Assembly: GCF_026339875.1 (NCBI RefSeq)
Contig: NZ_JAPEPZ010000002.1
Coordinates: 496,001 to 560,000 of the forward strand
Source of the DNA: Streptomyces sp. NBC_01571
GTDB lineage: Bacteria; Actinomycetota; Actinomycetes; Streptomycetales; Streptomycetaceae
Direction of reading: 5' to 3'
DNA: 64,000 nucleotides
Positions 1-64,000 of the stretch are shown piece by piece; the first letter of the stretch is position 1, and each line of letters opens with the position of its first letter. The notes beneath the pieces were generated by a model that had not been told where the DNA came from, ran no database searches, and was given only the letters and a program-made list of their open reading frames with translations. The position numbers were made by a program, and so were the translations under genes.

Positions 1-111
1 CGGAGCTCGCGCGGCTGCGGACAGCACTCGTTCGAGTATCTCCACGGGTACCGGCTCGTCGCTGAACGCCCGCACGGCCCGGCGGCTTTCCACGGCTTCG
101 TACACATTCAC
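1..111 (-). CDS. Nitroreductase family protein, N-terminal part (runs off the window)
   Basis: Only the first 37 codons are inside the window; the gene continues beyond base 1. The translated start reads VNVYEAVESRRAVRAFSDEP, the typical opening of FMN-dependent nitroreductase-family proteins, in which the paired arginines help bind the FMN phosphate. The GTG start (complement of 109-111) is chosen because the conserved block begins there and a GGGAG-rich stretch lies just upstream. The family reduces nitro groups, quinones or flavins using NAD(P)H; the substrate cannot be told from this fragment. Identification rests on the family signature only. Confidence 0.7.
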   Translation of the reverse strand, partial: MNVYEAVESRRAVRAFSDEPVPVEILERVLSAAARAP

Positions 112-562
112 GTTCTCCCGCCCTCTCCCTCAACAACGGACCACCGCAACCGTATTCAGCGGTCAGCGTCGACCGTCACCCGGCAAGGGCGGTCTCCTGA
201 CGGGCGGTTGGGTCGTTGATTGGGCTGGGGTGACAGGAGGGTGGCTTCGTCGGCCTGGACGACATCCCCGGTGCCCGCCGGTGACCGGTGCGCCCGGAGC
301 GTACGGTTGTCCCCGCGGGCGGCGAAGGTCCTGACCGGGTCTCCCGCCGACGCGCCGGTTCGCGAAGGGTGTCGGCACGCAGGACGGCACCACGGGCCTG
401 GACGTCGGCCGCGGCACACGGCGATGACGATCTCCAGTCCGTGATGTCCGACCAGGGCAGGGGCCGGCGGCGGACTCAGAGGCTGCGTGGCGCCGCTGGT
501 GGCGCCAGGCCGTCGATGCGCTCTACGGCCGGGGCTCCGCACCGGCTGCCCGGACCGGCCCG
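112..562. other. Intergenic stretch without a recognised gene
   Basis: About 450 bases between the nitroreductase start and the end of the CGNR gene. Several open frames exist, as expected at this GC content, but none shows a recognisable family, a good ribosome site or consistent codon usage. It may hold the promoter of the nitroreductase-like gene. I see no RNA gene or clear repeat. Confidence 0.5.
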
Positions 563-1111
563 TCAGCTCTTCGTACTGCGCTGACGCGCCCGATAAGCGG
601 CCGACTTGACCCGGCTCCCGCAGGTCTTCATCGCGCACCACTCCCTGCGGTGACCACGCGACCGGTCGAGGTAGACCTGGGTGCACTCGGGTCGCCCGCA
701 CTCGCGCAGCAACGTCCCCTCATCACCGCCGAGAATCTCGACCGCCTCACGCGCGAGGCCCGCAAGCCCCTGGGAGGCCGACCCGGTGTGGCTCACGCCG
801 CGCGGGCCGAGCTGCACCTCCACTGGCATGCCGGCCGCTCGCTGGTTCAACGCGGCGACCGCCGCCGCGGGCAGCTCCTCACCCGCGAGGCGCACCACGA
901 CCAGTTCATAGATCAACTCACGGAGTTCCAAGGCGGCTTTGAGGTCCGTGTCGTTCGCGCCGGGCTCCGCGTCGAGCATCCCGGACTCGACGAACCACGC
1001 GTCGAGCAGCCCGGGAGAGGCGAGCTTCTCCGTGGGCACCGCGTTGCGTCGCGCGCGCAGGGTGCCGACGAAGTCGAGAGGAAGCGTTCCGCAGGGAAAG
1101 GCATGGTTCAC
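563..1111 (-). CDS. CGNR zinc-finger / ABATE-domain protein
   Basis: The protein of about 182 residues begins VNHAFPCGTLPLDFVGTL, the hallmark N-terminus of the ABATE (putative stress-responsive regulator) domain. It ends with a CGNR-type zinc finger: CGRPEC, then REWCAMKTCGSR, with four cysteines. Such proteins are thought to bind DNA through the C-terminal finger and are common in actinomycetes; their targets are mostly unknown. The frame is open further upstream to 1195, but the GTG at 1109-1111 fits the family start. In this copy the signature reads CGSR instead of CGNR, a mild variation. It is transcribed alone. Confidence 0.8.
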   Translation of the reverse strand: MNHAFPCGTLPLDFVGTLRARRNAVPTEKLASPGLLDAWFVESGMLDAEPGANDTDLKAALELRELIYELVVVRLAGEELPAAAVAALNQRAAGMPVEVQLGPRGVSHTGSASQGLAGLAREAVEILGGDEGTLLRECGRPECTQVYLDRSRGHRREWCAMKTCGSRVKSAAYRARQRSTKS

Positions 1112-1234
1112 GTCACCATATTGACCGGTGACAGCCAAATGTGCAACGCGCAACCCCGGCCGCCGACGCGACCCACCGAAACCGTACGATCGCACACGGC
1201 GACCGAAGGGGCGGCTTCTGGGCCTGTGAGTGCC

Positions 1235-1639
1235 TCAGACTATGGGGTGCGGCCAGTGGGCGAGGCCGTCCGGAGTGGGTGGCTGCTGGGTGGCGTCCTG
1301 AGGCGAGTCGTAGAAGTCGTAGATCGGTTGCAGGCTGTTGATCTCGAAGACTCTGCGTATCCGGGGCGAAGGGCAGGCGATGCGGAGGGAGCCCTGGCAG
1401 GCTTTGACGCGTTTGGTGATCCCGACGATGGCGCCCAGTCCCGTGGAGTCGAGGAAGGGGACGAAGCACAGGTCCAGTACGAAATTCCGGTGCCCCTGAT
1501 CGAGCAGGCCGATCGCCGCTTCGCGTATTTGAGGGGCCGTGTGGAAATCGATTTCGCCGTCGACCTCGAAGACGGTCCAGCCGTTGAGGCTGTGGTGGCT
1601 GACGGCTACGGCGCGGTTGCGGATGATGTTCGTTCGCAT
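1235..1639 (-). CDS. STAS-domain anti-sigma-factor antagonist
   Basis: A 134-residue protein with one STAS domain (about residues 10-110). The diagnostic segment is FLDSTGLGAIVG at about residue 62-73; the serine in DST is the residue that a partner anti-sigma kinase phosphorylates in RsbV/SpoIIAA/BldG-type proteins. Unphosphorylated antagonists bind the anti-sigma factor and free the sigma factor. No anti-sigma kinase or matching sigma gene lies next to it, so the partner must be elsewhere; Streptomyces encode many such orphan antagonists. The last 20 or so residues are a proline-rich tail outside the domain. Confidence 0.85.
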   Translation of the reverse strand: MRTNIIRNRAVAVSHHSLNGWTVFEVDGEIDFHTAPQIREAAIGLLDQGHRNFVLDLCFVPFLDSTGLGAIVGITKRVKACQGSLRIACPSPRIRRVFEINSLQPIYDFYDSPQDATQQPPTPDGLAHWPHPIV

Positions 1640-1984
1640 CTCTGGCTCTTTCTCCGCGGCGGGTACGACTGGAGCCCCCGGCGACGCGCACCTCCGTGAT
1701 GCCAGCTGGTATCGGTATATGTCGCCCTTCGTCCACCATACGAGCCCGCAGGCCGTGGCGTCATCGTGTTCGCGGCCGAGATGCGGATTCGGTTTGCGCC
1801 ACAGGTGTTCAGAGAGGCACCGAAAGGCCCCCGACTACGGACAGTGACGCAGTAGGCCAGCGTGTCAGTGGCCTTGCCCCGCAGGATCTCGGCGGCCTGT
1901 CCGCAGTGAACAAAAGCGGAATGTAGCAGCTCAATCACTCAACGAAGTACCCGATGTCGGGACTGTGCGCGAGTACATCAAAAA
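1640..1984. other. Intergenic stretch before the recombinase remnant
   Basis: About 345 bases with no recognised gene. It separates the STAS gene from mobile-element remnants. No tRNA that could serve as an integration site is visible. Confidence 0.4.
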
Positions 1985-2551
1985 GTGCGTGGATGGCTCC
2001 CCTCACTGGACCGCCCGCCCGCGAACGGTACGAGTCAGTCGATGCTCAGACGCGATTCGCAGAAGCGCGGAGCTCCCGGGAGCCCCGTAGACCGTGGTTC
2101 TCACATCTGGACGGTTCTTGCCGGGCCCACCTTGACGGTCGTCGGGGACGTGGACGGCTTCCTCTATCACCTGCGCTTCGGCCGGGCCCGCGCGGAATCG
2201 ACCACGAAGACGTACACAGGTCACCTCAAGCGCTTCCACGCCTGGTGCGGCGAGCACGACCTGTCGCCGGAACACGCGGCCGCCGAACTCTCGCACTACC
2301 TGACGAAGCTGAGGACCACGCCCTGGCTGACGAGCGGCCGCGGCCGGGGGCAGCTCCCACAGGACTCCACGCTCGCCCCCGCCCTGGCGGCGATCCACGG
2401 CTTCTACCTGCACCTGGCCGACCTCCGCCGGATCAGCGCGAAGGCGGTCGACACCGGCGAACTCCAGTCCGCCGTTGATCTCGCGCCGGAGATGCTCATC
2501 AGCGAAATAGCCCCACCGGTACACGCCCCGGTCACGGCCTCGAACTCCTGA
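1985..2551 (+). pseudogene. Tyrosine recombinase (phage-type integrase) remnant, core-binding domain only
   Basis: The frame contains the helical SAM-like core-binding domain of tyrosine recombinases (about residues 50-150), including AESTTKTYTGHLKRFHAWC and a helix-rich segment that would clamp the DNA site. The catalytic domain with the R...HxxR...Y residues is absent: the frame stops after 188 codons, whereas intact enzymes have about 300-400. An alternative start is ATG 2042. It is followed by a strong hairpin and a Tn3 transposase fragment, so this is most likely the leftover of an integrated element. I judge it non-functional. Confidence 0.7.
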
Positions 2552-2566
2552 AACGTTCTGGATATC

Positions 2567-2602
2567 GGTGGGGCCTCTCCGGAGCGTTGGAGAGGCCCCA
2601 CC
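2567..2602. terminator. Perfect 14-bp hairpin after the recombinase remnant
   Basis: Arms GGTGGGGCCTCTCC (2567-2580) and GGAGAGGCCCCACC (2589-2602) pair perfectly around an 8-base loop, 15 bases after the recombinase stop codon. There is no T-run, which is normal for Streptomyces terminators. It sits between two mobile-element remnants and could instead be an element end, but the position right after a stop codon favours a terminator. Confidence 0.7.
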
Positions 2603-2611
2603 TGGTCATGC

Positions 2612-2950
2612 GGTCAGATCCGTATCGTCGATCTGCTGAATCTCCTGGCGCAGGTCGTCGCGAGCTGGAACTCCACCAACGACAAGATCTTCTACGGCCG
2701 CGAGAGCGTCCTCACCGGCGCCGACCGCGACCACGCCGAGGTCTCCATGCTCGCACTCCATCTCCCGCAATCCAGCCTGGTCCTGATCAACACCCAGCTT
2801 CTCCAGGCGGTCTTCCGCGACCCGCGGTGGGCCGGGAAGCTCACCGCCGCAGACCGGCGCGGGCTGTCCCCGCTGTTCCGGTCCCACGCCAACCCGTACG
2901 GGAGATCTCACCTCGATATGGCCCCCAGGCTCGACATCACCAGGAGGTAG
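2612..2950 (+). pseudogene. Tn3-family transposase, C-terminal fragment
   Basis: Translation gives RIVDLLNLLAQVVASWNST, then IFYGRESVLTGADRDHAEV and, near the stop, LTAADRRGLSPLF and NPYGRSHLDMAPRLDI. These are the characteristic last 110 residues of Tn3-family (Tn4556-like) TnpA, whose full length is about 1000 residues. The catalytic DDE core lies upstream and is missing, so it cannot transpose. No 38-bp Tn3 terminal repeat was recognised nearby. Confidence 0.8.
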
Positions 2951-3053
2951 GCCTGCCTCGGACGGCCTGGGTGCCGCTTACTGCCCGTCGGCATGACGCG
3001 GCGGCGGGCTGCGCGGCGGGCGCTCTCCTTTCGGTAATCCGTCAACCGTTTGC

Positions 3054-3677
3054 TCAGACGGGAAGTTCGGTGACGCTGAGGGCGAAGTCCAGGTTCCCCA
3101 CTCCGTGGTTGGCGAGGCCCACCGTGACCACGCCCGCTCCTTCCAGCCAGTGCGCCATCTTCAGGCCGCCGACGTCCAGCGGGCGCAGCCCGAGGGTCTC
3201 GATGAACGCTTCGACACGCGCCTTGGCTCGCGCGTTGTCGCCGGCGAGGAAGACGTCGGGCCGACCCTTCTCCAGGACGTGGCGGAAGATGGTGTTGAAC
3301 GCCTTCACCACGCTGGCGCTTGCCGGGGCGGCCTTGGCGACTTCCTGCGCGATCGAGGTCCCCTCGCGGTGGGCCAGCCCGTCGAACGTGGAGTTGAAGG
3401 GGTTGCTGATGTCGACGATGACCTTGCCCGCGAGAGCGTCGCCGTACTGGGCGACTACCGGCACGACGCCGTCGTACAGCAGGGCCACTATGACGATGTC
3501 CCCGGCCGGGGCGGTGCCCCATTCTCCCGTCGTGGTGCCGCTGCCGAGAGCCGTGGCCAGGTCCGCGGCCTTGGACTGATCGCGGCCCATGACCTCGACG
3601 GTGTTGCCGCCCGCTACCGCCCGCGCGCCGATGGTGCGGGCCATGTTCCCGGTGCCGATGATGCTGATGTTACTCAT
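3054..3677 (-). CDS. NADPH-dependent F420 reductase-like protein (copy 1)
   Basis: A 207-residue single-domain Rossmann protein. It opens MSNISIIGTGNMA, a GxGxxA dinucleotide-binding loop, followed by a GRD segment typical of NADP binding and the family block VKAFNTIF at about residue 140. Proteins of this group (COG2085) pass hydride between NADPH and coenzyme F420, or belong to related ferric- or quinone-reductase branches; the substrate of this copy is unproven. It follows the SDR gene by 33 bases on the same strand, so the two are probably co-transcribed and under the divergent TetR protein. Two further homologues lie at 7203 and 8937. Confidence 0.85.
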   Translation of the reverse strand: MSNISIIGTGNMARTIGARAVAGGNTVEVMGRDQSKAADLATALGSGTTTGEWGTAPAGDIVIVALLYDGVVPVVAQYGDALAGKVIVDISNPFNSTFDGLAHREGTSIAQEVAKAAPASASVVKAFNTIFRHVLEKGRPDVFLAGDNARAKARVEAFIETLGLRPLDVGGLKMAHWLEGAGVVTVGLANHGVGNLDFALSVTELPV

Positions 3678-3710
3678 GAGATGTCCTGCCCTGGTTGTGG
3701 GTTGTTCGGT

Positions 3711-4445
3711 TCAGATGGCGGTGGTGCCGCCGTCGGCGACGAGTTCCATGCCGTTGACGTAGCTGGAGTCGTCGGAGGCGAGGAAGAGGGCGGCGGTGGC
3801 GATCTCGTCGGGGTGGCCCATCTGGCCGCGGGGGATGAGGGACTCGAACTGGCGCTTGGTGGCCTCGTCGAAGAGTTCTGCCTGCTTGGCGGTGGCGACC
3901 TGGCCGGGGGTCAGGACGTTGACGCGGATGCGGCGGTCCTTGAGTTCGTTGAGCCAGATTCGGGCCCAGGCCTGCTGGACGGCCTTGCTGCCGGCGTAGA
4001 CGCTCCAGCCGGGGAAGGCACCGAGGGAGGCGTTGGAGCCGGTCATGAGGATGGAGCCGCCGTCGTTGAAGAGCGGGAGGGCCTTCTGGACGGTGAACAG
4101 GGTGCCGCGGGCGTTGAGCCCGAACCAGGTGTCGAACTGAGCCTCGGTGATCTCGCCGAGCGGGGCGGGCTCGCCGCCTCCCGCGCTGGCCCACAGCACG
4201 TCGAGGCTGCCCTTCTCCCGCTTGACGGTGTCGTACAGGCGGTCCAGGTCGTCCAGGTCGGCGGCGTCTCCCTGGACGCCGGTGACGTTGCGGCCGATCT
4301 GCTGCACGGCCTCGTCCAGGGCCTCCTGGCGGCGGCCGGTGATGAAGACGTGCGCTCCCTCGTCGACGAACAGCTTCGCGCCGGCCAGCGCCATGCCGGT
4401 GGTGCCGCCGGTGATGACCGCGACCTTGCCGTCAAGCTTTCCCAT
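3711..4445 (-). CDS. Short-chain dehydrogenase/reductase (SDR)
   Basis: A 244-residue classical SDR. It has the cofactor loop TGGTTGMA near residue 12, the structural ASAGGG segment near residue 90, and the catalytic pair in YAGSK (tyrosine and lysine) near residue 150. The C-terminus with DDSSYVNGMELVADGG is typical. It oxidises or reduces an alcohol/ketone pair with NAD(P)(H). It is first in a probable two-gene operon with the F420-reductase-like gene, preceded by an AAGGGA ribosome site, and divergent from a TetR gene across a 144-bp promoter region, so repression by that TetR protein is likely. Confidence 0.9.
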   Translation of the reverse strand: MGKLDGKVAVITGGTTGMALAGAKLFVDEGAHVFITGRRQEALDEAVQQIGRNVTGVQGDAADLDDLDRLYDTVKREKGSLDVLWASAGGGEPAPLGEITEAQFDTWFGLNARGTLFTVQKALPLFNDGGSILMTGSNASLGAFPGWSVYAGSKAVQQAWARIWLNELKDRRIRVNVLTPGQVATAKQAELFDEATKRQFESLIPRGQMGHPDEIATAALFLASDDSSYVNGMELVADGGTTAI

Positions 4446-4494
4446 GGTCGTTCCCTTGAGTCGGTGGTGCCGTGTGTACCTGAGGCGATGACGT

Positions 4495-4559
4495 TATGTA
4501 CACCGCTCTGTTTTCTTAAGGTACGGGGCGGGCGACCGGGACGCAAACTATGTACACCG
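4495..4559. promoter_or_regulatory. Repeated TATGTACACCG motif between SDR operon and tetR-type gene
   Basis: The 11-mer TATGTACACCG occurs at 4495-4505 and again at 4549-4559, 54 bases apart, within the 144-bp divergent promoter region. A related GTGTACC lies at 4473-4479. The core TGTACA is a self-complementary hexamer, as expected for half of a dimeric operator. I infer binding sites for the adjacent TetR protein covering both promoters. Confidence 0.5.
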
Positions 4560-4589
4560 GTCGTTACCTAGCTGCGGTACGATGGAGCC

Positions 4590-5201
4590 ATGACGGAGTT
4601 GGAGAAGGGCCCCACGGGCCGCCGCCGCGGCAGAGGCGCCCGCGAGCGCATCATCAGCGCGTCCCAGCAGCTGTTCCGCGAGCAGGGCATCAACCGCACC
4701 GGCATGGACCAGCTCTGTGCGGCGGCCCAGGTATCCAAGCGCACGGCCTACCAGCACTTCACCGGCAAGGACGAACTCGTCGCCGAGTACCTGCGCCGGT
4801 TCGACCCCTCCGTTCTGTCCGGCGTGTTCGACCGCCCCGACCTCACGCCGCGCGAACGGCTCCTCGCCGCCTTCGACATCCCCGCCAACACCCCCCTGTG
4901 CCCCTACATCGCCACCGCCGTCGAACTCCACGACCCCGAGCACCCCGCGTCCCAGTACGCACGCGACTACAAGAAAGCCGTCGCCGCGCGGCTCGCCGAC
5001 ACCGCCCGCGAAGCCGGCGCCGCCGACCCTGAACAGCTCGGCGAGCAGCTTGCCCTGCTCATCGACGGCGCCGCGGCACGCACCCGGGTCCTCAACGCCG
5101 ACGCCTTCCCCACCGCCGCCGCCATCGCCGCCGTCCTCATCGACAACGCCATCCCCGCCACAGCCGGCGACGACCGGCGGCGGGAGGAAGTGTCGAGTTG
5201 A
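4590..5201 (+). CDS. TetR/AcrR family transcriptional regulator
   Basis: A 203-residue regulator. The N-terminal helix-turn-helix (about residues 14-60) contains ARERIISASQQLFREQG and a recognition region VSKRTAYQHFTGKDEL, typical of TetR. The C-terminal ligand domain is generic. It is transcribed divergently from the SDR/F420-reductase pair and probably represses both itself and that operon through the repeated TATGTACACCG sites. A GGAG ribosome site precedes the ATG. The stretch after its stop up to 5494 has no convincing gene. Confidence 0.9.
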   Translation: MTELEKGPTGRRRGRGARERIISASQQLFREQGINRTGMDQLCAAAQVSKRTAYQHFTGKDELVAEYLRRFDPSVLSGVFDRPDLTPRERLLAAFDIPANTPLCPYIATAVELHDPEHPASQYARDYKKAVAARLADTAREAGAADPEQLGEQLALLIDGAAARTRVLNADAFPTAAAIAAVLIDNAIPATAGDDRRREEVSS

Positions 5202-5494
5202 CTTGGCACTCCGCGGCCGGGCCGGACGCGCTGCCGGTCGCGCGGCTGCACCCGCTGGTACGCGACACCAGCCGTCCGGCACCTGGCCCGGACCTGCGGG
5301 CTTTTACCGGAACTGGCCGCCCGCCTGCTGAAGGCTGCGACAGAAGCCGCCGGGGCGACCGGCACCCCCCGAAGGCTTCAGGAGTTCGAGGCCGTCATCC
5401 CGGCCCAGGGCGCTGACGCGCCGCCCGTTCGAACAGACGGCTGATCACATGAGTCCGTACGCGGCGGCGCATGCAAAACTCGTATGCGGCTGGG

Positions 5495-5555
5495 GGTTCT
5501 GAAGATGCGGGTGGCCCGCCAGCGTCGCTGGCGGGCCACCCGCATCTTCAGAACC
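5495..5555. repeat. 61-bp near-perfect palindrome
   Basis: Left arm 5495-5524 and right arm 5526-5555 are exact reverse complements (30 bp each) around a single centre base T5525. The arm begins GGTTCTGAAGATGCGGGTGG. In RNA it would form one very long hairpin. It lies between the end of the rightward TetR gene and the end of the leftward LysR gene, so a bidirectional terminator is the simplest reading; the length is unusual and an inserted or cruciform-forming element is also possible. Confidence 0.85.
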
Positions 5556-5559
5556 TCTA

Positions 5560-5791
5560 CGAGCCGGAGACTTGCTACCGCCCTCATCCACTCCACCGCG
5601 GCGCTCTCCTCGCGGGGCAGGACGGCGTTGACTTCTGGACCGAGCCGGCTGAGCCATTCACGCTGACCATCAGCGAGCGGCCCATCTGGCCCACGCCAGC
5701 ACGAAACGAAGGCCAACAGGCGGGCAGCCAACACGTCCGGCTGGAACCCACCATCGAGTTCGGGATCCCAGAGACCGACTCTCGACGCCAT
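5560..5791 (-). pseudogene. Possible gene fragment of unknown function
   Basis: The minus-strand frame from ATG 5791 reads plausibly as protein (FQPDVLAARLLAFVSCW, then a DGPLADGQREWLSRLG segment) with acceptable codon usage, but it runs straight into the 61-bp palindrome and loses any protein character there. I do not recognise a family. It may be the 5' part of a gene truncated by insertion or rearrangement at the palindrome, or simply a chance frame. The rest of 5202-6016 shows no gene. Confidence 0.25.
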
Positions 5792-6016
5792 GAACGGCAG
5801 ACCGTCGGTGAACGGCTCCGTTCCGACGACAGGGCGATCAGCCGACTTGGGGCCGCGTCCGCAGCACGTACTTCCAGTCGGTCTCAGGTGCTTCCCTGCC
5901 CCTCCGACAACGGCTTGCCGAAGAACGGAACCGGCTCAGAGGTCAGCCGCAACAGCACCACTCCGTCAGGCCATGTCACTCTTCAGCGCATGATGAACGG
6001 GGGTCAGTCGAACTGC

Positions 6017-6934
6017 TCAAGCGTGCCTCGTGACGGCATCGCCCCCACGCTGCCACATCTCGTAGTTCCCACATTCTGCCGTGATCTCAGCCGTCGACCG
6101 GGCCGCAGTGACGAAGTCATCTACTACCGGTGAGGTGTGCGATGCCGCCACCGCGAGGCACACCTGGTCGGGCGCCAGATCCGGGATGGGCACATAGACG
6201 ACGTCCGGATGCGAGTAGAACACGGACGCCGAACGGGCCAGGAAGGAGATGCCCCGTCCGGCCGCCACATGCTCGAGCGTCTCGTCCACCCCGCGCACCG
6301 GGTACCCGGCATTGGCGAGCGGGCGCTTGGTGGGCTGCGTACTCGGGTCACCCTGCCAGACCAGCGGTTCGCCGGCCAGGTCGGCCTCGGTGACCTCCTC
6401 CTTGTCGGCAAACCGGTGTCCGGCGGGCAGTACCGCTACCCGTGGCTCGGTGTACAGCGGGGTGACGCGCAGGCCGGCCTCGTCGATGGGCAGCCGCACG
6501 TAGCCGACGTCGATGCGGCCGTCGAGCAGCATCGCAGCCTGGTCGTCGCCTTCGATCCGCTGCACGTCCACGACCACGTCCGGGTGCCGGTCCTCGAACG
6601 CACGGGCCGCCGGGGTGACTGCAACGCCGGCCCGGAAACCGACCATCAGCCGCCGTTTGCCGCCGGCGGCCGCGGACACCCGGCGGCGGACCGCGTGGGT
6701 TGAGGCGAGCAGCGGACCGGCGTCGGCCAGCAGTTGCCGGCCCGCATCTGTCAACTCCACGCCGTGGCGATCCCTGGTGAACAGCGAGGCGCCGAGATCC
6801 TGCTCGAGCGCACGGATCTGCCGGCTGAGCACCGGCTGCGCGATGTGCAGCTCATCGGCGGCGCGACCGAAATGCAACCGGTCGGCCACAGCGACGAAGT
6901 AACGCAGTTTGCGCAGGTCCAGGTCCGGATCCAT
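6017..6934 (-). CDS. LysR family transcriptional regulator
   Basis: A 305-residue LysR-type regulator. The N-terminal winged helix (residues about 1-60) has LRKLRYFVAVADRLHFGRAA followed by a LSRQIRALEQDLG recognition segment. The C-terminal substrate-binding domain starts near residue 90 and is complete. ATG 6934 is chosen over an upstream in-frame ATG because GGGAGG lies five bases before it and the family start falls there. It faces away from the F420-reductase-like gene at 7203 across 270 bp and probably controls that gene group in response to a small inducer. Confidence 0.9.
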   Translation of the reverse strand: MDPDLDLRKLRYFVAVADRLHFGRAADELHIAQPVLSRQIRALEQDLGASLFTRDRHGVELTDAGRQLLADAGPLLASTHAVRRRVSAAAGGKRRLMVGFRAGVAVTPAARAFEDRHPDVVVDVQRIEGDDQAAMLLDGRIDVGYVRLPIDEAGLRVTPLYTEPRVAVLPAGHRFADKEEVTEADLAGEPLVWQGDPSTQPTKRPLANAGYPVRGVDETLEHVAAGRGISFLARSASVFYSHPDVVYVPIPDLAPDQVCLAVAASHTSPVVDDFVTAARSTAEITAECGNYEMWQRGGDAVTRHA

Positions 6935-7202
6935 GACCCCTCCCGGTCGGTGATGCCTCCAGGGTATCACCACGACTGAAAGAAGTCTTGGACGCCCACT
7001 CAGGCCAATGGCAACCTGAATAGATACCTAGTAGTACGAGCGAATTCGGCACAAGAATTCGACGTCGGAGGACCCAGGCCCAGAATGAGCACATCAGGAA
7101 TTGAACGCCCCCCATCGCGTCATTCGACGGCGTCGACGAAACAACCGTTGACAACGACGGGGTGGCCTGGCGTCCTATCCAGCTCCAGAAAGCAGGAACT
7201 CA

Positions 7203-7835
7203 ATGAGCAGCATCAGCATTATCGGCCTGGGGAACCTGGCCCGTGCTTTGGCCGGCCGGGCGCTCGCCGGCGGTAACGCCGTCGAGATCATCGGCCGCGA
7301 CCAGGCCAAGGCCAAGGAATTGGCCGCTGCGCTCGGTGGCGCCACGGTCGGGACGGCCGGCACCGCCCCGGCCGGGGACATCGTTGTCCTCGCCGTGCCG
7401 TACGCCGGCGCGGCGGCGGTGGTGAGGGAGTACGGGGACGTACTGCGCGGCAAGATCATCGTTGACGTCACCAACCCCGTAGCCCCCGACCTTCAAGGCT
7501 TCGTCGTCCCCGACGACAGTTCTGGCGCACAGGAGATCGCCAAGGCGGCTCCCGACGACGCGTATGTCGTCAAGGCGTTCAACACTGTGTTCTCACACGT
7601 TCTGGCGGCCGGCCCGGCCGAGGATCGCCCTCTGGACGTGTTCATCGCCGGCGACGACGCGCAGGCGAAGGCACGCGTGTCAACGTTCGTCGAGAGCCTT
7701 GGGCTGCGCCCCTGGGACATCGGGGAACTGTTCATGGCGCGGGCACTGGAGAACGCCGGCCTGCTGGAGCTGGGCCTCATGAACCACTCCGTCAAGCACG
7801 CCAATTTCTCCCTCGGCATCGCCCTGCTCGGCTGA
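7203..7835 (+). CDS. NADPH-dependent F420 reductase-like protein (copy 2)
   Basis: A 210-residue Rossmann protein homologous to the products at 3054 and 8937. It opens MSSISIIGLGNLA and shares GRDQAKA, TAPAGDIV and VKAFNTVF with copy 1, to which it is the closer relative. It probably uses NADPH; the acceptor (F420, flavin or quinone) is not evident. It begins a rightward run of three redox genes (7203, 7929, 8937) with gaps of 93 and 69 bases, which may form an operon controlled by the divergent LysR regulator. Confidence 0.85.
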   Translation: MSSISIIGLGNLARALAGRALAGGNAVEIIGRDQAKAKELAAALGGATVGTAGTAPAGDIVVLAVPYAGAAAVVREYGDVLRGKIIVDVTNPVAPDLQGFVVPDDSSGAQEIAKAAPDDAYVVKAFNTVFSHVLAAGPAEDRPLDVFIAGDDAQAKARVSTFVESLGLRPWDIGELFMARALENAGLLELGLMNHSVKHANFSLGIALLG

Positions 7836-7928
7836 GCACACCCCTTACCCACACCTTTCGTGCCGCGTTATGCCAGTTCACTTGCGGCCCGAAAAAGACC
7901 CTGCACCTACCCTCACAAGGACAATCAG

Positions 7929-8867
7929 ATGCGCGTATTCGTCGCTGGGGGGACCGGCCATTCCGGTTCGTACATCATCCCCGAGCTCATCGCCGCCGGG
8001 CACGAGGTCACCGGCCTGGCCCGGTCGGACGCGGCCGCGGCGGCCCTGTCCGCGCTCGGCGCGAAGGTGCGTCGCGGCGACGTCCAGGATCTCGACGGGC
8101 TCAAGGAGGCAGCCTCGGGTTCCGATGGCGTCATCCACGTGGCCCACAGGCAGGATCTGCTGCCCTCCGGCGGGATGGACGCCGTGGCCGCTGCGGAGCT
8201 CCCGATCATGCTCGCGTACGGCGAGGCACTGGCAGGAACCGGAAAGCCGCTGGTCACGGCGGGGAGCATTGGCTCACCCGGGCAGCACCTGGGCCGGTCG
8301 GCCACCGAGGAGGACCCGGCCCTCCCCGCCGGCGAGGAGCACAAAGGCACCCTGCGAATCCGCAACGTCGTGGAAAGGGCCGTAGTCGACCTCGCCGAGC
8401 AGGGGGTGCGGTCCTCGGTCGTGCGGATCGCCAACATCGCGCACAGCACGACCGATCGTGTCGGCTTCCTCCCCACGCTGATCGCGCTCGCGAAGGAGAA
8501 GGGGTTCGTCGGCTACCACGGCGACGGCGCGAACCTGTGGAACGCCGTGCACATCCGCGATGCCGCCACCTTGTTCCGCCTGGCGCTGGAGAAGGGGTCA
8601 GCCGGCAGATACTGGCACGCGGTCGGGGACGGGGCCATCCCGTTCCGCGAGATCGCCGAGGCCATCGCCAGCCGTCTGGGCCTGCCCGCCGTGAGCGTTC
8701 CCAACGATGCCCTGATGACGCCGGGGTACTTCGGGTTCCTCACGAATATCGTCACGCAGAGCTACCCAGCGTCCAACCTCGTCACCCGCCGGACCCTCGG
8801 TTGGGAACCCTCCCAGCCCGGCCTGCTCGCCGATATGGACAACGGCCACTATTTCCCCGCCGGCTGA
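7929..8867 (+). CDS. NAD(P)-dependent epimerase/dehydratase-like SDR protein
   Basis: A 312-residue extended-SDR protein. It begins MRVFVAGGTGHSGSYIIPEL, with a variant GxxGxxG cofactor loop, followed by LARSDAAAAAL and RRGDVQDLDGL, the NADP-sensing and adenine-pocket segments. The usual catalytic YxxxK motif is not evident, as in atypical SDRs. AAGGA seven bases before ATG 7929 sets the start. It lies between two F420-reductase-like genes and probably shares their transcript and stress-related redox role. Confidence 0.85.
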   Translation: MRVFVAGGTGHSGSYIIPELIAAGHEVTGLARSDAAAAALSALGAKVRRGDVQDLDGLKEAASGSDGVIHVAHRQDLLPSGGMDAVAAAELPIMLAYGEALAGTGKPLVTAGSIGSPGQHLGRSATEEDPALPAGEEHKGTLRIRNVVERAVVDLAEQGVRSSVVRIANIAHSTTDRVGFLPTLIALAKEKGFVGYHGDGANLWNAVHIRDAATLFRLALEKGSAGRYWHAVGDGAIPFREIAEAIASRLGLPAVSVPNDALMTPGYFGFLTNIVTQSYPASNLVTRRTLGWEPSQPGLLADMDNGHYFPAG

Positions 8868-8936
8868 CGGCGGGAACCGGGACCGAAACGAGCCCGGCAA
8901 CCGGCAAGTTCGGCTTTTCTGAAGGACGTTGAGACA

Positions 8937-9605
8937 ATGACGACTGTGGGCTTCATCGGAAGCGGAAGCATCGGCAGGACCATCGCGCGACTCGCCGTCG
9001 GGGCCGGGCACCAGGTGGTGCTCAGCAACTCGCGCGGTCCCGAAACGCTCGTGGACACGGCCGAGGAACTGGGGCCGCGGGCGTCCGCGGCGACGAGCGA
9101 AGAGGCCGCGGCGGCCGGTGACATTGTCGTGGTCACGGTGCCGGTCAGCGCCTTCCCCCACGTGCCCGCCGCGCCACTGGCCGGGAAGACGGTCATAGAC
9201 ACCTGCAACTACGGCCCCGAGCGTGACGGGCACATCCCCGAGCTCGACAGCAAATCCCTCAGCTCAAGCGAGCTGCTCCTGCGGTACGTCCCCGACGCCC
9301 TGCTCGTAAAGGCGTTCAACAACATCTTCTTCAAGCACCTGCTGTCACTCGCCCGCCCGGCACGGGCGGGCGACCGCTCCTACCTTCCGATCGCCGGAGA
9401 CTCCGCATCGGCAAAGGCGGCGGTGACCGAATTCATCGACTCCATCGGCTTCAGCGTGGTAGACGCGGGAACGCTGTCCGACAGCTGGCGGCAGGCGACG
9501 GGCACGCCTGTGTGGGGAACACCGTACGGGCCGTACTCGAACGAGAAGGGCCAGCCGGTCGGCGAGGACGCCATTCACGCGGCACTGGCCACCGCAACGC
9601 GGTAA
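8937..9605 (+). CDS. F420-reductase-like Rossmann protein (copy 3)
   Basis: A 222-residue member of the same COG2085-type group, more diverged than copies 1 and 2. It has VGFIGSGSIG at the N-terminus, then SNSRGPE (an NADP 2'-phosphate-binding SR segment), and VKAFNNIFF near residue 123. The C-terminus carries a longer insert (RPARAGDRSYLPIAGD). It is last in the rightward redox cluster and is followed by a hairpin terminator. The physiological acceptor is unknown. Confidence 0.85.
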   Translation: MTTVGFIGSGSIGRTIARLAVGAGHQVVLSNSRGPETLVDTAEELGPRASAATSEEAAAAGDIVVVTVPVSAFPHVPAAPLAGKTVIDTCNYGPERDGHIPELDSKSLSSSELLLRYVPDALLVKAFNNIFFKHLLSLARPARAGDRSYLPIAGDSASAKAAVTEFIDSIGFSVVDAGTLSDSWRQATGTPVWGTPYGPYSNEKGQPVGEDAIHAALATATR

Positions 9606-9645
9606 CCGTCGATTATGGCGGACCGTGATGTGGTCCGGCCGTGCC

Positions 9646-9679
9646 ATGCCCCCGCCCGGTGGATACTGGGCGGGGGCAT
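9646..9679 (+). terminator. Hairpin terminator after the redox cluster
   Basis: Arms ATGCCCCCGCCC (9646-9657) and GGGCGGGGGCAT (9668-9679) are perfectly complementary with a 10-base loop, 41 bases after the stop codon of the last redox gene, and are followed by a short T-run (ATATTTC). A smaller hairpin (CGGACC/GGTCCG, 9619-9637) precedes it. Confidence 0.8.
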
Positions 9680-10024
9680 ATTTCGCACGCAAAGGCGTCG
9701 AATCCAGCGAAGGGTTTGCCCCTGCGTCTCGTCGCGCGGAGTCAGGTTCGATGTCGCTGGGCCAGGTCGCGGACTGCTCCCCGGGCGTCCAACTGCCCGC
9801 GCAGATTCGTGTTGGCCTCCTTAGCTGGTGGTTTTGTCCCGCACGCTGCCGTAGTGCCGGACAGCCTCAGCGCTCTGCCGGACAGCTCGGACGAGACGAT
9901 CGGGGTGGCAGCAGTCGATCGGCGGGGCCCCGTCACGGATGACGCCATGCTCGCCGCCGTGCTCCACCTCCGCGACAGGAACTGAGCCTGCGGGAGATCG
10001 CCGAGCGGCGATAGTGCGGCCGTG
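9680..10024. other. Convergent intergenic stretch, no gene recognised
   Basis: About 345 bases between the terminator and the end of the leftward MmyB-type regulator. No open frame here has family signatures or a ribosome site. Confidence 0.4.
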
Positions 10025-10939
10025 TCACGCAAGTGGACCGGGCGAGGGGTATCGGCCCGCCTGGACGTCGCCTTCGGTGCGGGAGGCTCCCTCGGCCGCC
10101 GCCATGTCCTGGGTGCCGATGACGCCGAGCAGTGCAAGCTGAGCTGCGCCCTCGGTGCCCGGCGGGGCCGTGAACCACAGGAGTCGCTGGCGGCTGTCCT
10201 CGCTGAACAGGCTGTGGCAGTCCAACTCGATGACGCCCAGCGCGGGGTGCACGATGCGCTTGTGATCGGTGCGGCGCAGGCCGACGTCGTGGGTGTCCCA
10301 CAGCGCGGCGAACTCCGCGCTGCGCTGCCGCAGTGCGGCCGTCATCCGGGCGACCTCGGTGTCGCGGCCCCGGCGCGCGGCTACCGCGTGCAGGTCGGCG
10401 ACGAAGACCCGTGAGTGGTGCGGATGGTCCTCGGGCGGGTAGACCGCCCGGGAGGCCGGATCGGTGAACCAGCGGTAGGCGAAGCCGGTGGCGGGGCCGC
10501 GCGGCTCCGGAGCCCGGCCGAGCAGTGCCGCGGCCGGCTCGTTCTGGACGAGGGTCTCGTGCAGGTCGGTGATGACCTGGGCCGGGGTGGTGGCCAGCCG
10601 GTCCAGCAGCCCCAGCAGGGCGGGCTGGACGTGTCGCGCGCTCGCGCCGTGCGTCGATGCGGGCAGAGGTCGGTCGGCGAGATGGAACAGGTGGTCGCGC
10701 TGGTCGCCGCCCAGCCGCAGCGCCCGGGCGAGGGCGGCCAGTGTCCGGGGCGAGGGCTGGGCGCCGCGTCCGCGCTCCAGCTCGGTGTAGTAGTCGGCCG
10801 ACAGGCCCGCCAGCTGCGCAACCTCCTCGCGCCGCAGGCCCGGCACCCGGCGCCGGGGCTCGGCGGGCAGGCCTACATCGGCGGGCCGGATCCGATCACG
10901 CCGGGACCGGAGGAACGCTGCGAGCTCGGGAAGGTTCAC
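10025..10939 (-). CDS. XRE-type regulator with MmyB-like ligand-binding domain
   Basis: A 304-residue regulator. An N-terminal XRE helix-turn-helix (about residues 33-90) includes REEVAQLAGLSADYYTELER. The C-terminal part (about 110-280) is the MmyB-like ligand domain, recognised by FAYRWFTDPASR and a late DCHSLFSEDSRQRLLWF segment; this domain binds a hydrophobic small molecule in known structures. Such genes in Streptomyces usually regulate the divergent neighbour, here the tautomerase (11107), across a 167-bp region. I see no signs of decay. Confidence 0.92.
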   Translation of the reverse strand: MNLPELAAFLRSRRDRIRPADVGLPAEPRRRVPGLRREEVAQLAGLSADYYTELERGRGAQPSPRTLAALARALRLGGDQRDHLFHLADRPLPASTHGASARHVQPALLGLLDRLATTPAQVITDLHETLVQNEPAAALLGRAPEPRGPATGFAYRWFTDPASRAVYPPEDHPHHSRVFVADLHAVAARRGRDTEVARMTAALRQRSAEFAALWDTHDVGLRRTDHKRIVHPALGVIELDCHSLFSEDSRQRLLWFTAPPGTEGAAQLALLGVIGTQDMAAAEGASRTEGDVQAGRYPSPGPLA

Positions 10940-11106
10940 CCGCTCATCGTCGTCTCTCCGACGAGGTCCGAGCCAGGGGCTGGTGACCCCTGGGTGGGCT
11001 CAGCCCTGGCCGGAGCAGGTGACTCGGACGGATCGTTACTCCCCTCCGGGTCGACCTCCTGCTCGTTGTGAGCAGCACCGGCGCCCCCGCACGAAGAGAG
11101 AGCACC

Positions 11107-11322
11107 ATGCCGTTCGCGAACTTCAAGGTCCCCGCCGGCGCCCTCACCGCAGAGCAGAAGGAGCAGATCATCACGCGCACCACCGACCTGTACGCCGAGA
11201 TCTTCGGCGACCGCGCCCGGGCCACCACCCTCGTACTGGTCGAAGAGGTCGCCGACGCCGGATGGGGCATCGGCGGCGGTGTCCTGACGCTGGCCAAGAT
11301 CCGGCAGACGCCGCAGGAGTGA
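11107..11322 (+). CDS. 4-oxalocrotonate tautomerase family protein
   Basis: A 71-residue protein that begins MPFANFKVPAGALT. After removal of the initiator methionine, Pro1 would be the catalytic base, as in all tautomerases of this family. An internal ITRTTDLYAEIFG helix and a glycine-rich WGIGGG segment also fit. ATG 11107 is chosen, rather than an upstream start, because it exposes that proline and is preceded by a GAGAGAG purine stretch. It probably isomerises an unsaturated keto acid; the pathway is unknown. It is divergent from the MmyB-type regulator, which probably controls it. Confidence 0.88.
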   Translation: MPFANFKVPAGALTAEQKEQIITRTTDLYAEIFGDRARATTLVLVEEVADAGWGIGGGVLTLAKIRQTPQE

Positions 11323-11692
11323 CGGGCCGGCCGGTCACCGCCCGTGTGGCGCGGCCTCGTTCGTCGCCCGGTGGAGGGCGGCACGGTTCTCGACGGGGCC
11401 ACCCCCCACGGCGCAAGGGGCGCGTCCCGGCACGCGCCACCGCCCGTGGCGTGTGAACTCGGCGATCGTCCTCGCCCCGACCGTGCCCGCGATCCGGGCC
11501 GGCTCGGGGGCGATCGCGTCCGGCCCCGGGCAGGGCGGCCGCCGTTCAGCGGACCGCGGTCGACGCCGACCCCTTCGACCCCGCCATGGCGAATCGTCGA
11601 CCGCCCCGGCATGCCGACCGATTCGTTTCGGAGCCGACCCGAGTCCTCATTCCACAGGTCCGGAACAGCCGGTCCTGAGGACGGAGACCGAC
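11323..11692. other. Intergenic stretch, no gene recognised
   Basis: About 370 bases between the tautomerase and the dihydrofolate-reductase-like gene. Frames are open because of the GC content, but none is recognisable. The promoter for the downstream two-gene operon must lie here. Confidence 0.4.
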
Positions 11693-12247
11693 ATGCGCAA
11701 GCTCATCGCGGGAGCGTTCGTCACGCTCGACAACGTGGTCCAGGATCCGGGCGGCTTCGGCGAGATCGAAGGCGGCGGCTGGGCGCTGGAGTACTTCGAC
11801 GACCTCTCGCGTCGGCGGGCCACCGACGCTCTGTTGGCGAGCGACACCTTCCTGCTGGGACGGGTGACCTACGAGATCCTCGAGAAGGCCTGGTCGAGCA
11901 ACACCGGACCGTACGCCGAGGCGATGAACAACCTGCCCAAGGCAGTCGTCACGAGCACGCTGAGCGGACCGCTGCCCTGGAAGGCCACCGCCCTCACCGG
12001 TGAAGCGGCGCAGACCGTCGCGAAGCTCAAGCAGGAGCGCGGCGGCAACATCGTCATGTACGGCAGCTTCACCCTGATGCGAACGCTGCTGCGGCACGGC
12101 CTGATCGACGAACTGAACCTCGGCGTCCACCCCGTTGTCGTCGGCGCGGGAAGGAGGCTCTTCGACACCGCGCTGCCGCGCTCGCTGCGATTCGTCGCCG
12201 CGACCCCGAGTGCGACAGGCGTCGTCACGCTCACCTACGCTCCGTGA
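11693..12247 (+). CDS. Dihydrofolate reductase / RibD C-terminal domain protein
   Basis: A 184-residue protein with the fold shared by dihydrofolate reductase and the RibD reductase domain. It begins MRKLIAGAFVTLDNVVQDPG, then FLLGRVTYEILEKAW (NADPH pocket), MYGSFTLMRTLLRHGLIDEL and PVVVGAGRRLF, the usual family blocks. Actinobacteria have many such paralogues of unknown substrate, so folate metabolism should not be assumed. GGAG lies ten bases before ATG 11693. Its stop overlaps the start of the ECF sigma factor, so the two are translationally coupled. Confidence 0.9.
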   Translation: MRKLIAGAFVTLDNVVQDPGGFGEIEGGGWALEYFDDLSRRRATDALLASDTFLLGRVTYEILEKAWSSNTGPYAEAMNNLPKAVVTSTLSGPLPWKATALTGEAAQTVAKLKQERGGNIVMYGSFTLMRTLLRHGLIDELNLGVHPVVVGAGRRLFDTALPRSLRFVAATPSATGVVTLTYAP

Positions 12248-13173
12248 TGGCGCGCGGCATGGCCGACTTCGCAACGGACACGGAACCCTACCGGCGCGAG
12301 CTGCTGGCGCACTGCTATCGCATCCTCGGGTCGGTGGACGACGCCGAGGACGTCGTCCAGGAGACCTACCTGCGTGCCTGGCGTTCGTTTGAGTCGTTCG
12401 AAGGCAGATCGTCGGTGCGCAACTGGCTCTACCGCATTGCCACCAACGCATGCCTCTCCGCGTTGTCGCACCGCAGTAGGCGCTTCCTGCCGTCGGGCCT
12501 GGGCGGCCCCGCCGAAGACCCCTTGGCCTCGCTGACGGCTGCGGGAACACCATGGGTACAACCCGTTCCCACCTCGATGCTCGACCCGGCGGTGATCGTC
12601 ACAGCGCGCGACAGCCTGCGCATCGCGCTGATCGCCGCACTCCAGGAATTGCCAGGCCGCCAGCGGGCGGTCTTCATCCTGCGGGACGTCCTGGCGTGGC
12701 CGGCGTCGGACGTCGCGCAGGTGATGGGCACCAGTACGGCAGCCGTCAAGAGCACACTGCAGCGTGCGCGTGCGCGACTGCACGATGCGCCTCCCGATGT
12801 CGAGGAAGCGGTCGATCCCGGCGACCTGAGCGACGTCCTCGCCCAGTACATCGCGGCCGTCGAGGAGGCCGACGGAGCCGCCCTCGAACAGTTGCTACGC
12901 GTTGATGCCAGGGTCGAGGCGACGCCTTGGCGCACATGGTTCTCCGGGCGTGCCACCTGTGTGCCCCACCTCGTGCGGCAGGTCCTGGGCTCGCCGGGCG
13001 ACTGGCGGTTGCTGCCGACCAGCGCGAACGGCCGGCCCGCGGCCGTCGGCTACCACCAGGGGCGGCCCTACGGCATCCTCGTGCTCACGGTGACCTCGAC
13101 GGGCATCGCGAGCATCAACGCGTTCGGGGATCCGGCGCTCGTCAAGCGGTTCGGATTCCCCGCGCTCGTATGA
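12244..13173 (+). CDS. ECF-type sigma factor with SnoaL-like C-terminal extension
   Basis: A 309-residue sigma-70 family protein. Region 2 (about residues 15-85) includes DVVQETYLRAWRSF and WLYRIATNACL; region 4 (about 130-185) includes LQELPGRQRAVFILRDVLAW and TAAVKSTLQRARARL. The remaining 120 residues resemble the NTF2/SnoaL-like extension found in the SigG/SigJ-like ECF groups (TIGR02960 type), which act without a classical anti-sigma factor and may sense a ligand through the extension. The start is GTG 12244 or ATG 12247, both overlapping the stop codon of the reductase gene. No anti-sigma gene is adjacent, consistent with these groups. Confidence 0.9.
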   Translation: MMARGMADFATDTEPYRRELLAHCYRILGSVDDAEDVVQETYLRAWRSFESFEGRSSVRNWLYRIATNACLSALSHRSRRFLPSGLGGPAEDPLASLTAAGTPWVQPVPTSMLDPAVIVTARDSLRIALIAALQELPGRQRAVFILRDVLAWPASDVAQVMGTSTAAVKSTLQRARARLHDAPPDVEEAVDPGDLSDVLAQYIAAVEEADGAALEQLLRVDARVEATPWRTWFSGRATCVPHLVRQVLGSPGDWRLLPTSANGRPAAVGYHQGRPYGILVLTVTSTGIASINAFGDPALVKRFGFPALV

Positions 13174-13309
13174 CCGCGAAGGCCCGCGGCGGCCTCGCGG
13201 GATCGGACCACCACGCCCGGAGGATCACGGTCTACGGCTGGAGCCGACCTGGCAGCACCGACGAACAGGAGAACGGATATGACTGGCGCCGCCGCGTGTC
13301 CGGTCGCTG

Positions 13310-13467
13310 AGGGCTGTCCCGTTAATTTCCGGTGGATCAGCGCGCGGCGTCAGATGCGGTGCATCGCGAGGCGGAGGGTCGTCCTCATACTGGACGTATT
13401 CGGGCGATCCGGCGGCGAGGTGCCGTAGCTGTCGTCGTGCGCCCACCGGGGATTACGGGACAGCCCT
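13310..13467. mobile_element. MITE-like element, 158 bp, with terminal inverted repeats
   Basis: The ends AGGGCTGTCCCGT (13310-13322) and ACGGGACAGCCCT (13455-13467) are perfect 13-bp inverted repeats, and the similarity continues inward for about 12 more bases with one indel (CCGGTGG on both sides). There is no coding capacity. The flanks TGA and TTA just outside the GGGCTGTCCC core could be a decayed three-base target duplication. AGGGCTGTCCCG-type ends are familiar from Streptomyces IS5-family elements, so a mobilisable derivative is likely. It lies 78 bases before the large inverted repeat at 13546. Confidence 0.75.
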
Positions 13468-13545
13468 TAGTTTGATCTTTAACATCGGTCTCAAGATCGT
13501 TACCGCCGTGGTGCCGCTGTGCGGCTCAGCGCCTTGGTGGCCCGG

Positions 13546-13726
13546 TTCTCGCATAGCTACGGCAGACAGACATGTACCGGAGAGTGACGGCCCGTCTGGG
13601 CTTACCGCGGTACATGCGTGCAGCTCAACGGCGACAACACGGCCGTCCCCGCTGGAGCGGCCCAGGCCGCTGATCAAGACGGATGGCTACAGACGCCACC
13701 TGGCCGCAGCCAGACGAGAACAGGGC
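13546..13726 (+). repeat. 181-bp inverted repeat, left copy (flanks SUKH gene)
   Basis: This segment is repeated in reverse orientation at 15813-15993 with 177 of 181 bases identical; the four differences are all transitions and lie in two short clusters just before the small ORF start. Within it CATGTACCG (13571-13579) and CGGTACATG (13608-13616) form an inverted pair that could be an operator or stem. The segment ends inside a small ORF (13683-13751). It contains no recognisable transposase. It is separated from the SUKH start codon by 37 bases. Confidence 0.95.
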
Positions 13727-13751
13727 CGACACCGTTGTCGGTGCCGGATGA
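13683..13751 (+). CDS. Truncated copy of small peptide gene upstream of SUKH gene
   Basis: The frame encodes 22 residues, MATDATWPQPDENRADTVVG and two more. Its first 15 residues are identical to those of the 45-residue peptide encoded in the right-hand repeat copy (15719-15856), after which the sequence diverges and stops. The stop lies only 12 bases before the SUKH start. It may be a decayed duplicate, or a leader peptide that couples translation to the SUKH gene. The ribosome site (AAGACGG directly before the ATG) is poor. Confidence 0.35.
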   Translation: MATDATWPQPDENRADTVVGAG

Positions 13752-13763
13752 CACCATCCGGCC

Positions 13764-15659
13764 ATGAGTGATGAGTCTTTCAACTGGCACGAGTTCCTGG
13801 GACGGTGGCAGGAGGAGTGGGTTCCGCGCGCGGACGAGGACGAGGACGAGGACGGCGGGCATTCCCTCGTCCGCCCCGGCAGGCCAGCGGCGGACGAGGC
13901 CGCGATCGCCGCGGCCAAGGAGCGGCTGGGTCGGCGGCTGCCGCCCTCGTACCGGGAGTTCCTGGCCGTGAGCGACGGGTGGCACGTGGACCAGACGGCC
14001 GGGGTCTATCAGCTTGGCGGCGCCGCGGACATCGACTGGTTCCAGGATCCGTTCGACATGACCCCGCTGTACGAGGAGAACCTGGGCGACAACTCGCGCG
14101 AGGAGGACATCCTGCTGGCTGGGATGTGGCAACGGGCGCTACGGCTGGAGACGGACTCCGACATGTCGTACGCCCTGCTCGACCCGGGCGACAGTGACCA
14201 GGACGGTGAGTGGGCGCTCTACCTCTACAAGGGCTGGGGCGGTGAACTGCCAGACCGCTACCCGTCGTTCCGCGCGTACATGGAGGCCATGTACCGCGGC
14301 TTCCACTCGGACCGAGTGGAGCGGCCCGACTTCGTGAACACGACCACGCGGGCCCAGGATGCCCATGTGGAGGAGGCCCGTCTGCTGGCCCTGCGCGGAC
14401 GGTACGAGGAGGCCCTGCCCCTGCTCGAGGAAGCACTGTCCTTCGGACGGCCACGCAGCGCCGTCCTCCTGAACCAGCTCCGGCATCTGCTGGCTCCGTG
14501 CAGTTCCCGGGATTACGGCAACCTCGTGGCCGACCCGCGCTACCTGCCCGAGCTTCTGCCCGTGCATGCCATGGCGCCGGCACGCGGCGAATGGCGGCTG
14601 GGCGGGGATGACCACTGGCTCGGGATGATGACCGCCCGCGGGGCCGCCCGGAAGACCGTCGAGGCCGTACTGAGCACGATGCGGGACGGCACCCACCACT
14701 ACACGCCTCCCGGTCCATGGGGCCGGGCCGTCGCCGAGGCCCGGGAATCAGCCTGCTGGGGGGCGACCGACGCCGCGTGGCGGGTGCTGCGGGACGCGCT
14801 CCCGCTGTGGGAGGCTCCCGGGCCCTTGCTGATCGCCCCGATCGGCCTGCTCGCCGATCCGGTCCTGGGTCCGCTGATCACCCCGGAGCGTGGGCGGGAA
14901 ATCCTCGCGACACCGCGGGCCGGGGAGCGGGGTCCCGCTCCCGAGCCGGTGCCCGACCTCGACCCGCCGGGACTCGCCTGGCTGGCAGAGCCTGCGGCGG
15001 GATGGCGGCCGCTCGACGGATACCGCTGTGTCTGGGTGGAGGGCATCGATCCCGCCCGACTTCCCGCCCTGATCGGGGAGGAAGGCACCGCACTGAGCGC
15101 GCCCACGGATCAGCGTGAGGCGTCCTGGCGGGCGCCCCGGCCTCGCGAGCGGGAGGGCGTGGAACTCTGGGAGGACCGGGCCGTGGTCGCGGTCGGCCGC
15201 ACCGCCGAAGGGTGGGTCTTCGCCTTCGACGGCCACCCCCACCACCTGAACAAGCTGTTCCTGTCCCCCGCTCCGGCTGCCTCCTCGTCCGGCCGCGTGG
15301 TGGTGGTGTGGCGCGAGCCGAGGCGCTCGTCGCCGGGTGACCACCCGGCCGCATTCCACCTGTCGGTGGCCCAACAGAGCGAGGAGCTCTACGCGTTCAC
15401 CGTGCGGGGTACAGAGATCCAGCGCTCCGGCGCAATACCCGAGACGCTGGACCCCGCACGGCTGTTCCACCCGCAGGACACCGAACTGGACAACGAGCTG
15501 CGTGTGCTGGAGGCCCTGCACACCGAGCTCGGGCTCTCGCTCCCCCGCTTCGCGCTCACCCAAGGCAGGCTCCGCACCTTCACTACCCGGTCCTGGACCC
15601 GGGCGCCACGCGCGGGCGAGGGGTTCGCCTACGCCAGCTTCGTACGGCACCGGCCCTGA
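13764..15659 (+). CDS. Large SMI1/KNR4 (SUKH) domain protein
   Basis: A 631-residue protein. The SUKH-1 domain (about residues 40-175) is marked by IAAAKERLGRRLPPSYREFL, SDGWH, and later DGEWALYLYKGWGGELPDRY followed by FRAYMEAMY. An acidic run (DEDEDED) precedes it. Residues about 195-240 look like a helical repeat (EEARLLALRGRYEEALPLLE). The rest is unassigned but well conserved in style and ends in a beta-rich domain. SUKH proteins are known mainly as immunity proteins against secreted nuclease toxins and as general interaction modules. The gene is enclosed by 181-bp inverted repeats and followed by palindromic terminator-like sequence; no toxin gene is recognisable in the window. Confidence 0.85.
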   Translation: MSDESFNWHEFLGRWQEEWVPRADEDEDEDGGHSLVRPGRPAADEAAIAAAKERLGRRLPPSYREFLAVSDGWHVDQTAGVYQLGGAADIDWFQDPFDMTPLYEENLGDNSREEDILLAGMWQRALRLETDSDMSYALLDPGDSDQDGEWALYLYKGWGGELPDRYPSFRAYMEAMYRGFHSDRVERPDFVNTTTRAQDAHVEEARLLALRGRYEEALPLLEEALSFGRPRSAVLLNQLRHLLAPCSSRDYGNLVADPRYLPELLPVHAMAPARGEWRLGGDDHWLGMMTARGAARKTVEAVLSTMRDGTHHYTPPGPWGRAVAEARESACWGATDAAWRVLRDALPLWEAPGPLLIAPIGLLADPVLGPLITPERGREILATPRAGERGPAPEPVPDLDPPGLAWLAEPAAGWRPLDGYRCVWVEGIDPARLPALIGEEGTALSAPTDQREASWRAPRPREREGVELWEDRAVVAVGRTAEGWVFAFDGHPHHLNKLFLSPAPAASSSGRVVVVWREPRRSSPGDHPAAFHLSVAQQSEELYAFTVRGTEIQRSGAIPETLDPARLFHPQDTELDNELRVLEALHTELGLSLPRFALTQGRLRTFTTRSWTRAPRAGEGFAYASFVRHRP

Positions 15660-15661
15660 GC

Positions 15662-15699
15662 GGGTGCGGGCCCGCACCCCCGTGGAAGGCGGGCCCGCC
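15662..15699. terminator. Two palindromes after the SUKH gene
   Basis: GGGTGCGGGCCCGCACCC (15662-15679) is a perfect 18-bp palindrome starting two bases after the stop codon, and GGCGGGCCCGCC (15688-15699) is a second, 12-bp one. Both would form stable RNA hairpins. They lie between the SUKH gene and the end of the convergent small peptide gene. Confidence 0.6.
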
Positions 15700-15718
15700 C
15701 GGGACGCCGGCCGTGGTC

Positions 15719-15856
15719 TCAGCTCAGGTTGATCGCGCGGGCGCTTGCTGCGCCGACCTCTTGGGCGACCTTCGTGAGGACCGGCTGCGGCACCGTGTCA
15801 TCCGTGGTCGGAGCCCTGTTCTCGTCTGGCTGCGGCCAGGTGGCGTCTGTAGCCAT
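15719..15856 (-). CDS. Small peptide gene of unknown function (45 residues)
   Basis: The 45-residue product starts MATDATWPQPDENRAPTTDD and ends VAQEVGAASARAINLS. The N-terminal half is polar and acidic and the C-terminal half is a possible helix rich in alanine and ending in small polar residues. Such a two-part build recalls leader/core peptides, but no modification enzyme is nearby. An in-frame stop lies just upstream, so ATG 15856 is the only start. Its upstream 137 bases and first 15 codons lie in the right 181-bp repeat and are duplicated before the SUKH gene. I do not recognise a family; convergent with the SUKH gene. Confidence 0.45.
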   Translation of the reverse strand: MATDATWPQPDENRAPTTDDTVPQPVLTKVAQEVGAASARAINLS

Positions 15857-15993
15857 CCACCTTGATCAGCGGCCTGGGCCGCTCCAGCAGAGACGGCCGT
15901 GTTGTCGCCGTTGAGCTGCACGCATGTACCGCGGTAAGCCCAGACGGGCCGTCACTCTCCGGTACATGTCTGTCTGCCGTAGCTATGCGAGAA
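15813..15993 (-). repeat. 181-bp inverted repeat, right copy
   Basis: Reverse complement of 13546-13726 with four transitions. It carries the presumed promoter region and the first codons of the small peptide gene. The inverted pair CATGTACCG/CGGTACATG is preserved at 15923-15931 and 15960-15968. Outside both copies the flanking sequences are unrelated, so the duplication ends sharply at the listed bases. Confidence 0.95.
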
Positions 15994-16153
15994 GTGCCTT
16001 GATGAGCAGCCGGGAGATGAGCCTGGGTAGGTTTCGGAACTCCGCCCCGGCGAGGTGCCGTGCCGCATGTGTTCCGTAGCCTCTGCGAGCCTGACATCCG
16101 TGCTGGGCACGGCCACGCGATGAAGCCGTAGGAACCAATCCCATGGGGCCAGG

Positions 16154-16485
16154 ATGACCGATCCCGACAGCGAGTGGCGGCTCTGGAGCGGGGCAGTACC
16201 CTCATCGGCACGATCAACGTCGACGAGGCCGGCATGCCCTGGCAGCATGGACGTTTCCTCCCAGAGCCTGCCTTCAGCCAGTTCAGGCCCTGGTTCGACA
16301 AGGTCAACGCCCGCGTCGAGGCGGAGGAGTTCGAACGGTTCGACAACGCCTACGATCGCATCGAAAGTGCCCTGACCGTGGTGTCACTGTCGGGGCCCGT
16401 TGCCGAGTACCTCCTTCACATCGACCAGGACCGCGCGTGGTTCCGCTGGGACATGGAACCGTCAGCAAGTCAAAACTCAAGTTAG
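16154..16485 (+). pseudogene. Small unknown protein gene with a one-base frameshift
   Basis: Two frames fit together: MTDPDSEWRL from ATG 16154, then LERGSTLIGTINVDEAGMPW from about base 16183 to the stop at 16485. Restoring one C at about 16182 (CGGCTCTGG to CGGCTCCTGG) would give a single 111-residue protein. The rest includes FLPEPAFSQFRPWFDKVNAR and ends in a tryptophan-rich tail. I do not recognise a family; the size and location beside SUKH and ankyrin genes fit an immunity-type protein. Either a pseudogene or an assembly error. Confidence 0.6.
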
Positions 16486-16496
16486 CCTCGGCCCCC

Positions 16497-16928
16497 ATGA
16501 ACCAGCGGCGGCGCAAGAAGCTCACCCGACGTCTCTTCGCAGCCATTCCCAGGGGTGACACCGCCGTCGTGAAGGCGCTTCTGCGGGCGGGAGTCGACCC
16601 GGATCACGCGGACAGCGAGGGCACCACGCCTCTGTACGAGGCATCCGTGAACGGGAAGACCGAGATCGTCCGTCTGCTGCTGGCGGCTGGGTCTTCCCCG
16701 AACGCCGAGAGCAGCGGACTCGGCGCGGATGGCACGCCCTTGTGCGCGGCCGCGTGCTGGGGGCACACCGAAACGGTGCGCGAACTGTTGGCGCACGGCG
16801 CTGATGCGAACCTTCACGAGGATCACGGCACGGGATGGGCCCCCCTGACGTGGGCGAACCACGGCCCCCATCCCGAAAGTGCCGATCTCCTCCTCGCGGC
16901 GGGAGCTACCCCCGGGGGAACTCCGTAG
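16497..16928 (+). CDS. Ankyrin-repeat protein
   Basis: A 143-residue protein with about three and a half ankyrin repeats: RGDTAVVKALLRAGVDPDHA, then GTTPLYEASVNGKTEIVRLL, TPLCAAACWGHTETVRELL and WAPLTWA. ATG 16497 is chosen because the preceding basic segment (NQRRRKKLTRRL) leads directly into the first repeat. Ankyrin repeats bind other proteins; in bacteria, small ankyrin proteins often occur in immunity clusters next to SUKH genes, and that is the context here. It starts 11 bases after the stop of the frameshifted gene and is probably co-transcribed with it. Confidence 0.88.
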   Translation: MNQRRRKKLTRRLFAAIPRGDTAVVKALLRAGVDPDHADSEGTTPLYEASVNGKTEIVRLLLAAGSSPNAESSGLGADGTPLCAAACWGHTETVRELLAHGADANLHEDHGTGWAPLTWANHGPHPESADLLLAAGATPGGTP

Positions 16929-16994
16929 CATCCCCGTTCGTCATCCGGGCTCCGACTGCAGCGCTCCGACTACCGCGCTGGATCTCCCCACGAG

Positions 16995-18863
16995 TCAGCT
17001 TCGCAACAGGCCCTGGTCGGCCACGGCCGGGGATTCGGCCTTCTCCTCGGGCTCCGGCTCGGTGCCGGTGACGATGCGGCGGATCGTCTCCAGCGGCAGC
17101 TTCGGTGAACCGTCCGTGTAGAGAAGGCCGTTGGTCTCCTGGGCGGTGTCCATGAACTGCGTGTAGCAGAAGCCCGCGACGATCGGGCTCGTGTGCAGCA
17201 CCCCGAAGATGTCGCCGAGCAGGGCGGCGTACTGCGTGTCGGAGCTGGTCCGCGTGTAGGAGAACTCGTCCTCCTCGGCGCCCACGGACAGACCGCCGAA
17301 CTCGGTGACCATCAGCGGGGCTTCACCGGCGCGGTAGCGCTCCGTCTGCCGTGCGTCGAGCGAGAGGGTCCGCCCGGCGGGCCCCGGCGAGGCCAGCAGC
17401 GCCTCGAACCCGGCGGCGTCGCCGTAGCGGCGGGTGAGCAACTCGGGGTCGGAGGAGTAGTCGTGCACACCCATGATGTCGCTGTCGGTGTGCTCCCAGC
17501 CCTCGTTGGACATGACCGGGCGGGTCGGGTCCAGGGCGCGGGTGAAGTTCGCGAGCGCGACCGTGTACGCCTGTTGCGCCGGGTCGTTGGCGATGTCGGA
17601 GCAGCCCCAGCTCTCGTTGACCGGCACCCAGGTGACGACAGAGGGGTGGCTGCGGTCGCGCCGCACCATGTCCAGCCACTCACGGGTGAGCAGTTCCACG
17701 GCCTCGGTGCCGTACTCGTACGCGGCGCCGGTCTCGCCCCACACCAGCAGGCCGAGCCGGTCCGCCCAGTACAGGAAGCGCGGGTCCTCTGCCTTCTGGT
17801 GGATACGGACGGCGTTGAAGCCCATCGCCTTGATCAGCTCGACCTCGCGGCGCAGTTCGGCGGTGCCGGAGTTCGCGATCAGGGTGTCGGGGCGGTAGCC
17901 CTGGTTGAGCACCGAACGCACGTAGTAGGGGCGGTCGTTGAGCAGGAAGGCGCCCCCGCCGACGCCGGCGCTGCGCAGGCCGACGTAGCTGTCGACGGTG
18001 TCGAGCACCCCGGAGGTGGCGGCGTCGCGGACGGTCACCCGCGCGTCGATCAGCGTGGGCCGCTCCGGGCTCCACAGCAGGTCCTCACGGTCGATGCCGT
18101 TGCGCAGGGCGGGCACGACGAGGTCGATGCGGCTGCGCGGGGTGCGTACCAGGGAGGTGGACTCGGCGAGGACCTCGCCGTCGAGGCTCAGCACGATCTC
18201 CACGCTCACCGGGGCGGCCGGCACCGAGGCCAGGGTGATCTCGGCCCCGACGCCGCGCGCCGGGTCGGGGATCCAGGCCAGGTCGGTGACGTGCTGACCC
18301 GCGACGGTCTCGGTCCACACGGTCTGCCAGATGCCGGTGGTCCGCTCGTACCAGACCGCGTGCGGCCGGTCCTGCCAGTCCTGCTTGCCGCGCGGCTGTG
18401 CCAGGTCGGCCGGGTCGTCCTCGGCGCGGACGACGAGCACGTGCTCGGCGGCGCCGGGGCGCAGCGCATCGGTCACGTCGGCGGTGAACGGCGTCTGGCC
18501 GCCCACGTGCTCGGCCACCAGCCGGCCGTCCAGCCAGACCTTGGCCCGGTGGTCGACGGCTCCGAAGTGCACCAGCGCCCGGTCGCCGCCGCTGACGGCG
18601 AGAACCTCGTGGGGTACGCGGCGGCGGTACCAGACCACCGGGTGCGGAGCGGTCTCGCCGATGCCGGAGGCGGGGGCCTCGGGTGGGAACGGGACGGTGA
18701 TCTCCCGGTCGAACGCACCCTTCGGCTCCTCGGAGAACCACGTGTCGCGTTCGCCCTCGCCGGCGTCGTCGTACCCGAAGTCCCAGACGCCGTCGAGGCT
18801 GTGCCACCGCTCCCGCCGCAGGATCGGCCTCGGATACGTCCCGTCCTGCTCGCTCGCCCTCAC
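16995..18863 (-). CDS. Glycoside hydrolase family 2 enzyme
   Basis: A 622-residue cytoplasmic enzyme (no signal peptide) with the three-part GH2 build: sugar-binding jelly roll (about 15-185; WHSLDGVWDFGYDDAG, WYRRRVPHEV), an immunoglobulin-like middle domain (about 190-290) and a TIM barrel (about 300-610). The acid/base is Glu417 in VPVNESWG and the nucleophile Glu521 in VTEFGG. The family cleaves beta-galactosides, beta-glucuronides or beta-mannosides; specificity is not clear. GTG 18863 is chosen because GGAGGAGG lies five bases upstream; the frame stays open far beyond but that part overlaps the LacI gene. It is divergent from the LacI gene with an operator between them. Confidence 0.92.
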   Translation of the reverse strand: MRASEQDGTYPRPILRRERWHSLDGVWDFGYDDAGEGERDTWFSEEPKGAFDREITVPFPPEAPASGIGETAPHPVVWYRRRVPHEVLAVSGGDRALVHFGAVDHRAKVWLDGRLVAEHVGGQTPFTADVTDALRPGAAEHVLVVRAEDDPADLAQPRGKQDWQDRPHAVWYERTTGIWQTVWTETVAGQHVTDLAWIPDPARGVGAEITLASVPAAPVSVEIVLSLDGEVLAESTSLVRTPRSRIDLVVPALRNGIDREDLLWSPERPTLIDARVTVRDAATSGVLDTVDSYVGLRSAGVGGGAFLLNDRPYYVRSVLNQGYRPDTLIANSGTAELRREVELIKAMGFNAVRIHQKAEDPRFLYWADRLGLLVWGETGAAYEYGTEAVELLTREWLDMVRRDRSHPSVVTWVPVNESWGCSDIANDPAQQAYTVALANFTRALDPTRPVMSNEGWEHTDSDIMGVHDYSSDPELLTRRYGDAAGFEALLASPGPAGRTLSLDARQTERYRAGEAPLMVTEFGGLSVGAEEDEFSYTRTSSDTQYAALLGDIFGVLHTSPIVAGFCYTQFMDTAQETNGLLYTDGSPKLPLETIRRIVTGTEPEPEEKAESPAVADQGLLRS

Positions 18864-18941
18864 GGATCCTCCTCCTGCCTTTTCCGGAATTCCCGGCATA
18901 GGCGTTTCTACGGTCGAAGCCCTGTCATCATGAGTGATCGT

Positions 18942-18955
18942 TTGCATCGATGCAA
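18942..18955. promoter_or_regulatory. LacI-type operator between GH2 and lacI-type genes
   Basis: TTGCATCGATGCAA is a perfect 14-bp palindrome with the central CG typical of LacI-family operators. It lies 79 bases upstream of the GH2 start and 125 bases upstream of the LacI-type start. A near-identical copy (one base changed) precedes the ABC transporter genes at 20467. Confidence 0.85.
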
Positions 18956-19079
18956 GACCTGGTGAGACGCGGCGGCGAGTCGGGGCTCCCCGGTGCGGCA
19001 GACTCTGAGAGCCTGTCGGGCGCCCGATCGGGGCCACCGCCAGGCTCTGAGTGCCGGGTGCGACGGGAAGGAGGCCCCA

Positions 19080-20144
19080 GTGGCCAGAGTGCGGATGCGG
19101 GACGTGGCCGAGCACGCCGGGGTGTCGGTGCGGACGGTGTCGAACGTGGTCAACGGCTACTCGCACGTGAGCCCCGACACCCGCGCCAAGGTGCAGCGCT
19201 CGCTCGACGAGCTGGGCTACCGCATGGACTACCTGGCCCGCGGCCTGCGCTCGGGCCGCACGGGATTCATCGCCCTCGCGGTGCCGTTCGTCGCCGAGCC
19301 CTACTTCGCCGAGCTGGCCCAGGCCGTCATCCGGGCCGCGGGCCGGCGCGACATCACGGTGCTCGTCGAGTCGACCGCGGGCGACAGCGAGGTGGAACGG
19401 CGGATCCTCGAGGGCGGCCTGACCAATGTCGCCGACGGTGTGCTGCTGAGCGCCCTGACCCTGCCGGCTAGCGACAACGCCGCCAAGAGGCCGGACTTTC
19501 CGCTGGTCATGCTGGGTGAGCACAGTGTCGGCGACCAGTTCCCGCGGGTCGGCATCGACAACGTGGAGGCTGCCCGCACCGCGGTCGAGCACCTGCTGGA
19601 GCAGGGCTGCCGCTGGATCGTCGCGCTCGGCCGCAACGGCAGCGAGAACGGCCGCCAGCGCACCGAGGGGTACGAGCAGGCGATGTCGGCCGCCCGGGTG
19701 CGGCGGGTGAACTGGCTGGTCGTACCGGTCGAGGACTGGACCAGGGAGCAGGGCTACGAGGCCGTGCGGGAGCTGCTGGAGGGCGACGGCCCGCTGCCCG
19801 ACGCCATCTTCGCCTTCAACGACGCGCTCGCCGTCGGCGCGCTGCGAGCCCTCGACGCCTCCGGGGTGCGGGTGCCCGAGGACGTCGCCGTCGTCGGCAT
19901 CGACGCCATCCAGGAGTCGGCCTACACCCACCCGCCGCTCACTTCCATCGCCCCCGACCTCGATGCCATCGCCGAGCGTTCGCTGGTCCTGCTGGAGGAA
20001 CAGATGCAGTCCCCCGGAGGGCTCGAGGAGCCCGTATCGGGCGAGGACACGCAGGTGGGAGAGCTTGTGGCGGCCCCCCAGGAGGCGACGCCGTACCGGC
20101 TGGTCGTCCGGGAGTCCTCGCGCCGCGGGCCCGTGCGGGAGTGA
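19080..20144 (+). CDS. LacI family transcriptional regulator
   Basis: A 354-residue repressor. The N-terminal helix-turn-helix with hinge (about residues 4-60) reads RMRDVAEHAGVSVRTVSNVV, the canonical LacI signature. The periplasmic-binding-protein-like effector domain follows (about 62-335), with EPYFAELAQAV and a late IFAFNDALAVGALRAL segment. GTG 19080 is chosen because GGGAAGGAGG lies just upstream; the frame extends further but lacks protein character there. It probably represses the GH2 gene, itself and the sugar ABC operon through TTGCATCGATGCAA-type sites and is released by an imported sugar. Confidence 0.93.
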   Translation: MARVRMRDVAEHAGVSVRTVSNVVNGYSHVSPDTRAKVQRSLDELGYRMDYLARGLRSGRTGFIALAVPFVAEPYFAELAQAVIRAAGRRDITVLVESTAGDSEVERRILEGGLTNVADGVLLSALTLPASDNAAKRPDFPLVMLGEHSVGDQFPRVGIDNVEAARTAVEHLLEQGCRWIVALGRNGSENGRQRTEGYEQAMSAARVRRVNWLVVPVEDWTREQGYEAVRELLEGDGPLPDAIFAFNDALAVGALRALDASGVRVPEDVAVVGIDAIQESAYTHPPLTSIAPDLDAIAERSLVLLEEQMQSPGGLEEPVSGEDTQVGELVAAPQEATPYRLVVRESSRRGPVRE

Positions 20145-20466
20145 GCCGGGACCCGGCGCGCGCGATGTGACGCCTGTCGCTGTGTGACCCCCGTCGCGGT
20201 GAACGACGGCCCGGCAGAGGCAGGGTGAGTCGGGCGAGGCGGGCGCATCGGCGCGCGCCCCATCGATGCCCGATTTGTGAGGGTGTGAGGCAATGCGGTC
20301 CGAGCCCCGACCGGCGCGGCGAGGCGCGCGCGCCGCCCAGGAACCACGCCCAGCGCCGCTGCGGAACCGGCCTCGAAGAGGTCGCGGAACCGGGCTCGAC
20401 GAGGTCGCGAGAGATGGGGCGGCGGGGCCACGACACCGGCCCGGCGGCCCTCTTCTCATCGATCTA
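20145..20466. other. Leader region upstream of the sugar ABC operon
   Basis: About 320 bases without a gene. It holds a 23-bp tandem duplication: 20361-20383 and 20384-20406 differ at two positions and share GCGGAACCGG at the start. The function of the duplication is unknown; it lies about 60 bases upstream of the LacI-type operator at 20467. Promoter elements for the transporter operon must be near 20400-20500. Confidence 0.5.
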
Positions 20467-20480
20467 TTGCATCGTTGCAA
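20467..20480. promoter_or_regulatory. LacI-type operator before the sugar ABC operon
   Basis: TTGCATCGTTGCAA matches the operator at 18942 in 13 of 14 bases and keeps both half-sites TTGCA and TGCAA. It lies 60 bases before the start of the solute-binding protein gene, a position that would overlap the promoter or its start. Confidence 0.85.
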
Positions 20481-20539
20481 AACGTGTGCCAAGGTCTGCG
20501 CCATCGAGTTCACATCGAATTAACGAGGTGAATACCCCT

Positions 20540-21883
20540 ATGAGCGGAGCGATGGCGCGCCGACGGTTTCTAGCCCTCAGCGGTGGCCTTGCCCTGACCG
20601 GAGGGCTCGCGGCGTGCTCCTCCCCGCTCGCGTCCGGCCTGACGGGCTCGCAGCCGAACACGGCGGATGTCATCTTCTGGAACCTCTTCACCGGTGGCGA
20701 CGGCGCCAACATGGTGCTGATGGAGAAGGCGTTCCAGAAGGCCAACCCAGGCACGACGGTCGAGGCGACCATCCTGGGCTGGGGCAATCCGTACTACACG
20801 AAGCTGGCACTGGCCACCGCGAGCGGCACCCCGCCGGACGTCGGCATCACCCACCTCTCGCGGCTTCCGCTGCTGGCCGCCTCCGGCCTGCTGGAGCCGA
20901 TCGAGCGGACCCCCCTCGGGGAACTGGGTGTCACCCAGGACAAGTTCACCCCGGCCGCGTGGAAGAAGGCCACCGTGGACGGCACGGCGTACGCGGTCCC
21001 GCTGGACACGCACCCCTTCGTCCTCTATTACAACGTGGACATCGCCCGCAAGGCGGGCCTGCTGAACTACGCCGGCGACGGTCTCGTGCCCCTCAAGGGC
21101 AAGGAGGACTTCGTCGACGCGGTGAAGGCGATGAAGGACGCGGGCGGCGCCCAGTTCGGCGCGGTCATGTCGATCACCGCCGACCCGTCCACGGCCTGGC
21201 GCTTCTTCAGCATGATCTACTCCGGCCTCGCCGGCCCGATCGTCACCGACTCCGGGACGAAGATCGCCATCGACGACGAGGCGACGCAGGAGACGGTCGC
21301 CTTCATGCAGAGTCTGACCGGTCCCGACCTGATGCCGAAGAACCTCACCGGTGCGGGCGCCAACGCCCTCTTCAGCACGGGCAAGGCCGGCTTCCTCTTC
21401 GACGGCGAGTGGCAGATCCCGACGTACCGCCAGGTCAAGAACCTGAAGTTCAACGTGGTGCCGTTCCCGGCGCTGCTCGGCTCGAAGCCGGTGGCGTACG
21501 CCGACTCGCACGCGCTGATCCTGCCGCGCAACGACCGCGGCGACGAGACCCGCACCCGCAACGCGGCGAAGTTCGTCAAGAGCCTGCTCGACAGCAGCGC
21601 GGTGTGGTCCGAGGGCGGGCACATCCCGGCCTGGCTGCCGACGCAGCACAGCAAGGCTTTCCTCGACCAGTCGCCCCAGCGCAACTACGTGCAGGCCGCG
21701 TTCGACGCCCAGTACGACCCGGTGGCCTGGTACACCGGCGCCGGCTCGGACTTCCAGGGCGTGATCGGCGGGACGGTCATCGAGGCGCTCGCCGGGCGGG
21801 TCACGCCCAAGGGCATGGTGGCCGCGATGCGCTCCGCTCTGAAGCGGTACACCACGTCCCGACCGCCGGTCACGATGAAGTAG
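20540..21883 (+). CDS. Sugar ABC transporter solute-binding lipoprotein
   Basis: A 447-residue extracellular binding protein. The N-terminus has a twin-arginine-like ARRRFLALSGG and a lipobox LAAC (cysteine near residue 28), so it is probably exported and lipid-anchored. The mature part is a type-1 sugar-binding fold with VIFWNLFTGGDGANM and a central FLFDGEWQIPTYRQ segment. It would capture an oligosaccharide and deliver it to the permeases encoded directly downstream. ATG 20540 is preceded by GAGGTG. No ATPase gene is in the operon; Streptomyces sugar importers commonly share the general ATPase MsiK. Confidence 0.92.
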   Translation: MSGAMARRRFLALSGGLALTGGLAACSSPLASGLTGSQPNTADVIFWNLFTGGDGANMVLMEKAFQKANPGTTVEATILGWGNPYYTKLALATASGTPPDVGITHLSRLPLLAASGLLEPIERTPLGELGVTQDKFTPAAWKKATVDGTAYAVPLDTHPFVLYYNVDIARKAGLLNYAGDGLVPLKGKEDFVDAVKAMKDAGGAQFGAVMSITADPSTAWRFFSMIYSGLAGPIVTDSGTKIAIDDEATQETVAFMQSLTGPDLMPKNLTGAGANALFSTGKAGFLFDGEWQIPTYRQVKNLKFNVVPFPALLGSKPVAYADSHALILPRNDRGDETRTRNAAKFVKSLLDSSAVWSEGGHIPAWLPTQHSKAFLDQSPQRNYVQAAFDAQYDPVAWYTGAGSDFQGVIGGTVIEALAGRVTPKGMVAAMRSALKRYTTSRPPVTMK

Positions 21884-21895
21884 GAGGCAGTCACC

Positions 21896-22843
21896 ATGAC
21901 GACCGTCGTCTCGACGCGACCGGCACCCGCCGCATCCCCCACGAGCCTCGCCGCCGACCGGCCCACCCGTTCCGAACGCCGGGCGGGCAGGCTGCTCACC
22001 GCCCCCTTCCTCGTGATCTACCTGCTGTTCCTGGTAGGCCCGCTGCTCGTCGGTGTGGTGCTGAGCTTCTTCAACACCACCACCGTCAAGAGCGGCCTCG
22101 GGGACTTCGTCGGCCTGTCGAACTACCGCGAGGTGCTCGCCGACTCCCTCTTCTGGGAGAGCATGTGGCACTCGGTGCTCTTCACGCTGCTGACCACTCC
22201 CCCGCTGGTGATCCTCGCGCTGGGCGTCGCCATCCTGGCCTCGCGCGTACGCCGCGGCAGGCTCTTCTACCGCATCGCCTTCTTCCTGCCGTACGTCGTG
22301 CCGTCCTCTGTGGTCACCCTGGTCTTCCTGTGGATGTACACCCCGCAGATCGGCCTCATACCGAAGGTCTTCGACGCCGTCGGACTGCCGGTGCCCGACT
22401 TCATCGGCAGCACCTCGGGCGGCTGGACCGCCGTCGTGCTGATGACCGTGTGGTGGACGTTCGGCTTCAACTTCGTCCTCTACACCGCCGCGATCCAGGA
22501 CGTCCCCGCGGACGTCTACGAAGCGGCGGCGATCGACGGCGCGAGCCCCTGGCAGCAGATCCGCCACATCACGGTGCCGCTGCTGGGCCGGACCACCAGC
22601 CTGGTGCTGATCCTTCAGATTCTCGCGTCGCTGAAGGTGTTCGACCAGATCTACCAGCTGCTCGGCGGCGGACCCAACCAATCCACCCGACCGGTCATCG
22701 AGTACATCTACGACACCGGCTTCACCGCCTACCGGGGTGGCTACGGCGCTGCCGCCACCATGGTGTATTTCGTCATCATCGTCGCGATCTCGGCGGCCTG
22801 GTACGGGCTGCGACGCCGTCGCGCGACCAGCAGCGCGGCCTGA
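21896..22843 (+). CDS. Sugar ABC transporter permease (MalF-like)
   Basis: A 315-residue inner-membrane protein with six predicted membrane segments, the first being FLVIYLLFLVGPLLVGVVLS. The cytoplasmic EAA loop reads YEAAAIDGASPWQQIRHITV, which contacts the ATPase. It starts 12 bases after the binding-protein stop and forms the transport channel with the next permease. It belongs to the carbohydrate uptake CUT1 type. Confidence 0.93.
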   Translation: MTTVVSTRPAPAASPTSLAADRPTRSERRAGRLLTAPFLVIYLLFLVGPLLVGVVLSFFNTTTVKSGLGDFVGLSNYREVLADSLFWESMWHSVLFTLLTTPPLVILALGVAILASRVRRGRLFYRIAFFLPYVVPSSVVTLVFLWMYTPQIGLIPKVFDAVGLPVPDFIGSTSGGWTAVVLMTVWWTFGFNFVLYTAAIQDVPADVYEAAAIDGASPWQQIRHITVPLLGRTTSLVLILQILASLKVFDQIYQLLGGGPNQSTRPVIEYIYDTGFTAYRGGYGAAATMVYFVIIVAISAAWYGLRRRRATSSAA

Positions 22844-22854
22844 GCGGAGGACCC

Positions 22855-23721
22855 ATGACCACCATCACCCAGCCGCAGGCCGCCGAACCGAAGGGCGCGG
22901 TCAACGGCGCCAAGCTCTTCAACCGGCTCTGCGCCGTGTGCCTGACCCTGTTCGCCCTGATCTGGCTGGTGCCCTTCGTCTGGGCACTGATCACTTCGCT
23001 GCGCGACGACGCGTCCATCACCCAGAGCCCCACGTCCATCTTCGCCGGCGGCTGGTCGCTGGACGCGTACTCGACCGCCTGGGGCAACCATCCGATCGGC
23101 ACCTGGTACCTCAACAGCCTGGTGATCTCGGTGCTCGCCGTGGTCTTCACGGTGGCCTTCTGCTCGATGGCCGGGTTCGCGCTGGCCTTCCTGCGCTTCC
23201 GCGGCCGGGGCCTGGTCGTGGCCGTCGCCACGGCCGGCCTGATGCTGCCGACCGAGGCGCTGGTGCTGCCCCAGTTCATCGAGTACCGGTCGTTCCACCT
23301 GCTCGGCACGTTCTGGGCGCTGGTCCTGCCGTCGGTCGCGGCACCGATCTCGGTGTTCGTCTTCCACTCCTTCTTCCGCGGCATCCCCACGGCGCTGATC
23401 GAGGCGGCCCGCATCGACGGGGCGAGCTGGTGGCGCATCTACGCCAACGTCTGCATGCCGATCTGCCGCCCGGCGGTGTCCACCGTCGCGATTCTCACCT
23501 TCATCAGCTCCTGGAACTCGTTCCTGTGGCCGCTACTGGTCCTCAGCCAGACCAAGTCCCAGACCATCCCTGTGGGCCTCGCCTCGCTGGTGGACCCCAG
23601 TAGCCCCCAGTACGCCGAGGTCATGGCCTCCTCGGTCCTCGGCTTCATCCCGCTCATCGCCGTCTTCCTGGTCTTCCAGCGGCAGATCGTCCAGGGGATC
23701 GCCACGACGGGCATCAAGTGA
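22855..23721 (+). CDS. Sugar ABC transporter permease (MalG-like)
   Basis: A 288-residue membrane protein with six predicted membrane segments and an EAA loop reading LIEAARIDGASWWRIYANVC. It is the partner of the preceding permease. ATG 22855 lies five bases after GGAGG and 11 bases after the previous stop. It ends the operon and is followed by a strong hairpin terminator. Confidence 0.93.
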   Translation: MTTITQPQAAEPKGAVNGAKLFNRLCAVCLTLFALIWLVPFVWALITSLRDDASITQSPTSIFAGGWSLDAYSTAWGNHPIGTWYLNSLVISVLAVVFTVAFCSMAGFALAFLRFRGRGLVVAVATAGLMLPTEALVLPQFIEYRSFHLLGTFWALVLPSVAAPISVFVFHSFFRGIPTALIEAARIDGASWWRIYANVCMPICRPAVSTVAILTFISSWNSFLWPLLVLSQTKSQTIPVGLASLVDPSSPQYAEVMASSVLGFIPLIAVFLVFQRQIVQGIATTGIK

Positions 23722-23739
23722 CGGACCCGACCCCGCCAT

Positions 23740-23795
23740 CGCGGCGGTGCCACGTCCCGTGCCGGGAGACCGGGACGGGAGACGGCACCGCCGCG
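23740..23795. terminator. Nested hairpin between convergent genes
   Basis: Outer arms CGCGGCGGTGCC (23740-23751) and GGCACCGCCGCG (23784-23795) are perfectly complementary, and an inner stem CGTCCCG/CGGGACG (23753-23759 with 23771-23777) continues the helix. It lies 18 bases after the last permease and 113 bases before the end of the convergent secreted-enzyme gene, so it may terminate the importer operon. Confidence 0.75.
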
Positions 23796-23908
23796 GCGGC
23801 GTTCGCGGCCGGAGGACACAACGACCTCGGCGCCCCGCTGAGGCGAGAACTCCCGTCGCGGTCCCGGGAATTCCGCTGTCGGGTTGCGGTCAGCGGTGGA
23901 GACGTCGG

Positions 23909-26900
23909 TCAGCGCACGGAGAGGCTGGTCAGCCGGGCGCCGTCCCGCTGCCCCGCGTCGGTCGCCAGTGCCACGTAACGGGCGGTGCCGTTGGTGGTGA
24001 GCCGGCGGCTCGTGCCGCGTCCCGTGAGGTGGCCGGCCTGCGTGTAGGCAAGACCATCACTGCTGAGTTCCGCCTTGAGGCTGGGGACGTGACCGCCGGT
24101 CCACTCCGTGCGGATCTCCAGGACGGGGCGCTCGGCGCCGAGGTCGACGACCATGCGGCCGTTGGGGCCGGGTGTCCAGGCCGTATGCGGGTCACCGTCG
24201 ACGGCGGCCGAGGGGTCCGACATGCCGGGCGGGAGCGGGTTGGTCGGGAAAACCGTGCGGCCCAGGGCGAGGTCGTCCAGCGGGTAGACCTCGACGCCCC
24301 GCAGAGTGACGGTGGTGGTCCGGCGGGCGCGGACCTGGGTCACCTGGCTGCGGCCTTGCGCCGTTACCCGGAAGCGGCAGGACGGCCCGGTGAGCCGCAC
24401 CGTGGCGGCGTCGACGACCTCCGCCCGGAGTCCGGCGGGCAGCCTTCCTCCGGACAGTGGGCTCACCACCATGCGCGGAGGCAGCAGTTCGGCCGTGGCG
24501 GCGTCAAGGTGGGCCTCGTAGGCGCTGCCTTGGGCGGTGAGGGTCTGGAGTCCCTCGAACAGGACCGTGCGCGAGCCGGATTGAGGGATGTCGATGCGCG
24601 TCGTCACCTGCTGGTCGGACAGGTTGAACAGGCTGAGGTGATCCTCGGTGAGAGCCGCGCGGACGTTATCGTCCTGGGCCTGCGGAGCGGCACGGCGGGC
24701 GAGGTCGCGGAGCTTGTCGGTGGAGATGCCGGGATAGCCCTCGGCGAGCAGGGGCGACGCCGGGCCGTCGGCCAGGACGACCGTGTCGCCGTACACCGCG
24801 AGCGGCTGCTCGGTGCCCCTCACGACGAGGCCGGCTCGGCCGTCGACGTCCAGCCAGCCGCCCTTGCTGGAGACGTCGGGTTCGGGCCAGGAGGCGAGGT
24901 CGTTCCACTGCCGGCCGTCGGTCGATCCCTGCACGGTGTAGGCCCGTCCGGCGGCGGCCTCCCAGCGGAGGGTGACACGGTCCACGGCGTGCGTCGCTCC
25001 GAGGTCGACGGCGATCCAGCTGTCCGCCCGGGGTCGGTCCGCCTTCGAAACCGCCCATCGGCTCGTGGCGTTGCCGTCCACCGCGAGTGCCGGCTCCTTG
25101 CCGGGGTCGTACGAGGACGCTGTCGCCGTCCCGTTCCGGGCGAGGTCGGCGCCGTCCGAACCGTCGCGGACCTCGAAGGCGTAGAGGGAGTAGCCGTACG
25201 TCGGGTCGGGCAGGACGCCGACCATGCGCAACTGCCTGACCTCCGACTTCGCGAAGGTAACCTCGTCCACGCGCGGGGTGGCGGCGGCCGGTCGGGCGTC
25301 CTGTGCGGTCACCGTGGCGCTGCCCTCCTCGAAGCGGTAGGTGCGCGAACCCGTCAGGCCCGCCATGCCGGGCATGGTGAGGTTGTGGACCTCCAGGTGC
25401 CCCTCCCCCTCCGCGACGCCGGTCGTCGCGTAGACGACGGCGCCCGAGGGCAAGGTGGTCAGGCCCGCACGGCCCGTGCTCAGGCGCACCATGGTGGCGC
25501 TGCCGTCGAACCCGTCACGGAGCCTGCTGTACGTGCGCACCTGACGGCCGGTCACCTGTGCCGCCGTGCTGGGCAGGAACATGGGGTTGGCGCCACTGAG
25601 CTTGAACAGCCAGTCGTCGTGGGCCGGTTGCCAGGCGAACTTCACGAAGCCCGGCTTGGTCACGGCGCCCGCCCAGGCGCCGGTCGACTGGTGGGACACC
25701 AGACCGGGGACAGTGCCGAAGTCGGTCACGCCCGAGGCGTGTTCGAACAGTTCCTCCGCGGTCAGGGGTCGCACCGTGCGGCCCTGGGCCGACGCCCACA
25801 GGTGCAGGAGGTAGCTGATGGCCACCTCCGCGCGTGCCTCCGGCTCGTACTTCGGCTCGCCGGAGAACTTCGCCAGACGGTACTCCGGCGGGTACTTCTG
25901 GTACGCCTCCAGCCGCTCCGCGAGCGCCGCTTCCGCCCGGGCCGCCGCGCGGTCGCCGACCACCTGGGCGAGGAAGGCGAGCGGGATGACGTCCCGGCCG
26001 TAGAGGTGCTCGCGGTCGTTGACCATCGGCATCAGCGGCTCGCCGGCGTCACTCATCACCCCGAGCAGGGTGCGCCACAGTTTGTCCGCGTTCGGCTGGT
26101 TGGTGAGCACCTGGGGCAACGGGCGCCCGGCGGTGATGAAGTGGGCGGCGTTGCGGCCGGACGTGCGCCACAGCTCTTCCTGGTAGTGCGGGCCGAAGGA
26201 TCCGTGGTTTTCGACGATGAAGGTGTCGTACAGGTTGCGAGCGGTGTTGTCGGACACGGGGACGCCGTCGACACGGGCCGGGTTGACCAGGTCCGCCTGG
26301 GGCAGACCGGTCTCGTTGCGTGCCCAGGTGCCGAAGGCCTTGTCCCAGTCGGCATGCCGCGCATCGTCCGTGGCCCAGGCCAGCCCGGGGGCCAGGGACT
26401 GCGCGTAGACACCCATCTCCTCGAGCTTGGTGTCGCCCTCGTGGCCACCGAGCAGGCCGTGCGGGGTCCAGCCGCCGGAGTTCGGGTCGTCGCCCGTGCC
26501 CAAACCCGTGGCGTAGGCGGCCTGTTCGCGGACGATCGTGTCGACGTTGGTGCGGGTGGCCTCATCGAGCTCGTCCCACAACAGCCGTGCGGCCAGCACG
26601 AAGTAGAGCTGGAAGGTGGTGTCGAAGAACAGCGTTCGGCCCCACTGGGTGCCGCCCGTGAGCCGGTTCGAGGCGGCGAAGTGCTGGATCGTGGCTATCG
26701 TCCGGGCCTTCAGCGTCTTCTCGTCGATCCCGGCGCGGTCGCCGTCGTAGCTGCCGTGCGTGAGCAGCACCGCGTTGCCGAGCACCACGGCGAAGCCGAA
26801 GTCCTTGTCCGTGTAGTACCCGCGGGCCTCGTCCCACTGCGTCTCGGACCAGTGGGTGTGGTTCAACAGGACGCGGTAGTAGGTGTCCGCAATGGTGTCG

Positions 26901-27034
26901 GGCGCCGTGCCCGGGCGTCCTTGGGCGCGCGCGGTGCCGCCACCGAGGGTGACGGGGACGGTTGCGGCGAGCGCGGCGGCGCCGAGGAGCTGGACGAAAC
27001 GGCGGCGGTCGACATGCAGGGATGCATCGGGCAC
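23909..27034 (-). CDS. Secreted multidomain protein with two F5/8 type C (discoidin) modules
   Basis: A 1041-residue exported protein. The signal peptide has twin arginines (RRRFVQLLGAAALAATVPV) and ends near TARA, suggesting Tat export. Residues about 40-450 are helix-rich with many aromatic residues (YYTDKDFGFAV, IVENHGSFGPHYQEELW) and look like an alpha/alpha-toroid glycan-active domain; I cannot name the family. A discoidin domain follows at about 625-720 (ALAVDGNATSRWAV, WIAVDLG) and a second one forms the C-terminus (AAVDGDPHTAWTPG, MVVDLG). Discoidin modules bind carbohydrates. The start is GTG 27034, after GAAAGG. The LacI-type palindrome 19 bases upstream implies control by sugar availability, and its neighbours suggest it acts on the same glycan. 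Confidence 0.8.
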   Translation of the reverse strand: MPDASLHVDRRRFVQLLGAAALAATVPVTLGGGTARAQGRPGTAPDTIADTYYRVLLNHTHWSETQWDEARGYYTDKDFGFAVVLGNAVLLTHGSYDGDRAGIDEKTLKARTIATIQHFAASNRLTGGTQWGRTLFFDTTFQLYFVLAARLLWDELDEATRTNVDTIVREQAAYATGLGTGDDPNSGGWTPHGLLGGHEGDTKLEEMGVYAQSLAPGLAWATDDARHADWDKAFGTWARNETGLPQADLVNPARVDGVPVSDNTARNLYDTFIVENHGSFGPHYQEELWRTSGRNAAHFITAGRPLPQVLTNQPNADKLWRTLLGVMSDAGEPLMPMVNDREHLYGRDVIPLAFLAQVVGDRAAARAEAALAERLEAYQKYPPEYRLAKFSGEPKYEPEARAEVAISYLLHLWASAQGRTVRPLTAEELFEHASGVTDFGTVPGLVSHQSTGAWAGAVTKPGFVKFAWQPAHDDWLFKLSGANPMFLPSTAAQVTGRQVRTYSRLRDGFDGSATMVRLSTGRAGLTTLPSGAVVYATTGVAEGEGHLEVHNLTMPGMAGLTGSRTYRFEEGSATVTAQDARPAAATPRVDEVTFAKSEVRQLRMVGVLPDPTYGYSLYAFEVRDGSDGADLARNGTATASSYDPGKEPALAVDGNATSRWAVSKADRPRADSWIAVDLGATHAVDRVTLRWEAAAGRAYTVQGSTDGRQWNDLASWPEPDVSSKGGWLDVDGRAGLVVRGTEQPLAVYGDTVVLADGPASPLLAEGYPGISTDKLRDLARRAAPQAQDDNVRAALTEDHLSLFNLSDQQVTTRIDIPQSGSRTVLFEGLQTLTAQGSAYEAHLDAATAELLPPRMVVSPLSGGRLPAGLRAEVVDAATVRLTGPSCRFRVTAQGRSQVTQVRARRTTTVTLRGVEVYPLDDLALGRTVFPTNPLPPGMSDPSAAVDGDPHTAWTPGPNGRMVVDLGAERPVLEIRTEWTGGHVPSLKAELSSDGLAYTQAGHLTGRGTSRRLTTNGTARYVALATDAGQRDGARLTSLSVR

Positions 27035-27052
27035 GCTGGGCGCCTTTCGTAA

Positions 27053-27064
27053 GACAACGTTGTC
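27053..27064. promoter_or_regulatory. LacI-type operator before the secreted enzyme
   Basis: GACAACGTTGTC is a perfect 12-bp palindrome with a central CG, located 18 bases upstream of the GTG start. It differs from the TTGCATCGATGCAA sites, so a different LacI-family protein may bind here, or the local one with relaxed specificity. Confidence 0.7.
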
Positions 27065-27275
27065 AAGCAGATGACCGAAATTCTTCGTCCGGAATCGTCC
27101 GTGCGTCAAGAGGCGTGGCAGGAGTGACCGTTGCTCCCCGCGGTGCGCGAGGGCAGCCCCGTTCGAAACCGAGGACGCGTGGGCCCGCGCCCTGCCGGTC
27201 TCATCGGCCTCGTACCGGCCTTGTGAACTGCAAGGCCTAGACAGCCTGATACCCCAGTGCGACTTCGTGATCTGG

Positions 27276-27653
27276 CTAGGCGTCGAGGTAGTGGTAATCC
27301 CCATCCGGGAGGCCGACCACAAGGCTCCCGTTGTAGACCCTCCACTCGCTCATGCCGTTGACGTCGTGGCTGACCAGAAACAGCCCCCGGGGCCTCTCGT
27401 CGTACTCGTCATCCTGGTAGGAGGCCGGGATCTGGGCGATCTGACGCAACCTCTCCTCGAACCAGTCAAGGGACACCGCGCGGATGTTGCCCCCGTAGAA
27501 GGCCCACCCGCCGCTGTTGTACTGCCGAGCGGGGAAGGCCCAGCCGCCGCTGTAGGTGCGCTCCGGATCGTCTGCTTCCACGATCTCCTTGACCTGGGCC
27601 AACTGTCGGTCGTCGCACTCCAGCCAACCCCTGATCGAGACCATGATTCCCAC
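27276..27653 (-). CDS. Small hypothetical protein, tryptophan- and tyrosine-rich
   Basis: A 125-residue soluble protein starting with GTG 27653, eight bases after GAGGAG. It has two similar segments, TYSGGWAFPARQYNSGG and the following WAFYGGN, and ends WRVYNGSLVVGLPDGDYHYL. The sequence SWLEC-like opening (IRGWLECDDRQLAQVKEIVE) is a helix. Such small acidic proteins of this make-up occur as stand-alone actinomycete proteins and as immunity proteins, but I do not recognise a named family. It is isolated between the secreted enzyme and transposase debris. Confidence 0.7.
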   Translation of the reverse strand: MGIMVSIRGWLECDDRQLAQVKEIVEADDPERTYSGGWAFPARQYNSGGWAFYGGNIRAVSLDWFEERLRQIAQIPASYQDDEYDERPRGLFLVSHDVNGMSEWRVYNGSLVVGLPDGDYHYLDA

Positions 27654-27889
27654 GGCGGTTGCTCCTCATTCGTGTGGCTCGCGGCCCTGGCCCGCGGTTT
27701 CTATGCGCTCGCACGCTAGGGGCGACTTGCTCGGTCGCGCAAAGGAATTGACCGGTGGATCAGCCGCCTCGGGCGGGACGCGTCATCCCCATCCGGTCGG
27801 CCCTCGCGCTAGTGCGCTGGGCCCGGGTGAGTACGAGAACGGCCAACGCGTGATCATCAGAGGTTGTCTGGACTCCTGAAGACCGTGCG

Positions 27890-28230
27890 ATGGGCGCGGG
27901 CCGCAGCGTGGACGCGGCCCGTCGGCAGGCGATGTTGGACCAGGTCATGGCCCGCGTCGCGGGCCGGTTGCGCCGAGTGGAACCGCGGGCGACGGAGGTC
28001 GAGTTCGCCACCCGAAACCCCGCCTGGCCTGGCAGATGATCGAAGCGGCCCTGGACGCCGGATGCTCCTCCAAATGGTGACCGGCGACGAGGTCCACGGC
28101 CAGGACCCACAGCTTCGGTCCGCCCTTGCGGCGCGCGGAATCGGCTACGTTCTGGCAGCCGCCTGCACCACCAAGGTGCGGATCAACGAGAACCGCAGGT
28201 GGTCCAGGCCGCCGCCGTGGCCGTTTCACC
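27890..28230 (+). pseudogene. IS701-family transposase remnant
   Basis: An N-terminal-like piece (AMLDQVMARVAGRLRRVEPR) is followed after a deletion by MIEAALDAGCSSKW and, in a shifted frame, VTGDEVHGQDPQLRSALAAR and GIGYVLA. The last segment is the conserved catalytic block of IS701 transposases, with the second acidic catalytic residue in TGDEV. Restoring one G at about 28077 would join the frames. The rest of the enzyme is missing or scrambled. It cannot be active. Confidence 0.75.
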
Positions 28231-28403
28231 CGGCCCCGGCTTCCCTCCCCCGCAGGGCAGAACACACGCATCGGGTGTCTCGTCCGACGGGCCGCCGCAC
28301 GGCGGGCCGGCTACTCGACGCCCAGCCTCGCGCCCGCCCCAAGCTGGGGCGGGCGCTCGCACGTCTGGCGGCGCGTTCCCGATGGATGCCCGTGCGACCT
28401 GGC

Positions 28404-28919
28404 CTACTTGTAGAAGACAGCCACGCCTCCGTGGTGCGAGCAGGCGCCCTGATGGTGTGCGGCAAAGGAATAAGTGCCGTCATTGCAGCGAGCGGTAGCA
28501 CCGTTTCCGGCAGCGCTGGAGCCGCCCGAAGAACTTGAGCCACCGCTCCCAGATGATCCGCCGGCCGAACCGCTACCGGAGCCGCTGACGGAGGCGGCTC
28601 TCGCGGTGACGGTCACCTTCACCTTGACCGTCTTCGTGGCGGTCACCGTGGGGGCGGGTTTCGGTGTCGCGGTCTCCGTGGCTGTGACTGTGGCTGTTGC
28701 CGTGACGGTGGCGGCAGGCTGCACCTTGTTCGCTGCGGCCTTCGTGGTGTTGCTGTCCTGACTGTTCCCGCCGGCGCCGATGCCGAGGATGAACGCGAGG
28801 CCGACGGCGGGCAGCATGTACCGCTTCCGGGCCCACTTCGGTCTCGCCGGCTGTGGGGAGGGCGTGAATGGCGCGGGCGGCCCGTAACCGGGCGGCGGCG
28901 GAGGCTGGTTGTACGACAT
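28404..28919 (-). CDS. Membrane-anchored protein with C-terminal DUF3761 domain
   Basis: A 171-residue protein. Residues 1-28 are proline-rich (SYNQPPPPPGYGPP) and cytoplasmic; one membrane segment (about 34-48, MLPAVGLAFILGIGAGG) follows; then a threonine/valine/lysine-rich linker and a glycine/serine run lead to the C-terminal DUF3761 motif ARCNDGTYSFAAHHQGACSH, with two cysteines and a histidine cluster. The C-terminal part would lie outside the cell. Its function is unknown; related domains occur in exported proteins of actinomycetes and phages. ATG 28919 follows a GGGGGG stretch. Confidence 0.82.
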   Translation of the reverse strand: MSYNQPPPPPGYGPPAPFTPSPQPARPKWARKRYMLPAVGLAFILGIGAGGNSQDSNTTKAAANKVQPAATVTATATVTATETATPKPAPTVTATKTVKVKVTVTARAASVSGSGSGSAGGSSGSGGSSSSGGSSAAGNGATARCNDGTYSFAAHHQGACSHHGGVAVFYK

Positions 28920-29524
28920 GGTCCCCCCAAGGATGGTTCGTAGTGAGGCGACCGTAACGGGCGCTGTGAAGAACGTGTGAGTGCCCTGCGGTGGTGGTGA
29001 CACATTTGTGACCGTTCACGGATGGGCAGACGAGTCCGACATGGCCGCTTCGGTGCACGTCAGCGCGACTGCGGGAGGTCCCGGCTCAACCGACGCGATC
29101 TTCACATCTCTGTACCCGTTGCTTCCGGCGGGTGCCTTCCGGTTGTCGGCGCGGACCCGCTCGCAGCTGGCGCCCGACGCACGCGGGGTGTCGTCGGGGC
29201 CTGTTCAGGTGAGTTCGCAGTACCGCACGGTGGTCGACATGAAGCAATCATCGCTGGTGGCACCGGCAGCCAACTGGTTTCGGCCAGCGTCTATCCTCCT
29301 GGCTGGTTTGTGGTGCATGGTGTCCATGCGGGCGCCGCGCCAATCCTCTGGGTGAGCGCCCTTGTTGGGCCCTGCCGGCTGCCGCGAAGCAGGGCCCGCC
29401 GCACCTCCCGGCTCCCCACGGGAGGCCATGCGGCTGCCCCGGCGCTCGTATGACTTCCGCTCACCCGGGTGACGTTCTCGCGGTTCCCTGCCGCGGCCCG
29501 CCGCGCGGCCGGTATCAACGCAGC
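28920..29524. other. Intergenic stretch, no gene recognised
   Basis: About 600 bases. One rightward frame (29041-29355) is open but shows no family signature or ribosome site. Given the decayed genes on both sides it is probably degraded sequence. Confidence 0.4.
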
Positions 29525-29755
29525 ATGCTCAAGATCGCGTTGCGGGGCTTGACCGCCGCCGCTCTCCTCGTCGCGCCCCTCACGACCCCGGCAGCCGAGG
29601 ACTCCGCCCGGTACGTCGCACCGCTGCCGCTGTGCGCGGCCGTCGACCCGCTGCCGTCCGCCGTCGAGACCCGCGACGGCCACCAGTGCACGCGCTTCAC
29701 GCCCTGGGTGGATGCCGACCACGACTCGCGCAACACGTCCTTGCCGCCGTCGTAG
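29525..29755 (+). pseudogene. Secreted HNH-type (DUF1524) nuclease, N-terminal remnant
   Basis: The 76-codon frame begins with a signal peptide (MLKIALRGLTAAALLVAPL) and continues LPLCAAVDPLPSAVETRDGH and RFTPWVDADHDSRNT. In intact secreted nucleases of this family the WVDADxDGCxTR segment is followed by about 150 residues with the HxxP...N active site, which is missing here. The frame stops soon after a point of divergence and abuts an IS5-type remnant, which may have caused the truncation. Confidence 0.65.
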
Positions 29756-29796
29756 GCGCGTGATGCTGCCAGCACCGAGGCGGCGCCCTTGACCGA

Positions 29797-30179
29797 CTAC
29801 GAGTCGGTGTTGGCCGCGGTCGGCTCCGCCTCGCGGCTCTCGGCCAGGCGGGTCCCGCCGCGAAGCCGGTCGTCGAACTCCTTGGCTAGGCCCTTCGCCC
29901 GTCGCCTGCGGAAAAAGGCATGCACGCGGTCCGACGCCAGGAAGCCGGCCGGTATGGAGCGCCACTTGATCCCGTGTCGGTGACCTAGCGGATCGCGTCG
30001 ACTGCCCGCCGATGGCAGTAGCCCTCCGGCTGCCCGCCCCGGCCCTCCAGCCGCGCCGGCACCGCCTCCCGCACCACTGCCCACTCCGCGTCCGTCGTGT
30101 CCGACGGATACTGAGGCACCCCGTCAGGGCGGTCGGCGGCGTTCCCGAACCGGTAGGCGAGACAATCACTGTCCGACAC
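29797..30179 (-). pseudogene. IS5-family transposase, N-terminal remnant
   Basis: Reading leftward from 30179 the sequence gives RFGNAADRPDGVPQYPSDTT, DAEWAVVREAVPARLEGRGG and, in another frame, GIKWRSIPAGFLASDRVHAF followed by AEFDDRL-like sequence (KEFDDRL). This is the DUF4096-type N-terminal part of IS5/IS1647-like transposases. A frameshift lies near 30000 and the catalytic DDE part is absent. Confidence 0.75.
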
Positions 30180-30269
30180 ACGGAAGTTGGACGGAACAGG
30201 GGCACACCGGGCTGGGACGACAGGGCCGCCTGAGAGGGCGTTTGATCTAGGTGGATTGCCGTTTATCTC

Positions 30270-31111
30270 CTAGTATGTTCCTCGCCAGGTGGGTGTCGTC
30301 TCGTCCATTATGCGCTTGGTGAGGTTGTCGATCGAGGCGACGTGGATCATGGCTTCGGAGCTGGCGGGCAGCGTCTCGTAGTCGCGGGCGAGACGCCGGT
30401 GCATCATGATCCATCCAATACTTCGCTCGACAACCCAGCGCCTTTTGACAACGTGGAAGCCGCGAACTCCCGGAGTTCTATTGACGACTTCGACGTCGAT
30501 TCCGAGCTTGGCTCCGTGTTCGATGACGGCGTTTTTGAAGCCGGTGTCGACCCAGCTCTTGGAGATGGTCGGGTAGGTCTTTTTGGCCTGGTCGAGGAGC
30601 TGGATTCCCACGGCGTTCTCGGACAGGCTCGTCCGTGATCGACACCCAGAGCGTGAAGACCTCCACCAACGTGCCCCTGACCACCTCGCTTGCGGCCGAC
30701 GATTTTCTTGGCGGCGTCGGTTCCCTGGCGCGGCGGTGACGGTCGCGGCGAGGAGCAGGCCGAGTGTGTCGGTGAGGATGCCGCGGTGGGTTCGGGCTTG
30801 CGTCCTTCCTTCACGCGGGCCAGGCCGGTGAGGTCGTGGTTGAGCTGGGTGAGGATTCCCTCGTCGCGCCAGGCGGCGTAGTAGGCGTAGACGGTGGCGT
30901 GGTTCGGGAAGTCGTGCGGGAGGTATTTCCAGGGGATTCCGGTGCGGTTGACGTAGAGGAGTGCGTCGAAGATGTCGCGCAGGTCGACCTTGGCCGGCTG
31001 CCCGGTGGGCCTGCGGTCGAGTCGGGCCTTTCTCCAGGCCGTCAATGTCGGTTCGAGTAAGGCCCATCGGGCGTCGGACAGGTCGCTGGGGTACGGCTTC
31101 CGCTGGCTCAC
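30270..31111 (-). pseudogene. IS5-family transposase, nearly full length but frameshifted
   Basis: From ATG 31111 the product starts MSQRKPYPSDLSDARWALLE and continues through GIPWKYLPHDFPNHATVYAY. It then shifts frame several times; later pieces include TDTLGLLLAATVTAA, KKIVGRKRG, SKSWVDTGFKNAVIEHG and KRRWVVERSIGWIMMHRRLA, the last being the C-terminal catalytic region with the final glutamate. At least two frameshifts exist and the order of the GLLLA and VGRKRG blocks appears swapped relative to usual IS5 proteins. The insertion is inactive. Confidence 0.8.
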
Positions 31112-31358
31112 GCCGTAGCGTGATCATGGATTGCGGTGGTCGGCGCTGTTCCGCTGCTGCTGGGCGTTTCTGCCTGATCTTCAAACCAGACGGACTTCAT
31201 GCTTGAGAACCGGAGCAAACGGGCGGGCAAGTCCGCAGCCCGATGGACGCGAGGGTGCGCATATAAGACAAACACCCCAAGCGTGACGGCCGCGAAAGTC
31301 ACTTACCGACACAAGTCATCTCTAAATGCCCACTTAAGACGACCCCAAGATACCCGGA

Positions 31359-31463
31359 GTGTGCAAGACGCTCGACAACCTTGCGTTCAATCAAGCCTTC
31401 ATTGATGGCCTGGACATTGCCGCCGCATGCGACACCCCAGCCGCCCTACCGGGCAAGTGTTGA
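31359..31463 (+). CDS. Possible short gene or gene end with terminator downstream
   Basis: The frame encodes VCKTLDNLAFNQAFIDGLDI and ends AACDTPAALPGKC before TGA 31461-31463. It has protein-like composition, two cysteines near the end, and a hairpin terminator 15 bases later. The surrounding 31190-31400 is poorer in GC than its neighbours. The start is uncertain: GTG 31359 lacks a ribosome site and an in-frame stop lies at 31335. I do not recognise it; it may be the 3' end of a gene cut by insertion. Confidence 0.35.
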   Translation: MCKTLDNLAFNQAFIDGLDIAAACDTPAALPGKC

Positions 31464-31478
31464 GCTGATGGGATGCGC

Positions 31479-31507
31479 AAGGCGCCCCACATCCGGTAGG
31501 GCGCCTT
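31479..31507 (+). terminator. Hairpin terminator after the short ORF
   Basis: Arms AAGGCGCCC (31479-31487) and GGGCGCCTT (31499-31507) are perfectly complementary with an 11-base loop. Confidence 0.7.
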
Positions 31508-31555
31508 CGTCGTGCGGTCAGACGCGCGGCACCACCCCGCAGCGGCTCATGTTCG

Positions 31556-32530
31556 AGGACCTAAGGGGTGTCTTTGCACCTGGCCTGCGACGATGCCTCG
31601 GCGGCTGTCGACTGGCGGCTGTTCCTGCCCGAGAGCTGGGATCCCGCCTCGCCGAAAGCCGATCCGGCCAGAATCGCCCGCCGCACCCCCGCGGCATCCC
31701 CGCCGACGTCGGCCACGTGGAGAAGTAGCAGCTGGCCCTGGACATGATCGACGAGACGAGATCGTGGGGCATCGACATTCCGCTCGTCGTCGCCGACGGC
31801 GGCCACGGCAGCCTTCCGCCTCGGCCTGGAGGAACGCCGGCCTCGCCTATGCGGGGGGGCATCCCCACCACCGCCCACCCCCAAGACGCACGCCCGCACC
31901 TCCCGCCCTACGGCGGCCGCGGCCCAAGACCCCAGCCGGTCTACCCCGAGCCGGCGCAGACAGTAAAGAGGCTGGTCATCGCGGCCGGCAGACAGGCCGC
32001 CCGGCCGGTGCAGGGGCAGGAGGGCTCCCGTCCCTGCACCGGCCGCAGCGGGCTGAAGCGCATGTACTCACGCTTCGTGGCCCTGCGGATCAGGCCCGCC
32101 GGACGCGAGATCCGCAAGAACACGACGGCCCTGAACTGCCCGTGCGGTGGCTGCTGGCCGAATGGCCCGCCACCGAGCCAACCGGTGCAGATCTGGCTGT
32201 CCAGCCTGCCCGCCGACACCCCTCCGGCCACCCTCGTGCGCACCGCGAAACTGCGCTGGCGCATCGAGCACGCCTACCACGAGATGAAACAGGCCCTGGG
32301 CCTGACCCACTTCGAAGGCCGCACCTGGCGGGGCTGGCACACCACGTCACCCTCGTCTCCGTCGCACACGCCTTCTGCACCCTCCAGCGCATCACCCGCT
32401 CCCCAAAAGAGACGGCGCCGGCCTGAGCCTCTACCGAGTTGCCCGCGAACTGCAGTCACTCCTCGCACTCTGGACCGGCGGCGCCTGCCCCACCTGTCAC
32501 CGCGACACGCCGAACCTCATATCAACCTGA
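31556..32530 (+). pseudogene. IS701-family transposase remnant, frameshifted
   Basis: Pieces of one protein appear in order but in different frames: SAAVDWRLFLPESWDPASP-like sequence near 31600, then LDMIDETRSWGIDIPLVVAD (31740), YSRFVALRIRPAGREIRKN (32066), LVRTAKLRWRIEHAYHEMKQ with ALGLTHFEGRTWRGWH (32235-32340) and HVTLVSVAHAFCTLQRITR (32340-32400). The RWRIE..YxEMKQALGL segment carries the catalytic glutamate of IS701 transposases. At least three frameshifts are present and the N-terminal part is missing. This is a different copy from the remnant at 27890. Confidence 0.85.
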
Positions 32531-32540
32531 CCAGGCACTA

Positions 32541-32666
32541 CTAGGTGTGTGGGCGGTTTACGACGTTCACTCCGGAGCGCGTGCCGGACTCGATGGCGGG
32601 GGCCAGGAAGGTGTGCGAGTGCCAGAAGCCGAGGAGGCCGATCAGGACGACGACCCAGGTGCGCAC
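32541..32666 (-). CDS. Possible very small membrane protein
   Basis: A 41-residue frame with a GTG start, VRTWVVVLIGLLGFWHSHTF, then a short polar tail. It has one plausible membrane segment and sits between a transposase remnant and the Old Yellow Enzyme gene. The ribosome site is weak and the sequence may be the end of a longer lost gene. Not recognised. Confidence 0.2.
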   Translation of the reverse strand: MRTWVVVLIGLLGFWHSHTFLAPAIESGTRSGVNVVNRPHT

Positions 32667-32859
32667 GTGACCACGGCCCGGGGCCGCCACGTGCCCGGAC
32701 ATCCGCGCGGGTGAGCACGCCTGGCCGGTGGTGTGTGCCACGAGCGGCCAGGGGTACTCGGGTGTAGCCACCGTGCGGGGCGCCCCGCAGGAACCCAGGC
32801 CGTCACGGCTCGACGGCCGCGGGGCACCCGGCGTCCCACTCCCTCCTGCGAGGCCTCCT

Positions 32860-33930
32860 ATGAGCCGTCTCTTCTCGCCGCTGACCCTCCGCGGCACGAC
32901 CTTCCCAAACCGGGCCTGGGTGGCCCCCATGTGCCAGTACAGCTCGGTCGACGGCTATCCGCAGGACTGGCATCTGGTCCATCTCGGCTCCCTGGCACGC
33001 GGCGGGGCCGGCCTGGTCATGCAGGAGGCCACGGCAGTGGAACCTGAGGGCCGGATCACTCCTTCCGACGCCGGCATCTGGGATGACGGGCAGGCTGCCG
33101 CGTACACGCGGATTACCGACTTCGTCCACGGGCAGGGAGCCATTGCCGGCATCCAGATCTCCCATGCCGGCCGCAAGGCGTCGACGGCACCGCCGTGGGA
33201 GGGTGACGTGTACGTCGAACCGGAGGCCGGAGGATGGCAGACGGTCGCACCGTCACCGCTGCCGTTCGGCGACTGGCCGGCCCCGCGGGAGCTCGGCGCG
33301 AACGACATCCGGGCTTTGGTCAGGGCCTTCGGTGAGGCCGCCGGGCGCGCGCTGTCCGCCGGCTTCGAGGTCCTGGAGATCCACGCCGCGCACGGCTATC
33401 TGCTGCACCAGTTCCTGTCACCGCTGTCCAACCACCGCAGCGACGAGTACGGAGGCGATCTCGACGGGCGCAGCCGTTTCCTGGTCCAGGTCACCGACGC
33501 CGTACGGGCGCAGTGGCCGGAGGACCGCCCGCTGTTCGTACGCTTCTCGGCCACGGACTGGGCCGACGGTGGCTGGACCCCGGAGGAGACGGTCGAGCTG
33601 TCGCGGCATCTGGTGGCCCACGGCGTCGATCTGGTGGACATCACCAGCGGCGGGCTCGTCCACAACGCCCGTATCGAAGTGGAGCCCGGCTACCAGGTGC
33701 CCTTCGCCCGAACCGTCCGCGAGGGCGCGGCCCTGCCCGTCTCCGCGGTCGGCCTGATCACCGCACCGGAGCAGGCCGACCAGATCCTCGTGGACCGCTC
33801 GGCCGACGCGATCATGCTCGCGCGCGAACTGCTGCGCAACCCGACCTGGCCGCTTCGCGCGGCCCGCGTGCTCGGTGACGACGTCCCGTGGCCGAAGCAG
33901 TACCAGCGTGGCCGCCCACGTCATCGCTGA
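32860..33930 (+). CDS. Old Yellow Enzyme family NADH:flavin oxidoreductase (YqjM-like)
   Basis: A 356-residue FMN enzyme with a TIM-barrel. It begins MSRLFSPLTLRGTTFPNRAW with APMCQYSS, where the cysteine tunes the flavin in YqjM-type enzymes. The substrate-binding histidines are in QISHAGRK and EIHAAHGYLLHQFLSPLSN, the latter also the family signature; phosphate binding is in ADAIMLARELLRNP. It reduces activated C=C bonds using NAD(P)H. ATG 32860 has GAGG upstream. It is a self-contained gene within transposon debris and may be carried by it, although its codon use is normal. Confidence 0.93.
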   Translation: MSRLFSPLTLRGTTFPNRAWVAPMCQYSSVDGYPQDWHLVHLGSLARGGAGLVMQEATAVEPEGRITPSDAGIWDDGQAAAYTRITDFVHGQGAIAGIQISHAGRKASTAPPWEGDVYVEPEAGGWQTVAPSPLPFGDWPAPRELGANDIRALVRAFGEAAGRALSAGFEVLEIHAAHGYLLHQFLSPLSNHRSDEYGGDLDGRSRFLVQVTDAVRAQWPEDRPLFVRFSATDWADGGWTPEETVELSRHLVAHGVDLVDITSGGLVHNARIEVEPGYQVPFARTVREGAALPVSAVGLITAPEQADQILVDRSADAIMLARELLRNPTWPLRAARVLGDDVPWPKQYQRGRPRHR

Positions 33931-33988
33931 GGCCGTCGTCGCCCGAGCAGCCGGGAATTCGGCACAAGACAATGAGGTTTCCTCCGAT

Positions 33989-34375
33989 ATGAGCGATCCA
34001 TGCACCAATGCCGCTTTTCCCGTGCCCCAGGGCGAGTCGATGCGGGCGCTGCTCGCGGCCGACCGTGTCGCCACGCTGCAGCAGATATCCGCCCTTAGCC
34101 GGGAGTTCGAAGGGATCGTCGAGGCGAACGCACAGGTGGCCATTGACGACGAGCACGACCCGGAGGGGGGGAGCACGGCCTTCGAGCGGGCGCACGTCGC
34201 CGCTCTGCTGTCCCAGTCGCGCGAGCATCTGAACGATCTCGATCGCGCCCTGGAACGGTTGGAGAGAGGCGACTACGGACGCTGCGAGCAATGCGGTGAG
34301 CCGATCCCGACGGAGCGCCTCGAAGTTCGCCCGGCGGCGAAAACCTGCGTGCGCTGCGCGTCCGTAGCTCGCTGA
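33989..34375 (+). CDS. DksA/TraR-family zinc-finger protein
   Basis: A 128-residue protein. A coiled-coil-like helical part (about residues 30-90) precedes a C-terminal four-cysteine zinc finger, CEQCGEPIPTERLE with KTCVRC at the end. The family acts on RNA polymerase through the secondary channel; whether this actinobacterial form does is unproven. It starts 58 bases after the Old Yellow Enzyme stop on the same strand, so the two may be co-transcribed. The finger retains all metal ligands. Confidence 0.88.
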   Translation: MSDPCTNAAFPVPQGESMRALLAADRVATLQQISALSREFEGIVEANAQVAIDDEHDPEGGSTAFERAHVAALLSQSREHLNDLDRALERLERGDYGRCEQCGEPIPTERLEVRPAAKTCVRCASVAR

Positions 34376-34497
34376 AGGGTCACAGTTGAGGGCGCGACAT
34401 GTCGTCCTGCCCCAACTCGGCGTGCGGGTAGATGCCGAGTTCCTCCGTCGGCGGCCATTCACCATCTGACCTTCACCCGGCTCGATCAGGAGAAGAC

Positions 34498-34617
34498 ACG
34501 GCCTGGCTCATCGGATACCGCCGACCACACCGCCGCTACGAACGCAAGGCCGACCACTTCCTCGCTTACACGAGCATCATCTGCACCCTCATTTGCTACC
34601 GCAAACTCACCAAATGA
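34498..34617 (+). pseudogene. IS5-family transposase, C-terminal remnant
   Basis: The 39-codon piece TAWLIGYRRPHRRYERKADH followed by FLAYTSIICTLICYRKL is the typical C-terminus of an IS5-type (IS427 group) transposase. No other part of the enzyme is nearby. A fragment left from an old insertion. Confidence 0.75.
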
Positions 34618-34706
34618 GATGTCTTTCAAGTCTCTCGGCTGTTACTGACCTTTTCGGGTTGCCTTCGGGTGGTGGCGTTGGGTGATTCCTGCGGTATGCC
34701 GGTGTT

Positions 34707-35160
34707 ATGCGGTACGCGGATGGTGGGGGCCTGACCGCTGAGCGGCGGGCTGCGCGGGGCCCCGTTTCCACCTGCTAGTCAAAGGAGCACGCAAGGGTTT
34801 TGCCTGGCAGGACTACCGCGACCTCCTGGTCCGTGCGCACCTGCAACTCGGCGCCCCGATCATTGTCGTCTGGGGCACTTTGAACACCCACCGTGCTGCC
34901 GGATTGCGGGAGTACGCAGGCAGCCACGAATGGTTCACCGTCATCCAGCTGCCCTCCTACAGTCCGGACTTGAATCCTATGGAAGGGATCTGGTCGTGGT
35001 TACGGCGCGGGCCGATGGCCAACACCGGCTTCACCGACCCCGACCACCTCGCCCGCACCCTCCGCTGAGGGCCCGCCCACCTCCAGCGCCACCCCAAATT
35101 CATCGACGGCTACCTCACCGAAACCGGACTGACCCTCACCCCAGATCCCCCGACGCCAAT
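34707..35160 (+). pseudogene. IS630-family transposase with internal deletion
   Basis: The N-terminus reads MRYADGGGLTAERRAARG; after a deletion the frame continues FHLLVKGARKGFAWQDYRD and then LGAPIIVVWGTLNTHRAAGL, EWFTVIQLPSYSPDLNPMEG and IWSWLRRG. The last is the IS630 catalytic signature, LPSYSPDLNPxE, where the final acidic residue is catalytic. The expected D in the VWDNLNTH block is replaced by G (VWGTLNTH), so the catalytic triad is broken even apart from the deletion and the in-frame stop at 35066. Confidence 0.85.
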
Positions 35161-35185
35161 CCGAAAAGGTCAGTAGTCTGCGCGT

Positions 35186-35725
35186 ATGTCAGACCTGGGG
35201 CCCATCGCCTGGCCGCCTGAGCCGATCAAGACCGAGAGACTCGTGCTCCGTGAGTCCGAGGCCCGGGACCGTGCGGCGTTCATCGAGCTACTGGCGTCGC
35301 CAGAGGTGCACACCTACCTCGGCGGCCCCCGCCCGCGTGACGAGCTTGAGCGCGAGATGCCCGGGGTACCCGAGCGGTGGCCCGGGAGTTTCGTCGTTGA
35401 TCTCGACGGGGCGATGATCGGCCACATCCTGCTCAGGAGAGCAACGGAGCACCGTCGCCCAGCTGCTGCGGGGAAAGTTGATCTCGGCTATCTGTTCCTG
35501 CCGCGGGCGTGGGGATTCGGGTATGCCGCCGAGGCGTGCGCGGCGGTACTCGGCTGGTTCGACGGCGTCCTTCCCGCCGAGCCGGTGGTGCTCCACACCC
35601 AAACCGCCAACGTCGGCTCGATGCGCCTCGCGGCAAAGCTGGGGTTCGCCGAGGTAGAGCGGTTCCAGGCCTGGGACGCCGAGCAATGGCTCGGCCTGCG
35701 GTCGCCTGTCATGGCGTCCACGTGA
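35186..35725 (+). CDS. GNAT family N-acetyltransferase
   Basis: A 179-residue acetyltransferase of the RimJ/RimL-like type. It has ETERLVLRESEARD-like opening (KTERLVLRESEARDRAAFIE), a central GYLFLPRAWGFGYAAEACAA segment that binds acetyl-CoA (the R/Q-x-x-G-x-G/A loop is RAWGFGYA), and the closing block NVGSMRLAAKLGFAEVERF. It probably acetylates a protein N-terminus, amino acid or drug; the substrate is unknown. It begins 26 bases after the IS630 remnant and is apparently intact. Confidence 0.88.
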   Translation: MSDLGPIAWPPEPIKTERLVLRESEARDRAAFIELLASPEVHTYLGGPRPRDELEREMPGVPERWPGSFVVDLDGAMIGHILLRRATEHRRPAAAGKVDLGYLFLPRAWGFGYAAEACAAVLGWFDGVLPAEPVVLHTQTANVGSMRLAAKLGFAEVERFQAWDAEQWLGLRSPVMAST

Positions 35726-35870
35726 CCCCAGTCACCCGAGTGCGTTTCTGATGCGGTGACTGCTCCGAAGCATCAAGGATCAAGCAGCGAGCGCGAGTTG
35801 GTCCTGGCAGCGGACGGCGTAGGAGCCTACTCCGCCCACACCCAACTGCGGGCGGCTGACTCCCGCGCGG

Positions 35871-35945
35871 GTGTGGCGGTCGCCCCGCCCTCCGACGGTT
35901 CGCCAGGTGACCGGCTGGCTCATCCGTCACCCCACCGCCCTGACC
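35871..35945 (+). pseudogene. Possible ISL3-family transposase fragment
   Basis: A short piece reading SPRPPTVRQVTGWLIRHPTA resembles the segment PPSARQVTGWLIRRP found in actinobacterial ISL3-family transposases. It is only about 25 codons long with no other recognisable transposase part, so the assignment is tentative. The surrounding 35726-36065 contains nothing else recognisable. Confidence 0.4.
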
Positions 35946-36065
35946 CAAGGAGGATCACGCCGCAATTCGAACTACTCCGGAGTCGGCTCGATGGTGTTGC
36001 GGTCCGACCGGATGGGATGTGGAAGTCAGTGGAACGGTTACGTCGGGATGGTGCATGATCCGCTC

Positions 36066-36434
36066 ATGGAGCGCGTCATCGACCTTGATCAGGCGGCCGC
36101 AGAAATCGCCAAGGTGGTTCCGCGATGGCTGGCAGCCGGTCTCAAGGTCGGGCGAGTGACGTGGCGGGACGCAACTGCACGGTGGCCTCAGCAGGTTGAG
36201 ACTGACAGAGCTCTCGTGCGTGAGCCCGACTCTGTCGGCGTGCTCATCTCCGGCCCGGCGGACGCTGAGCTGTCGGTGGTGCTTTTCCGGGGCGGCTGGG
36301 CGGATGTGGACTACTTCGACGGCCTCGACGATGGCGGCCCGATACCGGCGTTCGGCATCAATTCGGCAGCAGCTTTCGGCACCCAGCTCGATCAGTGGCT
36401 GGCGCGCGTCTTTGGAAACCTCGGCAGGAAGTAG
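36066..36434 (+). CDS. Hypothetical protein, possibly immunity-like
   Basis: A 122-residue soluble protein starting MERVIDLDQAAAEIAKVVPR. It ends FGTQLDQWLARVFGNLGRK, and the central part (SVGVLISGPADAELSVVLFR) looks like an alternating beta-sheet. An alternative start is ATG 36048. Small proteins of this make-up are common in Streptomyces in immunity and stand-alone roles, but I cannot name a family. The neighbouring ISL3-like fragment ends about 120 bases upstream. Confidence 0.6.
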   Translation: MERVIDLDQAAAEIAKVVPRWLAAGLKVGRVTWRDATARWPQQVETDRALVREPDSVGVLISGPADAELSVVLFRGGWADVDYFDGLDDGGPIPAFGINSAAAFGTQLDQWLARVFGNLGRK

Positions 36435-36659
36435 AGCTGGAGTGCCGGCACCAGACCAGGGATGGATCTCACCTCGCCTTCGGAAGCTCAGGTGATCAAC
36501 CGGCACCGACTCCTACCGCCTCGCCACCACCCCGGGCTCGCCCGCGCCGAACAGCAAGCCGTTGTCAGCTGAAGAAGACACCAGGCCCTCACCACTTTGG
36601 CCGACATCGGACCGGGCGGGTCCCGATCTGCCGCCCGGCCGTTCGAGGTCGGACGCGCC

Positions 36660-37652
36660 CTACTGTGCGAGTCGCTGGTCGCGGATCTCAGCCCAGCGCA
36701 GCGAGTCACGGATGCCCTCGGCAATGCTGAACTGCGGCTCCCAGCCGAGCAGCCGCTTGGCCCGGTCGCTGCGAGTGAAAGCACCAGCCACGTCGCCCGG
36801 GCGCGGATCCGCGTCGACCACCGCGACCGGCGGAGTGACCACGCTGTTGAAGGACGAGACCAGCTCGGTGACGGTGGTACCCGTACCGGTCCCGAGGTTG
36901 ATCACCGAAGAGCGGGCATCGGCCAGCGCGGACTCGAACCGCTGGAGCGCGGCCACGTGTGCGGTGGCCAGATCCCAGACATGCACGTAGTCACGGATAC
37001 CGGAGCCGTCCCGGGTAGGCCAATCGGTGCCGGTGATCTCAAACGGCACTCCCCCGTCATGTGCCTCGATCAGCTTGCCGAGCGCGTGGCTGGGCCGACG
37101 CAGCTGAAGGCCGGTGCGCAGCTCGGGGTCGGCGCCGATCGGATTGAAGTAGCGCAAAGAGAGGACCCGGATCGGCTGGGTCGCGGCGATGTCGGCGAAC
37201 ATGCCCTCGCAGACCGCCTTGGTGCGCGCGTACGGGCTCTGCGGGGCGATTCCGGACTCCTCGTCCACGCTGAAGTCATCGCCCGGCAGGTAGATCGAGC
37301 CAGAGGAGCTGAAGATCATCTTCTGGCAGTCGTTGCGGATCAGGTGGCCCACGAAGTCCAGGCTCTTGCCCACGTTGGCCTGGTAGTAGCCGAGCGGGTC
37401 ACCCACGGAATCCGGGACCACGATCAGCGCCGCGCAGTGCACGACCGCCTCGATCTCCGGATGCTCGGCGAAGATCCGGTCCACCAGAACACCGTCCTCG
37501 ATGTCGCCCCGGTAGAAGGCGCGGCCCTCGGTGAATTCCCGACGCCCCGTCACCAGACTGTCCAGAATCACCGGGGTGATCCCGGCGTTCAGACAGGCAG
37601 AGGCGACAGTGCTACCGATGTACCCCGCGCCGCCCGAGATCAGTACCTTCAT
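36660..37652 (-). CDS. galE: UDP-glucose 4-epimerase
   Basis: A 330-residue extended SDR. It has the NAD loop GGAGYIGS (about residue 7-14), the D-x-L motif in ILDSLVTG, the AALIVVPDS block, and the catalytic YxxxK in SPYARTK near residue 143. The SVGDPLGYYQANVGKSL and RYFNPIGADP segments are typical of GalE. It interconverts UDP-glucose and UDP-galactose for the Leloir pathway and for cell-wall or polysaccharide precursors. No other galactose gene is next to it. The start ATG 37652 gives the standard N-terminus. Confidence 0.92.
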   Translation of the reverse strand: MKVLISGGAGYIGSTVASACLNAGITPVILDSLVTGRREFTEGRAFYRGDIEDGVLVDRIFAEHPEIEAVVHCAALIVVPDSVGDPLGYYQANVGKSLDFVGHLIRNDCQKMIFSSSGSIYLPGDDFSVDEESGIAPQSPYARTKAVCEGMFADIAATQPIRVLSLRYFNPIGADPELRTGLQLRRPSHALGKLIEAHDGGVPFEITGTDWPTRDGSGIRDYVHVWDLATAHVAALQRFESALADARSSVINLGTGTGTTVTELVSSFNSVVTPPVAVVDADPRPGDVAGAFTRSDRAKRLLGWEPQFSIAEGIRDSLRWAEIRDQRLAQ

Positions 37653-37921
37653 GTCAGGGTTCGACCCTTTCTATCCGCCCGCTGACCAGATTGTTCGTGC
37701 GGTGAGCCTAACGTCCGACCCAGGCACCGGTGTTGATCGCCGAGTCCCACATCGAGCCGACGGTCGAGGCCGGCTGCAGAGTGACGGATGGTGTAACTCG
37801 TACACGGTGGCGTCGCCGTGACCCACGCCGGGCTGCGCGGACTTCGTCCACATGGTCGCGCTCCAACCCTGGCATGGTCGAGATCGGCAACGCCGGATCG
37901 GGCGGTCACTACGCTCGCCGC

Positions 37922-38235
37922 ATGACTACGTACGTGCAGGTCTCGACGGCCACGGCGACGCGCGACGACGCCGTCGAGTCGGCCCAAGGAGCAGTGAAGG
38001 AGCGGCTCGCTGCCGGGTCACAGATCGCCGGTCCGGTCCTGAGTGTGCACTGGCACCTCGGCGAGTTCGGTGAGGGCGAGGAGTGGCGGCTGACCTAACG
38101 ACGACAGCGGACCGGTACCCCGCTCTGGAGGCGTACCTCCTGGAGAACCATCCGTGGGACAACCCGGAAGTGATCGGTGTGCTGATCAGCCACAGTGCGC
38201 CTCGATGTCTCGGCCGCGCGAGGACCGTTGCATAG
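37922..38235 (+). pseudogene. CutA-like divalent-cation tolerance protein, frameshifted
   Basis: Frame 1 (37922-38098) encodes MTTYVQVSTATATRDDAVES to GEEWRLT and stops. A second frame continues from about 38101 with TTADRYPALEAYLLENHPWD and NPEVIGVLIS, the conserved C-terminal half of CutA (K-T-T-x-x-R-Y...L...HPYD-like). One or two bases are lost or gained near 38090-38100. CutA trimers bind metal ions. The middle beta-strand is damaged, so the protein is probably non-functional unless this is a sequencing error. Confidence 0.75.
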
Positions 38236-38276
38236 GCTGGCCGTCTCATCCGACGCACCGCGACAAGGATCAGCCC

Positions 38277-38804
38277 ATGCACGGCAGCACCAGGATCCGC
38301 CTGATCGAGCCCACCGACGCGGCCCAGATCGCAGCACATCGGGTGCGGGACGTCGAGGCCTTTAGGCCATGGGAACCGGTCCAGCCGGACGGCTTCTTCA
38401 CCACGGAGGGCCAGGCGGAGCGGATCGACAGGCTGCTGGCCGGATACCGGGCCGGCACGGTCTGGCCGGGCGTGGTACTTGCCGACGACCAGGTGATCGG
38501 GCAGGTCACTGTCGGAGGCATCCTGCTGCAGGCGCACCTGCTCCGCGGCTCCGTCGGATACTGGATCGCCAGCGTCGCCCAGAATCAAGGCCACGCCGGC
38601 CGCGCCGTCGGGCTCGTACTCCAAGTGATGGCCGACAAACTCGGGTTGCACCGCGCCGAGGCGTCCACCAATCTGGAGAATCTGCCGTCGCAGCGGGTAT
38701 TGCGCCGCAACGGGTTCAGTCCGTACGGCGTCGCGCACTCGTCGATATTTCTCGACGGGCGCTGGCAAGACGGGTTGCTCTGGGAGCGGCTCCTCGGTGA
38801 ATAG
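38277..38804 (+). CDS. GNAT family N-acetyltransferase (RimJ/RimL-like)
   Basis: A 175-residue acetyltransferase. It starts MHGSTRIRLIEPTDAAQIAA, has GSVGYWIASVAQNQGHAGRA (the acetyl-CoA loop, with NQGHAGRA in place of the usual RGxGxG/A) and ends with ENLPSQRVLRRNGFSPYG, the standard NxxSxRVxxKxGF block. ATG 38277 lies eight bases after AAGGA. It probably modifies a ribosomal protein or drug; not assignable further. It is independent of the CutA remnant upstream. Confidence 0.88.
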   Translation: MHGSTRIRLIEPTDAAQIAAHRVRDVEAFRPWEPVQPDGFFTTEGQAERIDRLLAGYRAGTVWPGVVLADDQVIGQVTVGGILLQAHLLRGSVGYWIASVAQNQGHAGRAVGLVLQVMADKLGLHRAEASTNLENLPSQRVLRRNGFSPYGVAHSSIFLDGRWQDGLLWERLLGE

Positions 38805-39386
38805 GTCGTGTCGCGAAAGTCCCGCCTGCCTCGCGGCGCCTGGGTCGGTGAATCGTCTGCGCGCGGAGGCTCGGTTTTGATAAGACCGAGCAGGTACGCC
38901 TGGTCTGGCGGGCGTTGCGACCGGCAAGTCGGCCCGCCACCGTCGAGGCCGGGGGCGAAAGACCTCAGGCATGAGGATTGGCGTCACCGCCCATGAGCTG
39001 GTGGTCCACGCCCAAATGCGGCTCACATGGGGCGGTATCCAACGCTTGCGCCTGGTCACGTGACCACCAGATACAGGACGACCCTTGGGCCCCAGCCCAG
39101 CTGAACCGCCCCGGGCGCCCCTCGGTCAGCAGAGACTTCGGGGACTCCGCCGCGGACCGCAGGTGATGCTCTGTGAGGTCAAGAGGCTCAGGCAAACTTA
39201 GGCGTTCGTTCCAGGTGGACTTCCGGCGTCTCCGTCGGCGGGATTCTGAAACGATCGGTCAGCCCTGACGTGGGCGGAATCGAGTTCGATCGGCAGCCGC
39301 GCCCGGCGCGAACGTGCGGCGCCAGGCATGGCCCGTTCCAAAAACCCGACCTCACCTGAGACCCTGCCCTCTCACGCGGCCGCGCG
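38805..39386. other. Intergenic stretch, no gene recognised
   Basis: About 580 bases between the acetyltransferase and the end of the leftward PNPOx-like gene. Open frames exist on both strands, for example leftward 38965-39195, but none has family signatures, and the sequence looks like decayed DNA. No hairpin of note was seen. Confidence 0.4.
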
Positions 39387-39815
39387 TCAGGCGATCGTGC
39401 CCAGGTCGGCGCCGGTCCAGTGCTCCGGCCTCATCCGGACCACGACGTGGTCGGCGAGTTCCACCTCGGCCCATACCGCGTATCGGTCCAGGGCTTCGCC
39501 GTGGAGGTAACGGGCGGCGAGGTCGCGGTGAGCGGTGGGGCCGGGCTCTGCGATGTCCGCGACGGGACCTTCGACGGACACGTACCGCGGGGTGGGCTCG
39601 CTGCGCTCGACGAGGAGGCTGAACCGGCCGCTGGCTCTGATCAAGTTCAGTTTGCGCGAGTTCGCGCCGGTGAGGATCCACGGCATGCCACCGGGTCGGT
39701 AGCCGTACCAGATCGGTACGAGTAGCGGTCCGCGGCTGGGGCCGTCGGTGACGCCCAGCGCGGCGACGTGCGGCTGTGCCAGGAAGGCTTCGCGTTCTTC
39801 ACGTGAGAGTGCCAT
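39387..39815 (-). CDS. Pyridoxamine-5'-phosphate-oxidase-like flavin protein
   Basis: A 142-residue split-barrel protein with MALSREEREAFLAQPHVAAL, a typical PNPOx-like start, followed by VTDGPSRGPLLVPIWYGY and a NLIRASGRFSLLVE strand. Members bind FMN, F420 or haem; the actinobacterial ones often use F420 or FMN to reduce small molecules. ATG 39815 is chosen because it gives the family start. It is a single gene with about 500 bases of non-coding sequence before the protease. Confidence 0.88.
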   Translation of the reverse strand: MALSREEREAFLAQPHVAALGVTDGPSRGPLLVPIWYGYRPGGMPWILTGANSRKLNLIRASGRFSLLVERSEPTPRYVSVEGPVADIAEPGPTAHRDLAARYLHGEALDRYAVWAEVELADHVVVRMRPEHWTGADLGTIA

Positions 39816-40314
39816 GCACCCGACTCTAGGCCTGGGCACTCACAGCGCATCGTGACTCGCAGCGGGTAGGTATTCCGGGAGGTCGGCCGCGGTCAGGAAG
39901 CCTGCCTGCGCGATATCTCCGAAGCCATGACGCCCGCTGGAGCCCGTCGGGCGTCCATGCGCCGCTTGTCCAACCTCGTCTGTCGGTTCACGAAACGCGA
40001 TCAACGGAACCAAACCAACTCCCCGCTGCCGCTTGGCACCCGGGGGCGCTCCCCACGACCGCGGCGAGCAGAACGGCGCGGACGCCACCCCCACCGTCCT
40101 CACGTGACCATCTCGCGACCGGCGCGACCGGCGCGACCGGGCGGCGAGCGGTCACCCAGGGCCTTTGCGCCGCAACCGCCGACTCAACGCCCACCTGCGG
40201 AAAGTGTGACCTCGCCCGGATTCGCGCGGTTCACGGCTGACAAGTCTGTGCCATGGCAAGGACTTGCCTTCATCGGGCCTTCTCGTCGGCGTTACCGGCC
40301 GATAGACCCATGGC
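39816..40314. other. Intergenic stretch before the protease
   Basis: About 500 bases without a recognised gene. It contains a short tandem run of GCGACCGGC (three copies, 40115-40141, the last with one change). The promoter of the large secreted protease is expected in its right half. Confidence 0.4.
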
Positions 40315-43300
40315 ATGTTCTCTCCCTCACAGTCTTCCGCCGTCCTGCGCAGACGCCGGCAGTTGGTCTCGGCCGCCGTCGTGGTGCCGCTGCTGGCGTC
40401 GGGGCTCGCGGTTGTGCAAGCGCCCGCTCAAGCGGCTCCGAGCAAGCCCACCGTTCTCGCCAAGCCCTCGGCAACCCACAAGGTCACCCTGGTCACCGGC
40501 GACGTCGTCACGGTCACCACGATGGCCGACGGCAAGCAGACCGCCGAGGTCCACCGGCCGGACAGAGCCGTCGGCGGCGTAAAGATCCAGGAGATCAAGG
40601 GTGACCTGTTCGTCATCCCGGACGAGGCGGCGCCCCTGCTGAGCACGGACAAGCTGGACCGGCGGCTGTTCGACGTCACCGGCCTGATCAAGATGGGCTA
40701 CGACGATGCGAAGTCGGCCGCGGTGCCGCTGATCGCGACGTACGCCCAGCCGAAGTCTCGCGCGGCCGTCGAGCCGACGGCCCCCCGCGGCAGCAGGCTG
40801 ACCCGCAGACTCAAGGGCATCCGCGGCGCCGCGCTCAGCACCGCGAAGCGGCAGGCCCGCACCTTCTGGACCAGCGTCGCGCCGCGGGGCAGCGCGAAGT
40901 TGGGCGCGGGTGTGGCGAAGCTGTGGCTCGACGGCCGAGTGAAGGTCGACCTGAAGGAGAGCGTGCCGCTGATCGGCGCTCCCGAGGCCTGGGCGGCCGG
41001 GTTCACCGGCAAGGGCGTCAAGGTCGCGGTTCTCGACACAGGCATCGACGTCGACCATCCCGACTTCGCCGGCGTGATCGACGGCACGGCCAGCTTCGTG
41101 CCGGGCGAGGCCATCACCGACGTCAACGGGCACGGCACGCATGTGGCCGGCACCATCGTCGGATCGGGCGCCGCCTCCGGTGGCGACTACAAGGGCGTCG
41201 CTCCCGGGGCCGACCTGTACGTCGGGAAGGTGCTCAGCGGCGCGGAGGGCTACGGCCAGGACTCCTGGGTCATGGCCGGCATGCAGTGGGCCGCCGAGTC
41301 CGGTGCGGACGTCGTGAACATGAGCCTCGGCGACTCCTACCCGACCGACGGCAGCGACCCGATGTCGCAGACGGTCGACGCGCTGTCCGCGCAGTACGGC
41401 ACTCTGTTCGTCATCGCTGCCGGCAACGCGGGCCCGGAGAGCATCTCCGCCCCGGGCGCGGCCGCCTCGGCGCTGACCGTGGCGGCCACGGACAAGCAGG
41501 ACCAGCTCGCGTCCTTCTCCAGCACCGGCCCGCTGGCCTCCTCCGGCGCCATGAAGCCGGACATCGCGGCGCCAGGAGTGGACATCACCGCGGCCCGCTC
41601 GCAGGAGATGACCGACGGTGGTGAGGGCCTGTACCGCACGCTCAGCGGCACCTCGATGGCCACCCCGCACGTGGTCGGCGCGGCGGCGATCCTGGCCCAG
41701 CAGCACCCGGACTGGACCGGCGCGCAGCTCAAGGAACACCTGATGAGCACCGCGAAGGGCCTGGACGAGGGGTACTCTCCGTACGAGGTCGGCACCGGCC
41801 GTGTCGACGTGGCCGCCGCCGTGCGGACCGCCGTCCGCGGCACCGGATCGCTTTTCTTCGGGAACCACACGTGGCCGCACGAGCCGAGCGACGTCGCCGT
41901 GACGAAGGACCTGACCTTCACCAACACCGGTGCCGCCGACGTCACACTGAACCTCGCGTTGAGCGACGACGGCGGCCCGTTCACCCTGGGGGCGACCGAG
42001 GTGAGCGTCCCGGCGGGCGGCACCGCCGCCGTCCCGGTGACCGGTGACCCGCAATCCGCCTCGGTGGGCCGGCACGTCGGCTACGTCATGGCGACCGACG
42101 CGGCCACCGGGAAGCCGGTGACCCGCACGTCCGTGGCGCTGCTCAAGGAAGAGGAGCGCTACGACCTGAACATCAAGCTGGTCGGCCGGGACGGCAAGCC
42201 CGCCTCCGGCTGGGTCGGCATCAACCTGGCCGGTGACACCCTTCCTTGGTCGGTCTACGTCGACGGCAGGACGACCATGCGCATGGCTCCGGGCCTCTAC
42301 ACCGTCGCGGGGTATCTCGACGTGGCCGGGGAAGAGAGGGACCGCTCGGGTCTGGCCGTACTGGTCGACCCGGAGACCGTGCTGAAGGACGGTGCCGCGA
42401 ACGTGGTGCTGGACGCGAGCAAGGCCCGGCTGCTGCGGACCGAGGCGCCGCAGCGTACGGAGGACCGCCAGCGCAAGGTCGACTTCAACGTCCACTACAA
42501 GGGCCAGGACCCGTACACGGACTATCGCAGCGCGTATGTGCTGCCGCCGACGTACGACGACGTCTACGTCTCGCCGACGGAGCCGATGAAACAGGGCGAG
42601 TTCGTGCTGACCACCCGTTGGCGCAAGGGCGAGCCGCAACTCGCTCTGAGCACGCCGGGTGGTCGCCTCCGCTTCGACGCGCTGGTGCAGACCGGCAGCA
42701 CACTGGACTCCGCCACCGACCGGCGGGACGTGGTCTACGCGGGCGACGGCACCGCGGCCGCCTACGAGAAGGTCAAGGCCAAGGGCAAGGTCGCTGTTGT
42801 CGAGCACAGCGACGAGGTCTCGCCGCTGGAGCGCGCCGAGGCCGCGGCCACGGCCGGTGCGAAAGCCCTGATCGTGGTCAACGACGGTGCCGGCGCCCTG
42901 ATGGAGTACGTCGGCGAGTCGACCATCCCGGTCGCCACCGTGCACCGCGACGCCGGCAGGACACTCATCGCGATGGCCAGGTCCGGCACCCTGAAACTGA
43001 CAGTGAAGCAGACCCAGTACACCCCGTACGTCTACGACCTGACCCGCGACTACCCCCGGCAGGTCCCGGACCGAGCCCTGGTCTACAAGCCGACCAGGAG
43101 CGACCTCGCGCGGATCGACGCCCGCTACTACTCGGCCACGGACGGCGAGTTGGCGGAAGGCTACCGATCCGACTTCACCCTCAGCCCGTCCGTCAACATT
43201 CCCGAAACGGAGTGGCACCCGGGCACCCGCACCGAGTGGGTGACCCCGGGGCAGGTCTGGAGAGAGTTCCACACGCAGGGCGTCGACGGCACCCTGCCGT

Positions 43301-44049
43301 GGTCGATGGTGTCGGGCGACAACACGTACGAGAAGGGCAGTACCACCCGTCTGAACTGGTTCGCCCCAGCGACCCGCCCCGGGCAGAGCGAGTCCTTCGG
43401 CGTGTACAACTCCCGCTGGCAGAACTACATGACGTGGAATGTGCAGGCGTGGGCCTCCGCCAGCGACAACATGCGGCTGGGTGGCTACCTGCCGTGGGGT
43501 GAGACACCGTCCCACCTGCAGGTCTTCCAGGGCGACACACGGATATACGACAACCCGAACAGCGGAGACATGCAGTGGCAGGAGGTGCCGGCGGGCAAGC
43601 TGCCCTACCGCGCCGTCCTCGACGCGGAGCGGCCCGGTGACGTCTTCCGGCTGTCGACGCGCACCCACACCGAGTGGACGTTCCTGTCCGACACCGTCGA
43701 CTCGGACTCCTTCGAGCCGTTCTCGGTGCTGAACCTGGACTACGAGCTGGAGTCGAGTCTGCACGGCGACGTCAAGGCCGACGCGACCCAGCAGATCGCG
43801 CTCAAGCCGGTGTCGATGGACCTCGGCACCGTGCCGGGCACCGTCACCAGGGTGAAGCTGGACGTCTCGTACGACGACGGCGCCACCTGGCAGAAGGTGA
43901 CCCTGGCCAAGGGCGCCCACGGTTACTGGACGGGTTCGTTCAGGACGGCGAAGAAGCCCGGCGGTTTCATCTCGGTCCGCGCGAGCGCCGGGACGGACAG
44001 CGGCTTCGGTGTCAAGAACGAGATCATCCGGGCGTACGGCCTGCGATGA
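40315..44049 (+). CDS. Large secreted subtilisin-like serine protease (S8)
   Basis: A 1244-residue secreted protein. The signal peptide (about residues 1-40: RRRRQLVSAAVVVPLLASGL ending AQAA) is followed by a propeptide (about 41-220). The S8 domain contains Asp241 in VAVLDTGID, His273 in GHGTHVAG, the oxyanion asparagine in VIAAGNAG and Ser447 in SGTSMATPH; all catalytic residues are present. A protease-associated insert (about 800-900; VAVVEHSDEVSP, ALIVVNDGAG) follows, then beta-rich domains. It would degrade extracellular proteins. A hairpin terminator follows at 44061, and an HTH regulator begins at 44186. Confidence 0.93.
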   Translation: MFSPSQSSAVLRRRRQLVSAAVVVPLLASGLAVVQAPAQAAPSKPTVLAKPSATHKVTLVTGDVVTVTTMADGKQTAEVHRPDRAVGGVKIQEIKGDLFVIPDEAAPLLSTDKLDRRLFDVTGLIKMGYDDAKSAAVPLIATYAQPKSRAAVEPTAPRGSRLTRRLKGIRGAALSTAKRQARTFWTSVAPRGSAKLGAGVAKLWLDGRVKVDLKESVPLIGAPEAWAAGFTGKGVKVAVLDTGIDVDHPDFAGVIDGTASFVPGEAITDVNGHGTHVAGTIVGSGAASGGDYKGVAPGADLYVGKVLSGAEGYGQDSWVMAGMQWAAESGADVVNMSLGDSYPTDGSDPMSQTVDALSAQYGTLFVIAAGNAGPESISAPGAAASALTVAATDKQDQLASFSSTGPLASSGAMKPDIAAPGVDITAARSQEMTDGGEGLYRTLSGTSMATPHVVGAAAILAQQHPDWTGAQLKEHLMSTAKGLDEGYSPYEVGTGRVDVAAAVRTAVRGTGSLFFGNHTWPHEPSDVAVTKDLTFTNTGAADVTLNLALSDDGGPFTLGATEVSVPAGGTAAVPVTGDPQSASVGRHVGYVMATDAATGKPVTRTSVALLKEEERYDLNIKLVGRDGKPASGWVGINLAGDTLPWSVYVDGRTTMRMAPGLYTVAGYLDVAGEERDRSGLAVLVDPETVLKDGAANVVLDASKARLLRTEAPQRTEDRQRKVDFNVHYKGQDPYTDYRSAYVLPPTYDDVYVSPTEPMKQGEFVLTTRWRKGEPQLALSTPGGRLRFDALVQTGSTLDSATDRRDVVYAGDGTAAAYEKVKAKGKVAVVEHSDEVSPLERAEAAATAGAKALIVVNDGAGALMEYVGESTIPVATVHRDAGRTLIAMARSGTLKLTVKQTQYTPYVYDLTRDYPRQVPDRALVYKPTRSDLARIDARYYSATDGELAEGYRSDFTLSPSVNIPETEWHPGTRTEWVTPGQVWREFHTQGVDGTLPWSMVSGDNTYEKGSTTRLNWFAPATRPGQSESFGVYNSRWQNYMTWNVQAWASASDNMRLGGYLPWGETPSHLQVFQGDTRIYDNPNSGDMQWQEVPAGKLPYRAVLDAERPGDVFRLSTRTHTEWTFLSDTVDSDSFEPFSVLNLDYELESSLHGDVKADATQQIALKPVSMDLGTVPGTVTRVKLDVSYDDGATWQKVTLAKGAHGYWTGSFRTAKKPGGFISVRASAGTDSGFGVKNEIIRAYGLR

Positions 44050-44060
44050 CCCGCGCTGTC

Positions 44061-44089
44061 GGGCCCGGGGAGGAGACTCCCCGGGGCCC
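44061..44089 (+). terminator. Hairpin terminator after the protease
   Basis: GGGCCCGGGGAG (44061-44072) pairs with CTCCCCGGGGCCC (44077-44089), with one bulged base and a four-base loop, 11 bases after the protease stop. Confidence 0.75.
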
Positions 44090-44185
44090 TTCCCGTCATG
44101 TCCGCTCCCAGCAGGGACTGTTCAGGGTCTGTCGCCGTGGCGCATACTCTCCCCGCTGCGGCAAGCGGAAGAAAGTCGGTCGCCG

Positions 44186-45178
44186 GTGCTGGACGTTCTG
44201 GGCCTCGAACCCGATGACGAGTGCGTCTACCGGGTGCTGCTCGGAAGGCCGAACTCCACCGCGACGCTGCTGTCGGATCTGCTCGTCGTAGCGCAGGCCG
44301 ACGTCGACAAGGCCTTGTCCCGCCTGGTCGGGTGGGGACTGGTGATCAGGTCGGTGGACGAGCGGTTCAGCGCCGCCCCGCCGGCCATGGCCCTCGGCGC
44401 TCTCATCAGCCAGCGCCGGGACGGTCTGCGCGTCGCTGAGCAGGCGCTGGTGACCTTCGCCGAGGAACACCGGGCGGCGATGACCGGGAACAGCATCAAC
44501 GATCTGATCGAGGTCGTCACGGGCGTCGACGCCATCCGTCATCGCTTTCTGCAGGTGCAGCAGGCGGCCCGCACGGAGGTCCGCAGCTTCATCACCGCAC
44601 CGTTCCTCGCCGTGCCGCCCGACGAGAACACGGCCGAACCCATGGCCATCGGCCGCGGCGTGCACTTCCGGGCGGTACTGGACCGGGCCGTGCTGGCAGA
44701 GCCGGGCATGGTCACCGACGCGATCGATTCACTGCGCAACGGAGTGCAACTGCGTGTCGCCGACCAGTTGCCGATGAAACTCGTGCTGGCCGACGCCGAC
44801 CTCGGACTTGTCCCGCTCGCGGTCACACCGGCCGGAGAGCCCGGCGCCGTGCTGCTGCACCGCAGCGGCCTGTTGGACGCGCTGGACGCGCTGTTCGAGA
44901 CGGTATGGCGCACCGCCCACCCGCTCCACTTGTCGGGCACCGGCGGAGAGGCCGAAACCACCGTCGAGCTCGGTGTGGAGGGCCCGACCGACCTCGACCG
45001 AAGGATCCTCGCGCTGCTACTGGCCGGACTGACCGACCCGACGGCGGCGGCACAGCTCGGTCTGTCACCGCGCACGCTGCACCGACGCCTGCGCCACCTC
45101 ATGGACATAGCCGGAGTTCGGACCCGGATGCAGCTGGGCGGTTACGCCGTCCGACACGGCTGGGTGGAGTCGCGGTGA
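44186..45178 (+). CDS. HTH regulator with TrmB-like N-terminus and LuxR-type C-terminus
   Basis: A 330-residue protein. The N-terminal winged-helix-like part (about 1-70) starts VLDVLGLEPDDECVYRVLLG, as in TrmB-type regulators. A middle sensor-like region follows, and the C-terminal LuxR-like helix-turn-helix (about 265-325) contains LLLAGLTDPTAAAQLGLSPR and TLHRRLRHLMDIAGVRTR. Such hybrid regulators are frequent beside secreted proteases in Streptomyces. The start is GTG 44186, since no better ribosome-site start precedes the conserved first residues. It probably regulates the protease or a nearby gene; the target is inferred. Confidence 0.88.
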   Translation: MLDVLGLEPDDECVYRVLLGRPNSTATLLSDLLVVAQADVDKALSRLVGWGLVIRSVDERFSAAPPAMALGALISQRRDGLRVAEQALVTFAEEHRAAMTGNSINDLIEVVTGVDAIRHRFLQVQQAARTEVRSFITAPFLAVPPDENTAEPMAIGRGVHFRAVLDRAVLAEPGMVTDAIDSLRNGVQLRVADQLPMKLVLADADLGLVPLAVTPAGEPGAVLLHRSGLLDALDALFETVWRTAHPLHLSGTGGEAETTVELGVEGPTDLDRRILALLLAGLTDPTAAAQLGLSPRTLHRRLRHLMDIAGVRTRMQLGGYAVRHGWVESR

Positions 45179-45505
45179 AGGTCCGAGCCGTTCAGAAGTG
45201 CGACTGTGCGCCGCACTCCATCACGCCCTCGGTGAGTTGGGGTTCGGCTCGCGCATGACGTGCCGGCGCCCTTGCGGGACCGGAACGAGGCCGGCTCCGG
45301 CAGCGGCCGCACGAGGTCCCGCCGGCCGAGTCGAACGCGGTCTCGCCGCTGGGCCTGGTCCCGTTGTGTGTTCGGCTCCTCCCACGACGGGGCGTCGAAA
45401 GGGGGCAGTACACGGAGCGGTCGCAGGCCGACCGGGCCCGGGCCGGCTCGCGACAGCACGTGGTGCGGCCGATGAGCTTTCCCGGGCCCCGGTCGGGCGG
45501 GCGGA
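45179..45505. other. Intergenic stretch, no gene recognised
   Basis: About 325 bases between the HTH regulator and the end of the leftward deacetylase. It is convergent, very GC-rich and contains short GGGCCC-type palindromes, but no clear hairpin of terminator length or gene. Confidence 0.35.
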
Positions 45506-46339
45506 TCAGCGCAATCCGGCGAAGAGATCGTTCTCGGGGACGGCCGAGCCGGTGGCGTCCTTGACCCGTACGAAAGTCTCCATACCCATCAACTCGCCGA
45601 ACCTCTCCTTGCCCATCTTGAGGAAGAAGATGTTCTCGCCCTGACTGGCGTGCGCGGCCAGCGCATCGAACTTCTGACCACTGAACGCAGTGGTGTCCAC
45701 CCACGTGGTGATCTCGTCGTCGGGGAGGCCGATCTCGGCCATCGCGGCGGCCTCGGCGGGATCCGGCTCCGGCATGTCCTCCTGAAACTCGCGCATGACC
45801 TCCCCGAACCGCTGCATCATCGAGCGGGGCGCCGTCGTCCAGTACACCTTCGGTGTCAGCGCCGTCATCTCCAGCGCGGCCATCGTGATGCGGTGCGCCT
45901 GGATGTGGTCGGGGTGGCCGTAGAAGCCGTTCTCGTCGTAGGTGACGACCACATCGGGCCGGTAGTGCCGCATGAGTTCCGCGAGTCGGGCGGCGCCTTC
46001 CTCCACGGGGGTCTGCCAGAAGGATCCGGGGGCGTCGTTGCTCGGCCACCCCGTCATCCCGGAGTCGGCGTAGTCCAGCATCTCCAGATCGCTGATCTTC
46101 AGGACGTCACAGCTCGCCTCGAGTTCCTGACGGCGCATCAAAGCGACGGCTGCCGGATCGTGCCCGGGTTCGCCCGGCTTGACACCCCCCGTTCCGTCAC
46201 CGCAACCGCCGTCGGTACACGTCACGAGAACCGTGCGGATGCCTTCCGCCGCGTACCGCGCGAGGACCCCTCCGGTTCCGGTGGCCTCGTCGTCGGGGTG
46301 TGCGTGTACTGCCATGAGCGTCAAGCGCCGGTCAGTCAT
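45506..46339 (-). CDS. PIG-L (LmbE) family deacetylase, MshB/Mca-like
   Basis: A 277-residue zinc hydrolase. The N-terminal motif MAVHAHPDDEATG carries the zinc ligands (His14, Asp17), and the third ligand and general acid region is in GFYGHPDHIQAH. TCTDGGCGDGTGG and NDAPGSFWQTP are typical of the mycothiol-related MshB/Mca branch, although other Streptomyces members act on different N-acetylated glycosides. It removes an acetyl group from an amino sugar or amide. ATG 46339 is chosen because GGAGG precedes it; the open frame beyond has no protein character. Confidence 0.88.
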   Translation of the reverse strand: MTDRRLTLMAVHAHPDDEATGTGGVLARYAAEGIRTVLVTCTDGGCGDGTGGVKPGEPGHDPAAVALMRRQELEASCDVLKISDLEMLDYADSGMTGWPSNDAPGSFWQTPVEEGAARLAELMRHYRPDVVVTYDENGFYGHPDHIQAHRITMAALEMTALTPKVYWTTAPRSMMQRFGEVMREFQEDMPEPDPAEAAAMAEIGLPDDEITTWVDTTAFSGQKFDALAAHASQGENIFFLKMGKERFGELMGMETFVRVKDATGSAVPENDLFAGLR

Positions 46340-46577
46340 GAAGAACAGTCCTCCTGCAGATATACGTATTGGTCCGAGGGCGCCGCGGGTGTACAGCGGC
46401 CCCGGGATCCGGATCCTGGTGGGACGGACGACCTTGTGGTCTCCGTGTTCCCCGCCCGTGCGGCGCCGGTCCCCCGGTCGATGCAACCGTGCCGGCCGGA
46501 CCGGCTGTTCCCGGCATGGCGGTGCGGCATTCCAGTCGTCGACATGTCAACGCGAACGAGGTGCAGGCGCGAGCGCG

Positions 46578-47258
46578 TCACCTTGAGAGGCGGGCTTCGA
46601 TGCCGTCGAGCAGGAAGTCGAGGCCGATCCGGAAAGTCCGGTCGGCGTCCAGGTGGGCGGCATCGCGCACCACCGTGGCCAGCGCGGGGAATCGGCCCGT
46701 GGCGAAGGTTCGCTCCAGATAGGGCCCGAGTGAGGCCTGCCAACGCCTCTCGTCCGTCCCGGTGGCCCGCTCGGCACGCCGCTCGGCGATCTCCCGACGC
46801 ACCGCGCCGATGGCGTACGCGTTGACCGCGGCGACCACCGGCATGATGGCGTCCACGTCGACGGCGCCCAGTGCGGCCACCACAGTCTCCCCGGTGGCCA
46901 GTGCGTGCGGCCCGAGCTGGGGTCGGCCACCCAGTAGATCGGCGAGCCATTCGTGCTCGTGAGCGGCGTGCCGAGTGGCTTCGGCAAGAGACCGGAGCGC
47001 CTCCCGCCAGCCGTCTCCGACCGGCCGGATCTCGGCATGGACGGCGTCGACCATGAGGTCGAGCAACTCCTCCTTGCCGGCGATGTAGCCGTACAACCGC
47101 ATCGGACGGACGCCCAGCGCGGTGCCGACCTTGCGCAGGGATACCGCGTCCAGGCCGTCGGCGTCGGCCAGTTGGATCGCCGCCCGCACGATCCGCTCCC
47201 GGCTCAACGGGGCCGGAACGGGTCGATTCGGTGGCTCCGGCCTCTCCCACACCAACAT
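46578..47258 (-). CDS. TetR family regulator with antibiotic-efflux-type C-terminus
   Basis: A 226-residue TetR protein. The HTH (about residues 20-65) contains SRERIVRAAIQLADADGLDA and VRPMRLYGYIAGKEELLDLM. The C-terminal half (DAVHAEIRPVGDGWREAL to the end) matches the TetR_C_1 domain found with drug-response regulators such as those for tetracycline-like compounds. ATG 47258 is chosen (MLVWERPEPP is a frequent start in such proteins). It is divergent from an FAD monooxygenase gene with a 21-bp palindromic operator between them. Confidence 0.92.
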   Translation of the reverse strand: MLVWERPEPPNRPVPAPLSRERIVRAAIQLADADGLDAVSLRKVGTALGVRPMRLYGYIAGKEELLDLMVDAVHAEIRPVGDGWREALRSLAEATRHAAHEHEWLADLLGGRPQLGPHALATGETVVAALGAVDVDAIMPVVAAVNAYAIGAVRREIAERRAERATGTDERRWQASLGPYLERTFATGRFPALATVVRDAAHLDADRTFRIGLDFLLDGIEARLSR

Positions 47259-47280
47259 GCCGCTCACCATACATCGCATC

Positions 47281-47316
47281 GGTCGATACACTGTATCGAC
47301 CAGTACGCTGTATCGA
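47281..47316. promoter_or_regulatory. Palindromic operator between TetR and FAD-monooxygenase genes
   Basis: GGTCGATACA and TGTATCGACC (47281-47290 and 47292-47301) form a perfect 10-bp inverted repeat around one centre base. A further half-site TGTATCGA follows at 47309-47316, 17 bases from the one at 47292, so two overlapping dimers may bind. The site would cover both promoters. Confidence 0.85.
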
Positions 47317-47328
47317 AGGGAAACAGCC

Positions 47329-48438
47329 GTGACCATCACCATCGTCGGAGCCGGCCTCGGCGGCCTGGCTCTCGCCCGTGTGCTGCACGTGAAGGGCATG
47401 GATTCCGTCGTGTACGAACGGGAAGCGTCACGCAGCGCGCGCGGCCAGGGCGGCATGCTCGACATCCACTCCGGCCAGCGCGCGCTGCGCGAGGCCGGTC
47501 TGATCGACCAGTTCCGGGCGATTGCCCGTGGGGAAGGCCAGGACATGCGTCTTCTCGAGCCGGACGGCACCCTGCTGCTCCAGGAGGACACGCCCGTCGA
47601 CGCCCCGCTCGAGCGGCCCGAGGTCGACCGCGCCGATCTGCGCGACCTGCTGCTGGATTCCCTCCCCGAGGACGCGGTGCGCTGGGGGCACGCGTTAGAA
47701 TCCGCCGACAACGGCCGACTGCGCTTCGCCGACGGCAGCAGTGCGACGTACGACCTGCTGGTCGGCGCGGACGGCGCGCAGTCCCGGGTTCGCGCGCTGC
47801 TGACCGACGCCTGTCCGACACATATAGGCCAGAATGTCGTCGAGATCGGCATTCCCGACATCGACCGCACGCACCCCGACCTCGCGGTGATGGTCGGGCG
47901 CGGCAACTACTGGGTGCTCGGCAACGGACTGTCCCTGGCGGCGCAGCGCAACGGCGACGGCCGCGTTCGCATCGGCCTCAGCTTCTACAACACCGCCGAG
48001 GACTGGTTCGCCACCAGCGGGATCCCGTTCGACGACCCTGCCGCCGCCCGGGCGCGGCTGATCGACCTGCTCCCCGGCTGGGACTCACGGTTCACCGCGC
48101 TGATCGCGGCCTGCGACGACACGGTCGTGCCGCGGTCGATCAGCACTCTCCCGGTCGGCCTGACCTGGCCGTCGACGCCGGGCGTCACACTGGTCGGCGA
48201 TGCCGCGCATCTGATGCCGCCGGTGGGAGAGGGCGCCAACATGGCGCTGCTCGACGGCGCCCTGCTCGGTCTCGCGCTGGCCGCGCATCCGGACGACTTT
48301 CCCGCTGCCGTCAAAGAATACGAAAGCGAGATGTTCGAACGCACCGGCGCCGCCGCCCGGATGTCCGCGGATCTGCAGGAACTGCTGATGTCGCCGGACG
48401 CCGGCCAGAAGATGCTCGCGTTCTTCCGACCTGGCTGA
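47329..48438 (+). CDS. FAD-dependent monooxygenase (TetX/PHBH-like)
   Basis: A 369-residue class A flavin monooxygenase. It begins VTITIVGAGLGGLALARVLH with the FAD-binding GxGxxG. The DG motif is in VGADGAQSRVRAL and the GD motif in LVGDAAHLMPPVGEGANMAL. This family hydroxylates aromatic compounds or inactivates tetracycline-type antibiotics (TetX), which fits the TetR_C_1-type regulator next to it. GTG 47329 is preceded by AAGGG. The C-terminus ends at RPG, slightly short compared with relatives; 48439-48530 is also open in another frame with coding-like character. Confidence 0.92.
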   Translation: MTITIVGAGLGGLALARVLHVKGMDSVVYEREASRSARGQGGMLDIHSGQRALREAGLIDQFRAIARGEGQDMRLLEPDGTLLLQEDTPVDAPLERPEVDRADLRDLLLDSLPEDAVRWGHALESADNGRLRFADGSSATYDLLVGADGAQSRVRALLTDACPTHIGQNVVEIGIPDIDRTHPDLAVMVGRGNYWVLGNGLSLAAQRNGDGRVRIGLSFYNTAEDWFATSGIPFDDPAAARARLIDLLPGWDSRFTALIAACDDTVVPRSISTLPVGLTWPSTPGVTLVGDAAHLMPPVGEGANMALLDGALLGLALAAHPDDFPAAVKEYESEMFERTGAAARMSADLQELLMSPDAGQKMLAFFRPG

Positions 48439-48713
48439 AGGCAACCACGTACAACCAGGTGGCCGGCCTGAACAGTTGGCCGCAGACCGCCGTCGACAAG
48501 GGCGAGATCGTCGTCGTCGGTGCGGTGCGGTGCGGTGCGGTCCGGGGCAGGGCAGGCAGGGCAGCAAGCGAGCGCCGCGAGGCGCTCGATGGTCACCCGG
48601 CCGGCACCGAGCCGCTCGGCGAACACGCCCTTGGACAACGGTCGTCCCCGCGCTCGGGCCCGGCAGCCTCGCCGGACTCGCCGGGTCGCGTGCGCGGCGG
48701 GTACGTGCCGCGG
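48439..48713. other. Intergenic stretch with a coding-like fragment and pentamer repeats
   Basis: The first 90 bases read KATTYNQVAGLNSWPQTAVD in a frame different from the monooxygenase, possibly a short gene remnant I cannot identify. Then TGCGG occurs four times in tandem (48521-48540). Nothing else is recognisable before the end of the leftward pseudogene. Confidence 0.4.
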
Positions 48714-49402
48714 TCAGTCGTTGACGAGGTCGAATTCCTCCCAGGGCCCGATCGCCGTGCGGTTGGCGATCAGCGGATCGGCGCCGGCGTTGTCGGCGGT
48801 GACGTAGTCGCCGTTGATCATGGACTTGAGGCTGACACTGCCGTCGCCGTTGTGGATGAGCTGGAACTGCTCCCAGGTGCCGACCGCGTCCACCTTGGCC
48901 AGCAGTGGGTCAGCGCCGGCGTTGTCGGCGGTGACGTACTTGTTGTTGGCGTGAGCGCGGAGCGCGACGGAGCCGTTGCCCTGGTCGATCAGGTCGAACT
49001 GCTCCCAGGGGCCGATGGCGGTGCGGTTGGCGATCAGCGGGTCGGCGCCGGCATTGTCCGCGGTGACGTAGTCGCCGTTGGCGTGCGCTTTGAAGGAGAC
49101 CACAGAGCTGTCGCCGGGCTGCCTCCGCTGCCGTCGATGCCGATCTGTACGGTGCCCAGGTGTCTGGCGGTGGTCGCCGGAGACCCGGAGACCTGAGCGT
49201 AGGGCAGCGCCGTGGTAGGGGCTGCGACCTGCTCGACCAGGTAGGACTGGCCGGAGACGACCGGCACGTCGAAGGTACCGGTCGTGGTGGAGGAGACCAC
49301 CACCGGGTTGCTGGACCCGTTGACGACCTGGACCGCCTTGCCGGGCCAGGGGTTACCCGGACCACTGGCTCCCGGGGCGGCGAGACCGGCCGGGGAGCGC
49401 AG
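48714..49402 (-). pseudogene. Secreted glycoside hydrolase remnant with fascin-like repeats
   Basis: Reading leftward, the first frame gives NPWPGKAVQVVNGSSNPVVV and YLVEQVAAPTTALPYAQVSG, typical of linkers and beta domains at the end of secreted glycoside hydrolases; after a one-base shift near 49120 the second frame gives three repeats of about 42 residues (FKAHANGDYVTADNAGADPL, IANRTAIGPWEQFDLI and variants) of the fascin-like type. The catalytic domain and signal peptide are missing; the DNA upstream is the CutC gene. The repeats resemble each other closely at the protein level. The parent might have been a GH95-like fucosidase, but that is a guess. Confidence 0.65.
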
Positions 49403-49407
49403 GGCCG

Positions 49408-50286
49408 TCAGCCTGTGGTCCGCCGCTCCAGCGTTCTCCTGGCCTCGGCGACCACTGCCGCGTCGGTGACGAAGTGGGTGTCCTGCTCGGGGGACGCGCT
49501 GGAGGCGCCGAGGGGGATCCACGCGGCGCCGCGCCGGGGTTCGGCGCGGCGCTTCGCCGAGAGGTGGACCGCGGCCACGCCGGCGGCGGTCAACTCCGGG
49601 ATGTCGGCGGGGCGTACCCCGCCGCCCGCCATGACCTGCACGCCGGGCGCGACTTCGACCATGGCGGCGAGGCGATCCAGCCCTTGCCCGGCAACCGGGG
49701 CGCCGCCGGAGGTGAGCACCCGGGTGAGCCCCAGAGCGGGCAGCAGCGCGGCGGTGGCGACGGGGTCCGTGGACAGATCGATCGCGCGGTGCAGTGTCAC
49801 CTCGACAGGGCGGCCCACGTCGTGAGCCGCCGCGGCGAGACGGGTGACGGCAGCGGTATCGAGGCTGCCGTCGGCGGCGAGGGCGCCGACCACCACGCCG
49901 GAGGCTCCGGAGGCGATCACGGATCGCACTTCGGCGACCATCAGGGCGGTCTCCTCGGCGTCGTAGACGAAGTCGCCCGGGCGGCAGCGGACCAGCACCT
50001 GAACCGGCAGGCCCACGGCGGCGACCGTCTCGACCAGGGCGGCCGACGGGGTCAGACCTCCCAGTTCCAGACCGGTGCAGAGTTCGACGCGATCGGCTCC
50101 GTGGTCGAGGGCGACACGGGCGCCGGCCGCTGAGGTGACGGCGATCTCCAGTGCGGGCCGCGTTACCGGTCCGGCCGCGCCGGGCTGCCCGCGTCCGGGA
50201 ACCTCGCCGGCGGGAACCGGTGCGGGGCCCTGGCCCGCACCGCCGGTCCGGGACGGGTCGAGAGACCGGGTGGTGCGCCCGCTCAT
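49408..50286 (-). CDS. cutC: CutC-family protein
   Basis: A 292-residue TIM-barrel protein of the CutC family. It has RVELCTGLELGGLTPSAAL, VLVRCRPGDFVYDAEE, GASGVVVGALAADGSLD, and VEVTLHRAIDLS, the last being the conserved block of the family. Although named for copper homeostasis, its biochemical role is uncertain and the copper link is disputed. Its ATG overlaps the stop codon of the MlrC-type gene (ATGA), so the two are translationally coupled. The first 40 residues are low-complexity and precede the CutC domain. Confidence 0.88.
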   Translation of the reverse strand: MSGRTTRSLDPSRTGGAGQGPAPVPAGEVPGRGQPGAAGPVTRPALEIAVTSAAGARVALDHGADRVELCTGLELGGLTPSAALVETVAAVGLPVQVLVRCRPGDFVYDAEETALMVAEVRSVIASGASGVVVGALAADGSLDTAAVTRLAAAAHDVGRPVEVTLHRAIDLSTDPVATAALLPALGLTRVLTSGGAPVAGQGLDRLAAMVEVAPGVQVMAGGGVRPADIPELTAAGVAAVHLSAKRRAEPRRGAAWIPLGASSASPEQDTHFVTDAAVVAEARRTLERRTTG

Positions 50287-51806
50287 TCGTCGTTCCCGGT
50301 GAGCGGCCGGTCGGAAGCCGGGATGATACGGGCCGTCAGGTCCGGGGCGGCCATGTCGCGGTCGAAGGGGAACATCGGGCGGCGGATGCGACGGTGACCG
50401 AGGCGCACCAGGTCCTGGTCGACGCCGCCGGGGGTGAGGGCCATCTTCCAGCCGACCGACATGTCGAACAGTTCGGGCTCCAGGTAGCCGATCTTGACGA
50501 TCACGATGTCGGCGGAGCGCGGGGCGAGGCCGAGGTCGGTGAAGTCGTGCTCGTGGTGGTACGGCTTGCGCAGCCTGGTGAGGATCGCGTACACGCTGCC
50601 GACACGGATGACGACCTCGGTCTCGGCGTCCCGGTCGCCGTGCCGGATCGCGTGGACCACACCGGTGAGGGTGACGGGGCCGGCGTGCCGGTCGTCGACC
50701 TCCGCGCCGGCGGTGACGGTGACGGTGGCGCCGATCCCGGCGACGACGGCGGTCTCGATCGCGGCGGGGGCGGGCACCGAGGCGTAGATGACGGTCGGCC
50801 CGTCCTCCTTCTGGAACTCGGGACGCTCCAGCAGCCGGGTCAGGCCCCAGGTGACGTCGCCGGCGCCGCCCGCGGTGGGGTTGTCACCGGTGTCGCTGAT
50901 GAAGTACGGCCGCTGGTCCGAGGCGAGGGCCTCGTCGAGGAGTTCGTCGTAGGTGCCGGTCGGGGCGACGAAGTCGAAGTCGCGGCGGGCGTCCCAGAAG
51001 CCCCGGGCGAGGCGTTCGGCCCCGGCCGAGACCGCTGCCGTGTCGTCGCCGGTGACGACCACGACGGCGCGGTTGCGGGGTTCGTCCGCCCAGGCGTAGC
51101 CGACCCAGACGGCGGCGTCCGTCACGCCGTCGACGGCCTCGACCTCGTCGACCGCCGCGTACACGCTCCTCGCCGGTTCGATCCGGGTGGAGGTCTGCTC
51201 GCCGGCCAGCAGCACCGGGACCGGCACCCACGCCTTGACCGGGCGGGGGCTGCCGGAGACCAGCAGCTCGACCAGGTTGCGCACGGCGCGCTCCTTGGTC
51301 TCCATGTGGTCCTCGTGCGGCGCCATCCGGTAGCAGGTGATCAGGTCGCTGCGGTGGGCGAGTTCGCGGGAGACGTTGCCGTGCAGGTCCATCGAGGTGG
51401 AGACGATCACGTCCGGGCCGACGGTGGCGCGGATGCGCTGCAGCAGCACGGCCTCGGCATCGTCGACCCCCTCCACGGTCATGGCGCCGTGGATGTCGTA
51501 CCAGAGACCGTCCAGCCGGGGCAGCGCGGCGAGGCGTTCGATGAGTTCGTCGGCGAGCGCGGTCCAGGCGGCGGCGGTGACGGTGCCCCCGGGCAGCGAC
51601 TTGCCGACCAGGGCGCCGTGCCATTCGGCGGCTTCGCGCAGTTCCTCGCCCGGGGCGAGGAAGGGGTACCGGTCGAACACCCCGACACCGCGCGAGGGAT
51701 GGAAGGCGGGCGCCTCGGTGCGGGCGGGAGAGAAGGTCGAGGACTCGATGCCGAGGCCGGCGACGGCGATGACGGGGCGGGCGAGAGCGGTGCGGGTGTG
51801 CGTCAT
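50283..51806 (-). CDS. MlrC-type (M81) metallopeptidase
   Basis: A 507-residue protein of the DUF1485/MlrC family. The N-terminal domain has VAGLGIESSTFSPARTEAPA, the metal-binding WYDIHGAMTVEG and SMDLHGNVSREL segments, and a TCYRMAPHEDHMET block; the C-terminal MlrC domain starts near residue 310 (ISDTGDNPTAGG). The founding member MlrC opens the linearised cyclic peptide microcystin, but most members act on unknown amides or peptides. ATG 51806 has GAGGAG just upstream. It lies between the ROK regulator and CutC gene on the same strand and probably belongs to the oligopeptide locus. Confidence 0.87.
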   Translation of the reverse strand: MTHTRTALARPVIAVAGLGIESSTFSPARTEAPAFHPSRGVGVFDRYPFLAPGEELREAAEWHGALVGKSLPGGTVTAAAWTALADELIERLAALPRLDGLWYDIHGAMTVEGVDDAEAVLLQRIRATVGPDVIVSTSMDLHGNVSRELAHRSDLITCYRMAPHEDHMETKERAVRNLVELLVSGSPRPVKAWVPVPVLLAGEQTSTRIEPARSVYAAVDEVEAVDGVTDAAVWVGYAWADEPRNRAVVVVTGDDTAAVSAGAERLARGFWDARRDFDFVAPTGTYDELLDEALASDQRPYFISDTGDNPTAGGAGDVTWGLTRLLERPEFQKEDGPTVIYASVPAPAAIETAVVAGIGATVTVTAGAEVDDRHAGPVTLTGVVHAIRHGDRDAETEVVIRVGSVYAILTRLRKPYHHEHDFTDLGLAPRSADIVIVKIGYLEPELFDMSVGWKMALTPGGVDQDLVRLGHRRIRRPMFPFDRDMAAPDLTARIIPASDRPLTGNDE

Positions 51807-51861
51807 GGCTCCTCGTGCGGGGTGGTGCGGAGTGGGCGGTGCGGGGGGCTTTCCGCGGGCT

Positions 51862-51877
51862 CCGGGCTGCTGCCCGG
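51862..51877. terminator. Small hairpin between ROK regulator and MlrC genes
   Basis: CCGGGC (51862-51867) pairs with GCCCGG (51872-51877) with a 4-base loop, in a strongly GC-rich gap of 229 bases. It may attenuate transcription from the ROK regulator into the MlrC gene. Confidence 0.35.
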
Positions 51878-52035
51878 GATCCGGGCTCCGGCCGCGGGCG
51901 GGTCCCGGGCCCCCGACCTTCTTCGTTTCCTTCAGGACTTCGTTTCCGGCAGGAGGCCGGCTGCCGGACGGCTCCGGTGCCGTGGGAGGTGGCCCGGGGC
52001 GGGAGTTCACCCGGGGCGGGACGTGGTGAGCGGCG

Positions 52036-53292
52036 TCAGCCGCTTCTGGGGGGCGTGACGGTGTGGAACCGGTCCGTGCCGGTGCCGGCGACATCGCCCA
52101 GAGCGCGGGCCAGGGCGCGCTGCAGGGCGAAGAGTCCGACTCCGACCAGTCCGGCGTCGGCGCCGAGGACGGCCCGCTCGATGGTGAGGTGTTCGGTCAC
52201 CAGTGGGTGGCAGCTCTCGTAGAGCTGGCTGCGCACCGCGGCGACGAACGGTTCGAGGGTGGAGAGTATGCCGCCGAGGTAGACGGCGTCCGGGTTGAAG
52301 AAGTTGACGTTGGCGGCGAGCACCTGGCCGAGGTGGTCGCCGGCCCTGCGGACGGCTCGGGTGGCTTCCGGGTCGGCGTCGGTGGCGAGTTGGACCACGT
52401 CCTCGGTGCTGGTGACGTCCAGACCGCGTTCGCGCAGGATGCGGACGAGCGCGGCGCCGGACGCCACGGTCTCCAGGCAGCCGGTGTTGCCGCAGGAGCA
52501 GGGGATGTCGGCGCCGCCGTCGATACGGATGTGGGTGATGTCGCCGGCGGCTCCGGTGGCGCCCCGGTAGAGGCTGCCGTCGATGATGACGCCGGCGCCG
52601 ATCGCCGAGCCGATCTTCACCGTGATCGTCCGTCGGTGCTCGGCGGGCCTGACGCTCTGCTCGCCGACCGCCATGCAGTTGGCGTCGTTGTCGACGACGG
52701 CCGGGACCCCGAAGCGTTCCTCCAGCCAGGCGGCGACCGGGAAACGGTTCCAGCCGGGCATCCGGGAGGGCAGGATGACGGCGCCGGCGGCCACGTCCAC
52801 CGGGCCGGGCAGGGAGAGCCCGACGCCTCGGAGCCGGTCGCGTCCCCGCTGCTCGGCGAGGGACTCCAAGTGCTCGGCGAGCCTCGGCAGGGCGGCCTCG
52901 GGGCCGTCGGCGATCTCGAAGGGGACGTTGGCGACGTCGCGGACACCGTTGCCCGGGAGCACCACACCGATCCGGGCATGGCGGCCGCCGACGTCGGCGG
53001 CGACGGCGTACTCGTCGGTGCTGCCGGCCCTGAGCACCCTGCGGGGGCGGCCTCCGGTCGAGGACTGGGTGCCTTCCTCGGCGAGGAGCCCGCGCTCGAC
53101 CAGCTCGGCCACGGTGAGGGAGATGGTGGAGGGGGCCGTGCCGAGGAGTTGCGCGAGTTCGGCGCGGGACGACGCCTGCCCTGACGCGACGAGTTCGAGG
53201 ACTCGCGTGGCGAGGGTCGCGCTCTTCGGCGCGGTGCCCTTCGGGGACACGCCCTTGGTGCCCTTGCGGTCCCGTGCACTTATTTCAGTCAT
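52036..53292 (-). CDS. ROK family transcriptional repressor
   Basis: A 418-residue ROK regulator. The N-terminal winged helix (about residues 22-90) contains RVLELVASGQASSRAELAQL and TAPSTISLTVAELVERGLL. The ROK kinase-like domain (about 95-410) has VVDNDANCMAVGEQ and the zinc motif CSCGNTGCLE. It senses a sugar or amino sugar and represses uptake genes. ATG 53292 is chosen; GGAAG lies ten bases upstream. It is divergent from the oligopeptide/amino-sugar-type importer, with palindromes between. Confidence 0.92.
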   Translation of the reverse strand: MTEISARDRKGTKGVSPKGTAPKSATLATRVLELVASGQASSRAELAQLLGTAPSTISLTVAELVERGLLAEEGTQSSTGGRPRRVLRAGSTDEYAVAADVGGRHARIGVVLPGNGVRDVANVPFEIADGPEAALPRLAEHLESLAEQRGRDRLRGVGLSLPGPVDVAAGAVILPSRMPGWNRFPVAAWLEERFGVPAVVDNDANCMAVGEQSVRPAEHRRTITVKIGSAIGAGVIIDGSLYRGATGAAGDITHIRIDGGADIPCSCGNTGCLETVASGAALVRILRERGLDVTSTEDVVQLATDADPEATRAVRRAGDHLGQVLAANVNFFNPDAVYLGGILSTLEPFVAAVRSQLYESCHPLVTEHLTIERAVLGADAGLVGVGLFALQRALARALGDVAGTGTDRFHTVTPPRSG

Positions 53293-53296
53293 GTAC

Positions 53297-53307
53297 GAAG
53301 TAACTTC
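53297..53307. promoter_or_regulatory. Palindrome just upstream of the ROK repressor start
   Basis: GAAGT-A-ACTTC is an 11-bp perfect palindrome five bases before the ATG of the ROK repressor. A binding site within the leader would suit autoregulation. Confidence 0.5.
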
Positions 53308-53472
53308 CACGGTGTTGGGTGTGCCGGAGACAGTACGCTCGTTGCGGTCGGCAGGGAACGGCTTCGCGAAGAAAGCGGAGAGCACGTGCGCGAAGTCGAT
53401 TCCACGCAAACCGGCCCATATTCTCCGATTGAGGCGCCCGTGAGGGGCTCGTCGGACTTTCGTCGAGATCGC

Positions 53473-53490
53473 AGTAACTTATTTGTTACT
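53473..53490. promoter_or_regulatory. Inverted repeat before the importer operon
   Basis: AGTAAC and GTTACT are inverted arms separated by TTATTT, in an AT-rich stretch about 120 bases before the binding-protein start. It shares GTAAC with the palindrome near the ROK start. It is a good candidate for the ROK operator. Confidence 0.6.
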
Positions 53491-53612
53491 AATTCTTGTT
53501 TGTTTGTTCGGCGGGTCCGTCGTTGACTGTCGCCATACACAGCGCCGATCCCGCGGCGCCGGTTCTGGGTCCTCCCATGACGTTTGCGGGTCCTTTCACC
53601 CTGAGGAGAGTC

Positions 53613-55427
53613 ATGTTCCTTGCTCACACGGCCGCCAGCCGCCGCTGGGCGCTCGTCGCGGGTGCTGCCGTCATCACCGGCGCGCTGGTCACCGGCTGTT
53701 CCGGCGGCGGTACCTCGATCTCCGGTTCGGCATCGTCGGACACGATCAACTACGCCCTCCCCGCGAACTTCACGCCGAACTGGATCCTCCCGATCGGCAC
53801 CGCCGCGCACCTGAACACCAACAACTCCTCCATATCCCAGGCCGCCTGGGAGCCATTGATCGCGTACGACGGCTCCACCGGCAAGGTCGGCTGGAACAAG
53901 GACAACTCCCTCGCCAAAGAGGCCGAGTTCGCCCCGGACAGCAAGAGCGTGACGATCACCCTCGACCAGCGTCACTGGAGCGACGGCAAGCCGATCACCT
54001 CGCGCGACGTGGAGTTCTGGTTCAACCTGGTCAAGGCCGACAAGGCCGACTGGGCCAGCTACAGCCCGGGCAAGGCGCCGGACAACTGGACCTCCTTCAA
54101 GACGGTCGACGACACGCACTTCACGATCACCTTCGACAAGGCCTACAACCAGGAGTGGATGCTCGCCAACGAGCTGAGCATGATCCGCCCGATCCCGCAG
54201 CACGTCTGGGACAAGACGAGCGACTCGGGCGCCGTCTCCGATCTGGACCGCACCGCCGCCGGCGCCAAGCAGGTCTGGACGTACCTCAACAACGCCGCCA
54301 AGAAGATCTCCGGCTACGCGAGCGACCCGCTGTGGAAGACGGTCAGCGGCCCCTACACCATCAAGTCCTTCTCCACCGCGGGCAGGGTCGAGCTGACCGC
54401 CAACGCGAAGTACGACGGCGGCGGCAAGGCCAACATCAAGAACGTCAACCTGCTGCCGTTCACCACCACCGACGCCGAGGAGAACGCCCTCCGCGCCGGC
54501 ACCGTCGACTACGGCTACATCAACGCCACGGACCTGGGCCAGGAATCGGCCTTCAAGGCCAAGGGCTACTCGGTGAAGCCGTGGAGCGGCTGGGCGATCA
54601 CGTACATGCCGTACAACTTCAACAACCCTGCCATGGGACCGGTGTTCAAGCAGCTGTACGCCCGCCAGGCGATCCAGATGTCGGTGGACCAGACCACCCT
54701 CTCCAAGGTGGTCTTCAACGGCAGCGCCGTCTCCACCTACGGCCCGATTCCGCAGGGCCAGGAGTCGTCCTTCGTCTCCTCCGAGCAGAAGAACAACCCC
54801 TACCCCTTCGACGCCGTCAAGGCGAAGAAGCTGCTCACCGACCACGGATGGACCGAACAGGGCGGCACCATGGTGTGCAACGACCCCGGCACCGGCGGCA
54901 ACCAGTGTGGCGCGGGCGTCGACAAGGGCACCAAGTTCGAGATACAGGTGCTGTCGCAGTCCGGCTCGACCGTGACCGACAACATGATGAGCGCGCTGCA
55001 GTCGTCGTTCGCGAAGACCGGTATCAAGTTCGGCATCAAGACCGCCCCGGTCAACTCCGTCCTGTCGCAGGCCGGCCAGTGCACCGCCGGCAAGTCGAGC
55101 TGCTCGTGGCAGCTGTCCTTCTTCGGCACCGCGGGCAGCTGGTACTTCCCCGCCTACCCGAGCGGTGACTCGCTCTTCGCCACCGGCGGCGGCTCCAACT
55201 TCGGCAGCTACTCGAACGCCGAGGTCGACAAGCTGATCACCGAGACCACCACGTCCTCCTCGAACGAGGCGGTGCAGAAGTACAGCGCCGCACTCGCCAA
55301 GGACCTCCCCGTGATCTGGCTGCCGGAGCCCGACTACCAGATCTCCGTGGTCAAGAACGGTCTCGGCGGCTTCGCCCAGGACTCGCTCGCCAACTTCCAC
55401 CCGGCCATGTGGAAGTGGACCAAGTAA
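53613..55427 (+). CDS. Peptide/nickel-type ABC transporter solute-binding lipoprotein
   Basis: A 604-residue family 5 solute-binding protein. The signal peptide ends with lipobox LVTGC (cysteine near residue 29). The body contains NYALPANFTPNWILPIGTAA, DQRHWSDGKPITSRDVEFWF and VLSQSGSTVTDNMMSAL, typical of DppA/OppA-like proteins. Family 5 proteins bind oligopeptides or amino-sugar oligosaccharides. ATG 53613 lies four bases after GAGGAG. It starts the operon of five genes ending with a ROK kinase. Confidence 0.92.
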   Translation: MFLAHTAASRRWALVAGAAVITGALVTGCSGGGTSISGSASSDTINYALPANFTPNWILPIGTAAHLNTNNSSISQAAWEPLIAYDGSTGKVGWNKDNSLAKEAEFAPDSKSVTITLDQRHWSDGKPITSRDVEFWFNLVKADKADWASYSPGKAPDNWTSFKTVDDTHFTITFDKAYNQEWMLANELSMIRPIPQHVWDKTSDSGAVSDLDRTAAGAKQVWTYLNNAAKKISGYASDPLWKTVSGPYTIKSFSTAGRVELTANAKYDGGGKANIKNVNLLPFTTTDAEENALRAGTVDYGYINATDLGQESAFKAKGYSVKPWSGWAITYMPYNFNNPAMGPVFKQLYARQAIQMSVDQTTLSKVVFNGSAVSTYGPIPQGQESSFVSSEQKNNPYPFDAVKAKKLLTDHGWTEQGGTMVCNDPGTGGNQCGAGVDKGTKFEIQVLSQSGSTVTDNMMSALQSSFAKTGIKFGIKTAPVNSVLSQAGQCTAGKSSCSWQLSFFGTAGSWYFPAYPSGDSLFATGGGSNFGSYSNAEVDKLITETTTSSSNEAVQKYSAALAKDLPVIWLPEPDYQISVVKNGLGGFAQDSLANFHPAMWKWTK

Positions 55428-55590
55428 GCCCGGTCGGTGCCCGCGCGGGCCGACGGAACCCGGCCGCCCGGCCGGCCGGAGCCCGCGCGCACCCCTCGCG
55501 CACCCGCGCCACCCCGACACCCCGTCGCAGTGACGCCCCTGTCCAGGTGACGCCCGCACGCGCCACAGAGACGAAGCGACCGGAAACGAC

Positions 55591-56550
55591 ATGAGCACTT
55601 CCTCGTACCTGATCAAACGCGTCCTCCAGGCCGTCGTGGTGATCGTCATCGTGACGATCGTCGTCTTCGGCCTGCTGCACGCCCTTCCCGGAGGCCCCGC
55701 GCGCGGGATCCTGGGCCCCCAGGCCACCGCACAGCAGATCGCCCGCTTCAACCACGAACAGGGCCTGGACAAGTCACTGCCCGTGCAGTACTTCCACTAC
55801 CTCGGCCGACTGGTGCACGGAGACCTCGGGACCTCGTACACCCTCAACGAGCCGGTCTCCCAGCTCATCGGCGAACGGCTGCCGAAGACGCTGGTCCTCA
55901 CCCTGCTGTCGGCTCTCGTGGGTCTCGTTCTCGCGATACCGCTGGGCATGTGGCAGGCCATGCGCCGCAACAAGGCGACGGACTACGTCATCACCACGCT
56001 GAGCTTCATCGCCTACTCCACACCCGTGTACTTCCTCGGGCTGATCCTGGTGCTGGTCTTCAGCCAGGAGCTGGCGTGGTTCCCCTCGCAGGCTCCCCAG
56101 GGCGCGACGCTGGGCCAGGTGTTCTCCGACCCGCAGGCCCTGGTGCTGCCGGTCGTCGCGGGCGCCGCCTCCATGGTCGCGGTGTTCAGCCGGTACATGC
56201 GGGCGGCCACCCTGGAGAACCTCTCCGAGGACTACGTCCGCACGGCCAGGGCCGGCGGCTCCCGTTCCCGCGCCATCCTGGGCCGGCACGTGTTCCGCAA
56301 CTCGCTGACGCCCGTGGTGGCCATGCTCGGCTACTACATCCCGGTGCTCTTCGGCGGTGCCCTGGTCGTCGAGCAGCTCTTCAACTACCCCGGAATGGGG
56401 CTGCTGTTCTGGACGGCGGCGCAGTCCTCCGACTACCCGGTCCTCCTGGGCTGCGTCCTGGTGATCGCCGTCGCCACCGTCACCGGCACCCTGCTCGCCG
56501 ACATCGTCCAGCGGATCATCGACCCCCGAGTGAAGGCAGGCCGGGCATGA
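55591..56550 (+). CDS. ABC transporter permease, DppB/OppB-like
   Basis: A 319-residue membrane protein with six predicted segments, beginning YLIKRVLQAVVVIVIVTIVV. The cytoplasmic loop contains SEDYVRTARAGGSRSRAILG, the conserved EAA-like region of DppB-type permeases. The gap to the binding protein is 163 bases but strand and family fit one operon. The stop overlaps the next start. Confidence 0.92.
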   Translation: MSTSSYLIKRVLQAVVVIVIVTIVVFGLLHALPGGPARGILGPQATAQQIARFNHEQGLDKSLPVQYFHYLGRLVHGDLGTSYTLNEPVSQLIGERLPKTLVLTLLSALVGLVLAIPLGMWQAMRRNKATDYVITTLSFIAYSTPVYFLGLILVLVFSQELAWFPSQAPQGATLGQVFSDPQALVLPVVAGAASMVAVFSRYMRAATLENLSEDYVRTARAGGSRSRAILGRHVFRNSLTPVVAMLGYYIPVLFGGALVVEQLFNYPGMGLLFWTAAQSSDYPVLLGCVLVIAVATVTGTLLADIVQRIIDPRVKAGRA

Positions 56551-57446
56551 GCGCCGTCATCCAGCCGGACGCGGGCCCGGCGAAGGCCGCCGCTCCGCGT
56601 GAGGCCACCAGCACCCGGCTCGCCGTCCGCCGTTTCCTGCGCAACAGGCTGGCCGTCGTCGGACTCGCCGTCGTGGTCCTCTTCTTCCTGTTCTGCTTCG
56701 CCGGTCCGCTGGTGTACTCCACCGACCAGACCCACACCCTGCTCCAGCAGGTCAACCTCGCCCCCAGCGGCGCCCACTGGCTCGGCACCGACGCCGTCGG
56801 CCACGACGAGCTGGGTCGGCTGATGTACGGCGGCAAGGTGTCGCTGATCGTCGGCCTCGCGGCGGGCGTCCTCGCCACCTGCATCGGCACGCTGTGGGGC
56901 GCCGCCGCCGGTTACGCGGGCGGCTGGATCGACGCCGTGATGATGCGGATCGTCGACGCCGGCATCGCGATCCCGGCGCTGTTCATCCTGCTGGTGGTCT
57001 CCGCCATCACCACACCGGGCCTCACCGGACTCGTCCTCATCCTGGGCCTGGTGTCCTGGCTGGTGCCGTCCCGGCTGGTCCGCGCCGAGACACTGACCCT
57101 GAAGAACAGGGACTACGTCCTGACCCTGCGCGCCATCGGCGGCACGCACGCCCGGGCGATCCTGCGGCACATCCTGCCGAACTCCGTCTCGACCGTCATC
57201 GTCGCCGCGACCTTCCAGGTCGCCGACGCCATCCTGCTGGTCGCGTACGTCTCCTACCTGGGCATGGGAGTCCGGCCGCCGCAGACCGACTGGGGCGGCA
57301 TGCTCTCCGCCGGTCTCACCGCCGCCTACTCCGGCTACTGGTGGCTCATCCTGCCGCCCGGCCTGGCCATCATCCTGGTGGTGTGGGCGTTCAACGCGAT
57401 CGGGGACGGACTCCGCGACGCATTCGATGTGAGGGGACGCGGATGA
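56547..57446 (+). CDS. ABC transporter permease, DppC/OppC-like
   Basis: A 299-residue membrane protein with an N-terminal membrane segment (LAVVGLAVVVLFFLFCFAGP) and five more. HWLGTDAVGHDELGRLMYGG is the diagnostic DppC segment; the EAA-like loop follows RDYVLTLRAIGGTHARAIL. ATG overlaps the previous stop (ATGA), so it is translationally coupled with the DppB-like gene. Confidence 0.92.
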   Translation: MSAVIQPDAGPAKAAAPREATSTRLAVRRFLRNRLAVVGLAVVVLFFLFCFAGPLVYSTDQTHTLLQQVNLAPSGAHWLGTDAVGHDELGRLMYGGKVSLIVGLAAGVLATCIGTLWGAAAGYAGGWIDAVMMRIVDAGIAIPALFILLVVSAITTPGLTGLVLILGLVSWLVPSRLVRAETLTLKNRDYVLTLRAIGGTHARAILRHILPNSVSTVIVAATFQVADAILLVAYVSYLGMGVRPPQTDWGGMLSAGLTAAYSGYWWLILPPGLAIILVVWAFNAIGDGLRDAFDVRGRG

Positions 57447-59215
57447 CCGCCACCACCAAGGGCTCCCCCGCCCGCACCGCAGCACCCGGTCCGATCCTCG
57501 AACTCGACGACCTCGGCGTCGTCTTCACCACCGAGACCGGCGAGGTACCCGCGGTCAAGGGCGTGTCCCTCCAGGTCCGCCCGGGCGAGACGCTGGCCCT
57601 CGTCGGCGAGTCCGGCTCCGGCAAGTCGACGATCGCGCTCGCGGCGATGGGTCTGCTCACCGGGAACGCCCGTACCACCGGCAGCGCCGTCATCGACGGT
57701 ACCCAGATCGTCGGCGCCTCGGAGAACGGCCTCGCGGCGCTGCGCGGCAAGACCGCGTCCATGGTGTTCCAGGAGCCGGCCACCGCGCTCGACCCGCTCA
57801 CCCGCGTCGGCAAGCAGATCGCCGAGGTGATCCGCAACCACCGCGAGGTGACCTCCAGGGACGCTGCCGCCGAGGCCGTCGACCTGCTGCGCCGGGTCGG
57901 CATCCCCGAGCCGGAGAAGCGTGCCCGCGCCTACCCGTTCCAGCTCTCCGGCGGACAGCGCCAGCGGGTCGTCATCGCCATGGCCATCGCCAACGAGCCC
58001 AGGCTGCTCATCGCGGATGAGCCGACCACCGCCCTCGACGTGACCGTGCAGGCCGAGATCCTCGACCTGCTGCGTCGGCTCGCCGTCGAAACCGGCACCG
58101 GCGTGCTGCTCGTCACCCACAACATGGGCGTCGTCGCCGACTTCGCGGACCGGGTCGCCGTCATGTACCACGGGCGGATCGTCGAGACCGGGCCGGTCGA
58201 GGACGTTCTGCTGCGCCCCACCCACGACTACACGCGGCGCCTGCTGGCCGCCGTGCCCCGGCTGTCCGTCGCCGAGGCCGCGGGCGGAACCGACGCCTCG
58301 ACCTCACCGGCCGCTACTCGCCGTCCGGCAGCCGAGCCCTCGGTTCCGCCCACGGGTTCCGACGGCCCCCAGGACCAACCCGTGGTCCAACTACGGGACA
58401 TCAGCGTGGTGTTCGGCCGCGGCAAGGCCGCCGTGCACGCCCTCGACGGAGTGTCGTTCCGGGTCGGGCCGGCGGAGACCCTGGGCCTGGTCGGGGAGTC
58501 GGGTTCCGGCAAGTCGACCGCCGCCCGGGTCGCGCTCGGTCTGATCCCGCCCACGTCCGGCACCGTCTCCCTGTTCGGCGCCGACCTGGGCCGCACCCGC
58601 GCCCGGGCCCGCCGCGCGCTGCGGGCCGGCATCGGTGTCGTCCTCCAGGACCCCGTGGCCTCCCTCGACGCCCGGATGACCATCGGCGAGTGCATCGCCG
58701 AACCGCTCCGGATACACCGCCGCGACCTGTCCCCCAGGGACCGGCAGGCCAGGATCGCCGCCGTCCTCGACCGGGTCCGGCTGCCACGCGAAGTCGCCCG
58801 GCGCACGCCCCGCGAACTCTCCGGGGGACAGCGCCAGCGGGTCAGCCTGGCCCGCGCCCTGGTGCTGGAACCCCGGCTGCTGGTCGCGGACGAACCCACC
58901 AGCGCGCTCGACGTGAGCGTGCAGGAAGCGGTCCTGGAGGTGATCACCGAGCTCCAGAGCGAACTGGGCTTCGCCTGTCTGTTCGTCTCTCACGACCTCG
59001 CCGTCGTGCAGCACTTCGCCCAGCGCGTCGTCGTGATGCGCGCCGGCCGGATCGAGGAGCAGGGCTCCACCGGGACGACCCTGTTGCATCCGGAGACCGA
59101 CTACACCCGTCGTCTGCTGGCCGCCGTGCCGGTGCCCGACCCGGTGGTGCAGCGGGGCCGCAGGGCCGAGCGCCTGGCCACCCTCGCGGCCGGCCGTACG
59201 GAGGCCCAGGCGTGA
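57443..59215 (+). CDS. Fused double ATPase of an oligopeptide-type ABC transporter (DppD-DppF)
   Basis: A 590-residue protein with two ATPase domains in tandem. Domain 1 (about 18-270) has Walker A GESGSGKST (near residue 54), signature LSGGQRQRV and Walker B LLIADEP. A linker of about 45 residues rich in proline, alanine and serine follows. Domain 2 (about 315-570) has a second GESGSGKST (near residue 351), LSGGQRQRV and LLVADEP. Normally DppD and DppF are separate genes, here fused. ATG 57443 overlaps the previous stop (ATGA). Confidence 0.93.
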   Translation: MTATTKGSPARTAAPGPILELDDLGVVFTTETGEVPAVKGVSLQVRPGETLALVGESGSGKSTIALAAMGLLTGNARTTGSAVIDGTQIVGASENGLAALRGKTASMVFQEPATALDPLTRVGKQIAEVIRNHREVTSRDAAAEAVDLLRRVGIPEPEKRARAYPFQLSGGQRQRVVIAMAIANEPRLLIADEPTTALDVTVQAEILDLLRRLAVETGTGVLLVTHNMGVVADFADRVAVMYHGRIVETGPVEDVLLRPTHDYTRRLLAAVPRLSVAEAAGGTDASTSPAATRRPAAEPSVPPTGSDGPQDQPVVQLRDISVVFGRGKAAVHALDGVSFRVGPAETLGLVGESGSGKSTAARVALGLIPPTSGTVSLFGADLGRTRARARRALRAGIGVVLQDPVASLDARMTIGECIAEPLRIHRRDLSPRDRQARIAAVLDRVRLPREVARRTPRELSGGQRQRVSLARALVLEPRLLVADEPTSALDVSVQEAVLEVITELQSELGFACLFVSHDLAVVQHFAQRVVVMRAGRIEEQGSTGTTLLHPETDYTRRLLAAVPVPDPVVQRGRRAERLATLAAGRTEAQA

Positions 59216-60198
59216 CCGGCCCTCTCCTCTCCCCCCACACCCCGCAGGATCCGGCCGTGCCCACCGCTCTCCGGCCGCTGTTCGCCGGTATCGACATCGG
59301 CGGCACCACCACCCAGGTGGTGGTCTGCTCCGACGATCTGACGGTCCTCGACCGCGCGGAGGCCGCCACCCCGGCGCGCGAGGGCGGCCAGGCCATGGTC
59401 GGCGCCGCACTCGACGCGCTCGCCCCGCTGCTGGCCCGTACCCCGGGCCGCCTGGTGGGCGCCGGAATCGGCGCCGCCGGGGTGGTGGACTCCGTGAACG
59501 GCCGCATCCTGGTCGCCAGCGACTCCTTCCGCGGCTGGGCCGGCTTCGCCGTCACCGCCGCCGTCGAGGACGCCCTCGGTGTCCCGGCCTACCTGGACAA
59601 TGACGTCAACGCCTTCCTCTTCGGAGAGGTCCACGGCGGGGCGGTGCGCGGTGAGGCCGATGTCCTCGGCATGACCCTGGGGACGGGCGTCGGCGGCGCC
59701 CTGTGGACCAACGGCGCCCTGTACGCGGGTCCGCACGGCGCGGCCGGCGAGATCGGGCACATTCCCGGCTTCGGAGACCTGCCCTGCTCCTGCGGTGGCC
59801 GCGGCCACCTGGAGACGCTGGCCTCCGGCCGCTCCATAGGCGCTCGTTACGCCGACCGCACCGGTCGGCGCCGCACCGCCCGTGAAGTCGCCGAGGCCGC
59901 TGTCCGAGGCGACGACGACGCTCGCGCGGTGTACCGCGCCGCGGGGGCGGGCGTCGCCCGTGCGATCGTGATCACGGCGGGTGTCGCCGATATCACCACG
60001 GTGGTCGTCGGCGGTGGCGTCAGCCGCGCCTGGCCCTTGCTGGAACCCTTCATCCTGTCCGCCCTCGCCGCCGATCCCCCCGTCAGCGGTCACTCCGTCC
60101 GCCTGGTCCGGGCCGCCTTGGCCTCCGATGCCGTCCCGGTCGGCGCCGCCGCCCGCGTGCGAGGTGAACTGGGCACGGGGCTGAGGGCGTTGACGTAG
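59212..60198 (+). CDS. ROK family sugar kinase
   Basis: A 328-residue kinase of the ROK family. It has the ATP-binding DIGGTTTQVVV near residue 30, the catalytic aspartate in PAYLDNDVNAFL, and the zinc motif CSCGGRGHLE. No helix-turn-helix is present, so it is an enzyme rather than a regulator; glucose, N-acetylglucosamine or N-acetylmannosamine are typical substrates. The GTG start overlaps the ATPase stop (GTGA). Its coupling to the transporter suggests that the imported compound contains a phosphorylatable sugar. Confidence 0.92.
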   Translation: MTGPLLSPHTPQDPAVPTALRPLFAGIDIGGTTTQVVVCSDDLTVLDRAEAATPAREGGQAMVGAALDALAPLLARTPGRLVGAGIGAAGVVDSVNGRILVASDSFRGWAGFAVTAAVEDALGVPAYLDNDVNAFLFGEVHGGAVRGEADVLGMTLGTGVGGALWTNGALYAGPHGAAGEIGHIPGFGDLPCSCGGRGHLETLASGRSIGARYADRTGRRRTAREVAEAAVRGDDDARAVYRAAGAGVARAIVITAGVADITTVVVGGGVSRAWPLLEPFILSALAADPPVSGHSVRLVRAALASDAVPVGAAARVRGELGTGLRALT

Positions 60199-60216
60199 CG
60201 ACAGGACCAACGTGTG

Positions 60217-61431
60217 TCACGGTGCGTCCTGTTCCTCCGTCGCGAAGGCATGCTTTCGCAAGAGCGTGATCACGAGGAGGCTGAAGGCTCCGAGCGCCGC
60301 CGCGGCAAGGGCGTCGGCGGTGCTGTCGACGCGCTGCAGGAGTACGCCGCCGATGATGCCGCCGAGCGCCATGGCCGCGTTCCACAAGCTCACCAGGACG
60401 GCTTGCGCGGTGTCGGCCACGGCCGGGCCGCGTCGCATTCCGGCGTGACCGGCCGCGGTCTGCAGGAGTGTGGGCGCACCGCCCCATCCCAGGCCCCACG
60501 CGATGGCCGCGGCCCAGACGACGGCCTGTGCCGTGGTGGCGGCGAAGGCGGCGGTGGCGAGGGTGAACAGCGTTGCGGCGGTCAGCGCGAGCCCGCGGAG
60601 GTGCCGGTCGATGTGACGACCGGTGTACCAAATGCTGACCAGGCATGCGATGCCGAAAGCCAGCAGGATCGCGTCCACCGCGGTGGCGAGGCCGGCGTGC
60701 CGCAGGTACGGCGCGATGTACGCGTAGATGATCGTGTGTCCGAGGACGAAGGTCACGACGACGACCATGACGGCGCCGACCCCGGGGACCCGGAGTGTTT
60801 CTCGGACGGTCGGTTTCGGCTCTTCGACTGTCGTCGTCGGCAGGCCTATGGCGGGGACACTGGACGCGATCCATCCGATGACGGTGAGGGTGATCGCTGA
60901 GACGGCGGCGAAGGACGCTCGCCACCCGATCTGTTGCCCGATCAGCGTCCCGGCGGGAACACCCAGCGACAGCGCCAGGGGGATCCCCGCCATCGCGATC
61001 GCGATGGCGCGGCCCTCCTGGCCGGGAGACGCGATGCGGCGCGCGTAGCCGGCGAGGATGGCCCACGCGAGCCCGGCGGCGACCCCGGCGAGGAAACGCG
61101 CGCAGAGCAGGACCGCGTAGCCGGGCGCGGCGGCAGTGAGCGTGTTCGCGATCAGGAAGACGGTCATGGCGCACAGCAGCAGAGGCTTGCGCCGAATTCC
61201 CGCGGTGGCGGCGGCCAACGGTACGGCGGTCAGGGCCGTGCCGGCGGCGTACACGGTGACGGCCTGGCCCGCCGCACCAGAGCTGACGCCGAGAGAAGAG
61301 GTCAGCTGCGGGAGGACGCCTGCCGGGAGGGTTTCGGTCAGGCTGGTGATGAAGACCGCACTTCCCAGTGCCAGGAGCGCGGACCATGGCAGGAGTTCAC
61401 GTCTTGTCGGAGAGGCCGTTGTGGTCGTCAT
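60217..61431 (-). CDS. MFS transporter, drug/arabinose-efflux (DHA1) type
   Basis: A 404-residue integral membrane protein with 12 predicted helices. The N-terminal helices start LLPWSALLALGSAVFITSLT, then TETLPAGVLPQL and the cytoplasmic AATAGIRRKPLLLCAM loop near the conserved motif A position. It exports small molecules using the proton gradient. It is convergent with the ROK kinase and divergent from a MerR regulator. ATG 61431 is within a possible leaderless arrangement, with -10-like sequence just upstream. Confidence 0.9.
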   Translation of the reverse strand: MTTTTASPTRRELLPWSALLALGSAVFITSLTETLPAGVLPQLTSSLGVSSGAAGQAVTVYAAGTALTAVPLAAATAGIRRKPLLLCAMTVFLIANTLTAAAPGYAVLLCARFLAGVAAGLAWAILAGYARRIASPGQEGRAIAIAMAGIPLALSLGVPAGTLIGQQIGWRASFAAVSAITLTVIGWIASSVPAIGLPTTTVEEPKPTVRETLRVPGVGAVMVVVVTFVLGHTIIYAYIAPYLRHAGLATAVDAILLAFGIACLVSIWYTGRHIDRHLRGLALTAATLFTLATAAFAATTAQAVVWAAAIAWGLGWGGAPTLLQTAAGHAGMRRGPAVADTAQAVLVSLWNAAMALGGIIGGVLLQRVDSTADALAAAALGAFSLLVITLLRKHAFATEEQDAP

Positions 61432-61447
61432 GCACCGATCATGAAAC

Positions 61448-61470
61448 CTTCACATTGATGTGAGGGTCAA
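61448..61470. promoter_or_regulatory. MerR-type dyad and -35 element for the MFS gene
   Basis: CTTCACAT (61448-61455) and ATGTGAGG (61458-61465) form a dyad (seven of eight pairs) with a 2-base centre. On the leftward strand TTGACC (61470-61465) is a good -35 element and the dyad lies directly downstream between -35 and -10, the position of MerR-family operators with long spacers. The -10 is less clear (near 61438-61445). Confidence 0.6.
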
Positions 61471-61500
61471 GGGCGCGGGTGCGCGGTTACTCTCGACGGT

Positions 61501-61896
61501 GTGCGGATCGGTGAACTGTCACGGTTGACGGGCGCGTCCCGGCGCCTGCTGCGCTATTACGAGGAGCAGGGACTGATCGTCCCCGATCGGTCGACGAACG
61601 GATACCGTGAGTACGACGAACGGTACGTGGACCGCGTGAAGCAGATCCGCGGTCTGCTGGCGGCAGGGCTGCCGACTCGGATCATCAAACAGATCCTGCC
61701 GTGCTTGGACAAACCCAGGTCCATTCACTTCCCGGACGCGACCCCGGAAATGTTGGCGTTGCTGACCTCGGAACGGGACAAGCTCACCGAGCGGATCGAG
61801 GTGCTCACCCGTAACCGGGACGCGATGACCGAGTACTTCGCCGAGGTGGAGCAGCATCGCGCCCCGGTTGCGCCTGATGGGCCGCGGGGCGCCTGA
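61501..61896 (+). CDS. MerR family regulator
   Basis: A 131-residue MerR protein. The winged helix (about residues 1-70) reads [20 protein letters not shown] with [20 protein letters not shown]. The coiled-coil follows (about 80-115, [18 protein letters not shown]). A short C-terminal tail lacks the cysteines of metal-binding MerR proteins, so it belongs to the multidrug or stress type. GTG 61501 has GTTACT about ten bases upstream, so the transcript could be leaderless. It probably activates the divergent MFS gene. Confidence 0.9.
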
Positions 61897-62128
61897 CGCC
61901 AGTTCCTCAAGAGGGCGTCCACCACATCCGGTTGTTCCAGGTGCACGTGGTGGCCGCACCGGTCGCGGGCTCGGGTCGTCCTGCGCCTGCAGGGTCCCCC
62001 CCGTTCAGAAAGGGAGCGTTGATCCGCGGCCCCGAGGCCCTGCCCGTCAGGTCTCATCCGCCTCGACCGACGCCGGGCCGGGGCCACGACGCGGGCCGCT
62101 CACAGATCACCGCCGGCAGGACGACCGG

Positions 62129-62520
62129 CCGCGTGATCGGTCTGATCCACGGCAACGTGCTCGCGGCCTCGCGGAGGCCGCCCGGCTCGGCGCGGCCATG
62201 GGCGCGGACCCCTTGACGTTCTCCGGACTCGCCGGTGCCGGGGACCTCATCGCCACCTGTGCCTCCCCGCTCTCCAGGAACCGCACCTTCGGCGAACACC
62301 TCGGCCGCGGGCTGAGTGTCGACGGGGCCACGGCAGCGACGAGGCAGACCGCGGAGGGCGTGAAATCGTGCCGCGCCGTCCTCGACCTGGCGGGCACCTA
62401 CGGCGTGGAGATGCCGATCACCGAGGTGGTCCCGCCGTCATCGCGGGCACCATGGCCGTCCCGGACGCCGCCGCGGCCCTGATGTCCAGGACACCGAAAC
62501 CGGAACGCTCCGGCGCCTGA
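62129..62520 (+). pseudogene. Glycerol-3-phosphate dehydrogenase (GpsA), C-terminal remnant
   Basis: Pieces of the conserved C-terminus appear in order: [67 protein letters not shown] and, in another frame, MSRTPKPERSGA. They correspond to about residues 215-335 of GpsA, with a frameshift near 62430. The NAD-binding domain and the first half are missing. A non-functional duplicate or displaced fragment; the chromosomal copy is expected elsewhere. Confidence 0.75.
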
Positions 62521-62605
62521 CGCCTGGTCCGTCTGCCGGGGAGCTCCGACCCAGGCGACTGACGTGCCCCGGCCGAGCAGCTCATCACGGTGGGAGAGGG
62601 GGCGA

Positions 62606-63751
62606 TCAGCTCTCGGCCGGCCCGCCGATCGCTTCGGTCACGGTCTCGCGCACGATCCGCACCGCACGATCCACATCGAGGCGCGTCACGTCCAGGTGGA
62701 ACACGAAGCGCAGTTGGCCCGGGTATGCCGCGCACAGGAGGCCACGGCGCTTCAGCCGGGCGTTCACCTCGTCGGCATCGAGGCCGGGCGCAGGCTTCGC
62801 GAAGACCATGTTGGTCCCGCTCGGCTCCACGGTCAGGCCCTCCAGCCCCTTCAGTCCCTCCGCGAACAGGGCGGCGTGCGCGTGGTCGTCCGCGAGGCGT
62901 GTCACGTGGTGGTCGAGCGCGTGGAGAGCCGCAGCCGCCAGAACGCCCGCCTGACGCATGCCGCCACCGAGAACCTTGCGCCAGCGTCGCGCACCCGCCA
63001 CGAACTCCCGGGACCCCACGAGCGCCGAGCCGACCGGCGCTCCCAGTCCCTTGCTGAAGCAGACCGAGACGCTGTCGAAGTGGCCGGCGATCCGGCGTGC
63101 CTGGTCGTACGGGTCGTCCCCGCCGGCCACCGCGGCGTTGAACAGCCGCGCCCCGTCAAGGTGCGTGGCGAGTCCGTGGTCCCGGGCGATCCGTGTGGCC
63201 GTCTTGAGGTAGTCCATGGACACAGCCCGGCCGCCGACGGTGTTCTCCAGGCAGAGCAACCGGGTTCGGGCGAAGTGCGGGTCGTCCGGTTTCACGGCCG
63301 CCGCGATGTCCTGCGGGTCCAGTGTCCCGTCCGCCCGGTGCGGGAGCGGCTGGGGCTGAATGCCTCCGAGCACGGCTGCGCCGCCACCTTCCCACCGGTA
63401 CGTGTGGGCCATCTGACCGGCGATGTATTCGTCTCCGCGACCGCAGTGGGTCAGCAGAGCGCACAGGTTGCTCTGTGTCCCCGAGGAGACGAACAGCGCG
63501 GACTCGAATCCGAGGAGCCCGGCGATCCGCTCCTGGAGCGCGTTGACGGTGGGGTCGTCGCCGAAGACGTCGTCCCCCACCTCGGCCTCGGCCATGGCCC
63601 GGCGCATGGCCTCGCCGGGCCGAGTGACGGTGTCGCTGCGCAGATCGATGGGATGACCGGGCTCGTCGCGGGCGGCGCCCGCCTCGTTCTCGGCATGGGA
63701 GACATCGACGGGGTCAGCGGCGCGGGCGCTATCGGTGGTCAGCACACGCAC
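62606..63751 (-). CDS. ltaE: Low-specificity L-threonine aldolase
   Basis: A 381-residue PLP enzyme. The typical LtaE start lies near residue 35 (IDLRSDTVTRPGEAMRRAMA), followed by GDDVFGDDPTVNALQERIA, ENTVGGRAVSMDYLK, and the PLP lysine Lys234 in CFSKGLGAPVGSALVG. It cleaves L-threonine or L-allo-threonine to glycine and acetaldehyde. The first 34 residues before the conserved domain may not be translated; a start nearer residue 35 is possible. It appears to be a single-gene unit. Confidence 0.93.
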   Translation of the reverse strand: MRVLTTDSARAADPVDVSHAENEAGAARDEPGHPIDLRSDTVTRPGEAMRRAMAEAEVGDDVFGDDPTVNALQERIAGLLGFESALFVSSGTQSNLCALLTHCGRGDEYIAGQMAHTYRWEGGGAAVLGGIQPQPLPHRADGTLDPQDIAAAVKPDDPHFARTRLLCLENTVGGRAVSMDYLKTATRIARDHGLATHLDGARLFNAAVAGGDDPYDQARRIAGHFDSVSVCFSKGLGAPVGSALVGSREFVAGARRWRKVLGGGMRQAGVLAAAALHALDHHVTRLADDHAHAALFAEGLKGLEGLTVEPSGTNMVFAKPAPGLDADEVNARLKRRGLLCAAYPGQLRFVFHLDVTRLDVDRAVRIVRETVTEAIGGPAES

Positions 63752-64000
63752 ACTCTGCCACGGCTGGACGGGCCGCGACCGCCCGGGGGACGACGATCAG
63801 GAGAGGGCGGTCCCGGCCGCGCATCTCGGCCAGGAGACGACCGTTCCACGGGTCTGAGGGAGGTTCGGGCAGCGTGCTCCCGCCCGGACTCTTCCCGATC
63901 CGATGGGCCCTGGGCATCCGATAGGCGCTGGGCCGGTGCTTGCCGGACGAGTGAGCGGGCGGCGGCCGGTTCCTCGCAGGACGCCTGTTCCGATACTTGC
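63752..64000. other. Window edge, no gene recognised
   Basis: About 250 bases upstream of the aldolase start. A leftward frame is open to the window edge and overlaps the aldolase start, but it has no recognisable signature, so I cannot tell whether a gene enters from outside. Confidence 0.3.

Follow-up and report, generated by a model that had tools for sequence, protein, structure and literature searches.

The stretch of DNA analysed here (64,000 nucleotides, hereafter the window) exhibits a SUKH gene enclosed by two inverted 189-bp copies of a Tn3-derived miniature element (TIME). Comparison with related loci makes us highly confident that the two copies constitute a TIME-COMP composite (13539-15998, 2460 bp), the cargo of which is the SUKH gene with its own probable promoter and a scrap of a serA-like gene. 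At the sequence level, the composite exhibits Tn3-type inverted repeats (IRs) and a 5-bp target-site duplication (TSD); another genome has the empty site, and two further strains carry the composite as well. It thus adds a Streptomyces TIME-COMP with a sequence record of transposition, in the form of the TSD, the empty site and two further copies.

Repeat units and their Tn3-family ends

An earlier sequence-only reading of the window had pointed out the inverted repeats, and these are confirmed: bases 13546-13726 match the reverse complement of 15813-15993 at 177 of 181 positions, the four mismatches (13648, 13650, 13679 and 13680) being all transitions. The same pair was also recovered independently. 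The length of 181 bp holds for the shared part; the full unit is 189 bp long (13539-13727), with the tips GGCCCGG and CAGGGCC. The left TIME (13539..13727, + strand) has GGCCCGGTTCTCGCATAGCTACGGC.. as its outer IR and GGCCCTGTTCTCGTCTGGCTGCGGC.. (reverse strand) as its inner IR. The right TIME (15812..15998, - strand) is an inverted copy, of which the outer tip is damaged in the window (GGCAC, not GGCCCGG) and the inner tip has one base changed. Both outer tips are complete in the loci of two relatives (L167 and L168). A search of the own genome for the unit (E <= 0.001), as the earlier reading had suggested, returned these two places only.

Both unit ends correspond to the terminal repeats (about 38 bp) of a Tn3-family transposon. 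The two IRs match the IRs of elements in G038 and G347 at 34/38 and 32/38 positions, respectively, and such IRs adjoin the starts of tnpA in L025, L038 and L112, the ORF in L112 being identified as NCBIfam transpos_Tn3 with 817 bits. The G038 element, source of the 34/38 match, has a broken tnpA frame of its own. Within the window, a 23-bp end gave three matches, all at these units, and none in 100 shuffles; the IR pairing of the right unit alone did not rise above shuffles of that unit. Exact 5-bp TSDs surround four of seven other elements with these ends, and no exact TSD was found at the other three (L109, L041 and L039). As the earlier reading had stated, the cassette lacks a transposase: no Tn3 transposase match was found within the 189-bp unit or the cassette. 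By its IR type, its size (in the range of 50-500 bp) and the absence of a transposase gene, the unit is a TIME. As far as the repeat ends are concerned, it has largely turned out to be the common IS end, unrelated to peptide or SUKH genes, that the earlier reading had set against its own proposal. A simple IS-end reading was rejected, the ends being those of the Tn3 family and the unit a MITE. A search against Rfam gave no match in 12500-17500. Elsewhere in the same window, a C-terminal fragment of a Tn3 transposase is located at 2663-2905.

Target site and movement of the composite

The composite lies within a 3.0-kb outer block (13466..16481), which also occurs in S. olivochromogenes and Streptomyces sp. 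NBC_01483 with 96.5-96.8% identity. Outside the block, positions 4001-26000 of the window exhibited no match to 6.1 and 18.5 kb of the relatives, so that the block is found at different sites, a point that the earlier reading had proposed to check. In L167 and L168 the whole composite is bounded by an exact 5-bp duplication (TTGGT/TTGGT). In the window, the left TTGGT (13534..13538) faces TTGAT on the right (15999..16003), with four of five bases equal. The left TIME alone has no TSD of its own (TTGGT outside, GACAC inside), in keeping with a composite structure. G023 has the target site uninterrupted: the left window flank aligns there with a score of 40 (the highest score of 500 shuffles being 29) and is followed directly by the right window flank, the whole composite being absent. 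The suggestion that the whole cassette moves as a unit is therefore supported, given the exact TSDs in two relatives, the empty site and the lack of homology outside the block in the stretches compared.

These data also bear on the possibility that the two TIMEs were inserted independently at the locus and became alike by gene conversion, the composite having never moved as a unit. Gene conversion can take place between inverted repeats, and G290 has a junction related to that of the right copy with the serA tail. However, the 5-bp duplication is found at the two outermost ends and not around the left TIME, and the target site in G023 is free of the whole composite; we consider independent insertion highly improbable. 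The earlier reading had further proposed that the cassette can invert, in which case recombination between the copies would flip SUKH as a phase switch. Homologous inversion is indeed possible between long inverted repeats at a distance of 2 kb. An inverted internal structure is reported for TIME-COMPs in passages of PMC13367494. However, the window and both relatives have the block in a single orientation, and nothing supports inversion. A flip would not uncouple SUKH from its promoter-like motif, since both lie together inside the repeats, and SUKH is the only gene recognised between them (antisense ORFs left out). A phase switch of this kind is thus extremely improbable.

Transposition of a TIME-COMP being the preferred explanation, its history may be sketched as follows. 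The first step would be the insertion of a TIME immediately upstream of SUKH. In G314 and G336 the left TIME also precedes SUKH, and no right copy was found in the stretches examined; we infer that the left unit is older than the composite. An inverted second TIME would next have arisen beside the serA tail. One route would be intramolecular replicative transposition, a process that produces inverted duplications; another would be a separate insertion, homogenised later by gene conversion. Simple copying of the left TIME may not account for the right one, since a related TIME-end/serA-tail junction occurs in G290 without SUKH. The composite would have been moved by replicative transposition, with a Tn3-family TnpA supplied in trans and working on the outermost pair of IRs. 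In its own genome, the composite is probably not mobile at present, since only four partial Tn3 transposase matches were found there.

Known TIME-COMPs come from Pseudomonas and Enterobacteriaceae, and the present one is from another host group, Streptomyces. Pseudomonas TIMEs are described, in passages of the original account, as non-autonomous Tn3-family elements of 262 bp with 38-bp imperfect IRs, and in TIME-COMP1/2 two TIMEs, inverted ones included, render the intervening DNA mobile, with 5-bp duplications left behind (PLoS One 2014, PMC4133298). The elements are alike in layout, whereas ours is of 189 bp, resides in Streptomyces and has a SUKH cargo. For Enterobacteriaceae, passages of a further report describe TIME-COMPs formed by IS101, IMU, MITESen1 and TIME244, in direct or inverted arrangement, with the transposase acting in trans and mostly 5-bp direct repeats (PMC13367494). 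Those composites are described as carrying resistance genes, predominantly on plasmids, in contrast to the SUKH gene carried here in Streptomyces, in one case on a linear megaplasmid. Tn4556 is a member of the Tn3 family. This transposon of Streptomyces fradiae has 38-bp IRs with a target duplication on either side, according to passages of PMC6403206; it resembles our element in this layout, but possesses its own tnpA. The word Streptomyces has no occurrence in the two TIME-COMP papers (PMC4133298, PMC13367494), and no title on TIMEs in Streptomyces was among those listed by our literature searches, the coverage of which excludes most subscription papers.

The SUKH gene, its promoter-like motif and the 45-codon frame

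The cargo gene (13764..15659, + strand) encodes a 631-aa SUKH-1 (SMI1/KNR4) protein, of which residues 43-174 match the Pfam family SMI1_KNR4 (PF09346, E-value = 1.1e-9); NCBIfam and PADLOC gave no match for this protein. SUKH proteins can act as immunity proteins of polymorphic toxin systems. The pN/pS ratio of the gene is about 0.2 (window against L167 and L168). Between the left unit and the SUKH ATG lies a promoter-like motif, TTGTCGGTG-N8-CACCAT (13735..13757, + strand), which resembles the RecA-NDp/PafBC type. Promoters of this type are described, in passages of the published accounts, as LexA-independent DNA-damage promoters of actinobacteria (PMC5656591, PMC5087735, PMC8223512), located upstream of DNA-damage genes, those of Streptomyces included (PMC5087735), with the consensus tTGTCRgtg-8 nt-TannnT (PMC5656591). 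The TTGTCGGTG at 13735 conforms to the TTGTCRGTG box and the 8-nt spacing is that of the consensus, but the -10 hexamer CACCAT begins with C instead of T. TGTCRGTG is present at 33 of the 35 SUKH loci examined, against 1.3% of random windows; the two misses are L045, with a single base change, and L070, at a contig edge. In the own genome, the YANNNT form of the pattern has 62 matches, against 2 for the reversed pattern. Behind other motif copies, four of ten genes tested belong to DNA repair or replication and six do not, a proportion for which there is no background rate. The motif is also present in SUKH orthologues lacking the unit. Most likely, then, SUKH is transcribed from its own RecA-NDp/PafBC-like promoter and not from the TIME. 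A connection that can be tested is thereby suggested between a large family of Streptomyces SUKH proteins and the LexA-independent DNA-damage regulon.

The earlier reading had instead proposed an inverted duplication of a small-peptide gene together with its promoter, the left, truncated copy now driving SUKH. Its description of the frames is correct: the right frame (15719..15856, - strand) has 45 codons, and the left ORF (13683-13751, 22 codons) stops 12 bases short of the SUKH ATG at 13764. The ATG and the first 15 codons are common to both copies, none of the three composites interrupts the 45-codon frame, G290 has a frame that is similar in part, and Pseudomonas TIMEs can hold promoters according to passages of PMC4133298. 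However, those 15 codons are themselves Tn3-end sequence, the ATG is absent in the units of G142, G314 and G068, and residues 17-44 correspond to the tail of a serA-like gene (15719..15811, - strand; about 28 codons and the stop). This tail exhibits 68% amino acid identity to residues 501-528 of a 529-aa gene of the own genome (G000:C1), and two genes on plasmids, both annotated as serA, match it over these residues too. The proposed peptide search, of 392 genomes, yielded among the matches listed residues 15-45 only, as serA would give, except in the own genome and G290 (residues 1-31). The window differs from L167, and likewise from L168, by 2 synonymous and 5 nonsynonymous changes in the frame (pN/pS 0.83-0.84), and L167 from L168 by 0 and 4; nonsynonymous changes are not depleted, and on the few changes available there is no sign of codon constraint, unlike in SUKH. 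No sigma-70-like promoter, the one promoter type searched, was found in 13400-16200, and, as noted above, unit-free SUKH orthologues carry the same motif. The inverted CATGTACCG/CGGTACATG pair noticed earlier is present, but it is not conserved in the units of G314, G336, G142 and G068, and a functional operator was rejected on this ground.

We thus regard a peptide-plus-promoter unit as very unlikely, and a peptide gene was rejected as unlikely for its serA tail and its lack of a conserved start and of codon constraint. The 45-codon frame is most likely an accident, the repeat end having been joined to a serA-like tail. The donor of the tail was not found, the best identity being 71-72% among the matches listed for the 392 genomes. 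An ancestral serA neighbour of SUKH was also considered and rejected, no convincing serA match being found in the orthologue loci, most with 1.5-kb flanks. An easy misreading is hereby corrected: transposon ends beside a gene scrap can mimic a small peptide gene with a promoter.

A possible second, outer element

The outer block is bounded by 13-bp repeats, GTCAAAACTCAAG at 16469-16481 and a degenerate TTTGATCTTTAAC at 13471-13483 that was matched by eye. A search for the transposase of an element with such ends identified none, and a 103-aa ORF in the block (16174..16485, + strand) has no match in Pfam, NCBIfam or PADLOC. The TIME-COMP may later have come to lie inside a second small element with the ends CTTGAGTTTTAAC, after which the 3-kb block would have reached unrelated places. 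We tentatively raise the rather doubtful possibility of a two-layer, transposase-free carrier, a TIME-COMP in a CTTGAGTTTTAAC-ended element, which spreads a damage-inducible SUKH between Streptomyces chromosomes and megaplasmids. If so, any Tn3 or helper transposase would deliver a ready-to-use stress or immunity module, since SUKH travels with its own damage promoter.

A miniature Tn3 derivative on either side of SUKH

The SUKH gene (13764-15659, + strand; 631 aa; SMI1_KNR4 match, E-value = 1.1e-9) lies between two inverted units, at 13539-13727 (189 bp) and 15812-15998. As the sequence-only reading had claimed, the 181 bp common to both units match at 177 positions, the differences being four transitions; the left reading frame ends 12 bases ahead of SUKH, and the right 45-codon frame (15719-15856, - strand) and the SUKH gene are both present. 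No further copy of the unit was found in the 11.5-Mb genome of the strain. Among 392 genomes of the genus, matches to the 181-bp unit occur in 45 (the own genome included), many of them covering one end only (bases 1-43 or 141-181).

The end sequence read from these matches is GGCCCTGTTCTCGTATAGCTACGGC. A Tn3 transposase motif is found 132-150 bases inward of this terminal inverted repeat (IR) at all five loci where a transposase start is seen or expected (L024, L025, L038, L111 and L112, of which L024 and L111 are one place in genome G038). Beside the IR, the transposase frame of L112 comprises 1026 aa; those of L025 and L038 extend beyond the locus, and that of G038 is broken. Both DDE_Tnp_Tn3 (415 bits) and NCBIfam transpos_Tn3 (817 bits) identify the L112 product as a transposase of the Tn3 family. 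Exact 5-bp duplications flank four of the seven other elements bounded by these ends (8465 bp, GCATA; 911 bp, GTCAC; 10244 bp, GTGTA; 1265 bp, GATCC) and are absent at the other three (L109, L041, L039). The left window unit matches the G038 IR at its outer end (34/38 bases) and the IR of genome G347 at its inner end (32/38), and its two ends agree at 20/25 positions (score 25; 300 shuffles gave a mean of 14.7 and a maximum of 24). In the right unit, whose tip is damaged, end pairing scores 16, not above its own shuffles. Since the ends match Tn3 IRs and those of the left unit pair, we identify the repeat unit, on these sequence features, as a miniature Tn3 derivative without transposase, a TIME. 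An additional internal stretch, missing from the window copies, includes a palindrome in the relatives of genomes G142 and G068 (G142: CGCGGTGAATACGCGATTCACCGCG) and may be a former resolution site. Tn3 transposase matches in the own genome number four, all partial; a C-terminal fragment (48 bits) lies at 2663-2905 (+ strand).

According to the excerpted text of two reports (PMC4133298, PMC13367494), Pseudomonas and Enterobacteriaceae are established hosts of TIMEs and of their composites, TIME-COMPs. The window composite (13539-15998) has all of their sequence features that were checked, and would represent a new TIME-COMP of an already known type of element.

Mobility of the composite and the outer block

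A pattern scan of species genomes, possibly leaving out records close to the window's own, returned two inverted matches in one record, Streptomyces olivochromogenes DSM 40451 (L167). A plasmid search gave 29 records with matches, one spanning the whole query: the 1.56-Mb linear plasmid of Streptomyces sp. NBC_01483 (97.3%; L168). When window 4001-26000 was compared with 6.1 and 18.5 kb of these relatives, homology started at 13460-13466 and ended at 16481 in both cases. Both relatives exhibit complete outer IR tips and TTGGT on either side of the composite; the window has TTGGT on the left, TTGAT on the right and a damaged right tip. Genome G023 contains the window's flanking sequence and lacks the composite: alignment of the left flank by itself gives a score of 40 (maximum of 500 shuffles, 29), and the right flank continues immediately. 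The flanking TTGGT, the empty site and the end of homology at the block borders bear out the earlier suggestion that the cassette moves as a unit, and indicate that the composite has moved as one. In L168, a 2-base deletion across the first SUKH codons puts the normal start out of frame.

The 3.0-kb block containing the composite (13466-16481) is bounded by CTTGAGTTTTAAC repeats (one mismatch in the right copy of L167; both window copies degenerate); the TIME-COMP is therefore recognized, from these repeats, as nested within a second small element. Exact CTTGAGTTTTAAC occurs in 6 of the 392 genomes, the reversed control giving no match. CTGAG is present on both flanks of such elements in L167 and L174, and no equal flanking 5-mers were found in L168, L173, L175 or G023. 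A transposase for this second element was looked for and not found. CGTACGTCCA follows the outer 13-bp repeat in both L173 and L168, possibly a shared insertion neighbourhood. Beside the degenerate left end of the block lies a 164-bp element (13307-13470) with 16-bp inverted ends CTRAGGGCTGTCCCGT (15/16), probably an IS-type MITE. An ankyrin-repeat ORF (16437-16925, + strand) starts inside the right end of the block and extends beyond it; its matches to the PADLOC models PDC-M72A, Ankyrin and MzaA are probably due to the repeats only.

The promoter-like motif of SUKH

A promoter-like motif, TTGTCGGTG-N8-CACCAT (13735-13757), is located behind the left TIME, 6 bases ahead of the SUKH ATG. The LexA-independent damage consensus reads tTGTCRgtg-8 nt-TannnT in the excerpted text of PMC5656591. 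Without its first T, the motif is found at 33 of 35 SUKH loci examined, among them that of the window and three plasmid loci that are closely alike; these 33 are related rather than independent events, with amino-acid identity reaching down to 46%. Of the two misses, L045 differs by one base and L070 lies at a contig edge. Random windows drawn from the same loci (20,000) contain the full motif in 1.3% of cases and the box alone in 2.8%. A TIME match is absent at 27 of 30 SUKH loci compared, the exceptions being L039, L043 and L047 (the last two one place in genome G336). With Y as first -10 base, the pattern has 62 occurrences in the own genome, versus 2 for the reversed pattern. A script-chosen start codon lies 29-31 bases from the motif at 11 of 30 own-genome motif loci read. 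Ten of the 11 genes were tested: four are a MgsA/RarA-type ATPase, UvrB, O6-methylguanine-DNA methyltransferase and DNA polymerase III gamma/tau; the remaining six comprise one protein without match, a methyltransferase, a pentapeptide-repeat protein, and one protein each with DUF5937 (together with a helix-turn-helix domain), DUF1963 and DUF4253. Because the motif recurs at 33 of 35 loci, most SUKH loci compared give no TIME match, and the pattern is enriched in the own genome with DNA repair or replication genes behind some copies, it is very likely that SUKH is equipped with a promoter of its own, predicted to be of this class. The proposal that a peptide-plus-promoter unit drives SUKH is not borne out, as SUKH loci without a TIME match also have the motif. 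The DUF1963 and DUF4253 genes (L119 and L145 of the own contig G000:C1) stand directly behind their motifs with nearly the spacing of SUKH.

The 45-codon frame and the order of events

The 45-codon frame had been read as a small peptide gene, a reading that its composition and variation make unlikely. Residues 1-15 are Tn3 end, and residues 17-44 match (68%) residues 501-528 of a 529-aa gene of the own genome. We take this gene to be serA (3-phosphoglycerate dehydrogenase), an assignment supported by two plasmid genes with a serA annotation that match at these residues too. The start codon is missing from the units of G142, G314 and G068. Between the window and either relative, the frame exhibits 2 synonymous and 5 nonsynonymous differences (pN/pS 0.83-0.84), and between L167 and L168 0 and 4. 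For SUKH, the corresponding numbers are 31.5 and 15.5 (window versus L167) and 23.5 and 14.5 (versus L168), with pN/pS about 0.2 in each, and 7 and 7 between the relatives. We keep an expressed peptide as an unlikely possibility, since all three composites keep the frame open and a related junction in genome G290 (100 bp, 78%) reads through in the same frame.

G314 and G336 have a TIME upstream of SUKH, at the same place as in the window; the right copy is absent from the stretches examined (19.0 kb in G314, 14.0 kb in G336). An IR-like remnant, judged by eye, lies at that place in genome G075 and three NBC plasmids (L169-L171). The upstream TIME therefore probably predates the composite. The inverted second TIME beside a serA tail would fit intramolecular replicative transposition; alternatively, it may have arisen by a separate insertion, later homogenised. 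The G290 match (G290:C1 near 4719034-4719126; L183) spans the TIME end and serA-tail junction, without SUKH.
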